A DNA stretch of 48,650 bases from a bacterium (GTDB taxonomy: Bacteria > Patescibacteriota > Andersenbacteria > UBA10190). The notes below the pieces were generated by a model, which had not been told where the DNA came from, ran no database searches, and saw nothing but the letters and a program-made list of their open reading frames with translations. The DNA lies in the NCBI GenBank assembly GCA_027624555.1, contig JAQBWN010000004.1, positions 1 through 48,650 of the forward strand, read 5' to 3'. Shown in pieces: positions 1 through 48,650 of this stretch. The position numbers and the translations under genes are program-made. Within the stretch, counting starts at the first letter, position 1. Every line of letters starts with the position of its first letter.

Positions 1-1
1 G

Positions 2-619
2 CTTATTTTAAGTAGCGATAGACCCCCAAGCGCAATCGCAACGCTCCAAGAAAGACTACTATCAAGACTTTCCGCAGGAATGGTCGCTGATGTTAAAAAA
101 CCAGACTACGAAACAAGACTAGCTATATTAGAGGAAAAAAGAGATTTACAAGAAGTACCAATTGACCAAAATGCCCTCTCTTTTATTGCAAAAAACATCC
201 AAAGTAATGTCCGAGAACTTGAAGGTGCCCTAAATAGAGTGGCGGCCTACTGCGAACTCCATAAAACACGAGCAACAATTGAATATACAAAACAAATACT
301 CAAAGACATTCTTGAAAAGCCTCAACGAAAAACAATAAACATAGACGAAATCATTACCGCAGTAAGTTCGTATTACAATATCCCAAACATAGAACTAAAA
401 GGAAAGTCGAGAAAAAAAGAGATTGTTCGCCCAAGACAAATAGCAATGTACCTCCTACGCAAAGAAAGTAGTATGTCTTTTCCTTCTATAGGTGACCATT
501 TTAGCGGTAGAGACCACACAACTGCGATGCACGCCTGCGAAAAAATAGAACGGCTCATAGAACAAGATGAGGAACTCTCTCAAGAAATTAGTTTTTTACG
601 TGAACGTATATATGCATGA
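2..619 (+). CDS. dnaA: Chromosomal replication initiator DnaA, C-terminal part (5' truncated by window)
   Basis: DnaA is the AAA+ initiator that binds DnaA boxes and opens oriC. Frame 2 is open from the window edge (LILSSDRPPSAIATLQERL), so the ATG at 80 in the ORF track is internal and the gene starts before the window. What is visible is the end of the AAA+ domain, with the sensor-2/lid region (NVRELEGALNRV), and the whole domain IV DNA-binding region with the signature GRDHTTAMHACEKI. The stop is TGA. The next gene is dnaN, the classic dnaA-dnaN-recF order. Confidence 0.97.
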   Translation, partial: LILSSDRPPSAIATLQERLLSRLSAGMVADVKKPDYETRLAILEEKRDLQEVPIDQNALSFIAKNIQSNVRELEGALNRVAAYCELHKTRATIEYTKQILKDILEKPQRKTINIDEIITAVSSYYNIPNIELKGKSRKKEIVRPRQIAMYLLRKESSMSFPSIGDHFSGRDHTTAMHACEKIERLIEQDEELSQEISFLRERIYA

Positions 620-851
620 TGTGGGTAATATATGGATAAATGGAATATATAAGGGGATAACCCGTGTATATATATTTAAGTTATCCCAAACTATACATAT
701 ATCTAAAAAAATATTCACAACTTACCCACATAAAAACAGATATTCTCCACACCTTTTCCAAACACTATATACCTATATGAAGCATTATTTTCAGCTTATG
801 CACAGATTTTTCTCTTACTACTATAACGTATAACTATATTTATATTAGATT
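620..851. other. dnaA-dnaN intergenic region, candidate oriC
   Basis: This 232-bp gap is very AT-rich and holds several sequences close to the DnaA box TTWTNCACA: TGTGGGTAA at 620-628 (reverse of TTACCCACA), ATATTCACA at 711-719, TTACCCACA at 722-730, TTCTCCACA at 743-751 and TTATGCACA at 796-804 (a full match). TATATA-rich stretches that could unwind lie between them. ORF 567..833 in the track is a shadow. Location and box clustering suggest the replication origin; this is inference. Confidence 0.6.
841..846 (+). promoter_or_regulatory. -10 box TATATT, 5 nt before dnaN ATG
   Basis: TATATT is followed by 5 nt and the dnaN ATG. No Shine-Dalgarno sequence is present, which fits a leaderless or nearly leaderless transcript. 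Confidence 0.4.
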
Positions 852-1955
852 ATGAAGTTTACGTGTACTCAAGAAAACCTTATACGAGGAGTATCCCACA
901 CAGCACCCATAGCTGGGAGAAATTCTCAACTTCCTATTTTGCAAAACATTCTATTACGAGTTGAAAATAATACATTATCATTAACTACGACGGACTTAGA
1001 GATTGGTATTATATCTAGAATTGGAGGAAAGATAGATGAAGAAGGAAGTTGTGTGATACCCGCTCGGCGTTTTATGGATTATATACAACAGCTACCAAAA
1101 ACAAGCCCTGTGGTACTAGAGAAAAAAGAGGGTCGTTTATTCTTGACCGCAAAAGGCTTTAAGGCGCAGTTTTTATCAGGAGACCCTGATGAGTACCCGT
1201 TACTACCTGAGGGTGTAACTGAGGGCGTTGTGAAAGTTTCTGGAGCTATGTTCTGTAGTGCAATAAGTCAGACGGTATTTTCTGCGGCGAGGGAAGAGAC
1301 GCGTCCTGAAATTAGGAGTGTGAGTATAGTGGTGAAGGATGGAGGTATTCATGTGGCAGCAACGGATAGTTTTCGGTTGGCGGAGTATATAGCAGTTCTG
1401 CAATCCTCGATTGATTTTTCATTATTACTTCCCTTAGCTTCCGCGCAGGAGGTGGTTCGATTATTTCATAACCAAGAAGAAATAGTTATTTCTTTGCATG
1501 ATAATTATGTGTCTTTTGTGTCTGGGGATATACATGTAACCTCTCGTTTAGTTGATGGGGAATACCCAAAATATGAAGATATTATTCCAGTTGGACACAC
1601 TACTCATATTCAAATAGAAAAAGACGAATTTCTGCGGGCATTAAAAACATTGTCTGTGTTTTTACCAAAAGAATCTAGGCGTGTTTCTCTCTCTATACGA
1701 CCAAAGGATGGTGAGGTAACTGCTCGTGTCGCGGGTGGGGAAATGGGGCAGGGAGAAGTTGTTTTACCTATAGAGGGTGATGGGGATGATGTAGATGTGC
1801 TTATGAATATTCAGTATCTTATGGATGGTATAACGCATTTTTCAGGAAATATATGTGAAGGGTACTTTTTAGGACCCTATGACCCTGTTGTTTTTAAGAG
1901 ACAAGGTAAGGAGGATGCGTATGTGTACGTAGTAATGCCTATTCAGGCGCAGTAA
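852..1955 (+). CDS. dnaN: DNA polymerase III beta sliding clamp
   Basis: The beta clamp tethers the replicative polymerase to DNA. The 367-aa length is normal for the family, with the usual three-domain ring fold implied by homologous segments such as TAPIAGRNSQLPILQNILL near the N terminus, SVSIVVKDGGIHVAATDSFRLAEY in the middle and the C-terminal end VYVVMPIQAQ, which resembles the family MPMR-type terminus. The position between dnaA and recF supports the call. The ATG at 852 has no Shine-Dalgarno sequence. Confidence 0.97.
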   Translation: MKFTCTQENLIRGVSHTAPIAGRNSQLPILQNILLRVENNTLSLTTTDLEIGIISRIGGKIDEEGSCVIPARRFMDYIQQLPKTSPVVLEKKEGRLFLTAKGFKAQFLSGDPDEYPLLPEGVTEGVVKVSGAMFCSAISQTVFSAAREETRPEIRSVSIVVKDGGIHVAATDSFRLAEYIAVLQSSIDFSLLLPLASAQEVVRLFHNQEEIVISLHDNYVSFVSGDIHVTSRLVDGEYPKYEDIIPVGHTTHIQIEKDEFLRALKTLSVFLPKESRRVSLSIRPKDGEVTARVAGGEMGQGEVVLPIEGDGDDVDVLMNIQYLMDGITHFSGNICEGYFLGPYDPVVFKRQGKEDAYVYVVMPIQAQ

Positions 1956-1966
1956 AAACTTTTTGT

Positions 1967-3037
1967 ATGAAAATTCAATCCTTTTCTGCTCACCAATTTC
2001 GGAACTTCAAAGATATAAATCCAGTTGAGTTCCCGGAGGCGCCCTTGCTTGCTATATTAGCTCCAAATGCGAGTGGTAAAACAAACTTTTTAGAAGCGAT
2101 TGTGGTTATGCTCCGGGGAAAGTCTTTTCGAGCTCAAATGAAAGATCTTGTGATGTGGGGGGAGGATAGTTTTGTAATTCGAGGTGATGTTGAGCATGCG
2201 GGCGAGAATTCTTTATTAGCTATTGAGTATAAAGCTCAATTAAAAAATCTACGTATAGAAGAGAATTCTATTCCTGTTTCTCCTGTTACTTTTTTTGGGC
2301 GGTACCCGTTTGTACTTTTTTTACCAGAAGATACCTTTTTGTTTAATCGAGGCCCTGCGGGGAGAAGGAATTTTATGAATACGTCGCTTGCAAGTTCACA
2401 AAAATATCTTGCGAATATTGTTCAGTATCACCGAGTGCTTAGGCAAAGGAATGCCGCACTTAAAACAGCACAATCAATTGATGATATTGCAGTATGGACA
2501 CAACTTCTTGTTTTACATGCACAAGACGTGTGGGCTCATCGACAAGCGTTTATATCGTATTTAGGGGCGCGAGTTTCCGCAATTTATGAAGACCTTTTTT
2601 CTGAAAAGCTCGATATTTCCATATCGTTTATTCCTGGCGCTTCTCATGTTGAGTCTTTTCAGGAATTACTTTTTGATGCTTGGAAATATGAAAAAAGATA
2701 TCGCTATACAATGTATGGGCCGCATAGGGATGATTTTGTTGCACATGTGAATGGAAAAGTAGCTGAGGATGCAATGTCTCGTGGACAGTTACGCGGGTTA
2801 GTTATTGCAATTAAAGTTGTTGCCTATGGCTATATAAAGCAACTTACAGGATATGACCCACTTCTGCTTTTTGACGAAGTATTAAGTGAGTTAGATGCTG
2901 TTCGGCAGAAGAATCTACTTGCTCATTTACCTGCTACGCAAACAATTCTCACATGTACGACTATCCCTGATGAAGTAAAAAAACGAAGCGATGTTTTTGT
3001 TTTAGATGTTCGTCCTCTTACTCAAATAAATTCATAA
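1967..3037 (+). CDS. recF: DNA replication and repair protein RecF
   Basis: RecF is an ABC/SMC-like ATPase that helps load RecA at gaps. The 356-aa protein has a Walker A at about residues 32-39 (APNASGKT), where the first glycine of the usual GxNGxGKT is Ala. It has an ABC signature region near residue 271 (SRGQLRGLVIAI) and a Walker B near residue 300 (LLLFDEVLSELD). It starts 11 nt after dnaN, so it is probably co-transcribed. Moderate divergence of the P-loop is the only oddity. Confidence 0.95.
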   Translation: MKIQSFSAHQFRNFKDINPVEFPEAPLLAILAPNASGKTNFLEAIVVMLRGKSFRAQMKDLVMWGEDSFVIRGDVEHAGENSLLAIEYKAQLKNLRIEENSIPVSPVTFFGRYPFVLFLPEDTFLFNRGPAGRRNFMNTSLASSQKYLANIVQYHRVLRQRNAALKTAQSIDDIAVWTQLLVLHAQDVWAHRQAFISYLGARVSAIYEDLFSEKLDISISFIPGASHVESFQELLFDAWKYEKRYRYTMYGPHRDDFVAHVNGKVAEDAMSRGQLRGLVIAIKVVAYGYIKQLTGYDPLLLFDEVLSELDAVRQKNLLAHLPATQTILTCTTIPDEVKKRSDVFVLDVRPLTQINS

Positions 3038-3042
3038 TTTCT

Positions 3043-3321
3043 ATGGCCCTAGAAGCTATTTCAAAACTGTTTACAAATAGGAAGAGCGTTCACGCAGATA
3101 GTTTTGATATCCAGCATGGAATAGAGCAGTTTCTCCAGCAAGAGCTACACTCAGAAAGAATTCATTGTAAGGTAAAAGGCGCTGCGGTGAACGTTGATGT
3201 TCGTGTAGGGACAACAGCGCTCGCTGAGGCTATTTTGATACGCGAGGGCGATGTAAGAAGGTATGTCACGACGCAGTTACAGTGTTCTCTTGGATTGATT
3301 CGGGTTATGCTTGAGATATAA
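3043..3321 (+). CDS. DUF721 / DciA-like small protein
   Basis: This 92-aa protein lies 5 nt after recF. Genes of the DUF721 (DciA) family commonly follow recF, and DciA is known in other bacteria as a loader or partner of the replicative helicase DnaB. The sequence has the expected size and mixed alpha/beta pattern (IHCKVKGAAVNVDVRVGTTALAEAILIREGDV), but no short invariant motif proves the call. The assignment leans on position, so treat function as likely but unproven. Confidence 0.55.
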   Translation: MALEAISKLFTNRKSVHADSFDIQHGIEQFLQQELHSERIHCKVKGAAVNVDVRVGTTALAEAILIREGDVRRYVTTQLQCSLGLIRVMLEI

Positions 3322-3326
3322 CACCT

Positions 3327-4037
3327 ATGAGACGAGTTATTATCGACATCGAAACAGTTGGGAGGGACTTTGAGTTATTTGACGAAGTTTCAAAAAAAGA
3401 TATTATTTCAAAAATTACTGCTGAAGAAGGAACAAGCGAATATCAAGAACAATTAGATAAACTAACGCAAGAATTGCAATTTTCTCCCCTTCTGGGCGAG
3501 GTGATTACAATTGGCGCGTATGACTTAGAAAAAGAAACTGGAGTTATTTCATTTCAATCGAAAGACATGGATATTCAGGAAACTACAGAGGGTAATATGG
3601 TGTATAAAGTACGAAGTGAAAAAAGCATGTTAGAGGCATTTTGGGGCGGGATTGTTGAATATGACGAGTGTATTACGTTCAATGGGAGAGGGTTCGATAT
3701 TCCATATCTTATTGCGCGTTCTGGTGTGCAAAAAGTTCATGTAACAAGAGATTTAATGAGTAATAGATACAATAACCGCTCGTGGGGCGGAATGCTGCAT
3801 ATTGATTTATATGATCAGTTGAAATACTACGGGTCTGTTCAGCGAGCAGGCAGTTTACACCTATGGACGCAGGCTATGGGCATTGAGAGCCCTAAGGGTG
3901 GTGCTATAGAAGGAAAGGATGTTGCGAAGGCATTTGCGGACGGAAGAGCACGAGAAATAGCGCAGTATAATGCAAAAGACCTTATTGCAACGGCTGAGCT
4001 GTACAAGCGCTGGAAAGATTACATGCAACCGCGCTAA
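3327..4037 (+). CDS. DEDD-family 3'-5' exonuclease (PolB-exonuclease-like)
   Basis: A predicted ribonuclease-H-fold 3'-5' exonuclease of 236 aa. The acidic motifs are visible: IIDIETVG (D7, E9), TFNGRGFDIPYL near residue 117 (motif II) and YNAKDLIATAEL near residue 213 (motif III, with Tyr, so DEDDy type). The domain resembles the proofreading part of family B polymerases but stands alone. It begins 5 nt after the previous gene and ends the +-strand replication block, facing the convergent PBP gene 8 nt away. Its exact substrate (DNA or RNA) cannot be read from sequence. Confidence 0.85.
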   Translation: MRRVIIDIETVGRDFELFDEVSKKDIISKITAEEGTSEYQEQLDKLTQELQFSPLLGEVITIGAYDLEKETGVISFQSKDMDIQETTEGNMVYKVRSEKSMLEAFWGGIVEYDECITFNGRGFDIPYLIARSGVQKVHVTRDLMSNRYNNRSWGGMLHIDLYDQLKYYGSVQRAGSLHLWTQAMGIESPKGGAIEGKDVAKAFADGRAREIAQYNAKDLIATAELYKRWKDYMQPR

Positions 4038-4045
4038 ATTTTTCG

Positions 4046-6874
4046 TTATTGAATTGTAAACGTATGCCGCTCTGAATCTTTCGTGTTGCCTGTTTTGTCG
4101 TAGGCAACAGCATATATGGTGTATGTGCCAGGGCCGGGAGATGTATTCCATATGCCGTCGTACCGATTTGGAGGACTTGTTATTGGAGTAAGAACTCTTG
4201 CAGCGCGACTTGTGCCTGAAACATCCTCTTTCGTATACAGAATATCTACAAAATCAATTCCACTAGCGTCTGTTGCAGTAGTTTTAATAGTTAGGGGAAA
4301 GGCAGATTCTTTAATCGACGAATTATTTTCGGGGGTGTGCAGCTTAATTGCAGGAGCTGTGCTGTCTGGGTTGATGATGAATGTTCTGTGAGCTGTACCA
4401 ATGAGGTTATTTTCTGTTATTGCTTGTATGACAAGCGTTTTTCTTCCAGTAAACGAGGAAGGGAAAGAAAATGATGCTTCATATGAATCTCCTCCTGCTC
4501 GTTTTGCTATTTCTTGCCCATCAAGCAGAAAACGAACAGATTTAATATCCTTACTTGATTCTACTTCGGCGCGAATAGTCACGGGACTGTCTCGCAACAC
4601 TGTTTCGTTAGGCGAACTAATACGTACTTTTGGAATTTCGTCTTCGCTCCCTATATTACAACTTGGAATTGGTAGTGATGTTGTGTATAGGGGTTCATTT
4701 GGATCATCCTTTTTCTCTAGATTGTGTTTTTCTATCCACGCCTTTACTGCGCCTTCCCAGTGAATATACTGCGGGTCTGCTTCTGCTTGAGCTACCGGCG
4801 CACCATTTGGTTCTGATTTTCTCACGTAAAAGAGAATATTGTGCAGCTCTTTAAACGTGCGCACTTCACCTGCATTAATTGGACAGTCAACAGTATACAG
4901 TGTCTGTGTTTCTGGAACCCATTTTCCTTTTACTTCTGGTAGCTTCCCATCAATCATGCCATTCGGGGAGGGTGTCACTGTTTCTGGTTTAGTGAATTGC
5001 TCTATTGGTGTTCCTTCTAGGGCTTTTCTCATAAAAGCATTCCAAATAGGAGCAGCAGAATGCGCTCCTGCAGAATTTCCGTTCATGGGGGAGTTATCGT
5101 TATTTCCCGTCCATACTCCCGTTACAAGCGATGGGGTGTAGCCAACCGTCCAACCGTCTCGGTAGTCTTGCGTGGTCCCTGTCTTAGCGGCTACGGGACG
5201 AATACCAAGTTGTAGGGCGCTCCCTGTACCAAATGCCAACGCTCGAGAGCTATTATCCGCGAGTACGCTTGTTAGAACCCGCGTAGTTTGAGGATCTAAC
5301 GCTTCGGTGCCCTGTATAGGGTCTTTTTTGTCATCAAACAGTATTTCTTCACCATGTTCTACCCTAAGGATTGCCTTTACTGGTAGACGTGTGCCTTCAT
5401 TTGCGAATACGCCATACGCACTTGTGATATCTAGGAGTCGAACCTCTCCACCTCCAAGAACGAGAGATAGTCCGTACCTGTCTGGATCTGAAAGTGTTTC
5501 AAGGCCCATCGCTTGTGCGAGGGTCGTAGTATTTTTTACGCCGGCGAGATAGAGCGTTTTTACAGCAGGGATATTATAGGAGTTTCCGAGAGCAATTCGC
5601 ATTGAGACAGGGCCATGTTCTTTTAGGTCGTAGTTTTTTGGGGTATAATCCTGTCCAAAATTTGTGAGGGCATCTACAAGTATTGTTTCAGGGCGGTACC
5701 CTTTTTGAAACGCTGCCGCATATACAAACGGTTTAATAGATGAACCAGGGGAGCGCAGGCGAACTGAAACGTTTACGTTCCCATCGATTTCTTTATCGAA
5801 GTAATCGATAGAACCTACCATCGCAAGAATTTCTCCTGTTTTTGGGTTAATAGAGACAAGAGAAGCATTTTCTGCGCCACCTGTTTTTAGGCGGGCTTTA
5901 TATGCCTTTAAGGTTTCTTCTGCAAGGAGTTGCAGGCGCATATCGAGCGATGTGATAATTTTTAGGCCACCTTGTTCTACGACTCTTTCTCCATATTCCT
6001 GATCAAGTAATTCTTTGATATAAAATACGAAGTGGGGAGCCTGGATGTTGTCTGAGGCTGGTTGAAATTGTAACTCCTCTTTTTTTGCCTTCTCTACTTC
6101 TTCTTTTGGTATCATTCCTAAAGTTCCCATTCGGTCAATAATGTATTCTTGGCGATTTTTTAAATCTTCTGTGTGGGATCCGTATGGGGAGTATCGAGTA
6201 GGTGCTTGCACGAGAGCTGCTAGAGTTGCCGCTTGGGCGATAGTGAGTTCTCTTGAGGATTTACCAAAAAATGTTTGTGCTGCTGCTTCTACTCCATACG
6301 ATCTGCTCCCATATGGAATAGAGTTTAAGTACATCTCCAAAATTTCGTCTTTTGAAAATCGTTGCTCTAGCTCAATGGCCAGTACGGCTTCTTTTACTTT
6401 TCTCTGAATAGTCCTCTCCGGTGAAAGAATGGAGTTTTTGATAAGCTGTTGTGTGATAGTGGACCCACCCTGTGCTCGTTGGCCAGAGAGTGGCTTTAAA
6501 ATAGTCCCGCGCAGGACGCCGCTTAGTGAGATACCGCTATGGTTGTAAAATTGGTCATCTTCTGCGGCAAGTGTTGCTTTTGCCATATACTGCGACATTT
6601 CTTGCAGTTTTACGTACGTGCGTTTGGCTTCTCCTATTTCATATAGAAGGTGTTTCCCTGTTGAGTCATATATTTTCGTGGATTCATTTACCGTTTCTCC
6701 TTGGATATTGCTTGGATCGGGTAAGTCTCTGCTCCACCACAATATGGTCCCTGCTCCAAACAGCAAAAAAATGCCGATTGCGGTCAAGATTTTGTAGATA
6801 GTCTTCCGTGTAGACAGTCCTCTAATAATCTTTGCACCAAAGTGATAATTCCTATGATATTGTCTGGTTGGCAT
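4046..6874 (-). CDS. Class A penicillin-binding protein (PBP1A-like) with C-terminal Ig-like domains
   Basis: A bifunctional peptidoglycan glycosyltransferase/transpeptidase of 942 aa acting outside the membrane. It has one N-terminal transmembrane helix (about 27-47), the GT51 catalytic region EDDQFYNHSGI near residue 105 and GGSTITQQLIKN, then the transpeptidase motifs: SSIK near residue 378 (nucleophile Ser), SYN (GNSYNIPAVKTL) and KTGTT near residue 563. After about residue 750 it carries one or two Ig-like segments (KVRISSPNETVLRDSPVTIRA; TAPAIKLHTPENNSS), which may bind wall polymers. The ATG is preceded exactly 6 nt upstream by TATACT, so the mRNA is probably leaderless. Confidence 0.95.
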   Translation of the reverse strand: MPTRQYHRNYHFGAKIIRGLSTRKTIYKILTAIGIFLLFGAGTILWWSRDLPDPSNIQGETVNESTKIYDSTGKHLLYEIGEAKRTYVKLQEMSQYMAKATLAAEDDQFYNHSGISLSGVLRGTILKPLSGQRAQGGSTITQQLIKNSILSPERTIQRKVKEAVLAIELEQRFSKDEILEMYLNSIPYGSRSYGVEAAAQTFFGKSSRELTIAQAATLAALVQAPTRYSPYGSHTEDLKNRQEYIIDRMGTLGMIPKEEVEKAKKEELQFQPASDNIQAPHFVFYIKELLDQEYGERVVEQGGLKIITSLDMRLQLLAEETLKAYKARLKTGGAENASLVSINPKTGEILAMVGSIDYFDKEIDGNVNVSVRLRSPGSSIKPFVYAAAFQKGYRPETILVDALTNFGQDYTPKNYDLKEHGPVSMRIALGNSYNIPAVKTLYLAGVKNTTTLAQAMGLETLSDPDRYGLSLVLGGGEVRLLDITSAYGVFANEGTRLPVKAILRVEHGEEILFDDKKDPIQGTEALDPQTTRVLTSVLADNSSRALAFGTGSALQLGIRPVAAKTGTTQDYRDGWTVGYTPSLVTGVWTGNNDNSPMNGNSAGAHSAAPIWNAFMRKALEGTPIEQFTKPETVTPSPNGMIDGKLPEVKGKWVPETQTLYTVDCPINAGEVRTFKELHNILFYVRKSEPNGAPVAQAEADPQYIHWEGAVKAWIEKHNLEKKDDPNEPLYTTSLPIPSCNIGSEDEIPKVRISSPNETVLRDSPVTIRAEVESSKDIKSVRFLLDGQEIAKRAGGDSYEASFSFPSSFTGRKTLVIQAITENNLIGTAHRTFIINPDSTAPAIKLHTPENNSSIKESAFPLTIKTTATDASGIDFVDILYTKEDVSGTSRAARVLTPITSPPNRYDGIWNTSPGPGTYTIYAVAYDKTGNTKDSERHTFTIQ

Positions 6875-6880
6875 AACGAA

Positions 6881-6886
6881 AGTATA
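6881..6886 (-). promoter_or_regulatory. -10 box TATACT, 6 nt before PBP ATG
   Basis: On the minus strand TATACT-N6-ATG. There is no Shine-Dalgarno sequence. A TTGACA lies further upstream, but its spacing of about 22 nt is longer than usual. Predicted leaderless promoter. Confidence 0.6.
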
Positions 6887-6931
6887 TCATGTATTGAGGT
6901 GTTGGTTATGTCAATATGCTTGTTGCCTGCG

Positions 6932-8218
6932 TTAACGGAGTTTATTTGGATTTACGAAAAATCCTTTTAAGTCTCTTCGTCCGAGAATCATGTCATATTT
7001 CATATGAGACCTATCAATAAGCGAAGCCTCCGTTGTAATACGCCTGGTTCGCAGAAGGAATGATAGTGCTACAATTGGCCGCGTTTGCTTTCCAAGAGCT
7101 CCCTGGATATCTTTATCTGCGAGTATTGGCTTATCAATTCCTAGTTTTCGTGCAATATTTTCATCAATTGCTGTTCTATAGGCTCCCGTATCAACTTTTG
7201 CAAGAATAGGGAATTGTTTTCCTTCGCGGTCAAAAACAATTATTTGCTCCTCTATAGCAAGTATACTGTGGCCGGAAATCTCTTCTATATCGTGTTCTAG
7301 TTCTTCATCGAATAAATTTTTTGCCAGTTGTATTTTTTTCTCTATGCTTTTTAATTTTAAACCTTCCACACGCTGTAATCGGGATTTGAGGGGCGCAAGG
7401 TTTGCAAATTGAATATCGAGTCCTGGCCTTGCGTTTACTTCCAAGATAAGGGGACCGTCTTCTCTGTCTATTGCGATATCTACCCCCACATAATTGAGCC
7501 CGCACGCAAGAGATGCTCTGCATGCCAAAAGAAGTATGTTGTCCCAATGGGGAATCTGAATTCCCGCAATAGGGAGGCGATTATGATGTAGTATGTCAAT
7601 GCTTTGACTGTGCTGTACTGCCGTTGTGGTAATTCCTGTGGCAAGGTCTATTCCTACTCCAATTCCACCCATATGCAGATTTGCGCGGCCTCCAGATTCT
7701 TCTGTGGGTAGACGAAGCATGGCCATCACGGGCACCTGATTATAAACAATTACACGAATATCTGGGATTCCTTTTACTGAGTATGGCTTTAGGCTTGCAT
7801 ATATCATTACTCGTTGTTCAAAAAATGCAGTATCAGGCACATTTCCTTTTGAAAAGTTACCATCAAGGATGTCTAAGACGTGCCCGCGCAATTCCGGAAT
7901 AAGTGCTTCGCTTTTATTCGCTTTTACCCAGTTGCCTTTCTTGTTTCTGCCAAAAATGACGATAATCCCGCCTCCGCCAGAAGACGAATTTGGCTTTAAT
8001 ACGAACGATGGCGGTAATTTTGCCCAGCGGAAGTTTTTCAATTCCGATTTTTTTCTAATTGTTGCAAAAAGCCTTGGCGTAGGGATACCATTTTTTTGGA
8101 GCACTTTTTTTGTGGCCAACTTGTTATTTGCAATTCGAATAGACTCACGAGAATTTGCCTTTGCAATATACTCGATCATACGCGCGTTCATACCTAAGAT
8201 GTCTTTCCACTTTTTCAT
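6932..8218 (-). CDS. ATP-grasp alpha-L-glutamate ligase-like protein fused to a retropepsin-like (DUF785) domain
   Basis: The start is set at 8218, not at 8404 as in the ORF track, because the first 62 track residues overlap the upstream gene and match nothing; ATG 8218 lies 2 nt after that gene's stop. The 428-aa protein has a RimK-related ATP-grasp ligase domain: Gly-rich loop FVLKPNSSSGGGGIIVI near residue 72, GVPDIRV-like GIPDIRVIVYNQVPVMAMLRLPT, HMGGIGVGIDLATG, and the metal-binding LILEVNARPGLDIQ near residue 256. From about residue 325 follows a DUF785/RimB-type retropepsin-like domain with catalytic-type ILAKVDTGAYRTAI and MKYDMILGRRDLKGF. In other bacteria these two proteins are separate neighbours of a 7TM protein, exactly the gene found upstream here. 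Predicted role: amino-acid ligation to, and cleavage of, a peptide or protein substrate. The substrate is unknown. Confidence 0.88.
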   Translation of the reverse strand: MKKWKDILGMNARMIEYIAKANSRESIRIANNKLATKKVLQKNGIPTPRLFATIRKKSELKNFRWAKLPPSFVLKPNSSSGGGGIIVIFGRNKKGNWVKANKSEALIPELRGHVLDILDGNFSKGNVPDTAFFEQRVMIYASLKPYSVKGIPDIRVIVYNQVPVMAMLRLPTEESGGRANLHMGGIGVGIDLATGITTTAVQHSQSIDILHHNRLPIAGIQIPHWDNILLLACRASLACGLNYVGVDIAIDREDGPLILEVNARPGLDIQFANLAPLKSRLQRVEGLKLKSIEKKIQLAKNLFDEELEHDIEEISGHSILAIEEQIIVFDREGKQFPILAKVDTGAYRTAIDENIARKLGIDKPILADKDIQGALGKQTRPIVALSFLLRTRRITTEASLIDRSHMKYDMILGRRDLKGFFVNPNKLR

Positions 8219-8220
8219 GG

Positions 8221-9729
8221 CTAAATATATCTCAAGAGCCTTTTGAACCGAATATACTCTGTAAGACGTAGCCCCGTCCATCTGCCGAGGAGGACGTTGA
8301 TCGGAATAGCGAGTAAAACAATTTCTGGGTAGGATACAAAAAGTGTTCGAACGATTTGCCAGCTTACAATAAAGTAACATCCAATTGCAAGTGCGAGAGT
8401 CCAAGCAGTTACCGTGAGTGCTTTTTTTGCACCTGATTTAAATTGGAGTGCAATAAATTCTTCCGCAAGGAGAGTAAGGATTAATATCGGAAATATTGAA
8501 AAGGAAGCAAGTGCATTATTGTCTGTAGCTATTCCTAACCCAAACACAAGTAAAATTGCGAGGCTCACCCCAGTAAGAACAAGTGCCATTCTTGGGAGAT
8601 ACAGCAAGCGAAGCTTTCTCATGGCAAGGCGAGTTAGTGTGCCAGCAATGAGTATGCTCAAAAACACAACCAAACCATACGGAAGGCCCATAACTAAGAA
8701 GCTGAGCGTGGTCATCGCGGGGGTAACCAGACCAAATGCCTTCATGCCGATTACTTGGCGGGAGAATGAAAGGATAGTTGCGATGACGGGTAGCATAAGA
8801 ATAAGAGAGACACTGTTTATAGGAACTCCTTTGTTAATAAGGTAATTTATCCCAAACGACATAAAATTTGTGGGGCCGATATCTTTGATTGTTCTCGCAC
8901 TAAATTCACCTAAAATTCGATGATCTGCGGGCGAGGCAATAATTTTTTCTTTTGCTTCCTCGGCAGAAAGGGGTTCAAGAAGCGTTTCTAGTACGCTTGG
9001 TTTTGCAAGAAGGACATAGGTTGGACGTAATTGGTTAAATGCAAGCTGGGCGGAAGGCGCGAGTACTCCAAAGGGAGTGTCTGAAAGGATAATAACACCC
9101 GTGTTTTGCATGACTTGTTTCATGTGCTGTGCGATTTTCGATAAGACGTTTACTCCTACGCTGCCTGATGTCTGCATGATAATAATATTTGCACTTCGCA
9201 CGGCGTCTCGGGCGTCCAAGAGCTGGTTAGTAAGGCTTTCTTCAATTACCGCTTCAGGCCCATTTACCTTTGCCCTTATAACATGTAGTAAAAGTTGTTC
9301 TCGAGCAGCTTGTTGCACCCGTTCTTCTATTTGGTCTTCTGGAAACGTATTGTCGATAACCAATACTGCTACGTGGCTAAAAATTCGAATCTGTGTGCTA
9401 TCTTCTGTAACGTCTCCCGAATCCGTTATGAGTGAGAGGCGAACGGTGTATGTTCCCTCAGCTTTGTATGCATGTGTAACTACTTCCCCGGTAACTCTCG
9501 TTCCATCCCCAAAATTCCAAACCACATCTCGCAGCGCTGCACCTTCGGGAAGCTTTATTTCTCCTACGAAAAAATCGTTTGGTTTGTTTGTGAAGGATTG
9601 TGTCGCAATATCTCCTATGCGTATCGCCAAACTTTTTTCATTCTGTTCCTGTGCTGTTGCTGAATAGGAGGAAAGTACAAATAGTCCACTTATTGCGACA
9701 GATACGAGAATGCGATGAGGTATTTTCAT
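8221..9729 (-). CDS. PKD-domain plus seven-transmembrane protein (7TM_transglut / UUP1 family)
   Basis: A 502-aa membrane protein. A signal peptide (MKIPHRILVSVAISGLFVLSSYSATAQ) is followed by a PKD domain (VVWNFGDGTRVTGEVVTHAYKAEGTYTVRLSL, about residues 69-120). Then comes an alpha/beta segment (VAVLVIDNTFPEDQIEERVQQAAREQ) that I cannot place, and from about residue 299 seven hydrophobic helices beginning GVPINSVSLILMLPVIATILSFSRQVIGMKAFGLVTPA. The helical part matches the family usually attached to an inactive transglutaminase. Here that periplasmic domain seems to be replaced. It overlaps ruvC by 4 nt (ATGA) and is followed at once by the ligase/retropepsin gene, so the three are one operon. 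Confidence 0.82.
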   Translation of the reverse strand: MKIPHRILVSVAISGLFVLSSYSATAQEQNEKSLAIRIGDIATQSFTNKPNDFFVGEIKLPEGAALRDVVWNFGDGTRVTGEVVTHAYKAEGTYTVRLSLITDSGDVTEDSTQIRIFSHVAVLVIDNTFPEDQIEERVQQAAREQLLLHVIRAKVNGPEAVIEESLTNQLLDARDAVRSANIIIMQTSGSVGVNVLSKIAQHMKQVMQNTGVIILSDTPFGVLAPSAQLAFNQLRPTYVLLAKPSVLETLLEPLSAEEAKEKIIASPADHRILGEFSARTIKDIGPTNFMSFGINYLINKGVPINSVSLILMLPVIATILSFSRQVIGMKAFGLVTPAMTTLSFLVMGLPYGLVVFLSILIAGTLTRLAMRKLRLLYLPRMALVLTGVSLAILLVFGLGIATDNNALASFSIFPILILTLLAEEFIALQFKSGAKKALTVTAWTLALAIGCYFIVSWQIVRTLFVSYPEIVLLAIPINVLLGRWTGLRLTEYIRFKRLLRYI

Positions 9730-10196
9730 AGTGATTGTGTTTCTACTGCGGATAAAGCTGCGGCGAGCGCATCTGCTGCATCATCTGGCTTAGGAATACT
9801 AGTTAAATGGAGTTGCTGCTTAATAGCATGTTGCATTTGTTCTTTTGAGGCGGCTCCGTATCCGGTGAGTCGGGATTTTATCTGCAATGGAGTAAGTGTT
9901 TGTACGGGTATGTTGTGTATTTGTAAGAGATACATAATAACTCCTCGTACATGGGCAGTAGTAATTGCAGTTTTTGCATTTGCTCCAAAAAATATTTGTT
10001 CTACTACCGCTGTATCTGGTCTATTTTCTCGTATAATTTGGGTAAGGTCTGCCGCCACACTCGCAAGGCGAATTTCCAGCGAGTCCGTTTTTGGGGTTGT
10101 GATGCAGCCACATCGTATAAATTGATGTTTCTGCGCAGTATTTATTACCCCATACCCTGTTCGGGCAATGCCCGGGTCCAACCCTAAAATGATCAT
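9726..10196 (-). CDS. ruvC: Crossover junction endodeoxyribonuclease RuvC
   Basis: RuvC resolves Holliday junctions together with RuvAB. The 156-aa protein begins MIILGLDPGIARTGYGVI with the first catalytic Asp, has VVEQIFFGANAKTA with the catalytic Glu, and ends with DDAADALAAAL carrying the last acidic residues. It is the first gene of an operon with the PKD-7TM and ligase genes. TATAAT sits exactly 6 nt before the ATG and no Shine-Dalgarno is seen, so the mRNA is probably leaderless. ruvB lies on the other strand about 0.75 kb away; ruvA is not in the window. Confidence 0.95.
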   Translation of the reverse strand: MIILGLDPGIARTGYGVINTAQKHQFIRCGCITTPKTDSLEIRLASVAADLTQIIRENRPDTAVVEQIFFGANAKTAITTAHVRGVIMYLLQIHNIPVQTLTPLQIKSRLTGYGAASKEQMQHAIKQQLHLTSIPKPDDAADALAAALSAVETQSL

Positions 10197-10202
10197 AACT
10201 GT

Positions 10203-10208
10203 ATTATA
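10203..10208 (-). promoter_or_regulatory. -10 box TATAAT, 6 nt before ruvC ATG
   Basis: Perfect TATAAT, then 6 nt, then ATG on the minus strand. A TTGACT lies 18 nt before the start of the extended TATATAAT. Predicted leaderless promoter for the ruvC operon. Confidence 0.65.
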
Positions 10209-10211
10209 TAC

Positions 10212-10739
10212 CTAACAAGAACCCCATAAGTCAAGATTTCCAAATAACGAGGTATTACTGCTCATAATAACGTTTCCAGAGGCAGCGCAGCTAATTGCTG
10301 GTGAGGCGTGATGAAATATTGCATGTTCAACACTTCCGGCGCCAGTATTTTCAAATAGTATTCCATTCCAATTGCGGTTACGTTCATTTAATTCGTTGGA
10401 GATAAATTGAATAGGAGCGCGTTTCGTGCCTCTCGCATCCAGGTTGCCAAATATTTGTATGCCACCATATTCCGATACTGCTATTATGGTGCCAGGTTTT
10501 ATTGTGAGAGTTGCGCCCGCATCTATAGTTACAACGGTATGAATCAAAATTATCCCATCTTCTGGTCCAACCGTTAGGGAGTTAGTAATATGTCTAGGTA
10601 ATGATGTTCCTGTTGTGTAGGCGGGAGTGTGAAATGGGACGTCTGGTACATTTTTATTCGGAGCCAATCCTTGAACATAGTGAAAAGTTGGCGCAAACAA
10701 GAAAAGAGTAGCGATGCTAATTGGGAGAATTGATTTCAT
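10212..10739 (-). CDS. Secreted protein, probable beta-helix fragment-like repeat protein
   Basis: The start is placed at 10739 (MKSILPISIATLFLFAPTFHYVQG), giving a signal peptide and a 175-aa protein; the 46-residue N-terminal extension in the track would run through the structured RNA region. The body (GTIIAVSEYGGIQIFGNLDARGTKRAPIQFISNELNERNRNWNGILFENTGAGSVEHAIFHHA) looks like the right-handed beta-helix rungs found in secreted surface proteins, but it is short and ends abruptly with FGNLDLWGSC. It may be a truncated member of a longer family. No enzymatic motif is seen. Its stop lies 15 nt before the ruvC start. Confidence 0.6.
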   Translation of the reverse strand: MKSILPISIATLFLFAPTFHYVQGLAPNKNVPDVPFHTPAYTTGTSLPRHITNSLTVGPEDGIILIHTVVTIDAGATLTIKPGTIIAVSEYGGIQIFGNLDARGTKRAPIQFISNELNERNRNWNGILFENTGAGSVEHAIFHHASPAISCAASGNVIMSSNTSLFGNLDLWGSC

Positions 10740-10743
10740 CTGT

Positions 10744-10749
10744 ATTATA
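10744..10749 (-). promoter_or_regulatory. -10 box TATAAT, 4 nt before ATG 10739
   Basis: On the minus strand CCTATAATACAGATG. The spacing of 4 nt is shorter than elsewhere in the window, so either transcription starts at or just inside the ATG or the true start is slightly downstream. Confidence 0.35.
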
Positions 10750-10771
10750 GGAAAGATACCACAGTCTCGTG

Positions 10772-10893
10772 CAAGTAGCTGTAGACATGAGAAGAATAAG
10801 TGTCGAGGAGAAGCGTCGTTATCATCTTGCGATGGAACCACGGCAACCCGAACTGGGCACAAACCCCACAAAAGCAATGTCTACAGTTATTTG
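10772..10893 (+). ncRNA. Probable structured RNA upstream of ruvB (unassigned)
   Basis: The ends 10772-10788 and 10877-10893 pair over 17 consecutive base pairs (CAAGUAGCUGUAGACAU with AUGUCUACAGUUAUUUG). Two of the pairs are G-U if + is transcribed and would be A-C mismatches if - is, so + is the likely RNA strand. Inside, GUUAUCAUC-UUGC-GAUGGAAC forms a second stem with one bulge and CCC-GAACU-GGG a third. TTGGGA-N16-TATTAT (10721-10748) could be its promoter. The CGGCAACC segment faintly recalls SAM riboswitch cores, and SRP RNA was considered, but neither signature is really present. It could be a free small RNA or a leader element of ruvB. Confidence 0.5.
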
Positions 10894-10949
10894 AAAGAGA
10901 ACCCTTTAATCTAGCGTGGATAAGGAAAATATGCAAGTATGAGTGGTAT

Positions 10950-11951
10950 ATGGCTATTGAGGAAGCGAAAACAAGCGTCGTTGCACCAGTTGCATCCGGA
11001 GAGGATGAAACGCTTGATTCTACGCTCAGGCCGAAGCTTTTAATGGATTTTACTGGCCAGTCTCATATTAAGAAGAGTCTTAACGTTTTTCTTGAGGCAG
11101 CAAATCAGCGGGGCGAGAGTCTTGAGCATGTATTACTTGCGGGCCCACCAGGGTTAGGAAAAACAAGTTTGGCGCATATTATTGCGCGAGAGTTAGCATC
11201 TAATATCCGTGTCACATCAGGGCCTATTCTTACTAAAGTAGCGGATTTAGCAGCCATTTTAACAAACTTACAAGAGGGTGATGTGTTGTTTATAGACGAG
11301 ATTCATCGGTTGCATAAATCTATTGAAGAAGTGTTATATCCAGCAATGGAAAGTTATGTTCTGGATTTAGTAGTTGGGCAAGGGCCAGGAGCTAAAACAC
11401 TTCGTATCGACCTGCCTCAGTTTACGCTCATTGGGGCGACCACTCGAGTTGGAATGTTAGGCGCTCCGCTTCGTGACCGTTTTGGGATGACATATCGCCT
11501 TGAGTTTTATGATATATCTGAGATGAAGACTATTTTATCTCGTTCGGCAGCCTTATTGGGCTTAGGGATAGAAGATGATGCGCTTGAGGAAATTGCTGAG
11601 CGTTGCCGCAGAACACCTAGAATTGGAAATCGGTTGCTCAAAAGAGTTCGAGACGTAGCGCAGGTTGGGAGGCATACGCGTATTACAACAGATATAGTTC
11701 AGCAGACACTGGCATTATTGAATATTGATCCGAAGGGGTTAGATACATCAGACCGGCTGGTATTGTCGACAATAATAAATACGTTTAATGGTGGCCCCGT
11801 TGGTTTGCAAACACTTGCGATGGTATGCGCAGAGGAGGACCAAACTATTGAAGATGTAATTGAGCCCTTTCTTATTCAATGTGGGTTTTTGGCACGAACG
11901 CCGCGCGGGAGGGAAGTTACGAATGCTGGGTATGATCACATGGGCAAATAG
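10950..11951 (+). CDS. ruvB: Holliday junction branch migration helicase RuvB
   Basis: The RuvB AAA+ motor drives branch migration with RuvA. I choose ATG 10950 (MAIEEAKTSVV); the track start at 10800 adds 50 residues translated from the structured RNA region. The 333-aa protein has the N-terminal RPKLLMDFTGQ, Walker A GPPGLGKTSLA near residue 65, Walker B FIDEIHRLHKSIEE near residue 116, sensor I IGATTRVGML and the arginine finger region APLRDRFGMT. The C-terminal winged helix ends with ARTPRGREVT. Upstream TATGAG at N6 is only a weak -10. Confidence 0.96.
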   Translation: MAIEEAKTSVVAPVASGEDETLDSTLRPKLLMDFTGQSHIKKSLNVFLEAANQRGESLEHVLLAGPPGLGKTSLAHIIARELASNIRVTSGPILTKVADLAAILTNLQEGDVLFIDEIHRLHKSIEEVLYPAMESYVLDLVVGQGPGAKTLRIDLPQFTLIGATTRVGMLGAPLRDRFGMTYRLEFYDISEMKTILSRSAALLGLGIEDDALEEIAERCRRTPRIGNRLLKRVRDVAQVGRHTRITTDIVQQTLALLNIDPKGLDTSDRLVLSTIINTFNGGPVGLQTLAMVCAEEDQTIEDVIEPFLIQCGFLARTPRGREVTNAGYDHMGK

Positions 11952-12417
11952 TATCACCGCATCAAGGATTATTTTTTTCGCTCTATGTATAGTAGAGCTG
12001 TCTTATTCGCGCCCATACAGTGCAATTGCATTTTTTCTTTTAGCTTGGGGTTTGGATGCTATTGATGGTCCTATTGCAAGGTATATGGGGCAGGAAAGTG
12101 CATTTGGATCTCAGCTTGATAAGACGATTGACCGCATTGTTCTTCTGGGATCTGTGGTTTTTTTGACTCGATATAATTACATCCCTCCCTTTGCAATATT
12201 TCTTTTTACAAAGGACATAGGTCTTGCTATGGCGCTTACGGCGAAGAAAAGGGGCGTTATATTTCCTTCTGCGGCCTGGAAGGGAAAACTCGCGAGTGTA
12301 TTGCAGGGGTGTGCTATCTTATGGCTTTTTTTCGGGTTTCCGTTTCAGCAAGGCATTGTAGCTATAGTCGCAGTATTTGGAGCATTTGTAGCTGTTGATT
12401 ATCTTCGGAGATTGTAA
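11923..12417 (+). CDS. CDP-alcohol phosphatidyltransferase
   Basis: A membrane enzyme that transfers a phosphatidyl group from a CDP-lipid to an alcohol, as PgsA does for glycerol-phosphate. The family signature is complete: DAIDGPIARYMGQESAFGSQLDKTID matches D-x2-DG-x2-AR-x8-G-x3-D-x3-D. The 164-aa length and several hydrophobic helices fit. The start at 11923 (MLGMITWANSITASRI) overlaps ruvB by 29 nt; ATG 11932 is an alternative. GGGAGGGAAG upstream may serve as a ribosome site within ruvB. The alcohol substrate cannot be told from sequence. Confidence 0.85.
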   Translation: MLGMITWANSITASRIIFFALCIVELSYSRPYSAIAFFLLAWGLDAIDGPIARYMGQESAFGSQLDKTIDRIVLLGSVVFLTRYNYIPPFAIFLFTKDIGLAMALTAKKRGVIFPSAAWKGKLASVLQGCAILWLFFGFPFQQGIVAIVAVFGAFVAVDYLRRL

Positions 12418-12426
12418 GTATTTTCT

Positions 12427-14094
12427 ATGTTTTTCCTCTTTTTTGTCATAATAGCTCTTTGGGGAATAGCGCAGGACGGTAAAGCGCAGGATGTAATATA
12501 TTCAGAGAATATTCATATTTCTGAATTTCTTCCGCAGCCAGCAGAGGGTGGAACGGCAGGAGAATTTATCGAGCTTCATAATACGTCTGAATTGAGCCAG
12601 GATATTTCTGGATGGATCCTTGACGATATTGAATCGGGAGGCAGTGCGCCCTATAGCATTCCTTCTGGGACTGTGCTTGAGAGTGATGATTATATGGCGC
12701 TTTATACGGTTTCGCCACATGTGTCGCTAAATGATGCGGGGGACCATGTTCGCCTTATTCGCCCAGACGGTGTTGTTCAGGACGATGTTGTGTATACAGA
12801 AAGCACCCGATCGTATTCGTATAATCGAACAGATAACGGATCCTACCTGAAAAGTCCTATACTTACCCCAAATGCTGCCAATGAGTTTCCCTCAACGCCA
12901 ATGCCAGAGCCTACACAAACACCAACGCTAATTCCACAAGTATACTCACCAGATATTCATATTAACGAGTTCCTCTCTAATCCGAAGGGAGATGATGCTG
13001 TGGGGGAGTTTATAGAGCTTGTAAATGCTGGAAGCGAATCAGTCGATATTTCCGAATGGGTATTAGATGACGTTGGGGATGCCGGCAGTGCACCATTTAG
13101 TATTCCCGACGAAACTGTTATTCCTGGAAATGGGTTTGTATCTTTTTATAGGACACTTACAAAAATATCATTGAACAATGATAGTGATCACGTTCGATTG
13201 ATTCGGCCAGATGCGGTTGTGCAGGACGATGTATCGTACACAGACACCAAGGAAGCACATTCGTATAACAGAACAGATGCAGAAAAATACGAAAAAAGTT
13301 CCACCCTGACACCTGGTGCTGCAAATATAATTACAAGTATAAGTACTCCAACTCCGAAACCGCAGGCCGATGAAGATGAAGAAAAAGAGAATGAAATACT
13401 GTATGATTTTTCTGATAAAATATTTATAAACGAATTTCTTCCTAATCCAAAAGGCGAGGATAGCGAATTGGAATTTATCGAAATAAAGAGCTTTGAAAAG
13501 AGAAATATTAATTTATTAGGGTATTTGCTTGATGATGGAGATGGGGGGAGCTTAGCATATAAGTTTACCAAAGAAGATATAATAGAATCTGGAAAAATTC
13601 TTGTATTATTTCGACCAAAAACAAAAATTTCTTTAAATAATGATGCTGACCAGGTGCGTCTTATAGACTCAAGGGGAAAAGTAATTTCAGAAGTTACATA
13701 TGATGAAAAAGTAGTAGAGGGGCAGTCGTATAATAGAAACGTTGATGGTGTTTTTGAGTGGAGTGATGTTGTAACCCCGGGCAAAGAGAACACAATAAGT
13801 ATTCAAGAAAAAGTTATGCCAACACCAAAGCCAAAGGTTACTAAAAAAGCGCCAGTGCGTAAAGTGAGCAGTGTTTCGCGGGTTCTTTCCGCGATTGCAC
13901 CTACAGTGAGTATGTTGCCATGGCCGAGCATATCTCCCGATGCTGGGTTTATTTCTCGTAGTGTAGTATCTGTGGGTAATTCGGCAAATGACTTAACACT
14001 AAGGCAAGGGGTATTTGTCTTGTTTGGTATGAGTGTGGCGGGCATGCAGCTTATAAATGGCATTTCTTATAAGGAAAAAATCTGGCGAAAATAG
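12427..14094 (+). CDS. Secreted protein with three lamin-tail domains
   Basis: A 555-aa surface protein. A signal peptide (MFFLFFVIIALWGIAQDGKAQ) precedes three lamin-tail-like beta-sandwich repeats that begin IHISEFLPQPAEGG, IHINEFLSNPKGDD and IFINEFLPNPKGED. Each has GEFIEL-type strands, a W/Y-x-LDD turn and ISLNxDxDxVRLI. Pro/Thr-rich linkers (PMPEPTQTPTLIPQ; TPTPKPQADEDEE) separate them. A Lys/Pro-rich stretch follows, and a hydrophobic helix near the C terminus (GVFVLFGMSVAGMQLINGI) may anchor the protein with a basic tail, so it is probably displayed outside the cell. The third copy is the most diverged. No catalytic motif is seen. Confidence 0.85.
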   Translation: MFFLFFVIIALWGIAQDGKAQDVIYSENIHISEFLPQPAEGGTAGEFIELHNTSELSQDISGWILDDIESGGSAPYSIPSGTVLESDDYMALYTVSPHVSLNDAGDHVRLIRPDGVVQDDVVYTESTRSYSYNRTDNGSYLKSPILTPNAANEFPSTPMPEPTQTPTLIPQVYSPDIHINEFLSNPKGDDAVGEFIELVNAGSESVDISEWVLDDVGDAGSAPFSIPDETVIPGNGFVSFYRTLTKISLNNDSDHVRLIRPDAVVQDDVSYTDTKEAHSYNRTDAEKYEKSSTLTPGAANIITSISTPTPKPQADEDEEKENEILYDFSDKIFINEFLPNPKGEDSELEFIEIKSFEKRNINLLGYLLDDGDGGSLAYKFTKEDIIESGKILVLFRPKTKISLNNDADQVRLIDSRGKVISEVTYDEKVVEGQSYNRNVDGVFEWSDVVTPGKENTISIQEKVMPTPKPKVTKKAPVRKVSSVSRVLSAIAPTVSMLPWPSISPDAGFISRSVVSVGNSANDLTLRQGVFVLFGMSVAGMQLINGISYKEKIWRK

Positions 14095-14118
14095 AGGTGT
14101 CAGTGTACTGTTAACACC

Positions 14119-15150
14119 ATGAAAAATGTAGTCATCTTGGGAGGAGGAAATGGAACATCCCGTCTTTTATCTGCATTATTGCCACTACTTCAAGATAAAA
14201 CCATTAATTCTCTCTATGCGCTTGTTCATATGGCAGATGATGGTGGGTCGACTGGTCGGCTACGAGAACAATACGAAGTAGGCGCAATGGGCGATGTTAC
14301 CAGGTGCTTACTAGCATTAAGCGGATTGAAGGGCGATGTGCGAGGCGATGAATTTTTGCGAGCACTTGAATATAGATTTGGTAATGGCGACTTTGCAGGG
14401 CACACGCTTCGAAACGCACTACTTGCTGCTCTTGAATTAACATCTGATCTTGATACTGCAATTGCTACGTTTGCTCGTGTTTTGCAAATCCCAAAATTTG
14501 CGGGAGTTATCCCTACAACGTTAAAGCCTCTTACACAAGAGGTTGTGCTGATGAAAAATGGGAAACGAACACTACTGGGAACTGGGCAACACTTTATATC
14601 TTGGAATGTGGATGTCCAGCAGGATCCAACGTGGAAACCGGAAGATGTACGCGTCCAGTTTGAAGATCAAGGCATAACGCTGAATCCTCGGGCAAAAGAA
14701 ATATTAGATACTGCCACTCATATCATTATTGCCCCGGGGCACACATATGGGTCAATATTACCTACTCTTGCCTCACTTTCGCTTGGGAATGATAGTGCGC
14801 TGCAAGATTCCAAGGCGCATATTACGGCAGTTTTAACGCTGCTTACTACGCCGCTACACACCGTTGGCTGGTCTGGGGAGGATTTTGTACGAGTGTATGA
14901 GTCTTACTTGAAGCGACAAGTTAATATGGTTGTTGCAAACACTGGTCGCATAGATGTCGACTTAGTTTCTGGACAAGCGTGGGTAGATTTTTCTTCACCT
15001 GAACATTTGTACAAATTAGAACGTATAAATGTGGTTCGAAAAGTAGAAGTTTCTCAGCAGTCTCAAGATGCAGTTCCGCGCCCAGTGCTTGTGCACGACA
15101 GTAAAATTATGAGTACTTTATTTCGGACGTACCTTACAGGGAAGAAGTAA
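14119..15150 (+). CDS. yvcK: YvcK/CofD-family protein (gluconeogenesis factor-like)
   Basis: YvcK proteins are structural relatives of the CofD phospholactate transferase; in Bacillus and mycobacteria they bind UDP-sugars and act in cell-wall metabolism. The 343-aa protein has the Gly-rich start VVILGGGNGTSRLLSALLP, the conserved ALVHMADDGGSTGRLREQYEVGAMGDVTRCLLALS and HTLRNALLAAL. It starts 24 nt after the lamin-tail gene. TACTGT lies 7 nt before the ATG. The lack of other F420 genes in the window favours YvcK over CofD. Confidence 0.88.
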   Translation: MKNVVILGGGNGTSRLLSALLPLLQDKTINSLYALVHMADDGGSTGRLREQYEVGAMGDVTRCLLALSGLKGDVRGDEFLRALEYRFGNGDFAGHTLRNALLAALELTSDLDTAIATFARVLQIPKFAGVIPTTLKPLTQEVVLMKNGKRTLLGTGQHFISWNVDVQQDPTWKPEDVRVQFEDQGITLNPRAKEILDTATHIIIAPGHTYGSILPTLASLSLGNDSALQDSKAHITAVLTLLTTPLHTVGWSGEDFVRVYESYLKRQVNMVVANTGRIDVDLVSGQAWVDFSSPEHLYKLERINVVRKVEVSQQSQDAVPRPVLVHDSKIMSTLFRTYLTGKK

Positions 15151-15167
15151 TATATACTTAGGGGTGT

Positions 15168-16850
15168 ATGGTATTTGACCCAGTACGTTCTGAAGCAGAG
15201 CAACATAAAGAGCTTGGTGCGCGGCTCTCGACTTTTTCGCAAGGTCAAGAAGAACGTCTTGCAGAGCATAAGGCACAGGAGCTCGGGCTTCCGTATATTA
15301 ATTTGGTTGTATTTCCTATAGATTCCGACGTATTAGAGAGAGTTCCGAAGCAAGATTCTCTTCGTGCACAAGCAGTATTGTTTTATAAACAAGGAGGAGA
15401 TGTTCGTGTTGGCGTTGTCGACCCTGCCTCTGCGGCAGTGCAGGAGTTTGCGAAGCAAATAGAAATTCTTGTTGGATATGCACCTCACCTGTATGTAGTA
15501 TCAAAACGCAGTATTGCTGCAGCAATTGCTCGGTATAGAAGGGAAGTTGCAGAGAGTAAAAACCTACAGGGTGAATTAAAGATTAATCAGCAAGATGCGG
15601 ACGCATTCTCTACTGAACTGAAAAATCTTGAAGAGTTAGGACTTCGTATTACCACAATGCCTCCTACGGAAATATTAAGTGCCATTGTGATAAGTGCTGT
15701 GAGACTCAGGGCATCTGATATCCATATTGAGCCGAAAGAAAAACAAGCTAGGCTTCGCTTTCGTATTGATGGCGTTCTGCAAGATTTAACCTCATTTGAC
15801 CGAGAGGGGTGGGCACTCATTTTGTCTCGCGTAAAAGTGATGGCAAAACTAAAACTTAATGTTCGAGACGTTCCTCAGGATGGGAGCTTTGTGCTTCGTA
15901 TTGGCGAGGAAACGTTTGATATGCGTCTTTCTACTTTACCAGGAGGGAACGGAGAAAATATTGTTATTCGTTTACTTGATAGAAGATCTGAGGCCGTGAC
16001 TATTTCTGCTCTTGGAATGAAAATGCGCGACATAGATATTGTTACTGAAGAGTTAAAGCGCGTAAACGGCATGATTTTAATTACGGGCCCCACGGGTTCT
16101 GGAAAAACGACCACGCTGGCATCGTTTTTAAGGGAAGTGAATAATCCAGAGTTAAAAATTATTACTTTAGAAGATCCTATCGAATACCGCATTGCCGGAG
16201 TCGAACAAACGCAAGTAGATGCAGACGCGGGGTATAGTTTTGCAATCGGGCTTCGCTCAATTTTGCGTCAAGATCCAGATATGATTATGGTTGGTGAAAT
16301 GAGAGATGTTGAAACTGCGGAAACTGCAGTGCACGCTGCGTTGACTGGTCATTTGGTATTTTCTACGCTGCACACAAATGATGCTGCCGGCGCAATTCCT
16401 CGCCTTATTGATATGGGAATTCGTCCATACGTATTGGCCCCTGCTTTAAACTTAGTAATTGCTCAGCGTCTTGTTCGTGTAGTTTGTACGTCATGCGCTC
16501 AATCCTACCAGCCAGACAAAGACACTCTTGAGCGAATAAAAATTGGTATGGTGGGCGTACGAGAAGATATCGTTACTCCGTCAGTGCTGGATGACCCTGC
16601 GCTCACGTTTATGCGAGCTGTGGGCTGCGCTACGTGCGGGAACACAGGATTTCATGGACGCTTGGGAGTATTTGAAATATTCGCTGTTCGGGATGAAATG
16701 AAAAATTTAGTGCTCGCTGGCGCTAGTAGTAAAGAAATTCAAACTCTTGCCCAGAAAGATGGTATGACAACAATCGCGCAAGATGCGTATTTAAAAGTAA
16801 TTGCGAAAAAAACAACAATTGAAGAAGTGGAGCGCGTTTCGCAGGAATAA
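15168..16850 (+). CDS. PilB/GspE-type secretion ATPase
   Basis: A hexameric AAA+ ATPase that drives assembly of type IV pili or a type II secretion pseudopilus. The 560-aa protein has an N-terminal MshEN-like domain (LGARLSTFSQGQEERLAEHKAQELGLPYINL), Walker A GPTGSGKTTT near residue 306, the Asp/His boxes (TLEDPIEYRIAGVEQTQVDADAGYSFAIGLRSILRQDPDMIMVGEMRD) and the zinc tetracysteine CTSC...CATC. No pilC, pilin or pilM gene is in the window. TATACT ends 9 nt before ATG, and AGGGGTG between them could be a weak ribosome site. A family-B palindromic repeat follows the stop at once. Confidence 0.92.
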   Translation: MVFDPVRSEAEQHKELGARLSTFSQGQEERLAEHKAQELGLPYINLVVFPIDSDVLERVPKQDSLRAQAVLFYKQGGDVRVGVVDPASAAVQEFAKQIEILVGYAPHLYVVSKRSIAAAIARYRREVAESKNLQGELKINQQDADAFSTELKNLEELGLRITTMPPTEILSAIVISAVRLRASDIHIEPKEKQARLRFRIDGVLQDLTSFDREGWALILSRVKVMAKLKLNVRDVPQDGSFVLRIGEETFDMRLSTLPGGNGENIVIRLLDRRSEAVTISALGMKMRDIDIVTEELKRVNGMILITGPTGSGKTTTLASFLREVNNPELKIITLEDPIEYRIAGVEQTQVDADAGYSFAIGLRSILRQDPDMIMVGEMRDVETAETAVHAALTGHLVFSTLHTNDAAGAIPRLIDMGIRPYVLAPALNLVIAQRLVRVVCTSCAQSYQPDKDTLERIKIGMVGVREDIVTPSVLDDPALTFMRAVGCATCGNTGFHGRLGVFEIFAVRDEMKNLVLAGASSKEIQTLAQKDGMTTIAQDAYLKVIAKKTTIEEVERVSQE

Positions 16851-16930
16851 TGTCATTCCGGCCCCCGAGCCGGAATCCACGTCCGTTCGTCGTATTTACG
16901 CGTGGATCCCGGGTCAAGCCCGGGATGACA
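16851..16930. repeat. Family-B palindromic element (copy 1)
   Basis: An 80-bp imperfect palindrome beginning TGTCATTCCGG and ending CCGGGATGACA, with inner arms GGAATCCACG and CGTGGATCCC. It starts directly after the PilB stop and runs 17 nt into the next gene, providing the last five sense codons (LSSRA) and the stop. It may serve as a transcription end or mRNA stabiliser between convergent genes. Confidence 0.75.
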
Positions 16931-18074
16931 ACGCTAGCGGAATAATGCTTTGCATTTTTATAATTGCCCTTTTTTCTGCTTCTTCAAGCGACGGAGCATC
17001 TATTGGAACAACGAGTAGTTTATTTTCTTTACGAGCGCCTAGGTTTTCTTGAATCTCTTTCGTCTTTTTTCCGAGGCCTCTTCCTAGTGAGATATACAAT
17101 GTGTATTGTTTTGCATTGTCTTCATACAATATAGACGCTGCATTATACCCAGATATATTATTTGTAAGCTCTTGCATTACAAGCGGAATATGGTCGTGCC
17201 GTGCTCCGCTTTCTGTGAAATCTAATTCGCGCAGTATGCTCCAAAAAAATCGTCCGTGCTCGTCGTGGCGAAGCCGAGCGTACGTTCTTCCTGCAAGTTT
17301 TAACAAGAATAAGGGCTTTGTTTTAATAAGCTGTTGAATAACAATTTCTGTGCGTGCTTTCATACCCATTAATTCTGCCGCTACTTGGAATGCATGAGGA
17401 TTGGTTGATGGTTTTTGAAACGACTGCGTAGCTCCTATAATGCCTGCGTAGAGCGCAGTTGCGATATCCGCATCTATGTCTTCTGTATTAAGCGCAGTTA
17501 TAAGTTCATAGGTAATTTCTGCAATAGACGAAGCGGTAATATCTACTATGTTCACCGTTCCAAAATGTTCATTTGTGGGCTTGTGGTCAATATTTATTAT
17601 TGGGGTGTTGTAGAAAAAATCTGCATGATTTGTAAATAGCGGGCCAAGGTCTGCAAGGTCGGACGCTCCAAAGAGAACAATGGCATCGTACGGCATTTGG
17701 CGAATATGTGTTTCGATTAAATCTGCGGTTGCTTCTATGCCCTCATTAAGCACAAGCTGTACTCTCATACCGCCTTTTAAGTGTTCTTGTTTTATGTCCG
17801 ATATGGCCGCAATTCCGGCAATGTCGATGATGATGCTTGGTTTTGTCTGCGGATTCATGAGCACCTGCGAAGATCCGGGCAAAAATTGCAGTTCTTGAGG
17901 AACGTGTGAAGGGCTTACGCAGTGAACTTCTTTGTTTTCAATTTTTGTAAGTGCTAACGATAACGCAATCATGGAAGAAAAGGAGTCAACCGACGTTTTT
18001 TCTGGAACAAGTAATAAAATACTTGAGGCTCTTGTGAGCACTGCTACTGCTTGTTGGACTTCAGGTAAACTCAT
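16914..18074 (-). CDS. DHH-family phosphoesterase-like protein with lost catalytic motifs
   Basis: By overall pattern this 386-aa protein resembles NrnA-type DHH/DHHA1 enzymes (nanoRNase/pAp phosphatase). The metal-binding motifs are degraded. The usual HxxxDxDxxGS is PEKTSVDSFSSM, the DHH motif is NIDHKPTNEHFG with Lys for the last His, and the later xDTGxF motif is GIIGATQSF with Ala for Asp. It is therefore probably inactive as a phosphoesterase and may bind RNA or nucleotide. The start is MSLPEVQQ at 18074; the 29-residue extension in the track crosses a repeat. TAAGAT sits 5 nt before the ATG. The C terminus is encoded by a family-B palindrome. Confidence 0.75.
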   Translation of the reverse strand: MSLPEVQQAVAVLTRASSILLLVPEKTSVDSFSSMIALSLALTKIENKEVHCVSPSHVPQELQFLPGSSQVLMNPQTKPSIIIDIAGIAAISDIKQEHLKGGMRVQLVLNEGIEATADLIETHIRQMPYDAIVLFGASDLADLGPLFTNHADFFYNTPIINIDHKPTNEHFGTVNIVDITASSIAEITYELITALNTEDIDADIATALYAGIIGATQSFQKPSTNPHAFQVAAELMGMKARTEIVIQQLIKTKPLFLLKLAGRTYARLRHDEHGRFFWSILRELDFTESGARHDHIPLVMQELTNNISGYNAASILYEDNAKQYTLYISLGRGLGKKTKEIQENLGARKENKLLVVPIDAPSLEEAEKRAIIKMQSIIPLALSSRA

Positions 18075-18139
18075 AGGAAATCTTATTATCCTATCTTGAT
18101 TACAATATAAAAGAAACAGTGAACATGTGGAGAACTGGT

Positions 18140-18157
18140 TGTCATGCCGGGGATGAC
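18140..18157. repeat. Family-B half element (copy 3)
   Basis: TGTCATGCCGGGGATGAC, a short remnant of the family-B palindrome, lying between the divergent DHH-like gene and tsaE. The rest of the 123-bp gap holds only the -10 boxes. Confidence 0.5.
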
Positions 18158-18185
18158 GCAAGTGGGCACGCGATACTTTTATCTA

Positions 18186-18191
18186 TATGAT
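18186..18191 (+). promoter_or_regulatory. -10 box TATGAT, 6 nt before tsaE ATG
   Basis: TATGAT-N6-ATG with no Shine-Dalgarno sequence. It decides the tsaE start at 18198 instead of the track start at 18144. Confidence 0.6.
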
Positions 18192-18197
18192 ACATAT

Positions 18198-18680
18198 ATG
18201 CATAAAAATCCTCTTATAGCTGAGCACAACGTGGCTAATCTCGAAAAGCTATCAGAACTTGCGTCAAATTTTGCCTCAGAACTACAAACAGGCGACGTAG
18301 TGTTTCTTTCTGGTCAGTTAGGTGCGGGTAAGACTACGTTTACGCAAAGTTTGGGCAAGGCTCTTGGCGTGCAAGATGCTATTACATCTCCAACATTTAC
18401 ACTAGTCGGCGAATATCAAGCGAAAAATAGTTTTGATATTACGTCGCTTGTCCATATCGACCTATATCGCACTGGTGATCAATCAAATGCTCAACCGTTA
18501 TCACTGAACAACAATTATATTCATGAATTAGTAAGTAGCGCAAAAGAACAAAAAGCAGTTGTTGTTATTGAGTGGGGGGAGTTGCTTGGGCAAAAAATAA
18601 AAAATCGCACGTGGCATATTGATTTTAAGCAAGGAGCAGTTGAAAGCGAACGGATAGTGACGATTGCGCGCAACGTGTAG
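18198..18680 (+). CDS. tsaE: tRNA threonylcarbamoyladenosine biosynthesis ATPase TsaE
   Basis: TsaE is the small P-loop ATPase that works with TsaB, TsaC and TsaD to make t6A37 in tRNA. The 160-aa protein (start MHKNPLIAEHN) has Walker A LSGQLGAGKTTFTQSLGKALG, the switch segment SPTFTLVGEY, HIDLYR and VVIEWGELLG, all typical of the YjeE/TsaE family. The ORF-track start 18 codons earlier lies in a repeat and lacks family similarity. Its partners are not in the window. A family-A repeat begins directly after the stop. Confidence 0.92.
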   Translation: MHKNPLIAEHNVANLEKLSELASNFASELQTGDVVFLSGQLGAGKTTFTQSLGKALGVQDAITSPTFTLVGEYQAKNSFDITSLVHIDLYRTGDQSNAQPLSLNNNYIHELVSSAKEQKAVVVIEWGELLGQKIKNRTWHIDFKQGAVESERIVTIARNV

Positions 18681-18739
18681 TCGCGTTCCCCTCTACCCAT
18701 ATGGGGGAGAGGGCAGGTGAGGCGGCATGCTGTATGTTC
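18681..18739. repeat. Family-A palindromic element (copy 1)
   Basis: Starts TCGCGTTCCCCTCTACCC, with hairpin CCCTCTACCCATATGGGGGAGAGGG, then GTGAGGCGGCATGCTGTATGTT. The last part reappears in reverse orientation inside copy 4 (AACATACAGCATGCCGCCTCACC). It abuts the tsaE stop. Confidence 0.75.
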
Positions 18740-18750
18740 CCCTCTTTTTA

Positions 18751-18799
18751 TTGACAAAATCAGCAGAAAGAACAGTATTGTTTGTATGGATGTTCTTTC
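18751..18799 (+). promoter_or_regulatory. Promoter with flanking dyad for orphan gene 18853
   Basis: TTGACA at 18751-18756 with TATTGT at 18776-18781 (19-nt spacing). A perfect 9-bp inverted repeat, GAAAGAACA-N16-TGTTCTTTC (18766-18799), brackets the -10. It could be a repressor operator or, if transcription starts further up, an RNA hairpin. Confidence 0.5.
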
Positions 18800-18852
18800 C
18801 AATTAAGTAGTTGGGAAGCCTCACGAAAAAAATCAGATGAAGGAGAAGAGTC

Positions 18853-19338
18853 ATGGAAACTTCTGTAGGAACAGGCAGTATCACAATTGGTCGATTTGCC
18901 AGCAAGAAAGCTTTACTGGCAGTAATCAAACAAAGCAGTACTTGTCGCGCAACCCCGTTTGCACTGTCGATGATAGAAGACAATGCCTTCAAGGTCTCTT
19001 CGGAAGAGAAAACGCTTCGGATAGACCGGTGTGATGCGTTGCATCTGATTCAGCCACGCGTGTTGCTGAAAGTTAGCGTTTTGTTGCAATCTTTAAGAAA
19101 CCGTCAGGGGTTATGCCCAGCAGAACTTGGTGTATGCCTCTGCTTGGAGTTAGGCGGTCTTGAGGAAGACGAAACGTTGTATGTTGCAATGGAAACTATT
19201 CTCAACTCTAACAATGAACCATGTATTTTTAAGGTAAGTTTAATAAATGGAAAGATCACACTTAATGCGTACTGCGCTTGGAATGACTTGTTATTACCGG
19301 TCAATGCACAAATCGTATACGTGGTTCCCCAACAGTAA
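18853..19338 (+). CDS. Hypothetical protein, orphan single-gene unit
   Basis: I do not recognise this 161-aa protein. It has no signal peptide or membrane helix and begins METSVGTGSITIGRFASKKALLAVI. Five cysteines are scattered without a CxxC zinc pattern. The end (KITLNAYCAWNDLLLPVNAQIVYVVPQQ) suggests beta strands. The start is supported by a strong Shine-Dalgarno AAGGAG (18840-18845) 7 nt upstream, unusual in this window. The unit has its own TTGACA promoter with a dyad and a strong terminator, and by eye its codon choice differs somewhat from its neighbours. This fits a regulated, perhaps acquired or well-expressed gene. Confidence 0.7.
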   Translation: METSVGTGSITIGRFASKKALLAVIKQSSTCRATPFALSMIEDNAFKVSSEEKTLRIDRCDALHLIQPRVLLKVSVLLQSLRNRQGLCPAELGVCLCLELGGLEEDETLYVAMETILNSNNEPCIFKVSLINGKITLNAYCAWNDLLLPVNAQIVYVVPQQ

Positions 19339-19345
19339 CAAAAAG

Positions 19346-19386
19346 GCCCAGTCGTTCGTTTTGAACGACTAGGGCTTCTTTTTTTT
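19346..19386 (+). terminator. Rho-independent terminator after gene 18853
   Basis: Stem AGTCGTTC-GTTTT-GAACGACT extended by GCCC/GGGC with one bulged A, followed by TTCTTTTTTTT. It is the clearest intrinsic terminator in the window and isolates gene 18853 from polA. Confidence 0.9.
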
Positions 19387-19392
19387 ATGGCG

Positions 19393-19398
19393 TACACT
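19393..19398 (+). promoter_or_regulatory. -10 box TACACT, 6 nt before polA ATG
   Basis: TACACT-N6-ATG places the polA start at 19405. The first six codons of the track ORF (MAYTLY) would then be promoter sequence. Confidence 0.6.
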
Positions 19399-19404
19399 TT
19401 ATAT

Positions 19405-22104
19405 ATGGCAAAGAAGACAAAACTGGCTATTATAGACGCACATGCGCTTATACATCGGGCGTATCATGCGCTGCCGCCAATGAGTACGGATGATGGGACT
19501 CCTACGAATGCAGTTTACGGATTTACGACCATGTTGCTGAAAATGATAGCAACGGTAAAGCCGACGCATGTGGTAGCTGCGTTTGATATGAAGGGGCCAA
19601 CGTTTCGTCATGAAGAGTATGCAGACTACAAAGCACACCGAAAGACACTGGATGATGATTTGATTGTTCAGTTTGATATTGTTCGCGACGTAGTGCGAGC
19701 ATTTTCTATCCCTATATATGAAAAAAAGGGGTTTGAGGCAGATGACTTAATTGGAACACTTGTTTGTACTCTACAAAACGACATATCTATAGTTGTGGTA
19801 ACTGGTGATATGGATACTTTACAGCTTGTGACAGATACAACGTCAGTATTTACGCTCAAAAAAGGTATGTCAGACACTATTTTGTATACACCAGAGCTGG
19901 TGTACGAAAAGTATGGGTTTGAACCAAAATATGTACCCGATTATAAAGGTTTGGCGGGGGACCCTTCTGATAATATTAAGGGTGTAGCAGGTATTGGTGC
20001 GAAAACAGCGAAAGACTTGGTAAACAAATACGGTAATCTGGAATCAATTATAGAACACAAAGACGAATTATCTCCTCGCGTGCAGCGATTATTATTGGGC
20101 CATGAAGAAGATGCATTTTTTAGCAGAAAACTCGCAACCATTAACCAAGACGTAGACGTAGAAATTAAGCTTGAAGATGCACTTTTCGAGGCGTATGACG
20201 AAAAAACGGTCCGAGAACTATTCCAAAAACTTGGGTTTCGCAGCCTTGTAAGTAGACTTCCGGAAAGTGAGCTGGGGTTTCAGCCCACTCTTACAACACA
20301 AGAAGGGCAAGAAATTGTATTGCCCGAGGGTTATCATCTTGTTGTAACTGAGCAAGAACGGCTGGAGGTTCAACAAAAAATGAAAAAAGCAGAAATAGTC
20401 GCTTTTGATACGGAAACAGACGGTCTGGGGGGAAGAGTAAGCCCGATTATTGGTATGAGCTTTGCAATTCGTGCGGATAATAAGATACAGGCTTGGTATG
20501 TGCCTATTAATTCTAAGACAGTTACGCTTTGGAAAGCTTTTTTTGAGGACGAAAATGTTAAAAAAACCGGCCACAACATTAAATATGACATGGAAGTTTT
20601 GGCTCAATCGGAGATTCATCTAAAAGGCGTGGTGTTTGATAGCATGCTTGCGAGCTATTTATTAAAGCCCGGGACTCGCAGTTATGGCATGGATTATCTT
20701 GCCGAAGTTTATTTGGGATACACGCCTATCCCTATTACTGATCTTATTGGCAGTGGTAAAAACCAAAAAAGCATGAGGGACGTCCCTATAACAGAGCTCG
20801 CGCGGTATGCATGTGAAGATGCGGATGTGTCTCTTCGATTATACGATTATTTTTTACCAAAGTTAGAAGAAGAAAAACTCTTGCATGTTTTACGAGACAT
20901 CGAGCTACCGCTTCTTGATGCACTTGTGCATATGGAGATGACGGGTGTTGCGCTTGATGAAACAGTATTGCAAAAATTGGACAGTAAAGTTGTTCAACGA
21001 ATTTCTGAGCTCGAGATAGAAATTTGGGCAGCTGCGGGCGAGCAGTTTAATATTAAATCTCCAAAACAGTTGCGAGTTATTTTGTTTGAGAAGTTACTTT
21101 TACCAACTACTGCTGTTAAGAAAACGCAATCTGGGTATTCTACTGCGGCGCGTGAACTGGATATGTTAAGCGGTATGCACCCTATTATCGACTTAATATC
21201 AGAATATCGTGAGGTGACGAAGCTCAAAAGTACGTATATAGACACACTGCCAAAGTTAGTAGACCCTAAAACAAAACGAATTTATGCGTCGTTTAACCAA
21301 ACAATAGCCGCAACGGGGCGCCTTTCTTCTACAAACCCTAATCTGCAAAATATCCCTGTACGCACTTCGTTGGGTCAAGAAATTCGGCAAGCATTTGTGG
21401 CTAAGAGTGGTTTTATTCTTGTGCAGGCAGATTATTCTCAGCTGGAACTCCGAATTGCGGCTCATATGGCGCAAGACGCAAAAATGCTGGAGGCGTTTAG
21501 TTCTGGCCAAGATATCCACAGAGCAACTGCAGCTTCTGTTTTTGGGATAGAATTAGACGCGGTTACTGATGATATGCGCAGACAAGCAAAAACATTGAAT
21601 TTTGGAGTGTTATACGGAATGGGAGCACAAAGCTTTGCTCGTGCGGCAGATGTGAGTGTGGAAGAAGCACGGTCATTTATTGACAGGTACAAACTAGAAT
21701 ATCGCGGAATTGAGGAACTTACGCAACAAACGATTTTACATGCACAAGAATACGGGTTTGTGGCAACAATGTTTGGTCGTAAACGCTACGTGCCGGAGTT
21801 GAATTCTAATAATCCTGCCATTCGCGCAGCTACAGAGCGTATGGCATTTAATTTTCCTATTCAAGGCACAGAGGCAGATATTTTGAAAAAAGCCATGATA
21901 CAGCTGTATGCCACGATGCAGGAATCATACAAAACAAGCGCAATCGTATTAACTGTTCATGATGAATTAGTGTGCGAAGTTCCGACGGAAGACGCGAAAG
22001 AATTTGCTGTTATGATGAAACGCATTATGGAAAGCATTATAGTGCTTGATGCAAAACTTATTGTAGACGTTGGTATAGGCCCAAACTGGAATGATGTATA
22101 CTGA
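19405..22104 (+). CDS. polA: DNA polymerase I
   Basis: A repair and Okazaki-maturation polymerase of 899 aa with all three domains. The 5'-3' nuclease begins LAIIDAHALIHRAYHALPPM and has FEADDLIGTL and DYKGLAGDPSDNIKGVAGIG. The 3'-5' proofreading domain keeps its acidic residues: FDTETDG near 333, GHNIKYDME and YACEDADVSL. The polymerase has motif A ADYSQLELRIAAH near 675, motif B RRQAKTLNFGVLYGMG and motif C TVHDELVCE near 850. Unlike Taq-type enzymes, proofreading therefore looks intact. Start 19405 (MAKKTKLAIID) is chosen because TACACT lies 6 nt upstream. Confidence 0.97.
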   Translation: MAKKTKLAIIDAHALIHRAYHALPPMSTDDGTPTNAVYGFTTMLLKMIATVKPTHVVAAFDMKGPTFRHEEYADYKAHRKTLDDDLIVQFDIVRDVVRAFSIPIYEKKGFEADDLIGTLVCTLQNDISIVVVTGDMDTLQLVTDTTSVFTLKKGMSDTILYTPELVYEKYGFEPKYVPDYKGLAGDPSDNIKGVAGIGAKTAKDLVNKYGNLESIIEHKDELSPRVQRLLLGHEEDAFFSRKLATINQDVDVEIKLEDALFEAYDEKTVRELFQKLGFRSLVSRLPESELGFQPTLTTQEGQEIVLPEGYHLVVTEQERLEVQQKMKKAEIVAFDTETDGLGGRVSPIIGMSFAIRADNKIQAWYVPINSKTVTLWKAFFEDENVKKTGHNIKYDMEVLAQSEIHLKGVVFDSMLASYLLKPGTRSYGMDYLAEVYLGYTPIPITDLIGSGKNQKSMRDVPITELARYACEDADVSLRLYDYFLPKLEEEKLLHVLRDIELPLLDALVHMEMTGVALDETVLQKLDSKVVQRISELEIEIWAAAGEQFNIKSPKQLRVILFEKLLLPTTAVKKTQSGYSTAARELDMLSGMHPIIDLISEYREVTKLKSTYIDTLPKLVDPKTKRIYASFNQTIAATGRLSSTNPNLQNIPVRTSLGQEIRQAFVAKSGFILVQADYSQLELRIAAHMAQDAKMLEAFSSGQDIHRATAASVFGIELDAVTDDMRRQAKTLNFGVLYGMGAQSFARAADVSVEEARSFIDRYKLEYRGIEELTQQTILHAQEYGFVATMFGRKRYVPELNSNNPAIRAATERMAFNFPIQGTEADILKKAMIQLYATMQESYKTSAIVLTVHDELVCEVPTEDAKEFAVMMKRIMESIIVLDAKLIVDVGIGPNWNDVY

Positions 22105-22112
22105 TACAGATT

Positions 22113-22565
22113 ATGGAGAAACTTATTTTTCGTTCACCAGAACATGCCGCGGAATTTACGAAGCATGTTGAACATAGAATTAATCAAGAGCGAAAGCCGG
22201 ATATATCAAACCCCAAAGAAATAGTCTCTCAGGAATTAGCAAAGCAATTCGAAATAGAGGGGCACGGTGTGTCATTGCTTTCGCATCCATGGGAGCATAC
22301 CAAAGAAGAACACGCGGAAGTGCAACAATTGGTGAATGTATCGTTTATGCATGGCCTAACGTCTGCCATTGCCCAAGCAGAAAAAAGTACGTCGTTCCCT
22401 CGAAACATTGATTTGCTCCATGATTTATTAACGGGAGAAATGTATGATGCAATACTTCGTTCTCGTATAATCGTGCAGCGCATGCCAGTTTGGATATATT
22501 TTGCTATTTCTGTATTTTTTACACTCTTACTGACCGCTATTTTTTTATTTATATTTTTAGTATGA
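22113..22565 (+). CDS. Small C-terminally anchored membrane protein, partner of VirD4-like ATPase
   Basis: I do not recognise this 150-aa protein. It is soluble and charged for most of its length (FRSPEHAAEFTKHVEHRINQERKPD) and ends with one hydrophobic helix (VWIYFAISVFFTLLLTAIFLFIFLV), so it is probably tail-anchored facing the cytoplasm. It starts 8 nt after polA. Its stop overlaps the ATG of the VirD4-like gene by 4 nt, which suggests coupled expression and a joint role with that ATPase. TATACT lies 10 nt before the ATG. Confidence 0.65.
   Translation: MEKLIFRSPEHAAEFTKHVEHRINQERKPDISNPKEIVSQELAKQFEIEGHGVSLLSHPWEHTKEEHAEVQQLVNVSFMHGLTSAIAQAEKSTSFPRNIDLLHDLLTGEMYDAILRSRIIVQRMPVWIYFAISVFFTLLLTAIFLFIFLV
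22550..22555 (+). promoter_or_regulatory. -10 box TATATT, 6 nt before VirD4-like ATG
   Basis: TATATT-N6-ATG within the end of the upstream gene. It is AT-rich coding sequence, so it is weaker evidence than the intergenic cases. Confidence 0.4.
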
Positions 22566-25045
22566 CTCCTTTGTTTTTTGTGATTAGTATTCTTCTTACA
22601 GTGGCAGCTGTTGGGGTTTTGATTATATTTTTTTTCATAGCTCTGAGGCAAAAAGCGCGCATGGCTCGATCGTTAGATGTTCAAATGCTTCAGGTGCTTT
22701 TACCAAAAGATTTAGAAACGCAGGAGCGTGAAGAGGGTATAGGGGAATCAATTAAAGAGCGTATTGCAGTGGCCGAACAATTCCTTTCAACACTTGTTGC
22801 GGTGCGTAGCACTGTGTTCGAACGGTTTATGTATGGCCCTCCTGTTTTAGTATTTGAAATTGTGGCTCGTCCAAATGGAGGAATTGTATTTTATGCGGGG
22901 ACGGAACGAAAATATATCGATCATTTAGAAAAGCAAATATATGCACACTATCCGGAAGCGGAAGTTACTGTTGCCAAGGAATATACGACATTTCATGAAC
23001 AGGACACTATCTTAGTTGCAGCGCTCGCACTGCGAAAAAAGAATTATTTGCCAATAGCTACATATAAAGAATTGGAAGTGGACCCAATGCAAGCGCTTAC
23101 TGGCGCACTTGCAAAAATTCAGGATACAGATGCAGCAATGATTCAGTATGTATTTTGCGTAGCATCTAAGAAAGAGCAACGACGCGCCCAAGTTGCTGCG
23201 TCTCGTACTATCAAAGGAAAGCAGGCGGATATTGCTTCTTCGTCATTTTCAATGAGCACGCTTCGATCTGCTCTTGTAACTTCTCAAGCAGATAGAGACA
23301 GGAAAGAGCAACGTGCTAGTCAAATTACTCCTCGAATGCAACAACGCGTAGATTTGGTTGAAGCAAAAATGGCAGAGCAGCAATTTTTGGTAAATATACG
23401 GGTTGTAGTTGCTGTGCACGACTCAACAGACGCAGAACGTGTATTTCAAGCCATTATTTCCTCGTTTGCGCAATACGATTTACCAGACTTGAATCAGCTG
23501 CGCGTGCGTGTCCCTCCCAATAAAAAAAAGTTTCTTGAACAAATGATTTTTCGGGTACCAAATACACAGAAAGCTTCCGTGCTCAGCACTACAGAACTTG
23601 CCTCGCTATATCATTTCCCGTTGCCTACCACTGCAACGCCAAACATTATATGGCGTGGCGCAAAAGCTGCACCGGCACCGGGCGGTATTCCAACGAGCGG
23701 AGTGTTGCTTGGAAATAATATATACAGAGGTATAGAGACTCCGGTGTATTTAGCAGAATCTGACAGGCGCAGGCATTTGTATTTAATAGGGCAAACGGGC
23801 ACAGGGAAAACGACGATGTTTTTGAATATGATTGTTCAGGATATTCAGGCCGGGCACGGTGTTGGAGTTATTGACCCTCACGGAGATTTAATTGAAGAAA
23901 TACTCCAGCATATTCCTCAAGAACGAGCAAAGGATGTTGTGCTGTTTGACCCGAGAGACAAAGATATGCCACTTGGGTTTAATATCCTTGAGGCAAAAGA
24001 CTCGAATCAGAAAGACTTAATCGTAAATGAGGTGGTGCAAATATTACAAAAACTGGCAGCCAGGCTTAATCCGGAATCTATTGGGCCGATGTTTGAGCAT
24101 TATTTGCGAAATGCGTTGCTGGCACTCGTTGAGGACGAGAACTCAACGCTCCTTGATGTGCCTCGAATGTTAGTGGACGAAAAGTTCCGGAATGCAATCA
24201 TTGCAAAAAATACCAACCCAACCGTGTTGCAGTTTTGGCAGCAGGAGTTTGCGCAGTCTCAACGGGGGCAAATGTCTGCAGATATGTTGAGTTATGTTAT
24301 TAGCAAGCTCGGGCGCTTTATCAGTAACGAGACGGTGCGCAATATTATTGGGCAAGCAAAGTCTTCATTTGATGTTCGGGAAGTTATGGATAACCAAAAA
24401 ATTCTCTTGTGTAATTTATCAAAGGGGCAGTTAGGAGATATTAATTCTGACCTTTTGGGGTTTGTGTTAGTTTCAAAAATTCAAATTGCGGCTCTTGGCA
24501 GAGCGAATATGCCCGAACACCAAAGAAAAGATTTTTATTTGTATCTTGATGAGTTTCAAAACTTTACTACAGACAGTATCGCGACTATTTTGTCTGAGGC
24601 ACGCAAATACAAATTGAATCTTAACCTTACGCATCAATTTATAAAGCAATTAGATGATCCTATTCGAGATGCAGTATTTGGAAACGTGGGCACTATACTC
24701 TCATATCGTATTGGAGTGGAAGACGGCGAGTTCATGGAGAAGCAGTTTGCTCCAGTGTTTACGCAGTATGATTTGGTAAATTTGCACCGGTTTACTGCAG
24801 TTATTCGTTTGCTTGCAAACGGTACTCCAGAGCGTTCGTTTAGCCTCTCTGGTGCTATGCCGCCACAGCACGGAAATCCAGAAGTGGCAGATGTAGTGAG
24901 GGCAAATTCTAGGCGCGAATATGGACGTTCAAAAAACGCCGTTGAAATGGATATATTGGGGAGGTTTCAAACTAAGCCGGTTATAAATACAGATCAAAAA
25001 CCTAATAACGATTATCATTCAGAATCTCTTTTTGATATTGGGTAA
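22562..25045 (+). CDS. VirD4/TraG-like type IV secretion ATPase
   Basis: A membrane-anchored P-loop ATPase of the conjugative coupling protein/HerA class, 827 aa. The start is ATG 22562 (MTPLFFVISILLTVAAVGVLIIFFFIAL), giving one N-terminal helix; the track start 24 codons upstream lies in the previous gene. A large N-terminal region follows, then Walker A LIGQTGTGKTTMFLN near residue 409, VGVIDPHGDLIEEIL, and Walker B DFYLYLDEFQNF. The TraG-like tail has NLTHQFIKQLDDPIRDAVFGNVGTILSYRIG. Such genes are common in CPR genomes without a full conjugation system, and no relaxase or pore gene is seen here. It may move DNA or protein across the membrane. Confidence 0.85.
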   Translation: MTPLFFVISILLTVAAVGVLIIFFFIALRQKARMARSLDVQMLQVLLPKDLETQEREEGIGESIKERIAVAEQFLSTLVAVRSTVFERFMYGPPVLVFEIVARPNGGIVFYAGTERKYIDHLEKQIYAHYPEAEVTVAKEYTTFHEQDTILVAALALRKKNYLPIATYKELEVDPMQALTGALAKIQDTDAAMIQYVFCVASKKEQRRAQVAASRTIKGKQADIASSSFSMSTLRSALVTSQADRDRKEQRASQITPRMQQRVDLVEAKMAEQQFLVNIRVVVAVHDSTDAERVFQAIISSFAQYDLPDLNQLRVRVPPNKKKFLEQMIFRVPNTQKASVLSTTELASLYHFPLPTTATPNIIWRGAKAAPAPGGIPTSGVLLGNNIYRGIETPVYLAESDRRRHLYLIGQTGTGKTTMFLNMIVQDIQAGHGVGVIDPHGDLIEEILQHIPQERAKDVVLFDPRDKDMPLGFNILEAKDSNQKDLIVNEVVQILQKLAARLNPESIGPMFEHYLRNALLALVEDENSTLLDVPRMLVDEKFRNAIIAKNTNPTVLQFWQQEFAQSQRGQMSADMLSYVISKLGRFISNETVRNIIGQAKSSFDVREVMDNQKILLCNLSKGQLGDINSDLLGFVLVSKIQIAALGRANMPEHQRKDFYLYLDEFQNFTTDSIATILSEARKYKLNLNLTHQFIKQLDDPIRDAVFGNVGTILSYRIGVEDGEFMEKQFAPVFTQYDLVNLHRFTAVIRLLANGTPERSFSLSGAMPPQHGNPEVADVVRANSRREYGRSKNAVEMDILGRFQTKPVINTDQKPNNDYHSESLFDIG

Positions 25046-25085
25046 TACATTGCGGTATGATGAAGCGGTATCTAATTATTAATTC

Positions 25086-26213
25086 ATGTATCCCATGTTT
25101 TCTCGTATAAAGTCTTTCGCACTCGCACACACAAATTGGACTATAGTGGCGGTCTTTGTTTTTTTACTTGTTATTCTCACGAGCGTGTACATGTGGCTTG
25201 CTCCAAATAATTCAGTTCGAAGGTATGTTTCAGAATCGATATTCGGCCAGCTTCCAATAGGGGGAATTCGGCCAGCAGGTGAGTTTACTATTCCTACCCC
25301 TCAAGTTAATCGGGAAACGAGCGGCCTTTCTGGCATGCCGTGCGCACATCCAAACAGACGCCCGATAGGTGTAATGCTTGCTGGGGACCCTATTAACCGG
25401 CCTATGTCTGGTTTTTCGAAGGCAGATATGGTGTTTGAGCTTCCTGTGCTTGTGAGTAACGTTACGCGCCTTACAGGGGTGTATCAGTGTGGAGAGCCGA
25501 CGGACATTGGGTCTGTTCGCTCAGTGCGACATGACTATCTTTTTCTGCTAGAAGGAATTGATGGAATTATGGCTCATTGGGGAGGCAGTTATCATGCATT
25601 AAACCGTATTGCGGCAGGAGAATTCCAGTCTATCAGCGCCTTGACTAATCCGCACAATGCGTTTTTCCGTAAAAACCATCTTCCGGCACCGTATAACGGT
25701 TTTACTACTTATGAGCGTTTATGGAATGCTGTAGAAAAACTTGGGATTAGAACAACAACAACATTCAAAGGATATAATTTTAAAGATGATGTTGCTCTGA
25801 GTGAAAGAATTGCAGGGGGGACGTTAGATATTGCGTGGCCTGGGGCATTCAGAGTGAGCTACGAATACAATAAGGATACAAACAGGTATCAGCGGTATTG
25901 GGCAGGGGTGAAGCAGATTGATGCAGAAGATAAACAAGTAGTTGCACCAAGTGCAATTGCCGTTATGAGAGCAACAAATACCTACGCAGATGGCGAGGGA
26001 GGGTATAACGAAATGGCTATTGAAGGAAAAGGGGATTTAACGGTGTATCAGGATGGTAAGGCTATTGTAGGCACATGGACAAAAAATGAATTAGAAAAGA
26101 AAGACCCTATTCACTTCTTGAACGATAAGGGGGAGCCGATAGTATTTACCAAGGGGCAGGTGTGGGTTATGGCGGTAGACCCTGCAATTGCGGTCAATTG
26201 GCAAGCAAAATGA
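25086..26213 (+). CDS. DUF3048 domain membrane-anchored protein (YerB-like)
   Basis: A 375-aa protein with an N-terminal membrane anchor (WTIVAVFVFLLVILTSVYMWL) and an extracellular DUF3048 region: RPIGVMLAGDPINRPMSGFSKADMVFELPV, DIGSVRSVRHDYLFLLEGIDGIMAHWGGS and, near the end, GEPIVFTKGQVWVMAVDP. The family is widespread in Gram-positive bacteria, with no firmly known function. The start may be 25086 or 25095; neither has a clear ribosome site. Its TGA overlaps the holA ATG (ATGA). Confidence 0.85.
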   Translation: MYPMFSRIKSFALAHTNWTIVAVFVFLLVILTSVYMWLAPNNSVRRYVSESIFGQLPIGGIRPAGEFTIPTPQVNRETSGLSGMPCAHPNRRPIGVMLAGDPINRPMSGFSKADMVFELPVLVSNVTRLTGVYQCGEPTDIGSVRSVRHDYLFLLEGIDGIMAHWGGSYHALNRIAAGEFQSISALTNPHNAFFRKNHLPAPYNGFTTYERLWNAVEKLGIRTTTTFKGYNFKDDVALSERIAGGTLDIAWPGAFRVSYEYNKDTNRYQRYWAGVKQIDAEDKQVVAPSAIAVMRATNTYADGEGGYNEMAIEGKGDLTVYQDGKAIVGTWTKNELEKKDPIHFLNDKGEPIVFTKGQVWVMAVDPAIAVNWQAK

Positions 26214-27121
26214 TCGAATATATCTTTGGGGACGATACATTTACGGCGCGAAAAAAAATTCATGAGCAAGCACGAAGTAACTCCGCTGCTATTCGCTTTG
26301 TAGATAAAGAGAATATACAAAGCGATTCACTCGAAGATATATTTAACTTTGCAAAAGGGTCTCTTTTTGGCAACGTATTGCTTGTTATTGAAGATCCATC
26401 CTTATTCCCAGAAGATGTACGTGAACGTATTCTTGAGTATTGCGAGAAAACAAAAACGGGAAATATTATTTTATGGGACAAGGGCGTAGATAAACGTCTT
26501 ACGTTTTATAAAAAAATAAAACAACTCGTATCTTCTCAGGAGTTGCAGCAACCAAAGTCTGAAGACGCAATGACTGCATGGATTATGAAATACGCGCCCG
26601 AGATTTCTCGAGATGTTTCTAGGGAGGTGGTTTCTAGGATCGGCTTTGATGTTTGGGCAGGTGCCAATGAAGCTGACAAGTTACGGGCTCTGCCGCATGC
26701 CGTACAAGTGTCAGACATTATAGAGTTTGTGGCGCAGAGAGATACTGCGTTTGCCACGGCATTTCCACTACTAGATGCAATTGTTCGTAAGCAACAAGTC
26801 CTTGCCATACGTTTACTTACGGAAATGTTGGATGACGGTGCGTCTGAACGATTTATTCTCGCAATGCTCGCATATCAGTTTCGTCTTTTTTTGGCGGTGA
26901 GAATGGGGAAGGATTCCGGGCAGGCAGTAGAAAGTATCCATCAAAAAACAGGATTTCACCCCATTGCTATTCAGAAAGCGATGCAGGGGGCAAGTAGGCT
27001 TTCCGTTGCTACAATAAGCGAAATAATGAGTAGAATATCCATGGTTGAAAAATCTCTCATTACAACAACAATGGACCCTCGGTCCATTGTTACGATGCTA
27101 ATAGTTGGTCTTTGCCGTTAA
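26210..27121 (+). CDS. holA: DNA polymerase III delta subunit
   Basis: HolA opens the beta clamp within the clamp loader. The 303-aa protein starts at ATG 26210 (MIEYIFGDDTFTARKKIHEQ), overlapping the upstream stop by 4 nt; the track start is 16 codons too early. Typical features are the FGDDTFTARKKI opening, LFGNVLLVIEDPSLF, GNIILWDKGVDKRLTFYKKI and a helical C-terminal collar domain (ILAMLAYQFRLFLAVRMG). Sequence divergence is high, as usual for delta. Its TAA shares the palindrome TTAA with the convergent rpsT stop. Confidence 0.8.
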   Translation: MIEYIFGDDTFTARKKIHEQARSNSAAIRFVDKENIQSDSLEDIFNFAKGSLFGNVLLVIEDPSLFPEDVRERILEYCEKTKTGNIILWDKGVDKRLTFYKKIKQLVSSQELQQPKSEDAMTAWIMKYAPEISRDVSREVVSRIGFDVWAGANEADKLRALPHAVQVSDIIEFVAQRDTAFATAFPLLDAIVRKQQVLAIRLLTEMLDDGASERFILAMLAYQFRLFLAVRMGKDSGQAVESIHQKTGFHPIAIQKAMQGASRLSVATISEIMSRISMVEKSLITTTMDPRSIVTMLIVGLCR

Positions 27122-27381
27122 GAGAGAGCTAATATTGCTTTTCGGAGACGGGATTTTTTGCGAGCCGCTTTGTTTGGATGAATAATGTTGCGCCTCGCTG
27201 CTTTATCTATAACACTTTCTGCTTTTGTAAGCTCCGCTAGAGCTGCTTTACTATCTTTGGCAACGAGCGCTTCTCGAATAGCTTTCATGGCAACTCGTAT
27301 TTTTTGACGCCAAACGTCATTTACGACACGTCGCCTGGCGCTGGTTCTGAGTGCTTTTTTTCCTGCATCTAGCTGTGGCAT
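27118..27381 (-). CDS. rpsT: 30S ribosomal protein S20
   Basis: S20 is a primary 16S rRNA-binding protein of the small subunit. I place the start at 27381 (MPQLDAGKKALRTSARRRVVNDVWRQ), giving 87 aa of basic helices with the family end NIIHPNKAARKKSRLRKAI. The 12-residue extension in the track is not S20-like. GATACT lies 7 nt before this ATG and no Shine-Dalgarno is present, even though this is a ribosomal protein. Its stop shares TTAA with holA. Confidence 0.93.
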   Translation of the reverse strand: MPQLDAGKKALRTSARRRVVNDVWRQKIRVAMKAIREALVAKDSKAALAELTKAESVIDKAARRNIIHPNKAARKKSRLRKAILALS

Positions 27382-27388
27382 AAAAAGA

Positions 27389-27394
27389 AGTATC
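27389..27394 (-). promoter_or_regulatory. -10 box GATACT, 7 nt before rpsT ATG
   Basis: GATACT-N7-ATG on the minus strand, predicted leaderless promoter for rpsT. Confidence 0.5.
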
Positions 27395-27420
27395 GCAAAG
27401 GTAGGGGGGAATGTCAATAG

Positions 27421-27470
27421 TTTAGCTTCGTTAGCTTATAGCTGCATTAGCTTCGTTAGCTTGCGTCGCG
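27421..27470. repeat. TAGCTTCGT/TAGCTGCAT short tandem repeats (copy 1)
   Basis: Tandem 9-mer-like units TAGCTTCGT, TAGCTTA, TAGCTGCAT, TAGCTTCGT, TAGCT beside family-A copy 2. The same arrangement occurs beside family-A copy 3 at 37435-37485. Confidence 0.6.
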
Positions 27471-27643
27471 TCGTTCCCCTCTACCCATATGGGGGAGAGG
27501 GACTAGCCCGCTGGCAGGGGTGAGGGCTGGCGTCGCATTGTAGTCTGCCCTCCAGCCGTCGCTAAAGCTATGGCCGGCAAAGCATCCGCCCAATTGCCTT
27601 GCCCACCGAAGCTCTTTGAGCGAAGGTGGGGGAGAAGGGAGCC
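27471..27643. repeat. Family-A composite palindromic element (copy 2)
   Basis: Fills the gap between truB and rpsT. It starts with CCCCTCTACCCATATGGGGGAGAGGG, continues GGGTGAGGGCTGGCGTCGCATTGTAGTCTGCCCTC (shared with copy 5), and ends in a nested hairpin CCCACC-GAA-GCTC-TTT-GAGC-GAA-GGTGGG at 27602-27630. It abuts the truB stop. I see no gene in it. Confidence 0.75.
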
Positions 27644-28534
27644 CTAACTCAGAAATATTTTCTTAGCTTTAATAGTCTTTTCGCTATTTTCTCTCATCCC
27701 AATCCCAAACAGCTTTTTATGCTCATCCATTAGCGCAATTGGCGTGTTTATTGGAGCATTTTCTTTACACTCCACTTCCCTGCCATTTTTTAATTTTGCG
27801 ACGTTGTCTTTAGAGAATGGTATAGATTTTATATGTTGTACGAGCTGTTCCAGCGGAATAATTGCAGAAAAAAGGTCTTTTGGAAGGTCTTTTATAAAAT
27901 ATGAATTTTCTATACTAAATAGTCCAATTGCGGTACGCGCAAGCGCAGAGCAGTATGCACCAGTGCCAAGCGTGCCCCCAATGTCGCGTGCAATAGATCT
28001 AATGTATGTTCCAGTGCTGCACTTTACCGAAATAGTCAGATTTGGATATTCGTAGCTCTCAAGCGTTATTTCGTGAATTGTTATAGGTCGAGGTTTTTTG
28101 AGCACCGTCTTCCCTGCTCGCGCTAAGTCATACATTTTCTGACCCTGTATTTTTATCGCAGCATAATCCGGCGGGATTTGGGATGTCTGGGCTTTGATTT
28201 GGTTGAGTGCGGCGAGGATTTCCGGCCTCCTCAACGCCTGGTGTTTCGCCGTTAACACCAGGCGTTTTCCCGGCCGGATTACGCCCGTGCTGTCATCCGT
28301 ATCACTCGTAGCTCCAAGCGTGAGAGTTGCCCTATATGTCTTTGGTAGTAAGTGCAGCTCATCTTGTAGTCGCGTAGCGTTCCCAAGTAATACAATGAGC
28401 ACTCCCGTTGCAAATGGATCCAAAGTCCCGCTGTGACCTAATTTTGTATTGCGCGGCAGGCCAGATTTTAGCCGTCTAATAACATCAAACGACGTCATTC
28501 CGGCTTCTTTGTTGATTAAAAGCGCTCCATTCAT
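27644..28534 (-). CDS. truB: tRNA pseudouridine-55 synthase TruB
   Basis: TruB makes pseudouridine 55 in the T-loop of tRNA. The 296-aa protein starts MNGALLINKEAGMTSFDVIRRL and has the catalytic GHSGTLDPFATGVLIVLLGNATRL (Asp of TLDP), TYRATLTLGATSDTDDSTG, IPPDYAAIKIQGQKMYDLARAG and CSTGTYIRSIARDIGGTLGTGA. A short C-terminal PUA-like tail is present. TATCCT lies 8 nt before the ATG, and the divergent gmd ATG is only 13 nt away, so both promoters overlap. Confidence 0.95.
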   Translation of the reverse strand: MNGALLINKEAGMTSFDVIRRLKSGLPRNTKLGHSGTLDPFATGVLIVLLGNATRLQDELHLLPKTYRATLTLGATSDTDDSTGVIRPGKRLVLTAKHQALRRPEILAALNQIKAQTSQIPPDYAAIKIQGQKMYDLARAGKTVLKKPRPITIHEITLESYEYPNLTISVKCSTGTYIRSIARDIGGTLGTGAYCSALARTAIGLFSIENSYFIKDLPKDLFSAIIPLEQLVQHIKSIPFSKDNVAKLKNGREVECKENAPINTPIALMDEHKKLFGIGMRENSEKTIKAKKIFLS

Positions 28535-28540
28535 TAATAT
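28535..28540 (+). promoter_or_regulatory. -10 box TAATAT, 7 nt before gmd ATG
   Basis: TAATAT-N7-ATG; begins immediately next to the truB ATG on the other strand. Overlapping divergent promoters with TATCCT (28543-28548, minus, N8 to truB). Confidence 0.5.
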
Positions 28541-28547
28541 ACAGGAT

Positions 28548-29501
28548 ATGACAAAATCAGCACTTATAACAGGAATAACAGGTCAAGACGGTTCCTATCT
28601 TACTGAGGTTCTTTTAGAGAAGGGCTACACTGTCCATGGCCTTGTCCAGCGAAGCGCCAATTATCAATATGAGAATATTGAGCATCTATTGCCAGATATC
28701 CATGTAATTACTGGTGACTTAGCAGACTTTTCTTCATTAGTACGTGCAGTAAAACAATCAGCGCCCGATGAAATTTATAACTTAGCTGCACAGTCATTCG
28801 TTAAAGCAAGCTGGGATATTCCGGAGCTTACGGGTGATATTACTGGAGTTGGAGTATGCCGCATGCTAGAGGCAATGCATCTGGAAGCTCCTGAGGCAAG
28901 ATTTTATCAGGCAAGTAGTAGTGAGATGTTTGGGAAAGTGTTAGAAACTCCTCAAAATGAGAACACTCCGTTTTATCCAAGAAGTCCGTACGGAGTATCA
29001 AAGGCGTATGGCCACTATGCTACAGTAAATTACCGAGAAAGCTTTAATTTGTATGCTTGTTCTGGAATTCTGTTTAATCATGAATCTCCTCGCCGTGGCA
29101 GAGAGTTTGTAACACGCAAAATCGCTATTGGAGTGTCTCGTATTAAGAAAGGCCTAGATACACAACTTAAGATGGGAAATATAGATGCAAAAAGAGACTG
29201 GGGATTTGCAGGAGATTACGTTGTTGCGATGTGGAAAATGTTGCAACAAGAAACACCAGAAGATTTTGTTGTTGGAACAGGGGAAACACACAGTGTGAAA
29301 GAGTTTCTTGAATTGGCCTTTGGTCACGTTGGCTTAAATTGGCAAGATTATGTTGTTGAAGATAGCGAGTTCATGAGACCCACAGAAGTAGATTTATTAC
29401 TTTCAGACCCATCAAAGGCAAAAGAAAAGCTCGACTGGACTCCAAAGGTATCGTTCCCTGATTTGGTTGCTATGATGGTTGATTCTGAGATGAAGGCATA
29501 A
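28548..29501 (+). CDS. gmd: GDP-mannose 4,6-dehydratase
   Basis: Converts GDP-mannose to GDP-4-keto-6-deoxymannose, an entry to deoxysugar glycans. The 317-aa SDR-extended enzyme has the NAD(P) loop TGITGQDGSYLTEVLLEKGYTVHG, catalytic ASSSEMFG and YGVSKAYGHY (YxxxK), and NHESPRRGREFVTRKI. Start 28548 (MTKSALITGITGQDG) is chosen over 28449 because the track extension overlaps truB on the other strand and TAATAT lies 7 nt upstream. It is followed 1 nt later by the reductase gene, with which it should make GDP-D-rhamnose or a related sugar. Confidence 0.94.
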   Translation: MTKSALITGITGQDGSYLTEVLLEKGYTVHGLVQRSANYQYENIEHLLPDIHVITGDLADFSSLVRAVKQSAPDEIYNLAAQSFVKASWDIPELTGDITGVGVCRMLEAMHLEAPEARFYQASSSEMFGKVLETPQNENTPFYPRSPYGVSKAYGHYATVNYRESFNLYACSGILFNHESPRRGREFVTRKIAIGVSRIKKGLDTQLKMGNIDAKRDWGFAGDYVVAMWKMLQQETPEDFVVGTGETHSVKEFLELAFGHVGLNWQDYVVEDSEFMRPTEVDLLLSDPSKAKEKLDWTPKVSFPDLVAMMVDSEMKA

Positions 29502-29502
29502 C

Positions 29503-30441
29503 ATGACTGAGCGGTCAGTCATTATTACTGGAGGGCTTGGGTTCGTAGGCAGGCATCTTATTCGTGAGTTGCAGAGCCAAGCTTCATTTTCTCGCATTAT
29601 CATTTTAGATAGATCGATTGAAAATCTGCCACTAGGAGTTGAGGGGCATGCGGTAGATATTACGAATTCAGAAACATACGCAGACATTTTACGCGATACT
29701 AAACCTGATTGGATTATTCATTTGGCTGCAGTTAGCTCAGTTGGATTTTCTTTGTCACACGAAGATATTACAAGAACAGTAAATGTGTTCGCCACAGAAG
29801 AACTCATAAAACAGACGATAGTGTTAGTCCCTACTGTAAAATTTTTAGTAATTAGCAGTGCAGATATTTATGGCGTTGCTCGGTCAGCGCCCATTGTTGA
29901 GCTTCCCCTTTCGGAAGCCAACCCAACAAATCCATACGGCAAAAGTAAGCTTGAAATGGAGCAGATTATAGAGCGAGACTATAATTCGTATTGCATTCGT
30001 GCTCGCCCATTCCCCCATATTGGCCCTGGGCAAAACACGGGGTTTGTAACTGCGGATTTTGCATCGCAAATTGTTGCTATTGAAAACGGAAAGCAACCGG
30101 CAGAAATACTAGTAGGAAATTTAGATGCAAAACGTGACTTCACGGATGTTCGCGATGTGGTGCGTGCGTATAGATTACTTATAGAAAAGGGCGAGCTGGG
30201 CGAGGTGTATCATGTCGCAAGCTCCCGGGCGTATAGCATTCAATTTATTTTAGATTCACTGATAGCGTTAAGTAGCTCGGAAATTCACATAAAACACGAT
30301 GAATCTCGCATGAGGCCGTCCGACACTCCCGTATTAATTGGCGACATTCAAAAAATAATAGCTGCAACTGGTTGGAAACCAGAAATTTCATTAGAAACAT
30401 CACTCAAAGACATTCTAGAAGATTGGCGAAGTAGGGTTTAA
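29503..30441 (+). CDS. rmd: NAD-dependent epimerase/dehydratase, probable GDP-4-keto-6-deoxymannose reductase
   Basis: A 312-aa extended SDR with TGGLGFVGRHLIREL (cofactor loop), AVSSVGFSLSHEDITRTVNVFATEEL, VISSADIYG and YGKSKLEMEQI (YxxxK), then RPFPHIGPGQNTGFVTADFASQI and LDAKRDFTDVRDVVRAYRLL. This is close to the RMD pattern, which reduces the Gmd product to GDP-D-rhamnose. It begins 1 nt after gmd, so they form an operon. Other 4-epimerases share the fold, so the exact product is an inference from the pairing. Confidence 0.82.
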   Translation: MTERSVIITGGLGFVGRHLIRELQSQASFSRIIILDRSIENLPLGVEGHAVDITNSETYADILRDTKPDWIIHLAAVSSVGFSLSHEDITRTVNVFATEELIKQTIVLVPTVKFLVISSADIYGVARSAPIVELPLSEANPTNPYGKSKLEMEQIIERDYNSYCIRARPFPHIGPGQNTGFVTADFASQIVAIENGKQPAEILVGNLDAKRDFTDVRDVVRAYRLLIEKGELGEVYHVASSRAYSIQFILDSLIALSSSEIHIKHDESRMRPSDTPVLIGDIQKIIAATGWKPEISLETSLKDILEDWRSRV

Positions 30442-30451
30442 GTACGTCTGC

Positions 30452-30515
30452 GTCACTCCGGCCCCCGAGCCGGAATCCATGTCGACCTGGATTCCGGGTC
30501 AAGCCCGGGATGACA
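30452..30515. repeat. Family-B palindromic element (copy 2)
   Basis: GTCACTCCGG...CCGGAATCCA-TGTCGACC-TGGATTCCGG...CCCGGGATGAC; the inner arms CCGGAATCCA/TGGATTCCGG are perfect over 10 bp. It fills the gap between the convergent reductase gene and the polytopic membrane protein gene. Confidence 0.8.
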
Positions 30516-30516
30516 A

Positions 30517-32373
30517 TTATTCTTCTCTATACAGCGCGTAATTTCCGTATTTAGTTACTAGTTCCCACGTAGGGCGGATTATAAGCCCTGGGACCAGGGC
30601 GTGTTCTTGAGGGCCTACAAAAATATATTTTGGTTTCATGTTTGCAACCGTATTTCCTGTTCCTGCAAAATAATCTTTTATATCTTGTTCCCTGTCCCAT
30701 GGCAGGCCTCCATGGCTCCAAATATGTGCGGCATACCCTAAGAAAATAGTTCTTCCTGCTAATACTATGGGTGAATTGTGCCCAGGGGCAGTAAGTATGG
30801 GTATTGAAGCCGGAACTAAAGCTTTTATATTTTTTGCTATAACAATTCCTTCTGTATCCCACTCTTGCCATGCACGTGCTGTTGGCATTGCCAATTTATA
30901 TACATCGAGGAAACCCGCAAAAATATGAATATATAGTAGTGCAAAGACTGTTATTCGAAGTATTGCTGAATGATGTTTTTTGATAATAGTACTAAAGCAC
31001 CAGGACACTATTGGAAGAATAAAAATAAACCAAAATACAAATAATTTAAAATTGTCCCATGCCCAGGGTGCGAACAAGAACGTGTTTGCAAGTATAAATA
31101 AAAACGTACCGGCAAGCGCAATTGCTTTGGCTGGTTTTGGGGCATGTAAAAACAATCCAGTAATACTTATTGGGATAAAAGCACCGGTGTTTTGGATCCA
31201 GTAGAGAATAATGTTTTTATCACCGGCCATCCAATATGGACTAAAGCGGAAAAAGGATCCAGACGCCGCACTCCCCTTTGCGTAGAACATAAGTTCTGGT
31301 ATTCCAAGCGCTAATGCGGGAATAAAGAATTGCACCCAAAGTTTTTTTACAGGGTATGTAATTATCATTGCAATTACGGCTGTTGCAAGCGCAATGCATG
31401 CGTGCGCATGAAATAATGGAAGCATCCCTGCCAGTACCCCCGCAAGTATAGCTGCATGTTTTTTTTTCATGTTTTTTGGATGTAGCAAGATAATAACGGA
31501 TAGTACCAGCGGTATGCCAAAAAGCATGGCTCTCTGGGGAAGCAAAAGTGTTGTTACAGGGTTTAAAAAGTGAAATCCTTTTTGGCTTGTTCCTACTCCG
31601 GAATAGTCTTCTGCAGGAAGTTCTAATAAAAAATCTAAAATCGGAACTGGTGTATTTGCAATATCTTGAAAAAATTGTATCCAGCCGAATGTTGCGCCAC
31701 CAAATAAAAACAATAAGCATGCAATTACGCCAGCAATTTTTGACCCATTATACTGTTTTGCAAATATATAGACGAGGACAAGAATGATCGGAATAAGTAA
31801 AATTGCGGGTACGTTTACGCTTGCCGTAAGAGAAGATCCTAGCACTAACATGGACGCACTCACTAAATTTGCAAGAAAAGGGTAGGTAAGAGCCTCTCCT
31901 GCGAATATGGGGTTTTCTATAGGAAGAGATGCTTGCCCGGCAACCCCAGTAATAATTGCGCCATGCCATCCTATGTCTCCATACGCGTTAATAATTCCTG
32001 TATATATGCCGTCGGGGCGTTCTATGAGTAATTTGCCGCCAATTATTAAGAAAAGAATAAGTGATGCGCTAAGTATACTAAGAGCAACTGCGTCTGTTTT
32101 TTTTGCATTAATTTTTTTCCAGTCAATTTTGAGTGTATGCGCTATCGCGATGGCGACAAAAACTGCAAGAGTGAACAGAGCGCTTATACTGCTTATCGGA
32201 ATAATATGTGCAAGAGCATAGGAAAAAGTTCCGTATACGGATAGCCCCAATATACTTCCAATGCTGATGATGGTAATTTTTTCTTGAAAAATGTTTAGTT
32301 TTAGTAGCACTGCTATTCCTGCTACTGAAGGAATAAAGAGCACCGTTGCGGCAATGAAATATTCGTATATCAT
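30517..32373 (-). CDS. Polytopic membrane protein, GT-C glycosyltransferase-like
   Basis: A 618-aa protein with about 13-15 hydrophobic helices. The segment RPDGIYTGIINAYGDIGWHGAIITGVAGQASLPIENPIFAGEALTYPFLANLVSAS resembles the first large loop of GT-C fold transferases, where acidic residues bind a lipid-linked sugar. The C terminus is a soluble tail (IWSHGGLPWDREQDIKDYFAGTGNTVANMKPKYIFVGPQEH). The neighbouring deoxysugar genes fit a role in surface glycan assembly. I cannot name the family with certainty. The start is placed at ATG 32373 (MIYEYFIAATVLF); the track start would overlap the divergent MBL gene. CATATA lies 4 nt upstream, a weak box. Confidence 0.65.
   Translation of the reverse strand: MIYEYFIAATVLFIPSVAGIAVLLKLNIFQEKITIISIGSILGLSVYGTFSYALAHIIPISSISALFTLAVFVAIAIAHTLKIDWKKINAKKTDAVALSILSASLILFLIIGGKLLIERPDGIYTGIINAYGDIGWHGAIITGVAGQASLPIENPIFAGEALTYPFLANLVSASMLVLGSSLTASVNVPAILLIPIILVLVYIFAKQYNGSKIAGVIACLLFLFGGATFGWIQFFQDIANTPVPILDFLLELPAEDYSGVGTSQKGFHFLNPVTTLLLPQRAMLFGIPLVLSVIILLHPKNMKKKHAAILAGVLAGMLPLFHAHACIALATAVIAMIITYPVKKLWVQFFIPALALGIPELMFYAKGSAASGSFFRFSPYWMAGDKNIILYWIQNTGAFIPISITGLFLHAPKPAKAIALAGTFLFILANTFLFAPWAWDNFKLFVFWFIFILPIVSWCFSTIIKKHHSAILRITVFALLYIHIFAGFLDVYKLAMPTARAWQEWDTEGIVIAKNIKALVPASIPILTAPGHNSPIVLAGRTIFLGYAAHIWSHGGLPWDREQDIKDYFAGTGNTVANMKPKYIFVGPQEHALVPGLIIRPTWELVTKYGNYALYREE
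32368..32373 (+). promoter_or_regulatory. -10 box TATCAT, 7 nt before beta-CASP gene ATG
   Basis: TATCAT-N7-ATG with TTGCGG 16 nt before it. The box overlaps the first codon of the divergent membrane protein gene. Confidence 0.55.
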
Positions 32374-32380
32374 AACGTAT

Positions 32381-33790
32381 ATGGGCAGTATAACCTTTTT
32401 TGGCGGAGCTGGGAGCGTGACCGGCAGTAAGTATCTGGTATCCATTGCTGGGAAAAAAATACTTTTAGATTGCGGTACGTTTCAGGGGCTTTCGGACGCG
32501 AGGTCTCGTAACAGGCAATTTTCTTTTTCTCCTACTGATGTTGATGCTGTGGTGTTATCTCATGCGCATCTTGATCATTGTGGAATGTTGCCACTTCTCG
32601 TAAAGAAGGGATTTAGGGGCAGTATTTTTTCTACACTCGCAACAAAAGCAGTCGCGACTTATATTTTACATGATTCTGCAGGCATAGAAGAGCAGGATGT
32701 TGCATATAAAAGAAAACACAATATCGGTACGCAAGACGAACAGGAACCTTTGTTTACCATTGAAGATGTAGCCGCAACGATGAAGCGTTTTGTTCCGATA
32801 CCGTATGCGCGCAATATTGCGCAGGGGTGGACCGAAATTCTTTCTGGTATTTCAGTGAAATTGTACGATGCTGGGCATATTCTTGGTTCTTCTATTACCG
32901 TATTGCGGTATGAAGAGGCAGGAGAGGTACGCCACGTTGCCTACACGGGAGACGTAGGCCCCATAGGCGTCCCTATGTTGCATGACCCTGAAATTCCTAG
33001 AGAAAATATTCATACGCTTCTTATGGAAAGCACGTACGGAAAAAGAAAACATCTGCCTATAGAATTAGCAGAAGAGCGGTTGGCTACGGCTATACACTCC
33101 GTCTGCAAACGTGGTGGCATTATGGTGGTGCCGGCATTCTCGCTTGGCCGAACACAAATGTTGGTCTACACTATCCATAAATTATTAGATGAGGGACGTA
33201 TTCCGCACTTCCCCATTTTTGTAGATTCGCCACTGGCTACAGATATTACAAATATTTATAAAAGTTATACGCAGGAGTATGACGAAGAAACGAGGATTGA
33301 TTTTACAAATGAAGGTAAATTGCCACTCACGTTTTCTAGTCTTAAATATATTCAATCTGCCGAAGAATCAAAAAAACTCAATGGTATGGAAGGGCCGTTT
33401 ATGATTATATCCGCATCTGGAATGATGACTGCAGGTAGGGTAGTTCATCATTTGCGCAATACGATTTCAAATAAAAATAACGCAGTATTCATTACGGGGT
33501 ACCAGGCAATAGGTACAACGGGGAGAAAAATATTGGAGGGGGCAAAGCAAGTAGAATTACATGGCAGAGTAATCCCAGTTCGAGCGGAAATATTGCTGTT
33601 TAACGAGTTTTCGGCGCACGCAGATGGCGGGCAGCTTACCGACTTTGCATCAAACATTGAAGGGCTTACTACGATTGCTCTTGTGCATGGTGAAGATAAA
33701 GAGGTTCAAGCGCTTCAGAAAAGATTGCAGGAAAAAACCTCTGAGTGGAATGTCGTTATTCCGAACGAAGGAGATTCTATTTCCATTTAG
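32381..33790 (+). CDS. MBL-fold beta-CASP ribonuclease (CPSF/Ysh1-like)
   Basis: A 469-aa RNA-processing metallo-beta-lactamase. Motif 2 SHAHLDHCGMLPLL supplies the zinc ligands (HxHxDH). DAGHILGSSITVL and YTGDVG provide motifs 3 and 4, and the beta-CASP region has LMESTYGKRKH, FVDSPLATDITNIYKSY, IISASGMMTAGRVVHHL and FSAHADGGQL. It has no N-terminal KH extension. In archaea and many bacteria such enzymes act as mRNA endo- or 5'-exonucleases. A 5'-end-dependent nuclease would be relevant in an organism whose mRNAs seem leaderless, but that link is speculation. Start 32381 (MGSITFFGGAGSVTGSKYL) is set by TATCAT-N7. Confidence 0.9.
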   Translation: MGSITFFGGAGSVTGSKYLVSIAGKKILLDCGTFQGLSDARSRNRQFSFSPTDVDAVVLSHAHLDHCGMLPLLVKKGFRGSIFSTLATKAVATYILHDSAGIEEQDVAYKRKHNIGTQDEQEPLFTIEDVAATMKRFVPIPYARNIAQGWTEILSGISVKLYDAGHILGSSITVLRYEEAGEVRHVAYTGDVGPIGVPMLHDPEIPRENIHTLLMESTYGKRKHLPIELAEERLATAIHSVCKRGGIMVVPAFSLGRTQMLVYTIHKLLDEGRIPHFPIFVDSPLATDITNIYKSYTQEYDEETRIDFTNEGKLPLTFSSLKYIQSAEESKKLNGMEGPFMIISASGMMTAGRVVHHLRNTISNKNNAVFITGYQAIGTTGRKILEGAKQVELHGRVIPVRAEILLFNEFSAHADGGQLTDFASNIEGLTTIALVHGEDKEVQALQKRLQEKTSEWNVVIPNEGDSISI

Positions 33791-33998
33791 GATGATCGGG
33801 GTGCCATTGGCTGTTATGCTCGGCAGCTTTTTTTATACTCTCGATATTTTTTTCCATCCGGAGGGGTAAGTTTTTTCCAAATATTCTGTTTGCGAGTAGT
33901 ACTCCAACAATAAAACCGGGGCCAAATCCAATAATGAAGTAAATAAGAACTGTTACCAATACATCAAGCAGTTTTGCTATTGTGTCGAGTATTTCCAT
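33777..33998 (-). CDS. Small membrane protein (73 aa)
   Basis: I do not recognise the family. It has one or two hydrophobic segments (LLDVLVTVLIYFIIGFGPGFIVGVLLANRIFG) and a charged tail ending HPDHPKWK. It overlaps the end of the convergent beta-CASP gene by 14 nt and follows a 37-aa membrane protein by 5 nt, so the two probably form a tiny operon. The length, hydrophobicity and clean start support a real gene. Confidence 0.55.
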   Translation of the reverse strand: MEILDTIAKLLDVLVTVLIYFIIGFGPGFIVGVLLANRIFGKNLPLRMEKNIESIKKAAEHNSQWHPDHPKWK

Positions 33999-34003
33999 AT
34001 TTC

Positions 34004-34117
34004 TTAGTACCTTACTTTACCACCTTGCATCAGTATCAAAGTGATAACAAAACCCACGAGCGTGCCCGTCGCGAACAATGCTCCCCACAGAATAAAATGA
34101 TCAGCAAATGAAACCAT
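34004..34117 (-). CDS. 37-aa single-helix membrane protein (not in ORF track)
   Basis: Reading the minus strand from ATG 34117 gives MVSFADHFILWGALFATGTL then VGFVITLILMQGGKVRY and TAA. It is one hydrophobic helix with a short basic tail. TAGTAT lies exactly 6 nt before the ATG, the same spacing as at larger genes here, and the next membrane gene begins 5 nt after the stop. It was below the track length limit. Function unknown; it may be a subunit or regulator of its neighbour. Confidence 0.55.
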   Translation of the reverse strand: MVSFADHFILWGALFATGTLVGFVITLILMQGGKVRY

Positions 34118-34123
34118 ATTCCT

Positions 34124-34129
34124 ATACTA
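34124..34129 (-). promoter_or_regulatory. -10 box TAGTAT, 6 nt before the 37-aa gene
   Basis: TAGTAT-N6-ATG on the minus strand. It lies within the 38-bp gap to the divergent cyclase-family gene, whose own TATACT is at 34140-34145. Confidence 0.5.
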
Positions 34130-34155
34130 CACAAAAGGGTATACTCAATGCTAGT

Positions 34156-34779
34156 ATGTTTATCGATATATCCCGTCCTATTCATCGTGATATGGCTATT
34201 TATCCAGAGAATCCGTCTGTTCGAATTGATGTAGTTCGAGATGCCAGCGCAACAACCAGCGCACTCTCTACAATTTCTTTTGGCTCTCATACGGGCACAC
34301 ATATAGATACTTCATTGCATATAGATGTGAGTGGCACCGGCGCTGAAAGCTACTCTCTGGATCAATATATCGGTGATGCCGATGTTATTGAAATAGATAG
34401 CGCAGTTGCAAATATTTCAGCGGACGTTATTCCAGAAACTACGGCAAAGCGGGTTCTTCTAAAGACCAAAAATTCATATGGCGATATCGACGTGTTTGAT
34501 CCGGATTTTGCAGCACTCATGGAAGATGGAGCAGAGGAACTCATACGGAGAGGAGTGCGTCTTGTCGGCATAGACGGGCCATCTATAAAAAAGAAAGGCG
34601 TTTCCGATAGAGTGCATGAACTGTTTTTAAGGAATAATATCGTAGTTGTAGAGGGGTTATGGTTGCAAAAGGCAATCCCGGGCACGTATCAATTACTGTG
34701 TTTGCCGTTGCTAATAAATCATACTGACGGAGTGCCCGTGAGGGCCGTACTTGCTTCTGCGGAAGAAATAGACTATTGA
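34156..34779 (+). CDS. Cyclase-family (kynurenine formamidase-like) metal hydrolase
   Basis: A 207-aa protein of the cyclase/formamidase fold. The metal-binding motif is SHTGTHIDTSLH, preceded by DISRPIHRDMAIYPENPSVRI and followed by GVRLVGIDGPSIKKKG. The family hydrolyses amides or cyclises substrates with manganese or zinc. It starts at 34156 (MFIDISRPIHRD); the track extension includes the promoter TATACT, which lies 10 nt upstream. It is followed 6 nt later by the NeuB-fusion gene, so it probably acts on a precursor of the same sugar pathway. The substrate is unknown. Confidence 0.82.
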   Translation: MFIDISRPIHRDMAIYPENPSVRIDVVRDASATTSALSTISFGSHTGTHIDTSLHIDVSGTGAESYSLDQYIGDADVIEIDSAVANISADVIPETTAKRVLLKTKNSYGDIDVFDPDFAALMEDGAEELIRRGVRLVGIDGPSIKKKGVSDRVHELFLRNNIVVVEGLWLQKAIPGTYQLLCLPLLINHTDGVPVRAVLASAEEIDY

Positions 34780-34785
34780 TACTCT

Positions 34786-36657
34786 ATGCACTTAAATATA
34801 GGAGATAGAAAAGTTGGAATCGGGTACCCTACGTTTATAATTGCAGAAGTGGGGTTAAACCATAATGGCAGCGTGAAGCGAGCGTATGAGCTTATTGATG
34901 CTGCAGTATTGGCTGGCGCAGATGCGGTGAAATTTCAGAAAAGAAGTTTGGCAGATGTATACCAAAAGAAAATATTAGATAACCCAAACAGTGCAGAGCA
35001 AAAATACCAATATTTAATACCTCTCTTGAAAGAATTTGAATTAGCAGACGACGAGTATCCTAAGCTGGAAAAATATGCAGATGAAAAGGGAATTATTTTC
35101 ATGGTGAACCCATGGGACAGAGTAAGCTGCGATGTAATAGAATCGCTTTTACATGTTCTGGTATATAAAGTTGGTTCTCCTGATTTTACGAATAACGAAC
35201 TGCTCGAATATATTGCGAAAACCAAGAAGCCAATGATTGTATCTACAGGAATGGCGCAGCAGCATGAAATTGATGCCGGCGTTGCTTTTATAAAAACACT
35301 TGGCGTGCCATTTGCAATTTTGCATTGCAATAGTACGTACCCGGCACCGCTGGATGAAATCAATTTAAAATACATGGATACGTTGAACAAGTATGGTGTA
35401 CCAGTTGGATACTCTGGGCACGAACGTGGCATAGCAGTTTCAATCGGCGCAGTTGCCAGGGGTGCCGTTATCATTGAGCGACATATAACGGTAGATAGAG
35501 ACCTAGAAGGGCCAGATCATAAGGCATCGTTGTTGCCAGAAGAATTTAAAGATATGGTAACTGGAATTCGTGAAGTAGAGCGAGCTGTTGGACAGTCACA
35601 CAAAAAGCTTTCGCGAGGAGAAATTATGAATCGAGAATTACTTGCTAAAAGCATTGTCACCAAAGTATTTATTGCTGAAGGTACAGTAATAACTCGAGAC
35701 ATGCTCACAACGAGAAGCCCTGCGAAGGGGTTATCTCCACAAAAAATGGACGAAATTGTAGGAACGGTTGCTGTTAGGGATATCCTGCTCGGAGACGCAC
35801 TTACGGAAGACGATCTTACGTCATCGACAATTGCGGCCACATTTACTTCTGCTGATATTCTTTGGAATTGGGGGCCAGTTGTTCGTTGGAAAGATTTTGC
35901 ATCGTATCTCCCCTATGAGCCTGATTTATTCGAGTTTCACTTAAGTGACAAGGACTTAGATGAGGAAGTTCCGCGAGGCAAGTTTTCTCAGCAAGTTATT
36001 GTCCATGCGCCAGAATATATGAAGCGTGTGTATTTAAACCCTGCTTCGGAAGACAAAGATGAACGAAAGGCAACAATTGCTATTTTGCAAAAAAGCGTTG
36101 ATATTGCGCGTTCTCTCGGCGAGTCTTTTCAGGGAACACCAAAATTTATTATCCATCCGGGCGGTATTACTCTTACAAAGCACAATAAACCCAAGCATTT
36201 ACTAGAGTTATTTGCGGATACGCTATCTTCCCTAAAAACAGATGGAGTTGAAATGCTTCCGGAAAATCTCCCGCCCCGCCCTTGGGTATTTGGTGGTGAG
36301 TGGGTTACGAATGTCTTTATGCTCGGGGAAGAAATTCGAGATTTCTTACAAGAAACTGGCTATAACATGTGCTTCGATACCTCCCATGCCGCGCTTTCGT
36401 GTAATGCATATAATAAAGATTTGTTGGAGATGATACGGCTACTTGCGCCGTATGTACGGCACTTGCACGTGGCAGATGGAAGCGGTACGGGTGAAGAGGG
36501 GTTACAAATAGGAAGCGGAACGATTGATTTTGATAAAATCTTGCAGCCGTTTGCTGGTTACGAACATACGATGGTCCCAGAAATTTGGCAGGGGCATTTA
36601 CATGGTGGCAAAGGGTTTCTGCAAGCAATGAACCATTTGAAGCAGTACATGAAATAA
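34786..36657 (+). CDS. NeuB-family nonulosonate synthase fused to an SAF domain and a xylose-isomerase-like TIM barrel
   Basis: A 623-aa fusion. Residues 1 to about 275 are a NeuB-type synthase, which condenses PEP with a six-carbon sugar: FIIAEVGLNHNGSVKRAYELIDAAVLAGADAVKFQ, PMIVSTGMAQQHEI, HCNSTYPAPLDEINLKYM and GYSGHERGIAVSIGAVARGAVIIERHIT. An SAF/antifreeze-like domain follows (about 285-345; LLAKSIVTKVFIAEGTVITRDML). From about 355 to the end is a sugar-isomerase/AP-endonuclease-2-like barrel (VIVHAPEY, IHPGG, MLPENLPPR, CFDTSHAAL, HLHVADG, VPEIWQGH). The barrel may form or adjust the sugar substrate. Both parts look intact. The operon is cyclase, NeuB-fusion, methyltransferase. Confidence 0.85.
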   Translation: MHLNIGDRKVGIGYPTFIIAEVGLNHNGSVKRAYELIDAAVLAGADAVKFQKRSLADVYQKKILDNPNSAEQKYQYLIPLLKEFELADDEYPKLEKYADEKGIIFMVNPWDRVSCDVIESLLHVLVYKVGSPDFTNNELLEYIAKTKKPMIVSTGMAQQHEIDAGVAFIKTLGVPFAILHCNSTYPAPLDEINLKYMDTLNKYGVPVGYSGHERGIAVSIGAVARGAVIIERHITVDRDLEGPDHKASLLPEEFKDMVTGIREVERAVGQSHKKLSRGEIMNRELLAKSIVTKVFIAEGTVITRDMLTTRSPAKGLSPQKMDEIVGTVAVRDILLGDALTEDDLTSSTIAATFTSADILWNWGPVVRWKDFASYLPYEPDLFEFHLSDKDLDEEVPRGKFSQQVIVHAPEYMKRVYLNPASEDKDERKATIAILQKSVDIARSLGESFQGTPKFIIHPGGITLTKHNKPKHLLELFADTLSSLKTDGVEMLPENLPPRPWVFGGEWVTNVFMLGEEIRDFLQETGYNMCFDTSHAALSCNAYNKDLLEMIRLLAPYVRHLHVADGSGTGEEGLQIGSGTIDFDKILQPFAGYEHTMVPEIWQGHLHGGKGFLQAMNHLKQYMK

Positions 36658-36672
36658 CATACGCTTAACACT

Positions 36673-37434
36673 ATGATTGCAATTTACAAATTTAATACTA
36701 CAGACCGCACTCGTGTGTACAGTGCGCAAAATGATTTTACACAGTATGAGAAGCAATCCTTTTGGCCATTACTAGAAAAAAAGCTTACAAAAGACGGTTC
36801 ATATTTGGACGCAGGGTGTGGTATTGGTGGGTGGATTTTATTTCTTTCAGAGCGTGGGTTTACTGTTCAAGGAATAGACGCTCATCCGCAAGCAGTGCGC
36901 GCAATGACAGAATACGACCCAGACTTATCCGTAAAAATAGCTCGAAGCGATGCAATTCCTTGTGCGGATAATTCACTAGACGGCGTTATTTCTATTGGTT
37001 CGCTAGAATACGGAGAAAACATTGTTGAGGAATCTCTGCAAGAATTTCATCGAGTAGTAAAAAAAGACGGGTTCGTATGTATTGAAGTGCCACTTGCAAA
37101 CACCCTGCGAAAACTTTTCTACGTTCCCATGAAAAAACTAGAAGGTATGATAAAGCGATCTGCAGGCCAACAAGGGATATTCGCATATTATTTATTTGAT
37201 AAGTCCCCATTCGAAGCATTGCTCAAAAAAAATGGCTTTGAAATTGAATCAATACAGGCTCACGACTTACCGGATGCAAGCAGCCATTTTGGGTTGTATG
37301 CCAACTGGCCATTTTTACGGGGGAGTAAACCATACGAACTAAATGCACTCGGAAAAGTGATCAAATCTATCTCCAATGCCATATCACCCTGGATAGCCTC
37401 AGCCGGAATGGTCGTTATTGCGAAAAAGAGGTAG
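36673..37434 (+). CDS. Class I SAM-dependent methyltransferase
   Basis: A 253-aa protein with the SAM motif I YLDAGCGIGGWILFLSERG, the acidic post-I GIDAHPQAV, DAIPCADNSLDGVISIGSLEYGE (motif II/III) and HRVVKKDGFVCIEVPLANTL. This is the Methyltransf_11 type. It lies 15 nt after the NeuB-fusion gene, so it probably methylates a surface sugar or its carrier. TACGCT is 7 nt before the ATG. A hydrophobic C-terminal stretch (SISNAISPWIASAGMVVIAKK) is short and probably part of the fold. Confidence 0.85.
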   Translation: MIAIYKFNTTDRTRVYSAQNDFTQYEKQSFWPLLEKKLTKDGSYLDAGCGIGGWILFLSERGFTVQGIDAHPQAVRAMTEYDPDLSVKIARSDAIPCADNSLDGVISIGSLEYGENIVEESLQEFHRVVKKDGFVCIEVPLANTLRKLFYVPMKKLEGMIKRSAGQQGIFAYYLFDKSPFEALLKKNGFEIESIQAHDLPDASSHFGLYANWPFLRGSKPYELNALGKVIKSISNAISPWIASAGMVVIAKKR

Positions 37435-37485
37435 TAGCTAGCTTCGTTAGCTTATAGCTTCGTTAGCTGCATTAGCTTTTAAGCT
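37435..37485. repeat. TAGCTTCGT/TAGCTGCAT short tandem repeats (copy 2)
   Basis: Units TAGCTTCGT, TAGCTTA, TAGCTTCGT, TAGCTGCAT, TAGCTT directly after the methyltransferase stop, next to family-A copy 3. Confidence 0.6.
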
Positions 37486-37560
37486 ACGTCGCGTTCCCCT
37501 CTACCCATATGGGGGAGAGGGCACCTCGCCCGCAGGCGGGTGGGTGAGGGCTTGTCGTAG
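37486..37560. repeat. Family-A palindromic element (copy 3)
   Basis: GTCGCGTTCCCCTCTACCCATATGGGGGAGAGGG followed by the hairpin CGCCCGCAGGCGGG and GGGTGAGGGCTTGTCG. The stretch up to the next gene (37561-37733) holds only the promoter and leader of gene 37734. Confidence 0.75.
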
Positions 37561-37616
37561 GGTGCGAATAAACGTAATTTTATGGCTCAACATAGAAAAA
37601 TGACCTTTTATTGCAT

Positions 37617-37645
37617 TTGACAAATTATGAATATAGGAGTATGAT
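37617..37645 (+). promoter_or_regulatory. Consensus sigma70 promoter TTGACA-N17-TATGAT
   Basis: TTGACA at 37617-37622 and TATGAT at 37640-37645 with ideal 17-nt spacing. It predicts a start near 37652 and an 80-nt leader for gene 37734. The leader contains the hairpin ACCGCCT-GCGT-AGGTGGT at 37681-37698. Confidence 0.8.
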
Positions 37646-37733
37646 GTGTGTATTCAGTTACGACCGTTCTTTTCTCCGAAACCGCCTGCGTAGGTGGTAA
37701 GGGGGAGCAAAATTTAGAAAAAGGATTAAGCCA

Positions 37734-37925
37734 ATGCAAATAGGATATGGATTTCAACAAAAAGCGCGGATCCATGCAGCGACCGATGTCACGGTAAGTG
37801 TTCGGGTAAAGTGCCCTATTTGTGAGTTAGAGTGGGACCTGAAAACTGGTAACACTCGGTGCCAAAAGGGACACGACTACCCCGACTCAGAAACGGTTTT
37901 GCAAGAGGCAAACAAGAAGAAGTAG
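37734..37925 (+). CDS. Small zinc-ribbon protein (63 aa)
   Basis: A cytoplasmic 63-aa protein with a likely zinc site: CPIC in VKCPICELEWDL and CQKGH in NTRCQKGHDYPDS (two Cys, then Cys and His). The rest is polar and ends NKKK. The gene has a strong consensus promoter, an 80-nt leader with a hairpin, a Shine-Dalgarno AAGGA 8 nt before ATG and an intrinsic terminator. Such a single-gene unit suggests high or regulated expression. The function is not recognisable; RNA or protein binding is possible. Confidence 0.75.
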   Translation: MQIGYGFQQKARIHAATDVTVSVRVKCPICELEWDLKTGNTRCQKGHDYPDSETVLQEANKKK

Positions 37926-37958
37926 TCAAAAAGAGTGCCCTTCGGTTAGTATTGTATC

Positions 37959-37990
37959 GCCACCCCAGGTTTTCCTCGGGTGGCTTTTTC
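37959..37990 (+). terminator. Intrinsic terminator after zinc-ribbon gene
   Basis: GCCACCC-CAGGTTTTCCTC-GGGTGGC followed by TTTTTCTTT. Confidence 0.85.
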
Positions 37991-37995
37991 TTTGC

Positions 37996-38733
37996 TCACC
38001 ACGCCGTCCAACCGCCGTCGACAATGAGGTTCGCGCCGGTCATGTAGCTGCTTGCGTCTGATGCGAGGAATACCAATGGCCCACCTACTTCTTCCGGATT
38101 TGCCATTCTCCCAAGCGGAGTGCGCGCACCGTATTTGTCGGTAAACTCTTTTCCGTGATCTTTAAATACTCCTCCTAGTGTTAGTGTATTTGCTCGAATG
38201 CCTTTACTTCCATACGTAGTAGCAAGAAACTTCGTGAGCATCACTACCCCACCTTTGGTAATAAAGTAATCAACTGGCTTTTGCGTGCCTTCTGGGTATA
38301 TGCCTTGGTCTGGGCCAACTATGCCGTAAATAGAAGATACGTTAATAATATTTCCTGATTTTTGTACAAGCATTCGCTTTACAGCCTCTTGTGCTATGAG
38401 CGTATAGCCGAGCAAGTTTACATCTAGGCTTTTTTTGAGTAATTCTTCCGGGTAATTTTCAAATAACGCTGCGTTTTTATCTGCGCTGGCATCAAACTTC
38501 GGGTCTATTGCTGCGTTGTTTACTACAACGTCGATTTTTCCATGTTTCGCTATAACGGCGTCGAATGCAGATGAAATAGACGCTTTACTTGTTACATCGA
38601 GCTGTATTTCTGCGCCTCCGCTTCTATCTGTAGCAATTACCGTCGCGCCTGCTTCTTGTAACGCTTTAGTAAAATATTCGCCTAGAAAGCCTGATCCACC
38701 TGTTATAACAACTATCTTTTTAGAGAGATTCAT
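37996..38733 (-). CDS. SDR-family oxidoreductase
   Basis: A 245-aa short-chain dehydrogenase. NAD(P) loop TGGSGFLGEYFTKALQEAGATVIATD, NNAAIDPKF, catalytic Ser in IINVSSIYGIVG and YFITKGGVVML (YxxxK), with the typical C-terminal GGPLVFLASDASSYMTGANLIVDGGWTAW. Similar SDRs (PtmA-like) sit with CMP-nonulosonate synthase genes in flagellin glycosylation loci, which fits this cluster. The start is ATG 38733 (MNLSKKIVVITGG), with TAGACT 7 nt and TTGACC a further 18 nt upstream. It begins 5 nt after the AKR stop. Confidence 0.9.
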   Translation of the reverse strand: MNLSKKIVVITGGSGFLGEYFTKALQEAGATVIATDRSGGAEIQLDVTSKASISSAFDAVIAKHGKIDVVVNNAAIDPKFDASADKNAALFENYPEELLKKSLDVNLLGYTLIAQEAVKRMLVQKSGNIINVSSIYGIVGPDQGIYPEGTQKPVDYFITKGGVVMLTKFLATTYGSKGIRANTLTLGGVFKDHGKEFTDKYGARTPLGRMANPEEVGGPLVFLASDASSYMTGANLIVDGGWTAW

Positions 38734-38738
38734 ACTTG

Positions 38739-39674
38739 TTAGTCTACCTTGGGCCACTGCGCAGGGTCAATTTGAACAGGGTCTGTAAGGGATAGTTGTT
38801 GCAGTTGGTGTATTATTTCTTCCGACAATGGCCCAGCTTGTAGTGCTTCTAATGCGCTTTGTATTCTATTTGCAGTGGAAGTCCCAATTAAGGCAGTAGA
38901 TATTGCTGGGTTTGATAATACGTAGCGAATTGCGAGCGTTGGGAGGCTAATTCCTATGTTATTTGCAATTTCTTCAGCTTTGTCTGCATTTTCTTTTAAC
39001 TTAGCCAACGTTTCTGGGAGACGTGCTCGGGCGGGAGTAAGTGCACCTTTTAATAAGACGGACCGGTTTATAATGCCAATATTTTTTTCATGTGCTTTTA
39101 TGAGCACGTTTTTCGTCATTCGTTGATCAACTATACTGTTCGCTAGTTGTATAGTCTCGAAAAAGCCAATTTTGATTGCTGCAAGTGCAGCCGCTTCTCC
39201 GCGAATGGCAACGCCTACATGCAAAACTTTTTGCTCGTGTTTTAACTTTTCAGCAATTTCTATTATTTCAGAATAATTTACAAAGTCTTCTAATTCATTA
39301 TGAAATTGGGCAAGTTGTAATACTTCTTGGCCTAAATTTTTTCTGCTTACATCTATGTCTTCTCTGATTCTTTTTTCGAGATCTTGGCCTCGTAGATTTG
39401 GCCCTTGTTTTAAGAATTGCCCAAACTTTGTGCCGATGACTATGTTGCTTGTTTTCGCGATTTCAGACTTTCTAATTCTCTCTTCCGCCAGCCCATATCC
39501 ACGTGCGGTATCGAAATACGTTATGCCCATTTCCACCGCAGTTTTAAGAAGTGTTATGGCATCTTGCTCGCTCGGCAACCCTTTATTTCCTAGCCCGTAT
39601 GCCAGACCAATTTCTACGGTGCCAAGGCCAATGCGAGAAACTTCTAAGCCGGTGTTGCCGAGAGCATTTTTCAT
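38739..39674 (-). CDS. Aldo/keto reductase
   Basis: A 311-aa NADPH-dependent (alpha/beta)8 reductase. It opens MKNALGNTGLEVSRIGLGTVEIGLAYG, has the catalytic region ITYFDTARGYGLAEERI and VIGTKFG, a family HN pair in LAQFHNELEDF, and the cofactor-binding ALIGTSTANRIQSALEAL. Its ATG overlaps the YhcH-like stop (ATGA). CATACT lies 6 nt upstream with TTGTAA 16 nt before that. Its place between the SDR and the YhcH-like gene suggests a step in deoxy- or amino-sugar synthesis. Confidence 0.9.
   Translation of the reverse strand: MKNALGNTGLEVSRIGLGTVEIGLAYGLGNKGLPSEQDAITLLKTAVEMGITYFDTARGYGLAEERIRKSEIAKTSNIVIGTKFGQFLKQGPNLRGQDLEKRIREDIDVSRKNLGQEVLQLAQFHNELEDFVNYSEIIEIAEKLKHEQKVLHVGVAIRGEAAALAAIKIGFFETIQLANSIVDQRMTKNVLIKAHEKNIGIINRSVLLKGALTPARARLPETLAKLKENADKAEEIANNIGISLPTLAIRYVLSNPAISTALIGTSTANRIQSALEALQAGPLSEEIIHQLQQLSLTDPVQIDPAQWPKVD
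38741..38746 (-). promoter_or_regulatory. -10 box TAGACT, 7 nt before SDR ATG
   Basis: TTGACC-N18-TAGACT-N7-ATG on the minus strand, overlapping the stop codon of the AKR gene. Confidence 0.55.
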
Positions 39675-40141
39675 AGCCCAAGTATGCTCGCTTTTATCTT
39701 AATTACAACTTTTCGCACTTCCTGATGAATGCCGTTTTGGACCTTTGGCATATGGAGTTCTTTTGGGAAAAATATAGCAAAAGAATGTACGTTGAGCGAG
39801 CACAGGCTTTGATTTGCAGTTGGAAAAAACAGTTGATAGTCCATATCTTTGTTAAGCTCTTTTTCTACTAAGTTTCCTATTGGCGCATATGCCACTATCT
39901 CTCCACCGCTCAAACAGTAGTGAATGTCAATATATTCTTCGTGTACTTCGTAAAAGGCATGGTTAAAAGGCATGGTTTTTACGGACTGAATATTTGCATA
40001 GACGTCGCGGTTTTGTATAGCATGTTCGCCGTCTGGTAATAGGTTTGCATTCTCTTGAATCCAGCTAAATGCCGTTTCCCAAACTGGGTGTGGTAAAAAA
40101 GCCTTATATGTGTGCGGCTCATTATATTGACCATGTAACAT
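39671..40141 (-). CDS. YhcH/YjgK/YiaL (NanQ-like) family protein
   Basis: A 156-aa cupin-like protein of the YhcH family; E. coli YhcH (NanQ) is known as an anomerase for sialic acid. The family pattern is visible: NRDVYANIQSVKTMPF, EVHEEYIDIHYCLSGGEIVAYAP with metal-binding His/Glu, and the DYQLFFPTANQSLCSLNVHSFAIFFPKELHMPKVQNG end with its HMP. First gene of a YhcH-AKR-SDR operon, divergent from the CMP-sugar synthase gene only 22 nt away. TACACT lies exactly 6 nt before ATG and TTGATT 16 nt before that. Confidence 0.85.
   Translation of the reverse strand: MLHGQYNEPHTYKAFLPHPVWETAFSWIQENANLLPDGEHAIQNRDVYANIQSVKTMPFNHAFYEVHEEYIDIHYCLSGGEIVAYAPIGNLVEKELNKDMDYQLFFPTANQSLCSLNVHSFAIFFPKELHMPKVQNGIHQEVRKVVIKIKASILGL
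39681..39686 (-). promoter_or_regulatory. -10 box CATACT, 6 nt before AKR ATG
   Basis: TTGTAA-N16-CATACT-N6-ATG on the minus strand, inside the end of the YhcH-like gene. Confidence 0.45.
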
Positions 40142-40147
40142 GGTTGT

Positions 40148-40157
40148 AGTGTATCAT
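40148..40157. promoter_or_regulatory. Overlapping divergent -10 boxes
   Basis: Minus strand TACACT (40148-40153) is 6 nt from the YhcH-like ATG. Plus strand TATCAT (40152-40157) is 6 nt from the CMP-sugar synthase ATG. The boxes overlap by 2 bp, so both polymerases cannot bind at once. Confidence 0.65.
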
Positions 40158-40163
40158 GGGGAA

Positions 40164-40958
40164 ATGAGCAATCAACCAAACCCTAAAAGAACCCCAGTGA
40201 ACGTAGTAGCTATAATTCCGGCCCGAGCAGGGCAGCAAAGTATTCCGTACAAAAATTTGCAAAAATTGGGCGACAAAACATTACTTCAGTGGGCGATAGA
40301 AGTAGCCTTTGCAGCGGATTCTATCGATGCTGTAATTGTTTCAACTGAAGATGAAAAAATAAAAGAAGAGGCAGAAAAACTAGGGGCGCTTGTTGCGCCT
40401 CGTCCAAAAGAATATGCTTTAGCCACAAGCGGTGACGCTGGATTTTATCAACATGCGGTGAAGTGGATGGAAGAAGCACACGGATGGACGCCAGAATTTT
40501 TGATCAACTTGCGACCAACCAGCCCTCTTCGATTTGCAAAAGATATTGACCGTATGGTTGAACACATAAAGAGTTCAGGAGCGGATGGATTAAAGAGCGT
40601 GGTGCCTTCCCCGCTACATCCGTACAAAATGTGGCAAATACAAGGATCAACTGATATTGGATCTTCGGGAAAGTTGTTGCCGATTTTTGATAACGAATTT
40701 CGACAAACCCACGGGCCAGACCAGCCACGGCAAAAAATACAACAGATGTTCCCGGTGTTCTTTCAAGATGGGCAGGTTGATATTACTCGAAGAAAGTTTG
40801 TATTGCGTCCAGAGGCATTGGAGTTAGAAAACGTATGGGGTGAAAATCTCCATGGGTTTATTTTAGACCCAAGAACAAGCACTGATTTGGACGAGCCCGC
40901 AGACTTTTTGAGAGCAGAAAAAATATACCGCGATTTGGAGGAAGAACGAGGGGAGTAG
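40164..40958 (+). CDS. Acylneuraminate (nonulosonate) cytidylyltransferase
   Basis: Activates a nonulosonic acid with CTP. The 264-aa protein starts MSNQPNPKRTPVNVVAIIPARAGQQSIPYKNLQKLGDKTLL, where ARAGQQSIPYKN corresponds to the CTP-binding RxGSKGIPxKN. It has DAVIVSTEDEKI, LINLRPTSPLR (the family LLQPTSPLR) and a late RTSTDLDEPADF (metal-binding Asp). ATG 40164 is chosen over 40140 because TATCAT lies exactly 6 nt upstream and the extension overlaps the divergent gene. With the NeuB-fusion gene it gives synthesis and activation of a sialic-acid-like sugar. Confidence 0.88.
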   Translation: MSNQPNPKRTPVNVVAIIPARAGQQSIPYKNLQKLGDKTLLQWAIEVAFAADSIDAVIVSTEDEKIKEEAEKLGALVAPRPKEYALATSGDAGFYQHAVKWMEEAHGWTPEFLINLRPTSPLRFAKDIDRMVEHIKSSGADGLKSVVPSPLHPYKMWQIQGSTDIGSSGKLLPIFDNEFRQTHGPDQPRQKIQQMFPVFFQDGQVDITRRKFVLRPEALELENVWGENLHGFILDPRTSTDLDEPADFLRAEKIYRDLEEERGE

Positions 40959-41085
40959 TCGCGATCCCTTCTCCCCAATTGGGGAGAAGGTGACATGAGC
41001 GAAGCGAATGACGGATGAGGGCAGAACATACAGCATGCCGCCTCACCAGCCCTCTCCCCGATTGGGGAGAGGGGAAACGCTACGT
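40959..41085. repeat. Family-A composite element (copy 4)
   Basis: Two hairpins, CCCTTCTCCCCAATTGGGGAGAAGG and CCTCTCCCCGATTGGGGAGAGG, joined by TGACATGAGCGAAGCGAATGACGGATGAGGGCAG and AACATACAGCATGCCGCCTCACC. The left 60 bp are nearly identical to the reverse complement of copy 5. It abuts the cytidylyltransferase stop and ends before the convergent gene. Confidence 0.8.
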
Positions 41086-41088
41086 TTT

Positions 41089-41409
41089 CTACTTCAGCTC
41101 GTCCTGTAGTTTTTTTAAGCCTTCGGGGCCTTGTTTTGCGGCATCTTCTACCTTTGTGCGCATTCCTTCAGGTAAACGTGACATAATACCTTGCATTAAG
41201 TCTTCTGCGCTTACAGATGTTTTCCCTTTTTTGCGTGCATATTCTTCTGCCGCTTGTTCTAGTTCTCGCTTTACTCGCTGTTTCATAATTCCTGGTACCG
41301 GAGCTTGCCCTACTGCTTGTGCGAGTGCCTTGGTCGCAGAATCGTCCCAGGTAAGAGAACTTGCCTCTTCGCTTTGATTACTTGATTTTTTTTGCCAGAA
41401 TGAAAACAT
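41089..41409 (-). CDS. PCP_red-type domain protein (106 aa)
   Basis: A small protein whose middle (SLTWDDSATKALAQAVGQAPVPGIMKQRVKRELEQAAEEYARKKGKTSVSAEDLMQ) resembles the PCP_red domain, a helical module found at the end of light-independent protochlorophyllide reductase subunit B and in stand-alone proteins. The tail GMRTKVEDAAKQGPEGLKKLQDELK is helical and charged. No photosynthesis genes are nearby, so a DNA- or cofactor-binding role is open. Start 41409 (MFSFWQKK) has TATACT exactly 6 nt upstream; the track start is 12 codons too early. Its ATG overlaps the divergent gene ATG in CATG. Confidence 0.65.
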   Translation of the reverse strand: MFSFWQKKSSNQSEEASSLTWDDSATKALAQAVGQAPVPGIMKQRVKRELEQAAEEYARKKGKTSVSAEDLMQGIMSRLPEGMRTKVEDAAKQGPEGLKKLQDELK

Positions 41410-41421
41410 GGAAGAAGTATA
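41396..41421. promoter_or_regulatory. Divergent leaderless start site: CAGAAT-N6-CATG-N6-AGTATA
   Basis: Plus: CAGAAT (41396-41401), 6 nt, ATG 41408. Minus: TATACT (41421-41416), 6 nt, ATG 41409. The two start codons share the CATG palindrome, and each promoter lies inside the other gene. Minus has TTGCTA 18 nt before its -10; the plus -10 is weaker. Confidence 0.6.
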
Positions 41422-42103
41422 TACCGTAGCAATAAGGCGTAGCAAGCGTGCAAAGAGAATGTCTATCCGTATAAGCGAAGCCGGTATTGTTGAGCTCGTA
41501 TTACCGCTAAGGGCAAGTGAACGAGCCGGGAACGCGTTTATTAAAATTCGTCATGAATGGATTAGCCGTGCGCTTGATACGCAGAAGCAGAGGAACGCAA
41601 TGCAGAAACCTGTTATATGTGAAGACAAGGCAAGTATTCCCTGCTTTGGAGATATGCTGAAACTATCTATTGTATGTGAGCCTGGCAGGAGCCGTGCATC
41701 TGTTATTCTTCGTGGTTTTACGCTGAGTGTATATGTTGCAACTTTTGCGGACGCACAAAAAGCTTTAAGCAAATGGTATAGGCGCGAAGCAATGGCATAT
41801 TGCACGGGACAAGTGCAGGAATATGCAGACGTGCTTAACGTTACTGTTTCCGCAGTTCGTGCTATTGGCATGAAAAGCCAATGGGGAAGTTGTAACTCAA
41901 TTAAAAAGTCACTGACATTTAATTGGAAGTTGGCGCTGGCTCCTGAAGAAGTGGCTCGGTACGTCATAGCTCATGAAGTGGCACACTTGGTACAGGCGAA
42001 TCATTCCAAAGCATTTTGGGATGTGGTAAAAAAACTGGACCCAGACTATATGGCTCATCGAACATGGTTGAAAGTATACGGCGGCGGGTTGTACATACAG
42101 TAA
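41408..42103 (+). CDS. YgjP-like (DUF45/M48-type) zinc metallopeptidase
   Basis: A 231-aa protein of the YgjP family. It has the zinc motif VIAHEVAHLVQANHSKAFWDVV (HExxH plus a downstream His), preceded by the diagnostic GMKSQWGSCNSIKKSLTFNWKLALAP and an RRSKRAKRMSIRIS start. The family is known in many bacteria, and its substrates are unclear; a link to restriction or DNA-linked proteolysis has been suggested for some members. The ATG shares CATG with the divergent gene. Confidence 0.88.
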   Translation: MEEVYTVAIRRSKRAKRMSIRISEAGIVELVLPLRASERAGNAFIKIRHEWISRALDTQKQRNAMQKPVICEDKASIPCFGDMLKLSIVCEPGRSRASVILRGFTLSVYVATFADAQKALSKWYRREAMAYCTGQVQEYADVLNVTVSAVRAIGMKSQWGSCNSIKKSLTFNWKLALAPEEVARYVIAHEVAHLVQANHSKAFWDVVKKLDPDYMAHRTWLKVYGGGLYIQ

Positions 42104-42150
42104 AACGCAAAAACTCCCAATATATACATATGTAGGAGTTTCTGCGTTTC
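42104..42150. terminator. Inverted repeat between convergent genes, probable bidirectional terminator
   Basis: AAACGCA-AA-AACTCC ... GGAGTT-TC-TGCGTTT with an AT-rich loop. It sits between the YgjP stop and the end of the minus-strand CxxC gene. Read on minus it is followed by only a short T run. Confidence 0.55.
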
Positions 42151-42161
42151 GAAACTAAGTA

Positions 42162-42287
42162 CTATATTGTTCCTTCTGTAGTTTCTGCTGGAGTATCTGT
42201 GCTTGGTGCCGCTGCGCATGCTGCGCATAGACCAGCTTCATTTACTTCAGCGTTTTCTGCTGAACATCCTGTGCATGTTGCCATCAT
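42162..42287 (-). CDS. 41-aa double-CxxC protein with perfect Shine-Dalgarno (not in ORF track)
   Basis: The minus strand from ATG 42287 reads MMATCTGCSAENAEVNEAGL then CAACAAAPSTDTPAETTEGTI and TAG. CTGC and CAAC are a four-cysteine zinc or iron site; the acidic Ala/Thr-rich tail is probably unstructured. The ATG is preceded 8 nt upstream by AAGGAGGTGATT, a full complement to the 16S rRNA 3' end and the strongest ribosome site in the window. ATG 42284 is an alternative start. Coding by this unit is strongly implied by that site. Function unknown; a small, highly made metal-binding protein. Confidence 0.75.
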   Translation of the reverse strand: MMATCTGCSAENAEVNEAGLCAACAAAPSTDTPAETTEGTI

Positions 42288-42295
42288 AGTAATCA

Positions 42296-42302
42296 CCTCC
42301 TT
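42296..42302 (-). promoter_or_regulatory. Perfect Shine-Dalgarno AAGGAGG for the 41-aa CxxC gene
   Basis: Sequence TAAGGAGGTGATTACTATG on the minus strand; it decides the start of a gene otherwise too short to call. Confidence 0.85.
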
Positions 42303-42303
42303 A

Positions 42304-42387
42304 TGTATAAGTTTAGAGAACAAAGTTCTCTTCATAAACCATACTCGAAAATGCTAGCTTGTGTAAAACTTGTATAAGTTGTATGGT
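42304..42387. promoter_or_regulatory. Divergent promoter region with dyads between the CxxC gene and gene 42396
   Basis: Minus: TTTACA-N18-TATGGT, then a leader with the perfect dyad AGAGAAC-AAA-GTTCTCT (42315-42331). Plus: TTGTGT-N17-TATGGT (42382-42387) with the palindrome AACTT-GTAT-AAGTT (42367-42380) in the spacer. The 10-mer TGTATAAGTT occurs twice (42304 and 42371). These may be operators shared by both genes. Confidence 0.5.
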
Positions 42388-42395
42388 GTTTCGTT

Positions 42396-42605
42396 ATGGT
42401 GATGCCAGCGGATTTTAAAGAACTTATATACACCGTCTCGTTAATTGCGGGATTAAGTATTGCTTGGCTTATCGTAGGGGGTTCTGAGGCACCACAAATG
42501 TCTCCAGAAGTTGCATTGGTAGTAGAAAAACCTCATGCCGTGCATCTTGTGGTAAATCCAGTTGTCCATATTACCGTTCCCACGCACAATGTATTTGCGA
42601 AGTAA
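42396..42605 (+). CDS. Small membrane-anchored protein (69 aa) upstream of efp
   Basis: I do not recognise it. One hydrophobic helix (LIYTVSLIAGLSIAWLIVGG) is followed by a short exposed tail with three His-Val/Ile pairs (PHAVHLVVNPVVHITVPTHNVFAK). It starts at 42396 or at ATG 42402 and has TATGGT 8 nt upstream and no Shine-Dalgarno. It precedes efp by 11 nt, so the two are probably co-transcribed, though no functional link is evident. Confidence 0.55.
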   Translation: MVMPADFKELIYTVSLIAGLSIAWLIVGGSEAPQMSPEVALVVEKPHAVHLVVNPVVHITVPTHNVFAK

Positions 42606-42616
42606 CACATTAATTT

Positions 42617-43180
42617 ATGCTTTCATTCAATGACATTCGAAAAGGTAAGGGGAAAATCATCGTACTTGACGGTGAGCCATATATTGTTGTGTCTGCAGAA
42701 TTTTTACGAAAACAGCAACGTCGTCCTGTGGTCAATACTATTTTAAAACATGTAAAAACCGATCAAACACGGGAACATACATTTCAGCAATCAGATAAAG
42801 TTATTGAAGCAGATATCGACCGTTCTCCTCACCAGTACCTCTATATGCAAGGGGCTTCATATGTATTTATGAATACGCAAACATACGAACAAATCGAACT
42901 ACCCGCAGATATTGCCCAAGACCTCGCACGGTTTTTACTTGAAGGAGAAGAAGTGCAGATTATGGTATTTGAAGGAAATCCTGTTTCGTTAGATATGCCA
43001 ATAAAAATTGATCGCAAAGTTATCGATGCTCCACCTGGAGTTCGGGGAGATACTTCAAGTAATGTTACAAAAGAAATTATTATTGAAGGGAATGTGCACA
43101 TGCGTGCTCCTCTCTTTATTAAAGAGGGCGATGTTATACGCGTAGATACCCGAACCGGAGAGTATTTGGAGCGGGCATAG
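42617..43180 (+). CDS. efp: Translation elongation factor P
   Basis: EF-P enters the E site and relieves stalling at polyproline. The 187-aa protein has three OB/KOW domains: MLSFNDIRKGKGKIIVLDGEPYIVVSAE, YLYMQGASYVFMNTQTYEQIEL and the conserved DAPPGVRGDTSSNVTKEIIIEGNVHMRAPLFIKEGDVIRVDTRTGEYLERA. The tip loop, usually KPGKGQA with a modified Lys, is RKQQRRPV here, so the modification site is altered and any modification would be different or absent. Confidence 0.95.
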   Translation: MLSFNDIRKGKGKIIVLDGEPYIVVSAEFLRKQQRRPVVNTILKHVKTDQTREHTFQQSDKVIEADIDRSPHQYLYMQGASYVFMNTQTYEQIELPADIAQDLARFLLEGEEVQIMVFEGNPVSLDMPIKIDRKVIDAPPGVRGDTSSNVTKEIIIEGNVHMRAPLFIKEGDVIRVDTRTGEYLERA

Positions 43181-43185
43181 TGAAG

Positions 43186-43203
43186 TGTCATCTCGGAATG
43201 ACA
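43186..43203. repeat. Family-B minimal palindrome (copy 4)
   Basis: TGTCAT-CTCGGA-ATGACA, directly after the efp stop. The smallest copy of the family. Confidence 0.5.
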
Positions 43204-43258
43204 ATCTACATACATATACTCTTGCGTCACAAACAAAAAAGTTGAATACTTACAGTGA

Positions 43259-43365
43259 TTGAACTTGCAGAGTATTAACTCTTATTTGTTCAAACCCACC
43301 GAGTGTTTCTCGGATCAAAAAGTCAACATCAATACGACCATCTATTATAACGATAGATTCGCTTA
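43259..43365 (+). promoter_or_regulatory. Structured leader/operator region before the sigma factor gene
   Basis: Three successive dyads: TTGAAC-N4-AGAGT-ATTA-ACTCT-N5-GTTCAA (43259-43293), then CCGAG-TGTTT-CTCGG, then TCTAT-TATAACG-ATAGA. The last contains TATTAT/TATAAC, a possible -10 that would give a leader of about 30 nt without Shine-Dalgarno. Either operators or RNA hairpins controlling the sigma factor. Confidence 0.5.
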
Positions 43366-43385
43366 TTCATCACTTCTTGATCTCT

Positions 43386-44243
43386 ATGACATCTCAATTA
43401 AAAACTCGTACAAAAACAGACACTATTACATCGCTCTCTCGGTATCTACAGGAAATTGGAAAAACTCCACTTCTTACTGCGGAAGAAGAGCAGGAATTAG
43501 CGCTTCGCATACAAAAAGGTGATGCACTCGCTCGCTCGCACATGTTGCATGCAAATCTTCGGCTTGTAGTAAGCGTTGCAAAAAAATATGTTTCAGGAGG
43601 TGACGGAGAGCTTCTTATGGATCTTATTCAAGAAGGAAATATCGGGCTCATGCGTGCGGTAGATAGATTTCGCGGTGAATTTAAAACTCGATTTTCCACA
43701 TATGGGGTGTACTGGATTCGCCAAGCGGTACTCCGTGCATTAAAAGCACGTCGGCTTGTTCGTCTTCCTGAAAACGTATTTGATAAAGTACTTCTTATGC
43801 AGCGAACTAAGGCAAAGCTTTCGCAACTCTTGGGGAGACCTCCTAGTATAGCTGAAACTGCTATTGAAATGGATGTTCCGAAAAATGAAGTTTCAAACTT
43901 AGAAGTGTTTTCTACTGATATAGTATCTCTGGAACGCATTGTAAGCGGAGCGCAAAATGAAGAAGAAACGAAACTGCAAGACTTGTTACAAGACACGGAG
44001 TCTCCTTCCCCTAGTGAAGTAGCGCAAAATTTTCTTCTGGAAAAAGAAGTTCGTGAAGCAGTGGAAACGTTGCCGTCTCGCGAGAGAACTATTATTAATG
44101 CCCGGTTCGGCCTTGCCGGAGGGTATCCAGAAACGCTGGAAGAAATAGGTGAACATGGCAATATTAGTCGGGAACGAGTTCGTCAATTACAAAATGTTGC
44201 ACTAGAACGATTACGCCATCGGAGGCAGCTGCACATGGTATAG
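43386..44243 (+). CDS. rpoD: Principal-type RNA polymerase sigma factor (sigma-70 family)
   Basis: Directs RNA polymerase to promoters. The 285-aa protein starts at ATG 43386 (MTSQLKTRTKTD; TTG 43377 is an alternative). Region 1.2 is SLSRYLQEIGKTPLLTAEEEQELALRIQKGD and region 2 is HANLRLVVSVAKKYVSGGDGELLMDLIQEGNIGLMRAVDRF. Region 2.4 is FKTRFSTYGVYWIRQAVLRALKARRLVRLP, region 3 contains GRPPSIAETA, and the region 4.2 helix-turn-helix is TLEEIGEHGNISRERVRQLQNVALERLRHRRQ. Region 1.1 is absent. This is probably the factor that reads the -10-centred leaderless promoters of this window. Confidence 0.93.
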   Translation: MTSQLKTRTKTDTITSLSRYLQEIGKTPLLTAEEEQELALRIQKGDALARSHMLHANLRLVVSVAKKYVSGGDGELLMDLIQEGNIGLMRAVDRFRGEFKTRFSTYGVYWIRQAVLRALKARRLVRLPENVFDKVLLMQRTKAKLSQLLGRPPSIAETAIEMDVPKNEVSNLEVFSTDIVSLERIVSGAQNEEETKLQDLLQDTESPSPSEVAQNFLLEKEVREAVETLPSRERTIINARFGLAGGYPETLEEIGEHGNISRERVRQLQNVALERLRHRRQLHMV

Positions 44244-44244
44244 T
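44239..44244 (+). promoter_or_regulatory. -10 box TATAGT, 6 nt before GH1 ATG
   Basis: TATAGT-N6-ATG; the TAG inside it is the stop codon of the sigma factor gene. Confidence 0.5.
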
Positions 44245-44250
44245 GCGTAC

Positions 44251-45447
44251 ATGCAGCAAGGTAATTTTCTCTTTGGAGCTTCAACAAGCGCGCATCAAGT
44301 AGAAGGAGGAAATAGTAATAACGATTGGTGGGAATGGGAAAAAACTCGTCCGAAAGATTTTCAATCTGGCAGGGCAGCAGATAGTTGGAACAGATACCGA
44401 GAAGACATAGCCCTTGCAAAAAAGCTTGGCCACACTGCACATCGGTTATCGCTTGAGTGGAGCAGAATTGAAACGCAGGAAGGTAGGTTTAATTCCGTAG
44501 CAATTGCTCGCTACCGTGAAATATTGCAGGAATTACAACTAGCTGGAATAAAAACATTTGTAACGCTTCATCATTTTACTAATCCTATATGGCTTGCGCG
44601 TGGGCGCCTGCCTGCCGGTAGGCAGGGATGGGAATCTAAAAAAACACCGGAACTTTTTGCGCGGTATGTAAAATATGTAGCCCAAGAACTCGGCGACCTG
44701 GTTGATTTTTGGATAACGATTAACGAGCCGATGGTATATGCGTCGCAGTCTTTCGTGAGAGGTGTGTGGCCACCGCAAAAAAAGAATATATTTGCAATGG
44801 TGCGTGTTATTCGAAATATGGCGCGTGCGCATAGGTTGGCATATAAGGTATTGCATAAAGCGAATCCTCGCATACCTATTGGTTTTGCTAAGCATTTGAT
44901 TGCATATACGCCCGAATCAAAAACAAAACTGACCGATCGAATTGGCGTTGCATTGTATGATTGGTTTTTTAACCATATGTTTTTTTTACTTATAAGAAAC
45001 AAGCAGGATTTTATTGGGGTGAATTACTACTTTGCGCGCACGCTTCGAGTGCGCATGTTTCCATTTTCTATTTCAGAAGTTTTACTCGATGTGCCTAAAA
45101 CCGATCTTGGCTGGCCGATATATGCAAAAGGACTTATGCAAACACTGCTTCATATGAAGCAGTATAAAAAACCAATATATATTACGGAAAATGGATTAGC
45201 AGATGCTGCTGATTCAAAACGCGCAGATTTTATCCGTTCGCATATTCGGGCTATTGAAGCCGCTCAAAAACAGGGATGCGATGTACGCGGATATTTACAT
45301 TGGTCGCTTATCGATAATTTTGAATGGGCAGAAGGTTTTGTTCCCCGGTTTGGACTCATAGAAATAGACTACGCAACGCAAAAGCGTACTATTCGACCAA
45401 GCGCATATGTTTATAAGGCAATTATTGAGCAATCAAAAGGTGTGTAG
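44251..45447 (+). CDS. Glycoside hydrolase family 1 (beta-glucosidase/galactosidase-like)
   Basis: A retaining beta-glycosidase of 398 aa, slightly shorter than the usual 420-480. The acid/base Glu is in WITINEPMVYA and the nucleophile Glu in IYITENGLAD. The N terminus FLFGASTSAHQVEGGNSNNDWWEWE and the C-terminal HWSLIDNFEWAEGFVPRFGLIEID are typical. No signal peptide is seen, so it is cytoplasmic and may act on imported or recycled oligosaccharides. Near residue 120, WLARG-RLPAGRQ-GWESKKTPELF holds about seven extra residues encoded by an inserted palindrome. Confidence 0.9.
   Translation: MQQGNFLFGASTSAHQVEGGNSNNDWWEWEKTRPKDFQSGRAADSWNRYREDIALAKKLGHTAHRLSLEWSRIETQEGRFNSVAIARYREILQELQLAGIKTFVTLHHFTNPIWLARGRLPAGRQGWESKKTPELFARYVKYVAQELGDLVDFWITINEPMVYASQSFVRGVWPPQKKNIFAMVRVIRNMARAHRLAYKVLHKANPRIPIGFAKHLIAYTPESKTKLTDRIGVALYDWFFNHMFFLLIRNKQDFIGVNYYFARTLRVRMFPFSISEVLLDVPKTDLGWPIYAKGLMQTLLHMKQYKKPIYITENGLADAADSKRADFIRSHIRAIEAAQKQGCDVRGYLHWSLIDNFEWAEGFVPRFGLIEIDYATQKRTIRPSAYVYKAIIEQSKGV
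44607..44626. repeat. Palindromic element inserted in frame in the GH1 gene
   Basis: CCTGCCTGCCGGTAGGCAGG, a 20-bp palindrome with one G-T pair, coding LPAGRQ. Related GH1 proteins read straight from WLA-GG to WE at this place. Not related in sequence to families A and B. Confidence 0.75.
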
Positions 45448-45450
45448 TAA

Positions 45451-45568
45451 TTCCCCTCTCCCCATATGGGGGAGAGGGTTAGGGTGAGGGCTGGCGTCGC
45501 GTTGTGGTCTGCCCTCATCCGTCATTCGCTTCGCTCATGTCACCTTCTCCCCAATTGGGGAGAAGGGA
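45451..45568. repeat. Family-A composite element (copy 5)
   Basis: Most complete copy: CCCCTCTCCCCATATGGGGGAGAGGG, GGTGAGGGCTGGCGTCGCGTTGTGGTCTGCCCTC, ATCCGTCATTCGCTTCGCTCATGTCACC, then CTTCTCCCCAATTGGGGAGAAGGG. Lies between the GH1 stop and the surface-protein operon. Confidence 0.8.
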
Positions 45569-45600
45569 TTCTGAAAATGTGATATAGTTTAGTTGCTTAT

Positions 45601-45843
45601 ATGCTACTCAAAACAAAACTCGCATTTGAAATTTGGTCTGGTATTGTTCTCCTTATTGTTGTTATAGGAGGAGTTGCAGGGTTTACGCTCATATCCGGCA
45701 ACGATTTAACGCCCCTTCTTACAAAATCTCAAGTAAATACGCAGACGGAGGAACAAGCACCTGCATCTTCGCTTCTTTTGCAGTCAGATATTCTAAACGT
45801 CGCTACAAGTATTTCAGACGTGGTATCTGGCGGAACGCCGTAA
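45601..45843 (+). CDS. Small membrane-anchored protein (80 aa)
   Basis: One N-terminal hydrophobic helix (IWSGIVLLIVVIGGVAGFTLISG) and an exposed Ser/Thr/Gln-rich tail (KSQVNTQTEEQAPASSLLLQSDILNVATSISDVVSGGTP). No prepilin cleavage motif is visible. It is the first gene of a group of exported proteins and lies 9 nt before the TSP3-repeat gene. TATAGT is 12 nt before the ATG and TTAGTT 6 nt. Function unknown. Confidence 0.55.
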   Translation: MLLKTKLAFEIWSGIVLLIVVIGGVAGFTLISGNDLTPLLTKSQVNTQTEEQAPASSLLLQSDILNVATSISDVVSGGTP

Positions 45844-45852
45844 CGGCACTCT

Positions 45853-46923
45853 ATGAATAAGCGAGTTCTTTTTTTGGGAGTTGGTGCGGGGGCCTTATTG
45901 GGTATTGCCGGTGTTTTGTATTGGTATTTTGTTGTAGCTCCATCTGAAACTCCCATTGTTGAACCAACTCCAACCCCAGTAATTAGTATTGGTGTGTTGC
46001 CAAGCACGTCTGTAACCCCTGTTCCCTTTCAAGGAGTGTGCCCGGATACTTGGATTTCCCAAAAAGATACAGACGGAGATTCTCTCCCAGATGCAGTAGA
46101 GGCAATATATAAATCTGACAGTAATAATAAAGACACAGATGGCGATGGTTTTAACGATGGTGAAGAAGTTCGCGCCGGATACAATCCTATGAGCACCAGC
46201 GCTCGATTAGATAGTGATAACGACGGTTTGCTCGACCACGATGAATGCAAATGGGGTACGGATCCGTTTAATCCAGATAGCGATGAAGACGGCTTTCAAG
46301 ATGGCGCAGAAGTAAAAAACGGATTTGACCCTACGAAAAAAGGTGACGGAAACGGAAGCGACAAAATTCCTGTTGTAACGCCAGTGCCGACAGCAACTCC
46401 TATTGCAACAAAAGATCCGAAGTTTTCTCCTACACCTGCGCCAACCGTTTCCGGACAAGTACGGCAGACTCCTCCTCCAAATACGGCACAGCTGTCTCTT
46501 GTTTCCATGAATCAACTACAAATTACATCCGCCACTTCGTCTGCGGACGTAAAAGCATACCTTGTACACATAGACTCGCTTCGTCCACAAGAATTTTCAG
46601 ACGGTCAAGTTATCGCAAGTGCAATTGCCGATGCTGCAAATGGAAATGTGCAACCGCTTGCGCAAGTACGAGCAAAAATTTCGCAGTTTGCCGCTGCGCT
46701 TAAGGGAACTCCAACTCCAAAACCGGCACAAGAATATCATCAATTATATGTAACACTCATTGAATTTACCGCTTCACAATTACAAATCATTGAGCAAAAC
46801 GCATCTGGTGCAAATCAACAAAAAGCTGTGCAAGCAGTACTCGATATACAAAATATTCTTCCTCCGTATTTAACACAACTTTCTCAGTTGCGCGCAATTG
46901 TGGAAGGAATTTCTAATCAGTAG
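45853..46923 (+). CDS. Membrane-anchored protein with TSP3-like calcium-binding repeats
   Basis: A 356-aa exported protein. An N-terminal hydrophobic anchor (VLFLGVGAGALLGIAGVLYWYFVV) is followed by a Pro/Thr linker and at least four thrombospondin type 3-like repeats: DTDGDSLPDAVE, DTDGDGFNDGEE, DSDNDGLLDHDE and DSDEDGFQDGAE, with acidic loops expected to bind calcium. After another Pro/Thr linker comes a helical C-terminal domain of about 150 residues (LVSMNQLQITSATSSADVKAYLVHIDSLRP) with no assigned family. It is co-oriented and closely spaced with its neighbours, so it probably belongs to one surface structure. Confidence 0.8.
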   Translation: MNKRVLFLGVGAGALLGIAGVLYWYFVVAPSETPIVEPTPTPVISIGVLPSTSVTPVPFQGVCPDTWISQKDTDGDSLPDAVEAIYKSDSNNKDTDGDGFNDGEEVRAGYNPMSTSARLDSDNDGLLDHDECKWGTDPFNPDSDEDGFQDGAEVKNGFDPTKKGDGNGSDKIPVVTPVPTATPIATKDPKFSPTPAPTVSGQVRQTPPPNTAQLSLVSMNQLQITSATSSADVKAYLVHIDSLRPQEFSDGQVIASAIADAANGNVQPLAQVRAKISQFAAALKGTPTPKPAQEYHQLYVTLIEFTASQLQIIEQNASGANQQKAVQAVLDIQNILPPYLTQLSQLRAIVEGISNQ

Positions 46924-46929
46924 TATACT
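46924..46929 (+). promoter_or_regulatory. -10 box TATACT, 6 nt before Gly-rich protein ATG
   Basis: TATACT-N6-ATG just after the stop of the TSP3 gene; predicted leaderless promoter within the operon. Confidence 0.6.
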
Positions 46930-46935
46930 AACTAT

Positions 46936-47718
46936 ATGCAAAAAAGTTCCTTCAAGAGTTTTGTAGCAGCGTTGTCTTTATTCTTTTTTCTTGCAACGCC
47001 GATAAGCGTATTTGCGCAAGGCAGTTGTCCTGGTGGTAATTGCAACGCGGGTGCAGGGGGCCAAAGCGCAGGCGCGGCAGGCGGATTGTTTGGCGGTGGT
47101 GCCGGAGGCGGTGAAGGATTAGGCGGAATTGGCGCAGGGTTATTGATCGGGCAAATGCTTGGTGGTCAGGGTGGCTTAGGTGGCGCTGGTGGTGGGGGCC
47201 CAGCAGGACAAGTTGGGCAAGTTCTTACATTAGTTGGAGCGCTTACAGGAAATATGGGGCTTCTTATCGCCGGTATGATTACCAGTATGATGGGCGGGCT
47301 TGCGGGTGGCGCAACGCCCCAGCAAGGGCAAGTTGATGAGGGTTATGTTGGCCAGGGGCGAGGATACGGCCGTGGCGGCGGAGGTAATCCGTATTACCCA
47401 ACACCAACTCCTACCCAAGCTCCAACTGCATCAACATGTACGTCGTCTGTATTTATCGTAAAAGACACAACAGTAACTCCGAACGTAACAAAACCATACC
47501 CAGCAACTTCTTCTATCGCACAAAACAACTGTGTGCTTGCGATTAATTCCGATACTGCATCTCATACGGTACAAATTAAAAAACAAGGAGAAACTACTAC
47601 GCAAGATCAAGCAGTTGCAGCATCTGCATCTCATGTATTTAGATTCACTTCAAAAAATACCTACACACTTTGTATCGATAGCGTAAGCACCGCATGCACA
47701 ACGGTAACGGTCCAGTAA
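46936..47718 (+). CDS. Secreted glycine-rich protein
   Basis: A 260-aa exported protein with a clear signal peptide (SFKSFVAALSLFFFLATPISVFAQG). Residues about 30-150 are Gly/Ala-rich with hydrophobic stretches (GGIGAGLLIGQMLGGQGG; LTLVGALTGNMGLLIAGMITSMMGGLAGG). These resemble Gly-zipper-type membrane or amyloid-like segments. After a Pro/Thr linker (YPTPTPTQAPTAST) a beta-rich domain of about 90 residues has four cysteines (STCTSS, NNCVLA, TLCIDS, TACTTV), probably paired. That suggests a disulfide substrate for the thioredoxin-like gene that follows 4 nt later. Family not recognised. Confidence 0.75.
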   Translation: MQKSSFKSFVAALSLFFFLATPISVFAQGSCPGGNCNAGAGGQSAGAAGGLFGGGAGGGEGLGGIGAGLLIGQMLGGQGGLGGAGGGGPAGQVGQVLTLVGALTGNMGLLIAGMITSMMGGLAGGATPQQGQVDEGYVGQGRGYGRGGGGNPYYPTPTPTQAPTASTCTSSVFIVKDTTVTPNVTKPYPATSSIAQNNCVLAINSDTASHTVQIKKQGETTTQDQAVAASASHVFRFTSKNTYTLCIDSVSTACTTVTVQ

Positions 47719-47722
47719 CGGT

Positions 47723-48650
47723 ATGAACGGAAAGAAAAAATATACGAATTTTGTAGCAACAACGCTGATAGCGTTTGTTGCGTTATTTGGAGTGTATCCG
47801 CAAGATGTTTTTGCTGCTGGACCAGCAGTGAGTGGGAAATATTATGGCGCTTCCTATTGCGGACCATGTCGTCAAATTAAGTCCACGCAAAATTTTCAAA
47901 ATGCTGTAACAAGTGGTTCTTTAAAAGATTTTGATGTTGCTAACATGCCTAGCGGAGAAGTTTTTACGGGAAGTAAAATTCCTCAGCTTCAGTTGTTTGA
48001 TGCTGCCGGTAACCCAGTAGGTGATCCAATAATTGGCCAAGGCGATGCCATGGACAACGCGCTTGAAGGGCTTGCTAATCAACCTCCCAAACAACAAGAC
48101 GAAAAGATCTGCATCGTCCCTCGTCCCGGTCAATCACCAGAATTTGGACCTTTAACAGATAACCCAGGCTTGTTTCCTATTCGCGGAACAGTACAAGACA
48201 CGTCCGCTGTTCATCCTGTTATAGCTGGGCATATTGCAGATGAGTCAGATGTAAACTTTAATCTGCGTAAATTAGCGAGTGAAACTATGGAGATTCAACT
48301 GCAACAAGCCGAACAACAAAGTGTGGAAAAAGGAACAAAAAAAGTTATCCGTCCAAATCAAACGCAGGCAGAAGAATTTATTAAATCTATGAACGGCAAC
48401 GCCGATGCCCGAGGTTCATACAAAATTGGTGGTACGGATGTACCAGTAGGAAAATACCGAGCAAACCAAAAAGACCAAAGTACTGGCATTACATTTGATG
48501 AGAATTGTGAAAACCCAAAGCAAGAAGGAGCAGCACCAGACCCCGGTAAAACAAATCCAGGTGGAGCAAACCCTGGTTTTGGTGATCTTGGCAACGGTGG
48601 TGGCGGCAACGGTGGTGGCGGCAACGGTGGTGGCGGCAACGGTGGTGGCG
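47723..48650 (+). CDS. Secreted thioredoxin-like protein with Gly-rich repeat tail (3' truncated by window)
   Basis: The frame is open from ATG 47723 to the window end, so the ORF track omits it. A signal peptide (FVATTLIAFVALFGVYPQDVFA) is followed by GKYYGASYCGPCRQIKSTQNF, a thioredoxin CxxC site (CGPC) at about residues 45-48, and SKIPQLQLFDAAGNPVG with the family cis-Pro region. It is therefore a probable extracytoplasmic disulfide oxidoreductase. A longer region of unknown fold follows, then a Pro/Gly tail that enters a 15-bp tandem repeat coding GNGGG. The end of the gene is outside the window. Confidence 0.75.
   Translation, partial: MNGKKKYTNFVATTLIAFVALFGVYPQDVFAAGPAVSGKYYGASYCGPCRQIKSTQNFQNAVTSGSLKDFDVANMPSGEVFTGSKIPQLQLFDAAGNPVGDPIIGQGDAMDNALEGLANQPPKQQDEKICIVPRPGQSPEFGPLTDNPGLFPIRGTVQDTSAVHPVIAGHIADESDVNFNLRKLASETMEIQLQQAEQQSVEKGTKKVIRPNQTQAEEFIKSMNGNADARGSYKIGGTDVPVGKYRANQKDQSTGITFDENCENPKQEGAAPDPGKTNPGGANPGFGDLGNGGGGNGGGGNGGGGNGGG
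48590..48649 (+). repeat. 15-bp tandem repeat coding (GNGGG)n
   Basis: Four identical copies of GGCAACGGTGGTGGC in frame, running to the window edge. Copy number beyond the window is unknown. Perfect identity suggests recent expansion or assembly collapse. Confidence 0.9.

Follow-up and report, generated by a model that had tools for sequence, protein, structure and literature searches.

A CATG shared by the start codons of two divergent genes in a leaderless-rich bacterial genome

Two divergent genes in the 48,650-nucleotide stretch of DNA analysed here (the window) begin within a single CATG, so that their start codons overlap by 2 bp. The genes encode a YgjP-like zinc metallopeptidase and a small PCP_red-like protein. 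It is likely, from comparison with related genomes, that they form a conserved divergent pair in a leaderless-rich genome, and that the distance between their starts has shrunk below zero in this species alone. The overlap is real, mildly unusual and largely explained by known parts, and it has the look of a recent, isolated contraction and not of a new means of gene control.

The shared CATG and its promoters

A direct read of the window gave CAGAATGAAAACATGGAAGAAGTATA at 41396-41421. The minus ATG occupies 41409-41407 and the plus ATG 41408-41410, and each of the two candidate -10 hexamers, TATACT (minus, 41421-41416) and CAGAAT (plus), ends 6 nt before its own ATG, within the coding region of the partner gene (Table 1). 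This read confirmed the geometry described in the earlier note, namely the two ATGs overlapping in CATG and the placement of both hexamers. The genes constitute a divergent overlapping pair, with 5' coding ends sharing 2 bp and each start supported by homologues.

Table 1. Features of the start region and of other loci mentioned in the text (window coordinates unless a contig is named)
Feature	Position	Strand	Details
PCP_red-like small protein, 106 aa plus stop, begins MFSFW	41089..41409	-	PF08369 E=1.8e-7; six relatives 46-70% identical
YgjP-like zinc metallopeptidase, 231 aa, HEVAH motif	41408..42103	+	PF01863 E=3.7e-49; relatives 35-47% identical
CATG palindrome, both ATG start codons	41407..41410	.	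2-bp overlap; both starts homologue-supported
TATACT, -10 box of minus gene	41416..41421	-	hexamer score 5.67; 6-nt spacer to minus ATG
CAGAAT, candidate weak -10 of plus gene	41396..41401	+	TGC just before (41393-41395); within minus Ser-Phe-Trp codons
TACCGT, TANNNT match adjoining minus -10	41422..41427	+	matters only if YgjP starts at 41459
TGA stop in YgjP frame	41375..41377	+	no ATG/GTG/TTG from there to 41408
beta-CASP MBL RNase / 618-aa protein, start region	32371-32383; L145:6825-6830 in G004	divergent	
Small Cys-rich protein, ~43 aa, two CxxC	~42165-42300	-	L082 ~1319-1452

We examined start regions in a 634-kb sample of stretches from this genome (G000). TANNNT peaked 12 nt before the first ATG, where 78 of 510 genes carried it compared with 11.6 for the background, and Shine-Dalgarno (SD) 4-mers were rare, with at most 9 of 510 genes at any position; the 16S anti-SD is intact, its 3' end carrying ATCACCTCCTTT. 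A TANNNT about 12 bp before the start is the mark of leaderless (TA-led) bacterial genes (Zheng et al. 2011, PMC3160421), and the genome, judged by these start regions, is leaderless-rich. The hexamer was commoner in genes with a divergent neighbour (54/110) than in the others (112/421).

Neither ATG of the pair is preceded by an SD. The minus gene carries TATACT at -12, which matches exactly both the TA-led genes and the genome-wide peak; its hexamer score was reached by 0.13% of all ATGs in the sample, and a two-class start model gave a leaderless probability of 1.00 for this gene and 0.51 for the plus gene. Equivalents of the box are found in relatives: TATGCT in G003, CATGCT in G004, TATGAT in G005 and, one base further away, TACACT in G002. 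Initiation of a leaderless minus mRNA from TATACT is thus well supported as a prediction.

In contrast, the plus hexamer at -12, CAGAAT, lacks the first T and falls outside the TA-led class. Its score (-0.18) was reached by 7.2% of ATGs and by 7.7% of all hexamers. A TG at -15/-14 agrees with the extended -10 of the trained model and raised the score of the whole -20..-1 region to the top 1.7% of ATGs. However, the same codons read CAAAAT in G003, where YgjP starts at another place, suggesting that CAGAAT is explained by the Phe-Trp coding of the minus gene. The proposal that both mRNAs are leaderless therefore holds well for the minus gene, while the box on the plus side is weak and accounted for by protein coding. 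Most likely, the plus gene has a weak promoter within the minus coding region, with CAGAAT and sites further back as candidates.

A position further back would keep the overlap and give the YgjP mRNA a leader. CATAAT at 41284, for example, outscores CAGAAT among the upstream hexamers (1.94 vs -0.18) and would produce an antisense leader of about 110 nt. We consider a deeper promoter of this kind possible but unlikely, as CATAAT is far from the gene, such matches are common by chance, and the missing SD before 41408 fits poorly with a leadered mRNA in a genome that rarely uses SD sequences in any case.

Homologue support for the two starts

The match of the minus protein to PF08369 scored 31.5 bits, under the curated cut-off of 32.5, and we therefore call the protein only PCP_red-like. 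The PCP_red-like N-termini of relatives are in register (MFSFW, MFNIW, MFSLF, MLSFF, MFKLF and MYKFW). A TTG at 41445 was ruled out as the start because the relatives begin with Met followed by Phe, Leu or Tyr. The minus start at 41409 is probably real; the earlier note had held that homologues starting clearly elsewhere would speak against the overlap, and for this protein MFSFW stands in register with its relatives.

The plus protein is a YgjP-like metallopeptidase, scoring 168 bits against the PF01863 cut-off of 26 and carrying the HExxH motif as HEVAH. Ten codons separate the upstream stop in its frame from 41408, and a start further upstream was rejected, as these contain no in-frame ATG, GTG or TTG. 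The next Met downstream is residue 18 (41459), and a start there would lose residues 1-17, while relatives conserve residues within 5-17. The plus start at 41408, on this comparison, is probably real. Since the plus frame offers no start upstream of 41408, residues near the YgjP N-terminus are conserved and the minus MFSFW is in register, both starts are probably as the earlier note placed them.

A start at Met18 would leave the genes without overlap and would retain the bidirectional layout of the relatives, with expression from a shared -10 region in which the plus TACCGT, itself a fit to TANNNT, lies beside the minus TATACT. The Pfam match, which begins only at residue 16, agrees with this reading. 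Even so, we regard it as very unlikely, because it discards the R-x-S-x-R-A-R block, in which R10 and A15 are invariant among six aligned family members, because the alignments of more than half of 80 distant homologues, drawn from many phyla, already begin at or before residue 14, and because no SD precedes 41459.

The gene pair in relatives and the origin of the overlap

Thirteen genomes were found in the class. YgjP and PCP_red-like genes are divergent neighbours in G000, G003, G004, G005, G007 and G009, with start-to-start gaps of -2 bp here, 23 bp in both G003 and G004, 17 bp in G005, 122 bp in G009 and about 179 bp in G007, the last taken from match coordinates. The start overlap is specific to this species among the genomes examined. 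The earlier note counted separation of the genes in relatives as a refutation; the separation we observed refutes conservation, and the existence of the overlap stands.

In G003, G004 and G005, a symmetric -10 shared by the two genes lies between the starts, so that their boxes overlap. From one start codon to the other, the sequence is CAT ATGTATAGCATAGGGAGTATTGT ATG in G003 and CAT GTGGCTATCATACAGAG ATG in G005, and the minus -10 (TATGCT and TATGAT, respectively) shares bases with the plus -10 (TAGCAT and TATCAT), which suggests transcription start sites (TSSs) 18 bp apart. In E. coli bidirectional promoters with a symmetric shared -10, TSSs are reported to lie 18 bp apart most often (Warman et al. 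2026, PMC12825309, which cites the authors' 2021 paper). G005 fits this class, with starts 18 bp apart over TATCATA; in G003, a 6-nt leader on the YgjP mRNA would place the TSSs 18 bp apart over TAGCATA. The CATG pair in the window differs from this arrangement: its -10 boxes are separate, 14 nt apart, each beyond the start of the other gene, and the expected TSSs overlap. It lacks the one symmetric -10, shared or overlapping, that a bidirectional promoter has between TSSs commonly spaced by 10, 18 or 23 bp.

CATG at the PCP_red-like start is also present in G002, G004 and G005, so sharing need not be the reason for its origin. In G002, PCP_red lacks a neighbouring YgjP gene, yet CATGG is still found at this start, indicating that the CATG belongs to the minus start and needs no plus gene. 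Where YgjP is missing in G002 (L111:1529-1600), we observed a terminator-like hairpin (AAAAAACCCAC...GTGGGTTTTTT).

By manual count, the minus start and the invariant R10 codon of YgjP are 26 bp apart here, compared with about 66 bp in G003, 66 bp in G004 and 78 bp in G005. The interval is thus about 40-50 bp shorter than in relatives, and the YgjP N-terminus is shorter by about 5 or more residues. We infer that the region contracted by about 40 bp or more, with the plus frame remaining open as far as the minus start. The deletion would have taken away the old plus start, and the frame would have fallen in register with an ATG already lying opposite the minus start; as a CAT with a G behind it also reads as ATG on the opposite strand, a plus start would have been supplied for free. 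The minus gene would then be transcribed from TATACT as a leaderless mRNA, and the plus gene from the weak extended -10 (TGC CAGAAT) inside the minus gene or with a longer antisense leader. By geometry, the RNA polymerase footprints of the two promoters would overlap, probably making them mutually exclusive at any instant. YgjP identity to the closest relatives is only 44-47%, and the DNA alignment is too diverged to place the breakpoints of the putative deletion. The direction of change, shrinkage here and not growth elsewhere, is suggested by the mutual agreement of the relatives. An assembly error at the junction may also be the source of the overlap.

It is highly improbable that the shared CATG is a selected device by which two interleaved leaderless promoters allow only one of the peptidase and PCP_red-like genes to be transcribed at a time. 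Such a device would suit the 6-nt spacer of both hexamers, the TG before the plus start and the constant position of the minus -10 in relatives, but the arrangement is conserved in no relative found and CAGAAT has a chance-like score under Phe-Trp coding constraint. We are also doubtful of a general rule for reduced leaderless-rich genomes, by which the palindromic start of one gene would serve as a ready-made start for a divergent neighbour and interleaved promoters would make the two units mutually exclusive around a single base pair.

Known overlaps and other close divergent starts

The opinion that this arrangement has no common precedent was too strong. Short divergent overlaps form a rare but recognised class: 457 divergent (5'-5') overlaps make up about 1% of well-characterised prokaryotic overlaps (PMC2478687), and the CATG pair resembles them in that its genes lie on opposite strands and overlap at their 5' ends. 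In the same study, all 75 of the 75 long annotated divergent overlaps examined were mis-called starts; in contrast, the overlap here is 2 bp, with both starts homologue-supported. One way in which such overlaps are described to arise is that a gene adopts a new start within its neighbour (PMC2716372), and divergent overlaps are reported as commonest in archaea, with Caulobacter as an exception among bacteria (PMC2174442). Leaderless TANNNT genes and bidirectional promoters are likewise established. A literature search for CATG shared by divergent starts found nothing.

Close divergent starts recur in this genus. In the G000 sample, starts were less than 60 bp apart in 25 of 55 divergent pairs, 12 of these 25 at 15-30 bp; one start overlap in 55 pairs is, by our rough estimate, about what chance could give in a compact genome. 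A second pair provides a closer precedent. The beta-CASP MBL RNase (plus start 32381) and its 618-aa neighbour (minus start 32373) are separated by 7, 7, 6 and 0 bp in four species, and a TATACT is retained inside the first codons of the RNase in all four. In G004 (L145:6827/6828), the two starts abut as CATATG, and both TATACT boxes lie at exactly -12, each inside the other gene. The two hexamers of the CATG pair are placed likewise. The G004 pair differs from the CATG pair in its gap of 0 instead of -2, its two strong boxes and its narrow range (0-7 bp) across the four species. The 618-aa protein is without a Pfam match and looks like a membrane protein.

Three further candidates were rejected. 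At 40140-40164 in the window, a YhcH/YjgK-like gene (minus) and a cytidylyltransferase gene (plus) are divergent, and their first ATGs form a CATG at 40140/40141; a plus start at 40164 is more likely, this position having TATCAT at -12 and a start region similar in G002 and G004. In this pair, the minus TACACT overlaps the plus TATCAT in TAGTGTATCATGGGG, as it does in G002 and G004. The CATG at L164:18054/18055 of G004 is doubtful and was not counted, as it lacks both a -10 at position -12 and a homologue in the sampled G000 stretches. The pair at L128 14738/14758 probably reflects a start mis-call, given a gap of 23 in its G004 counterpart.

Leaderless initiation removes the lower limit on the spacing of divergent genes, since starts with no leader or SD can abut or overlap. 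The natural series of gaps in one gene pair, from 179 through 122, 23, 23 and 17 to -2, with 0-7 bp in the second pair, would allow the effect of interleaved promoters to be measured.

A T directly before ATG (TATG) was found at about 65% of first-ATG starts in G000, a nearly SD-less genome, and at 61% in G004. An initiator T/A, or pairing of U(-1) with A37 of the initiator tRNA, may account for this bias. Both the -1 T bias and the CATATG pair hold more promise as leads than the CATG overlap. Finally, the gene for the small Cys-rich protein has a near-perfect SD (AAGGAGGTGATT) upstream in this otherwise SD-poor genome, and the same was seen in G002, G003 and G004.
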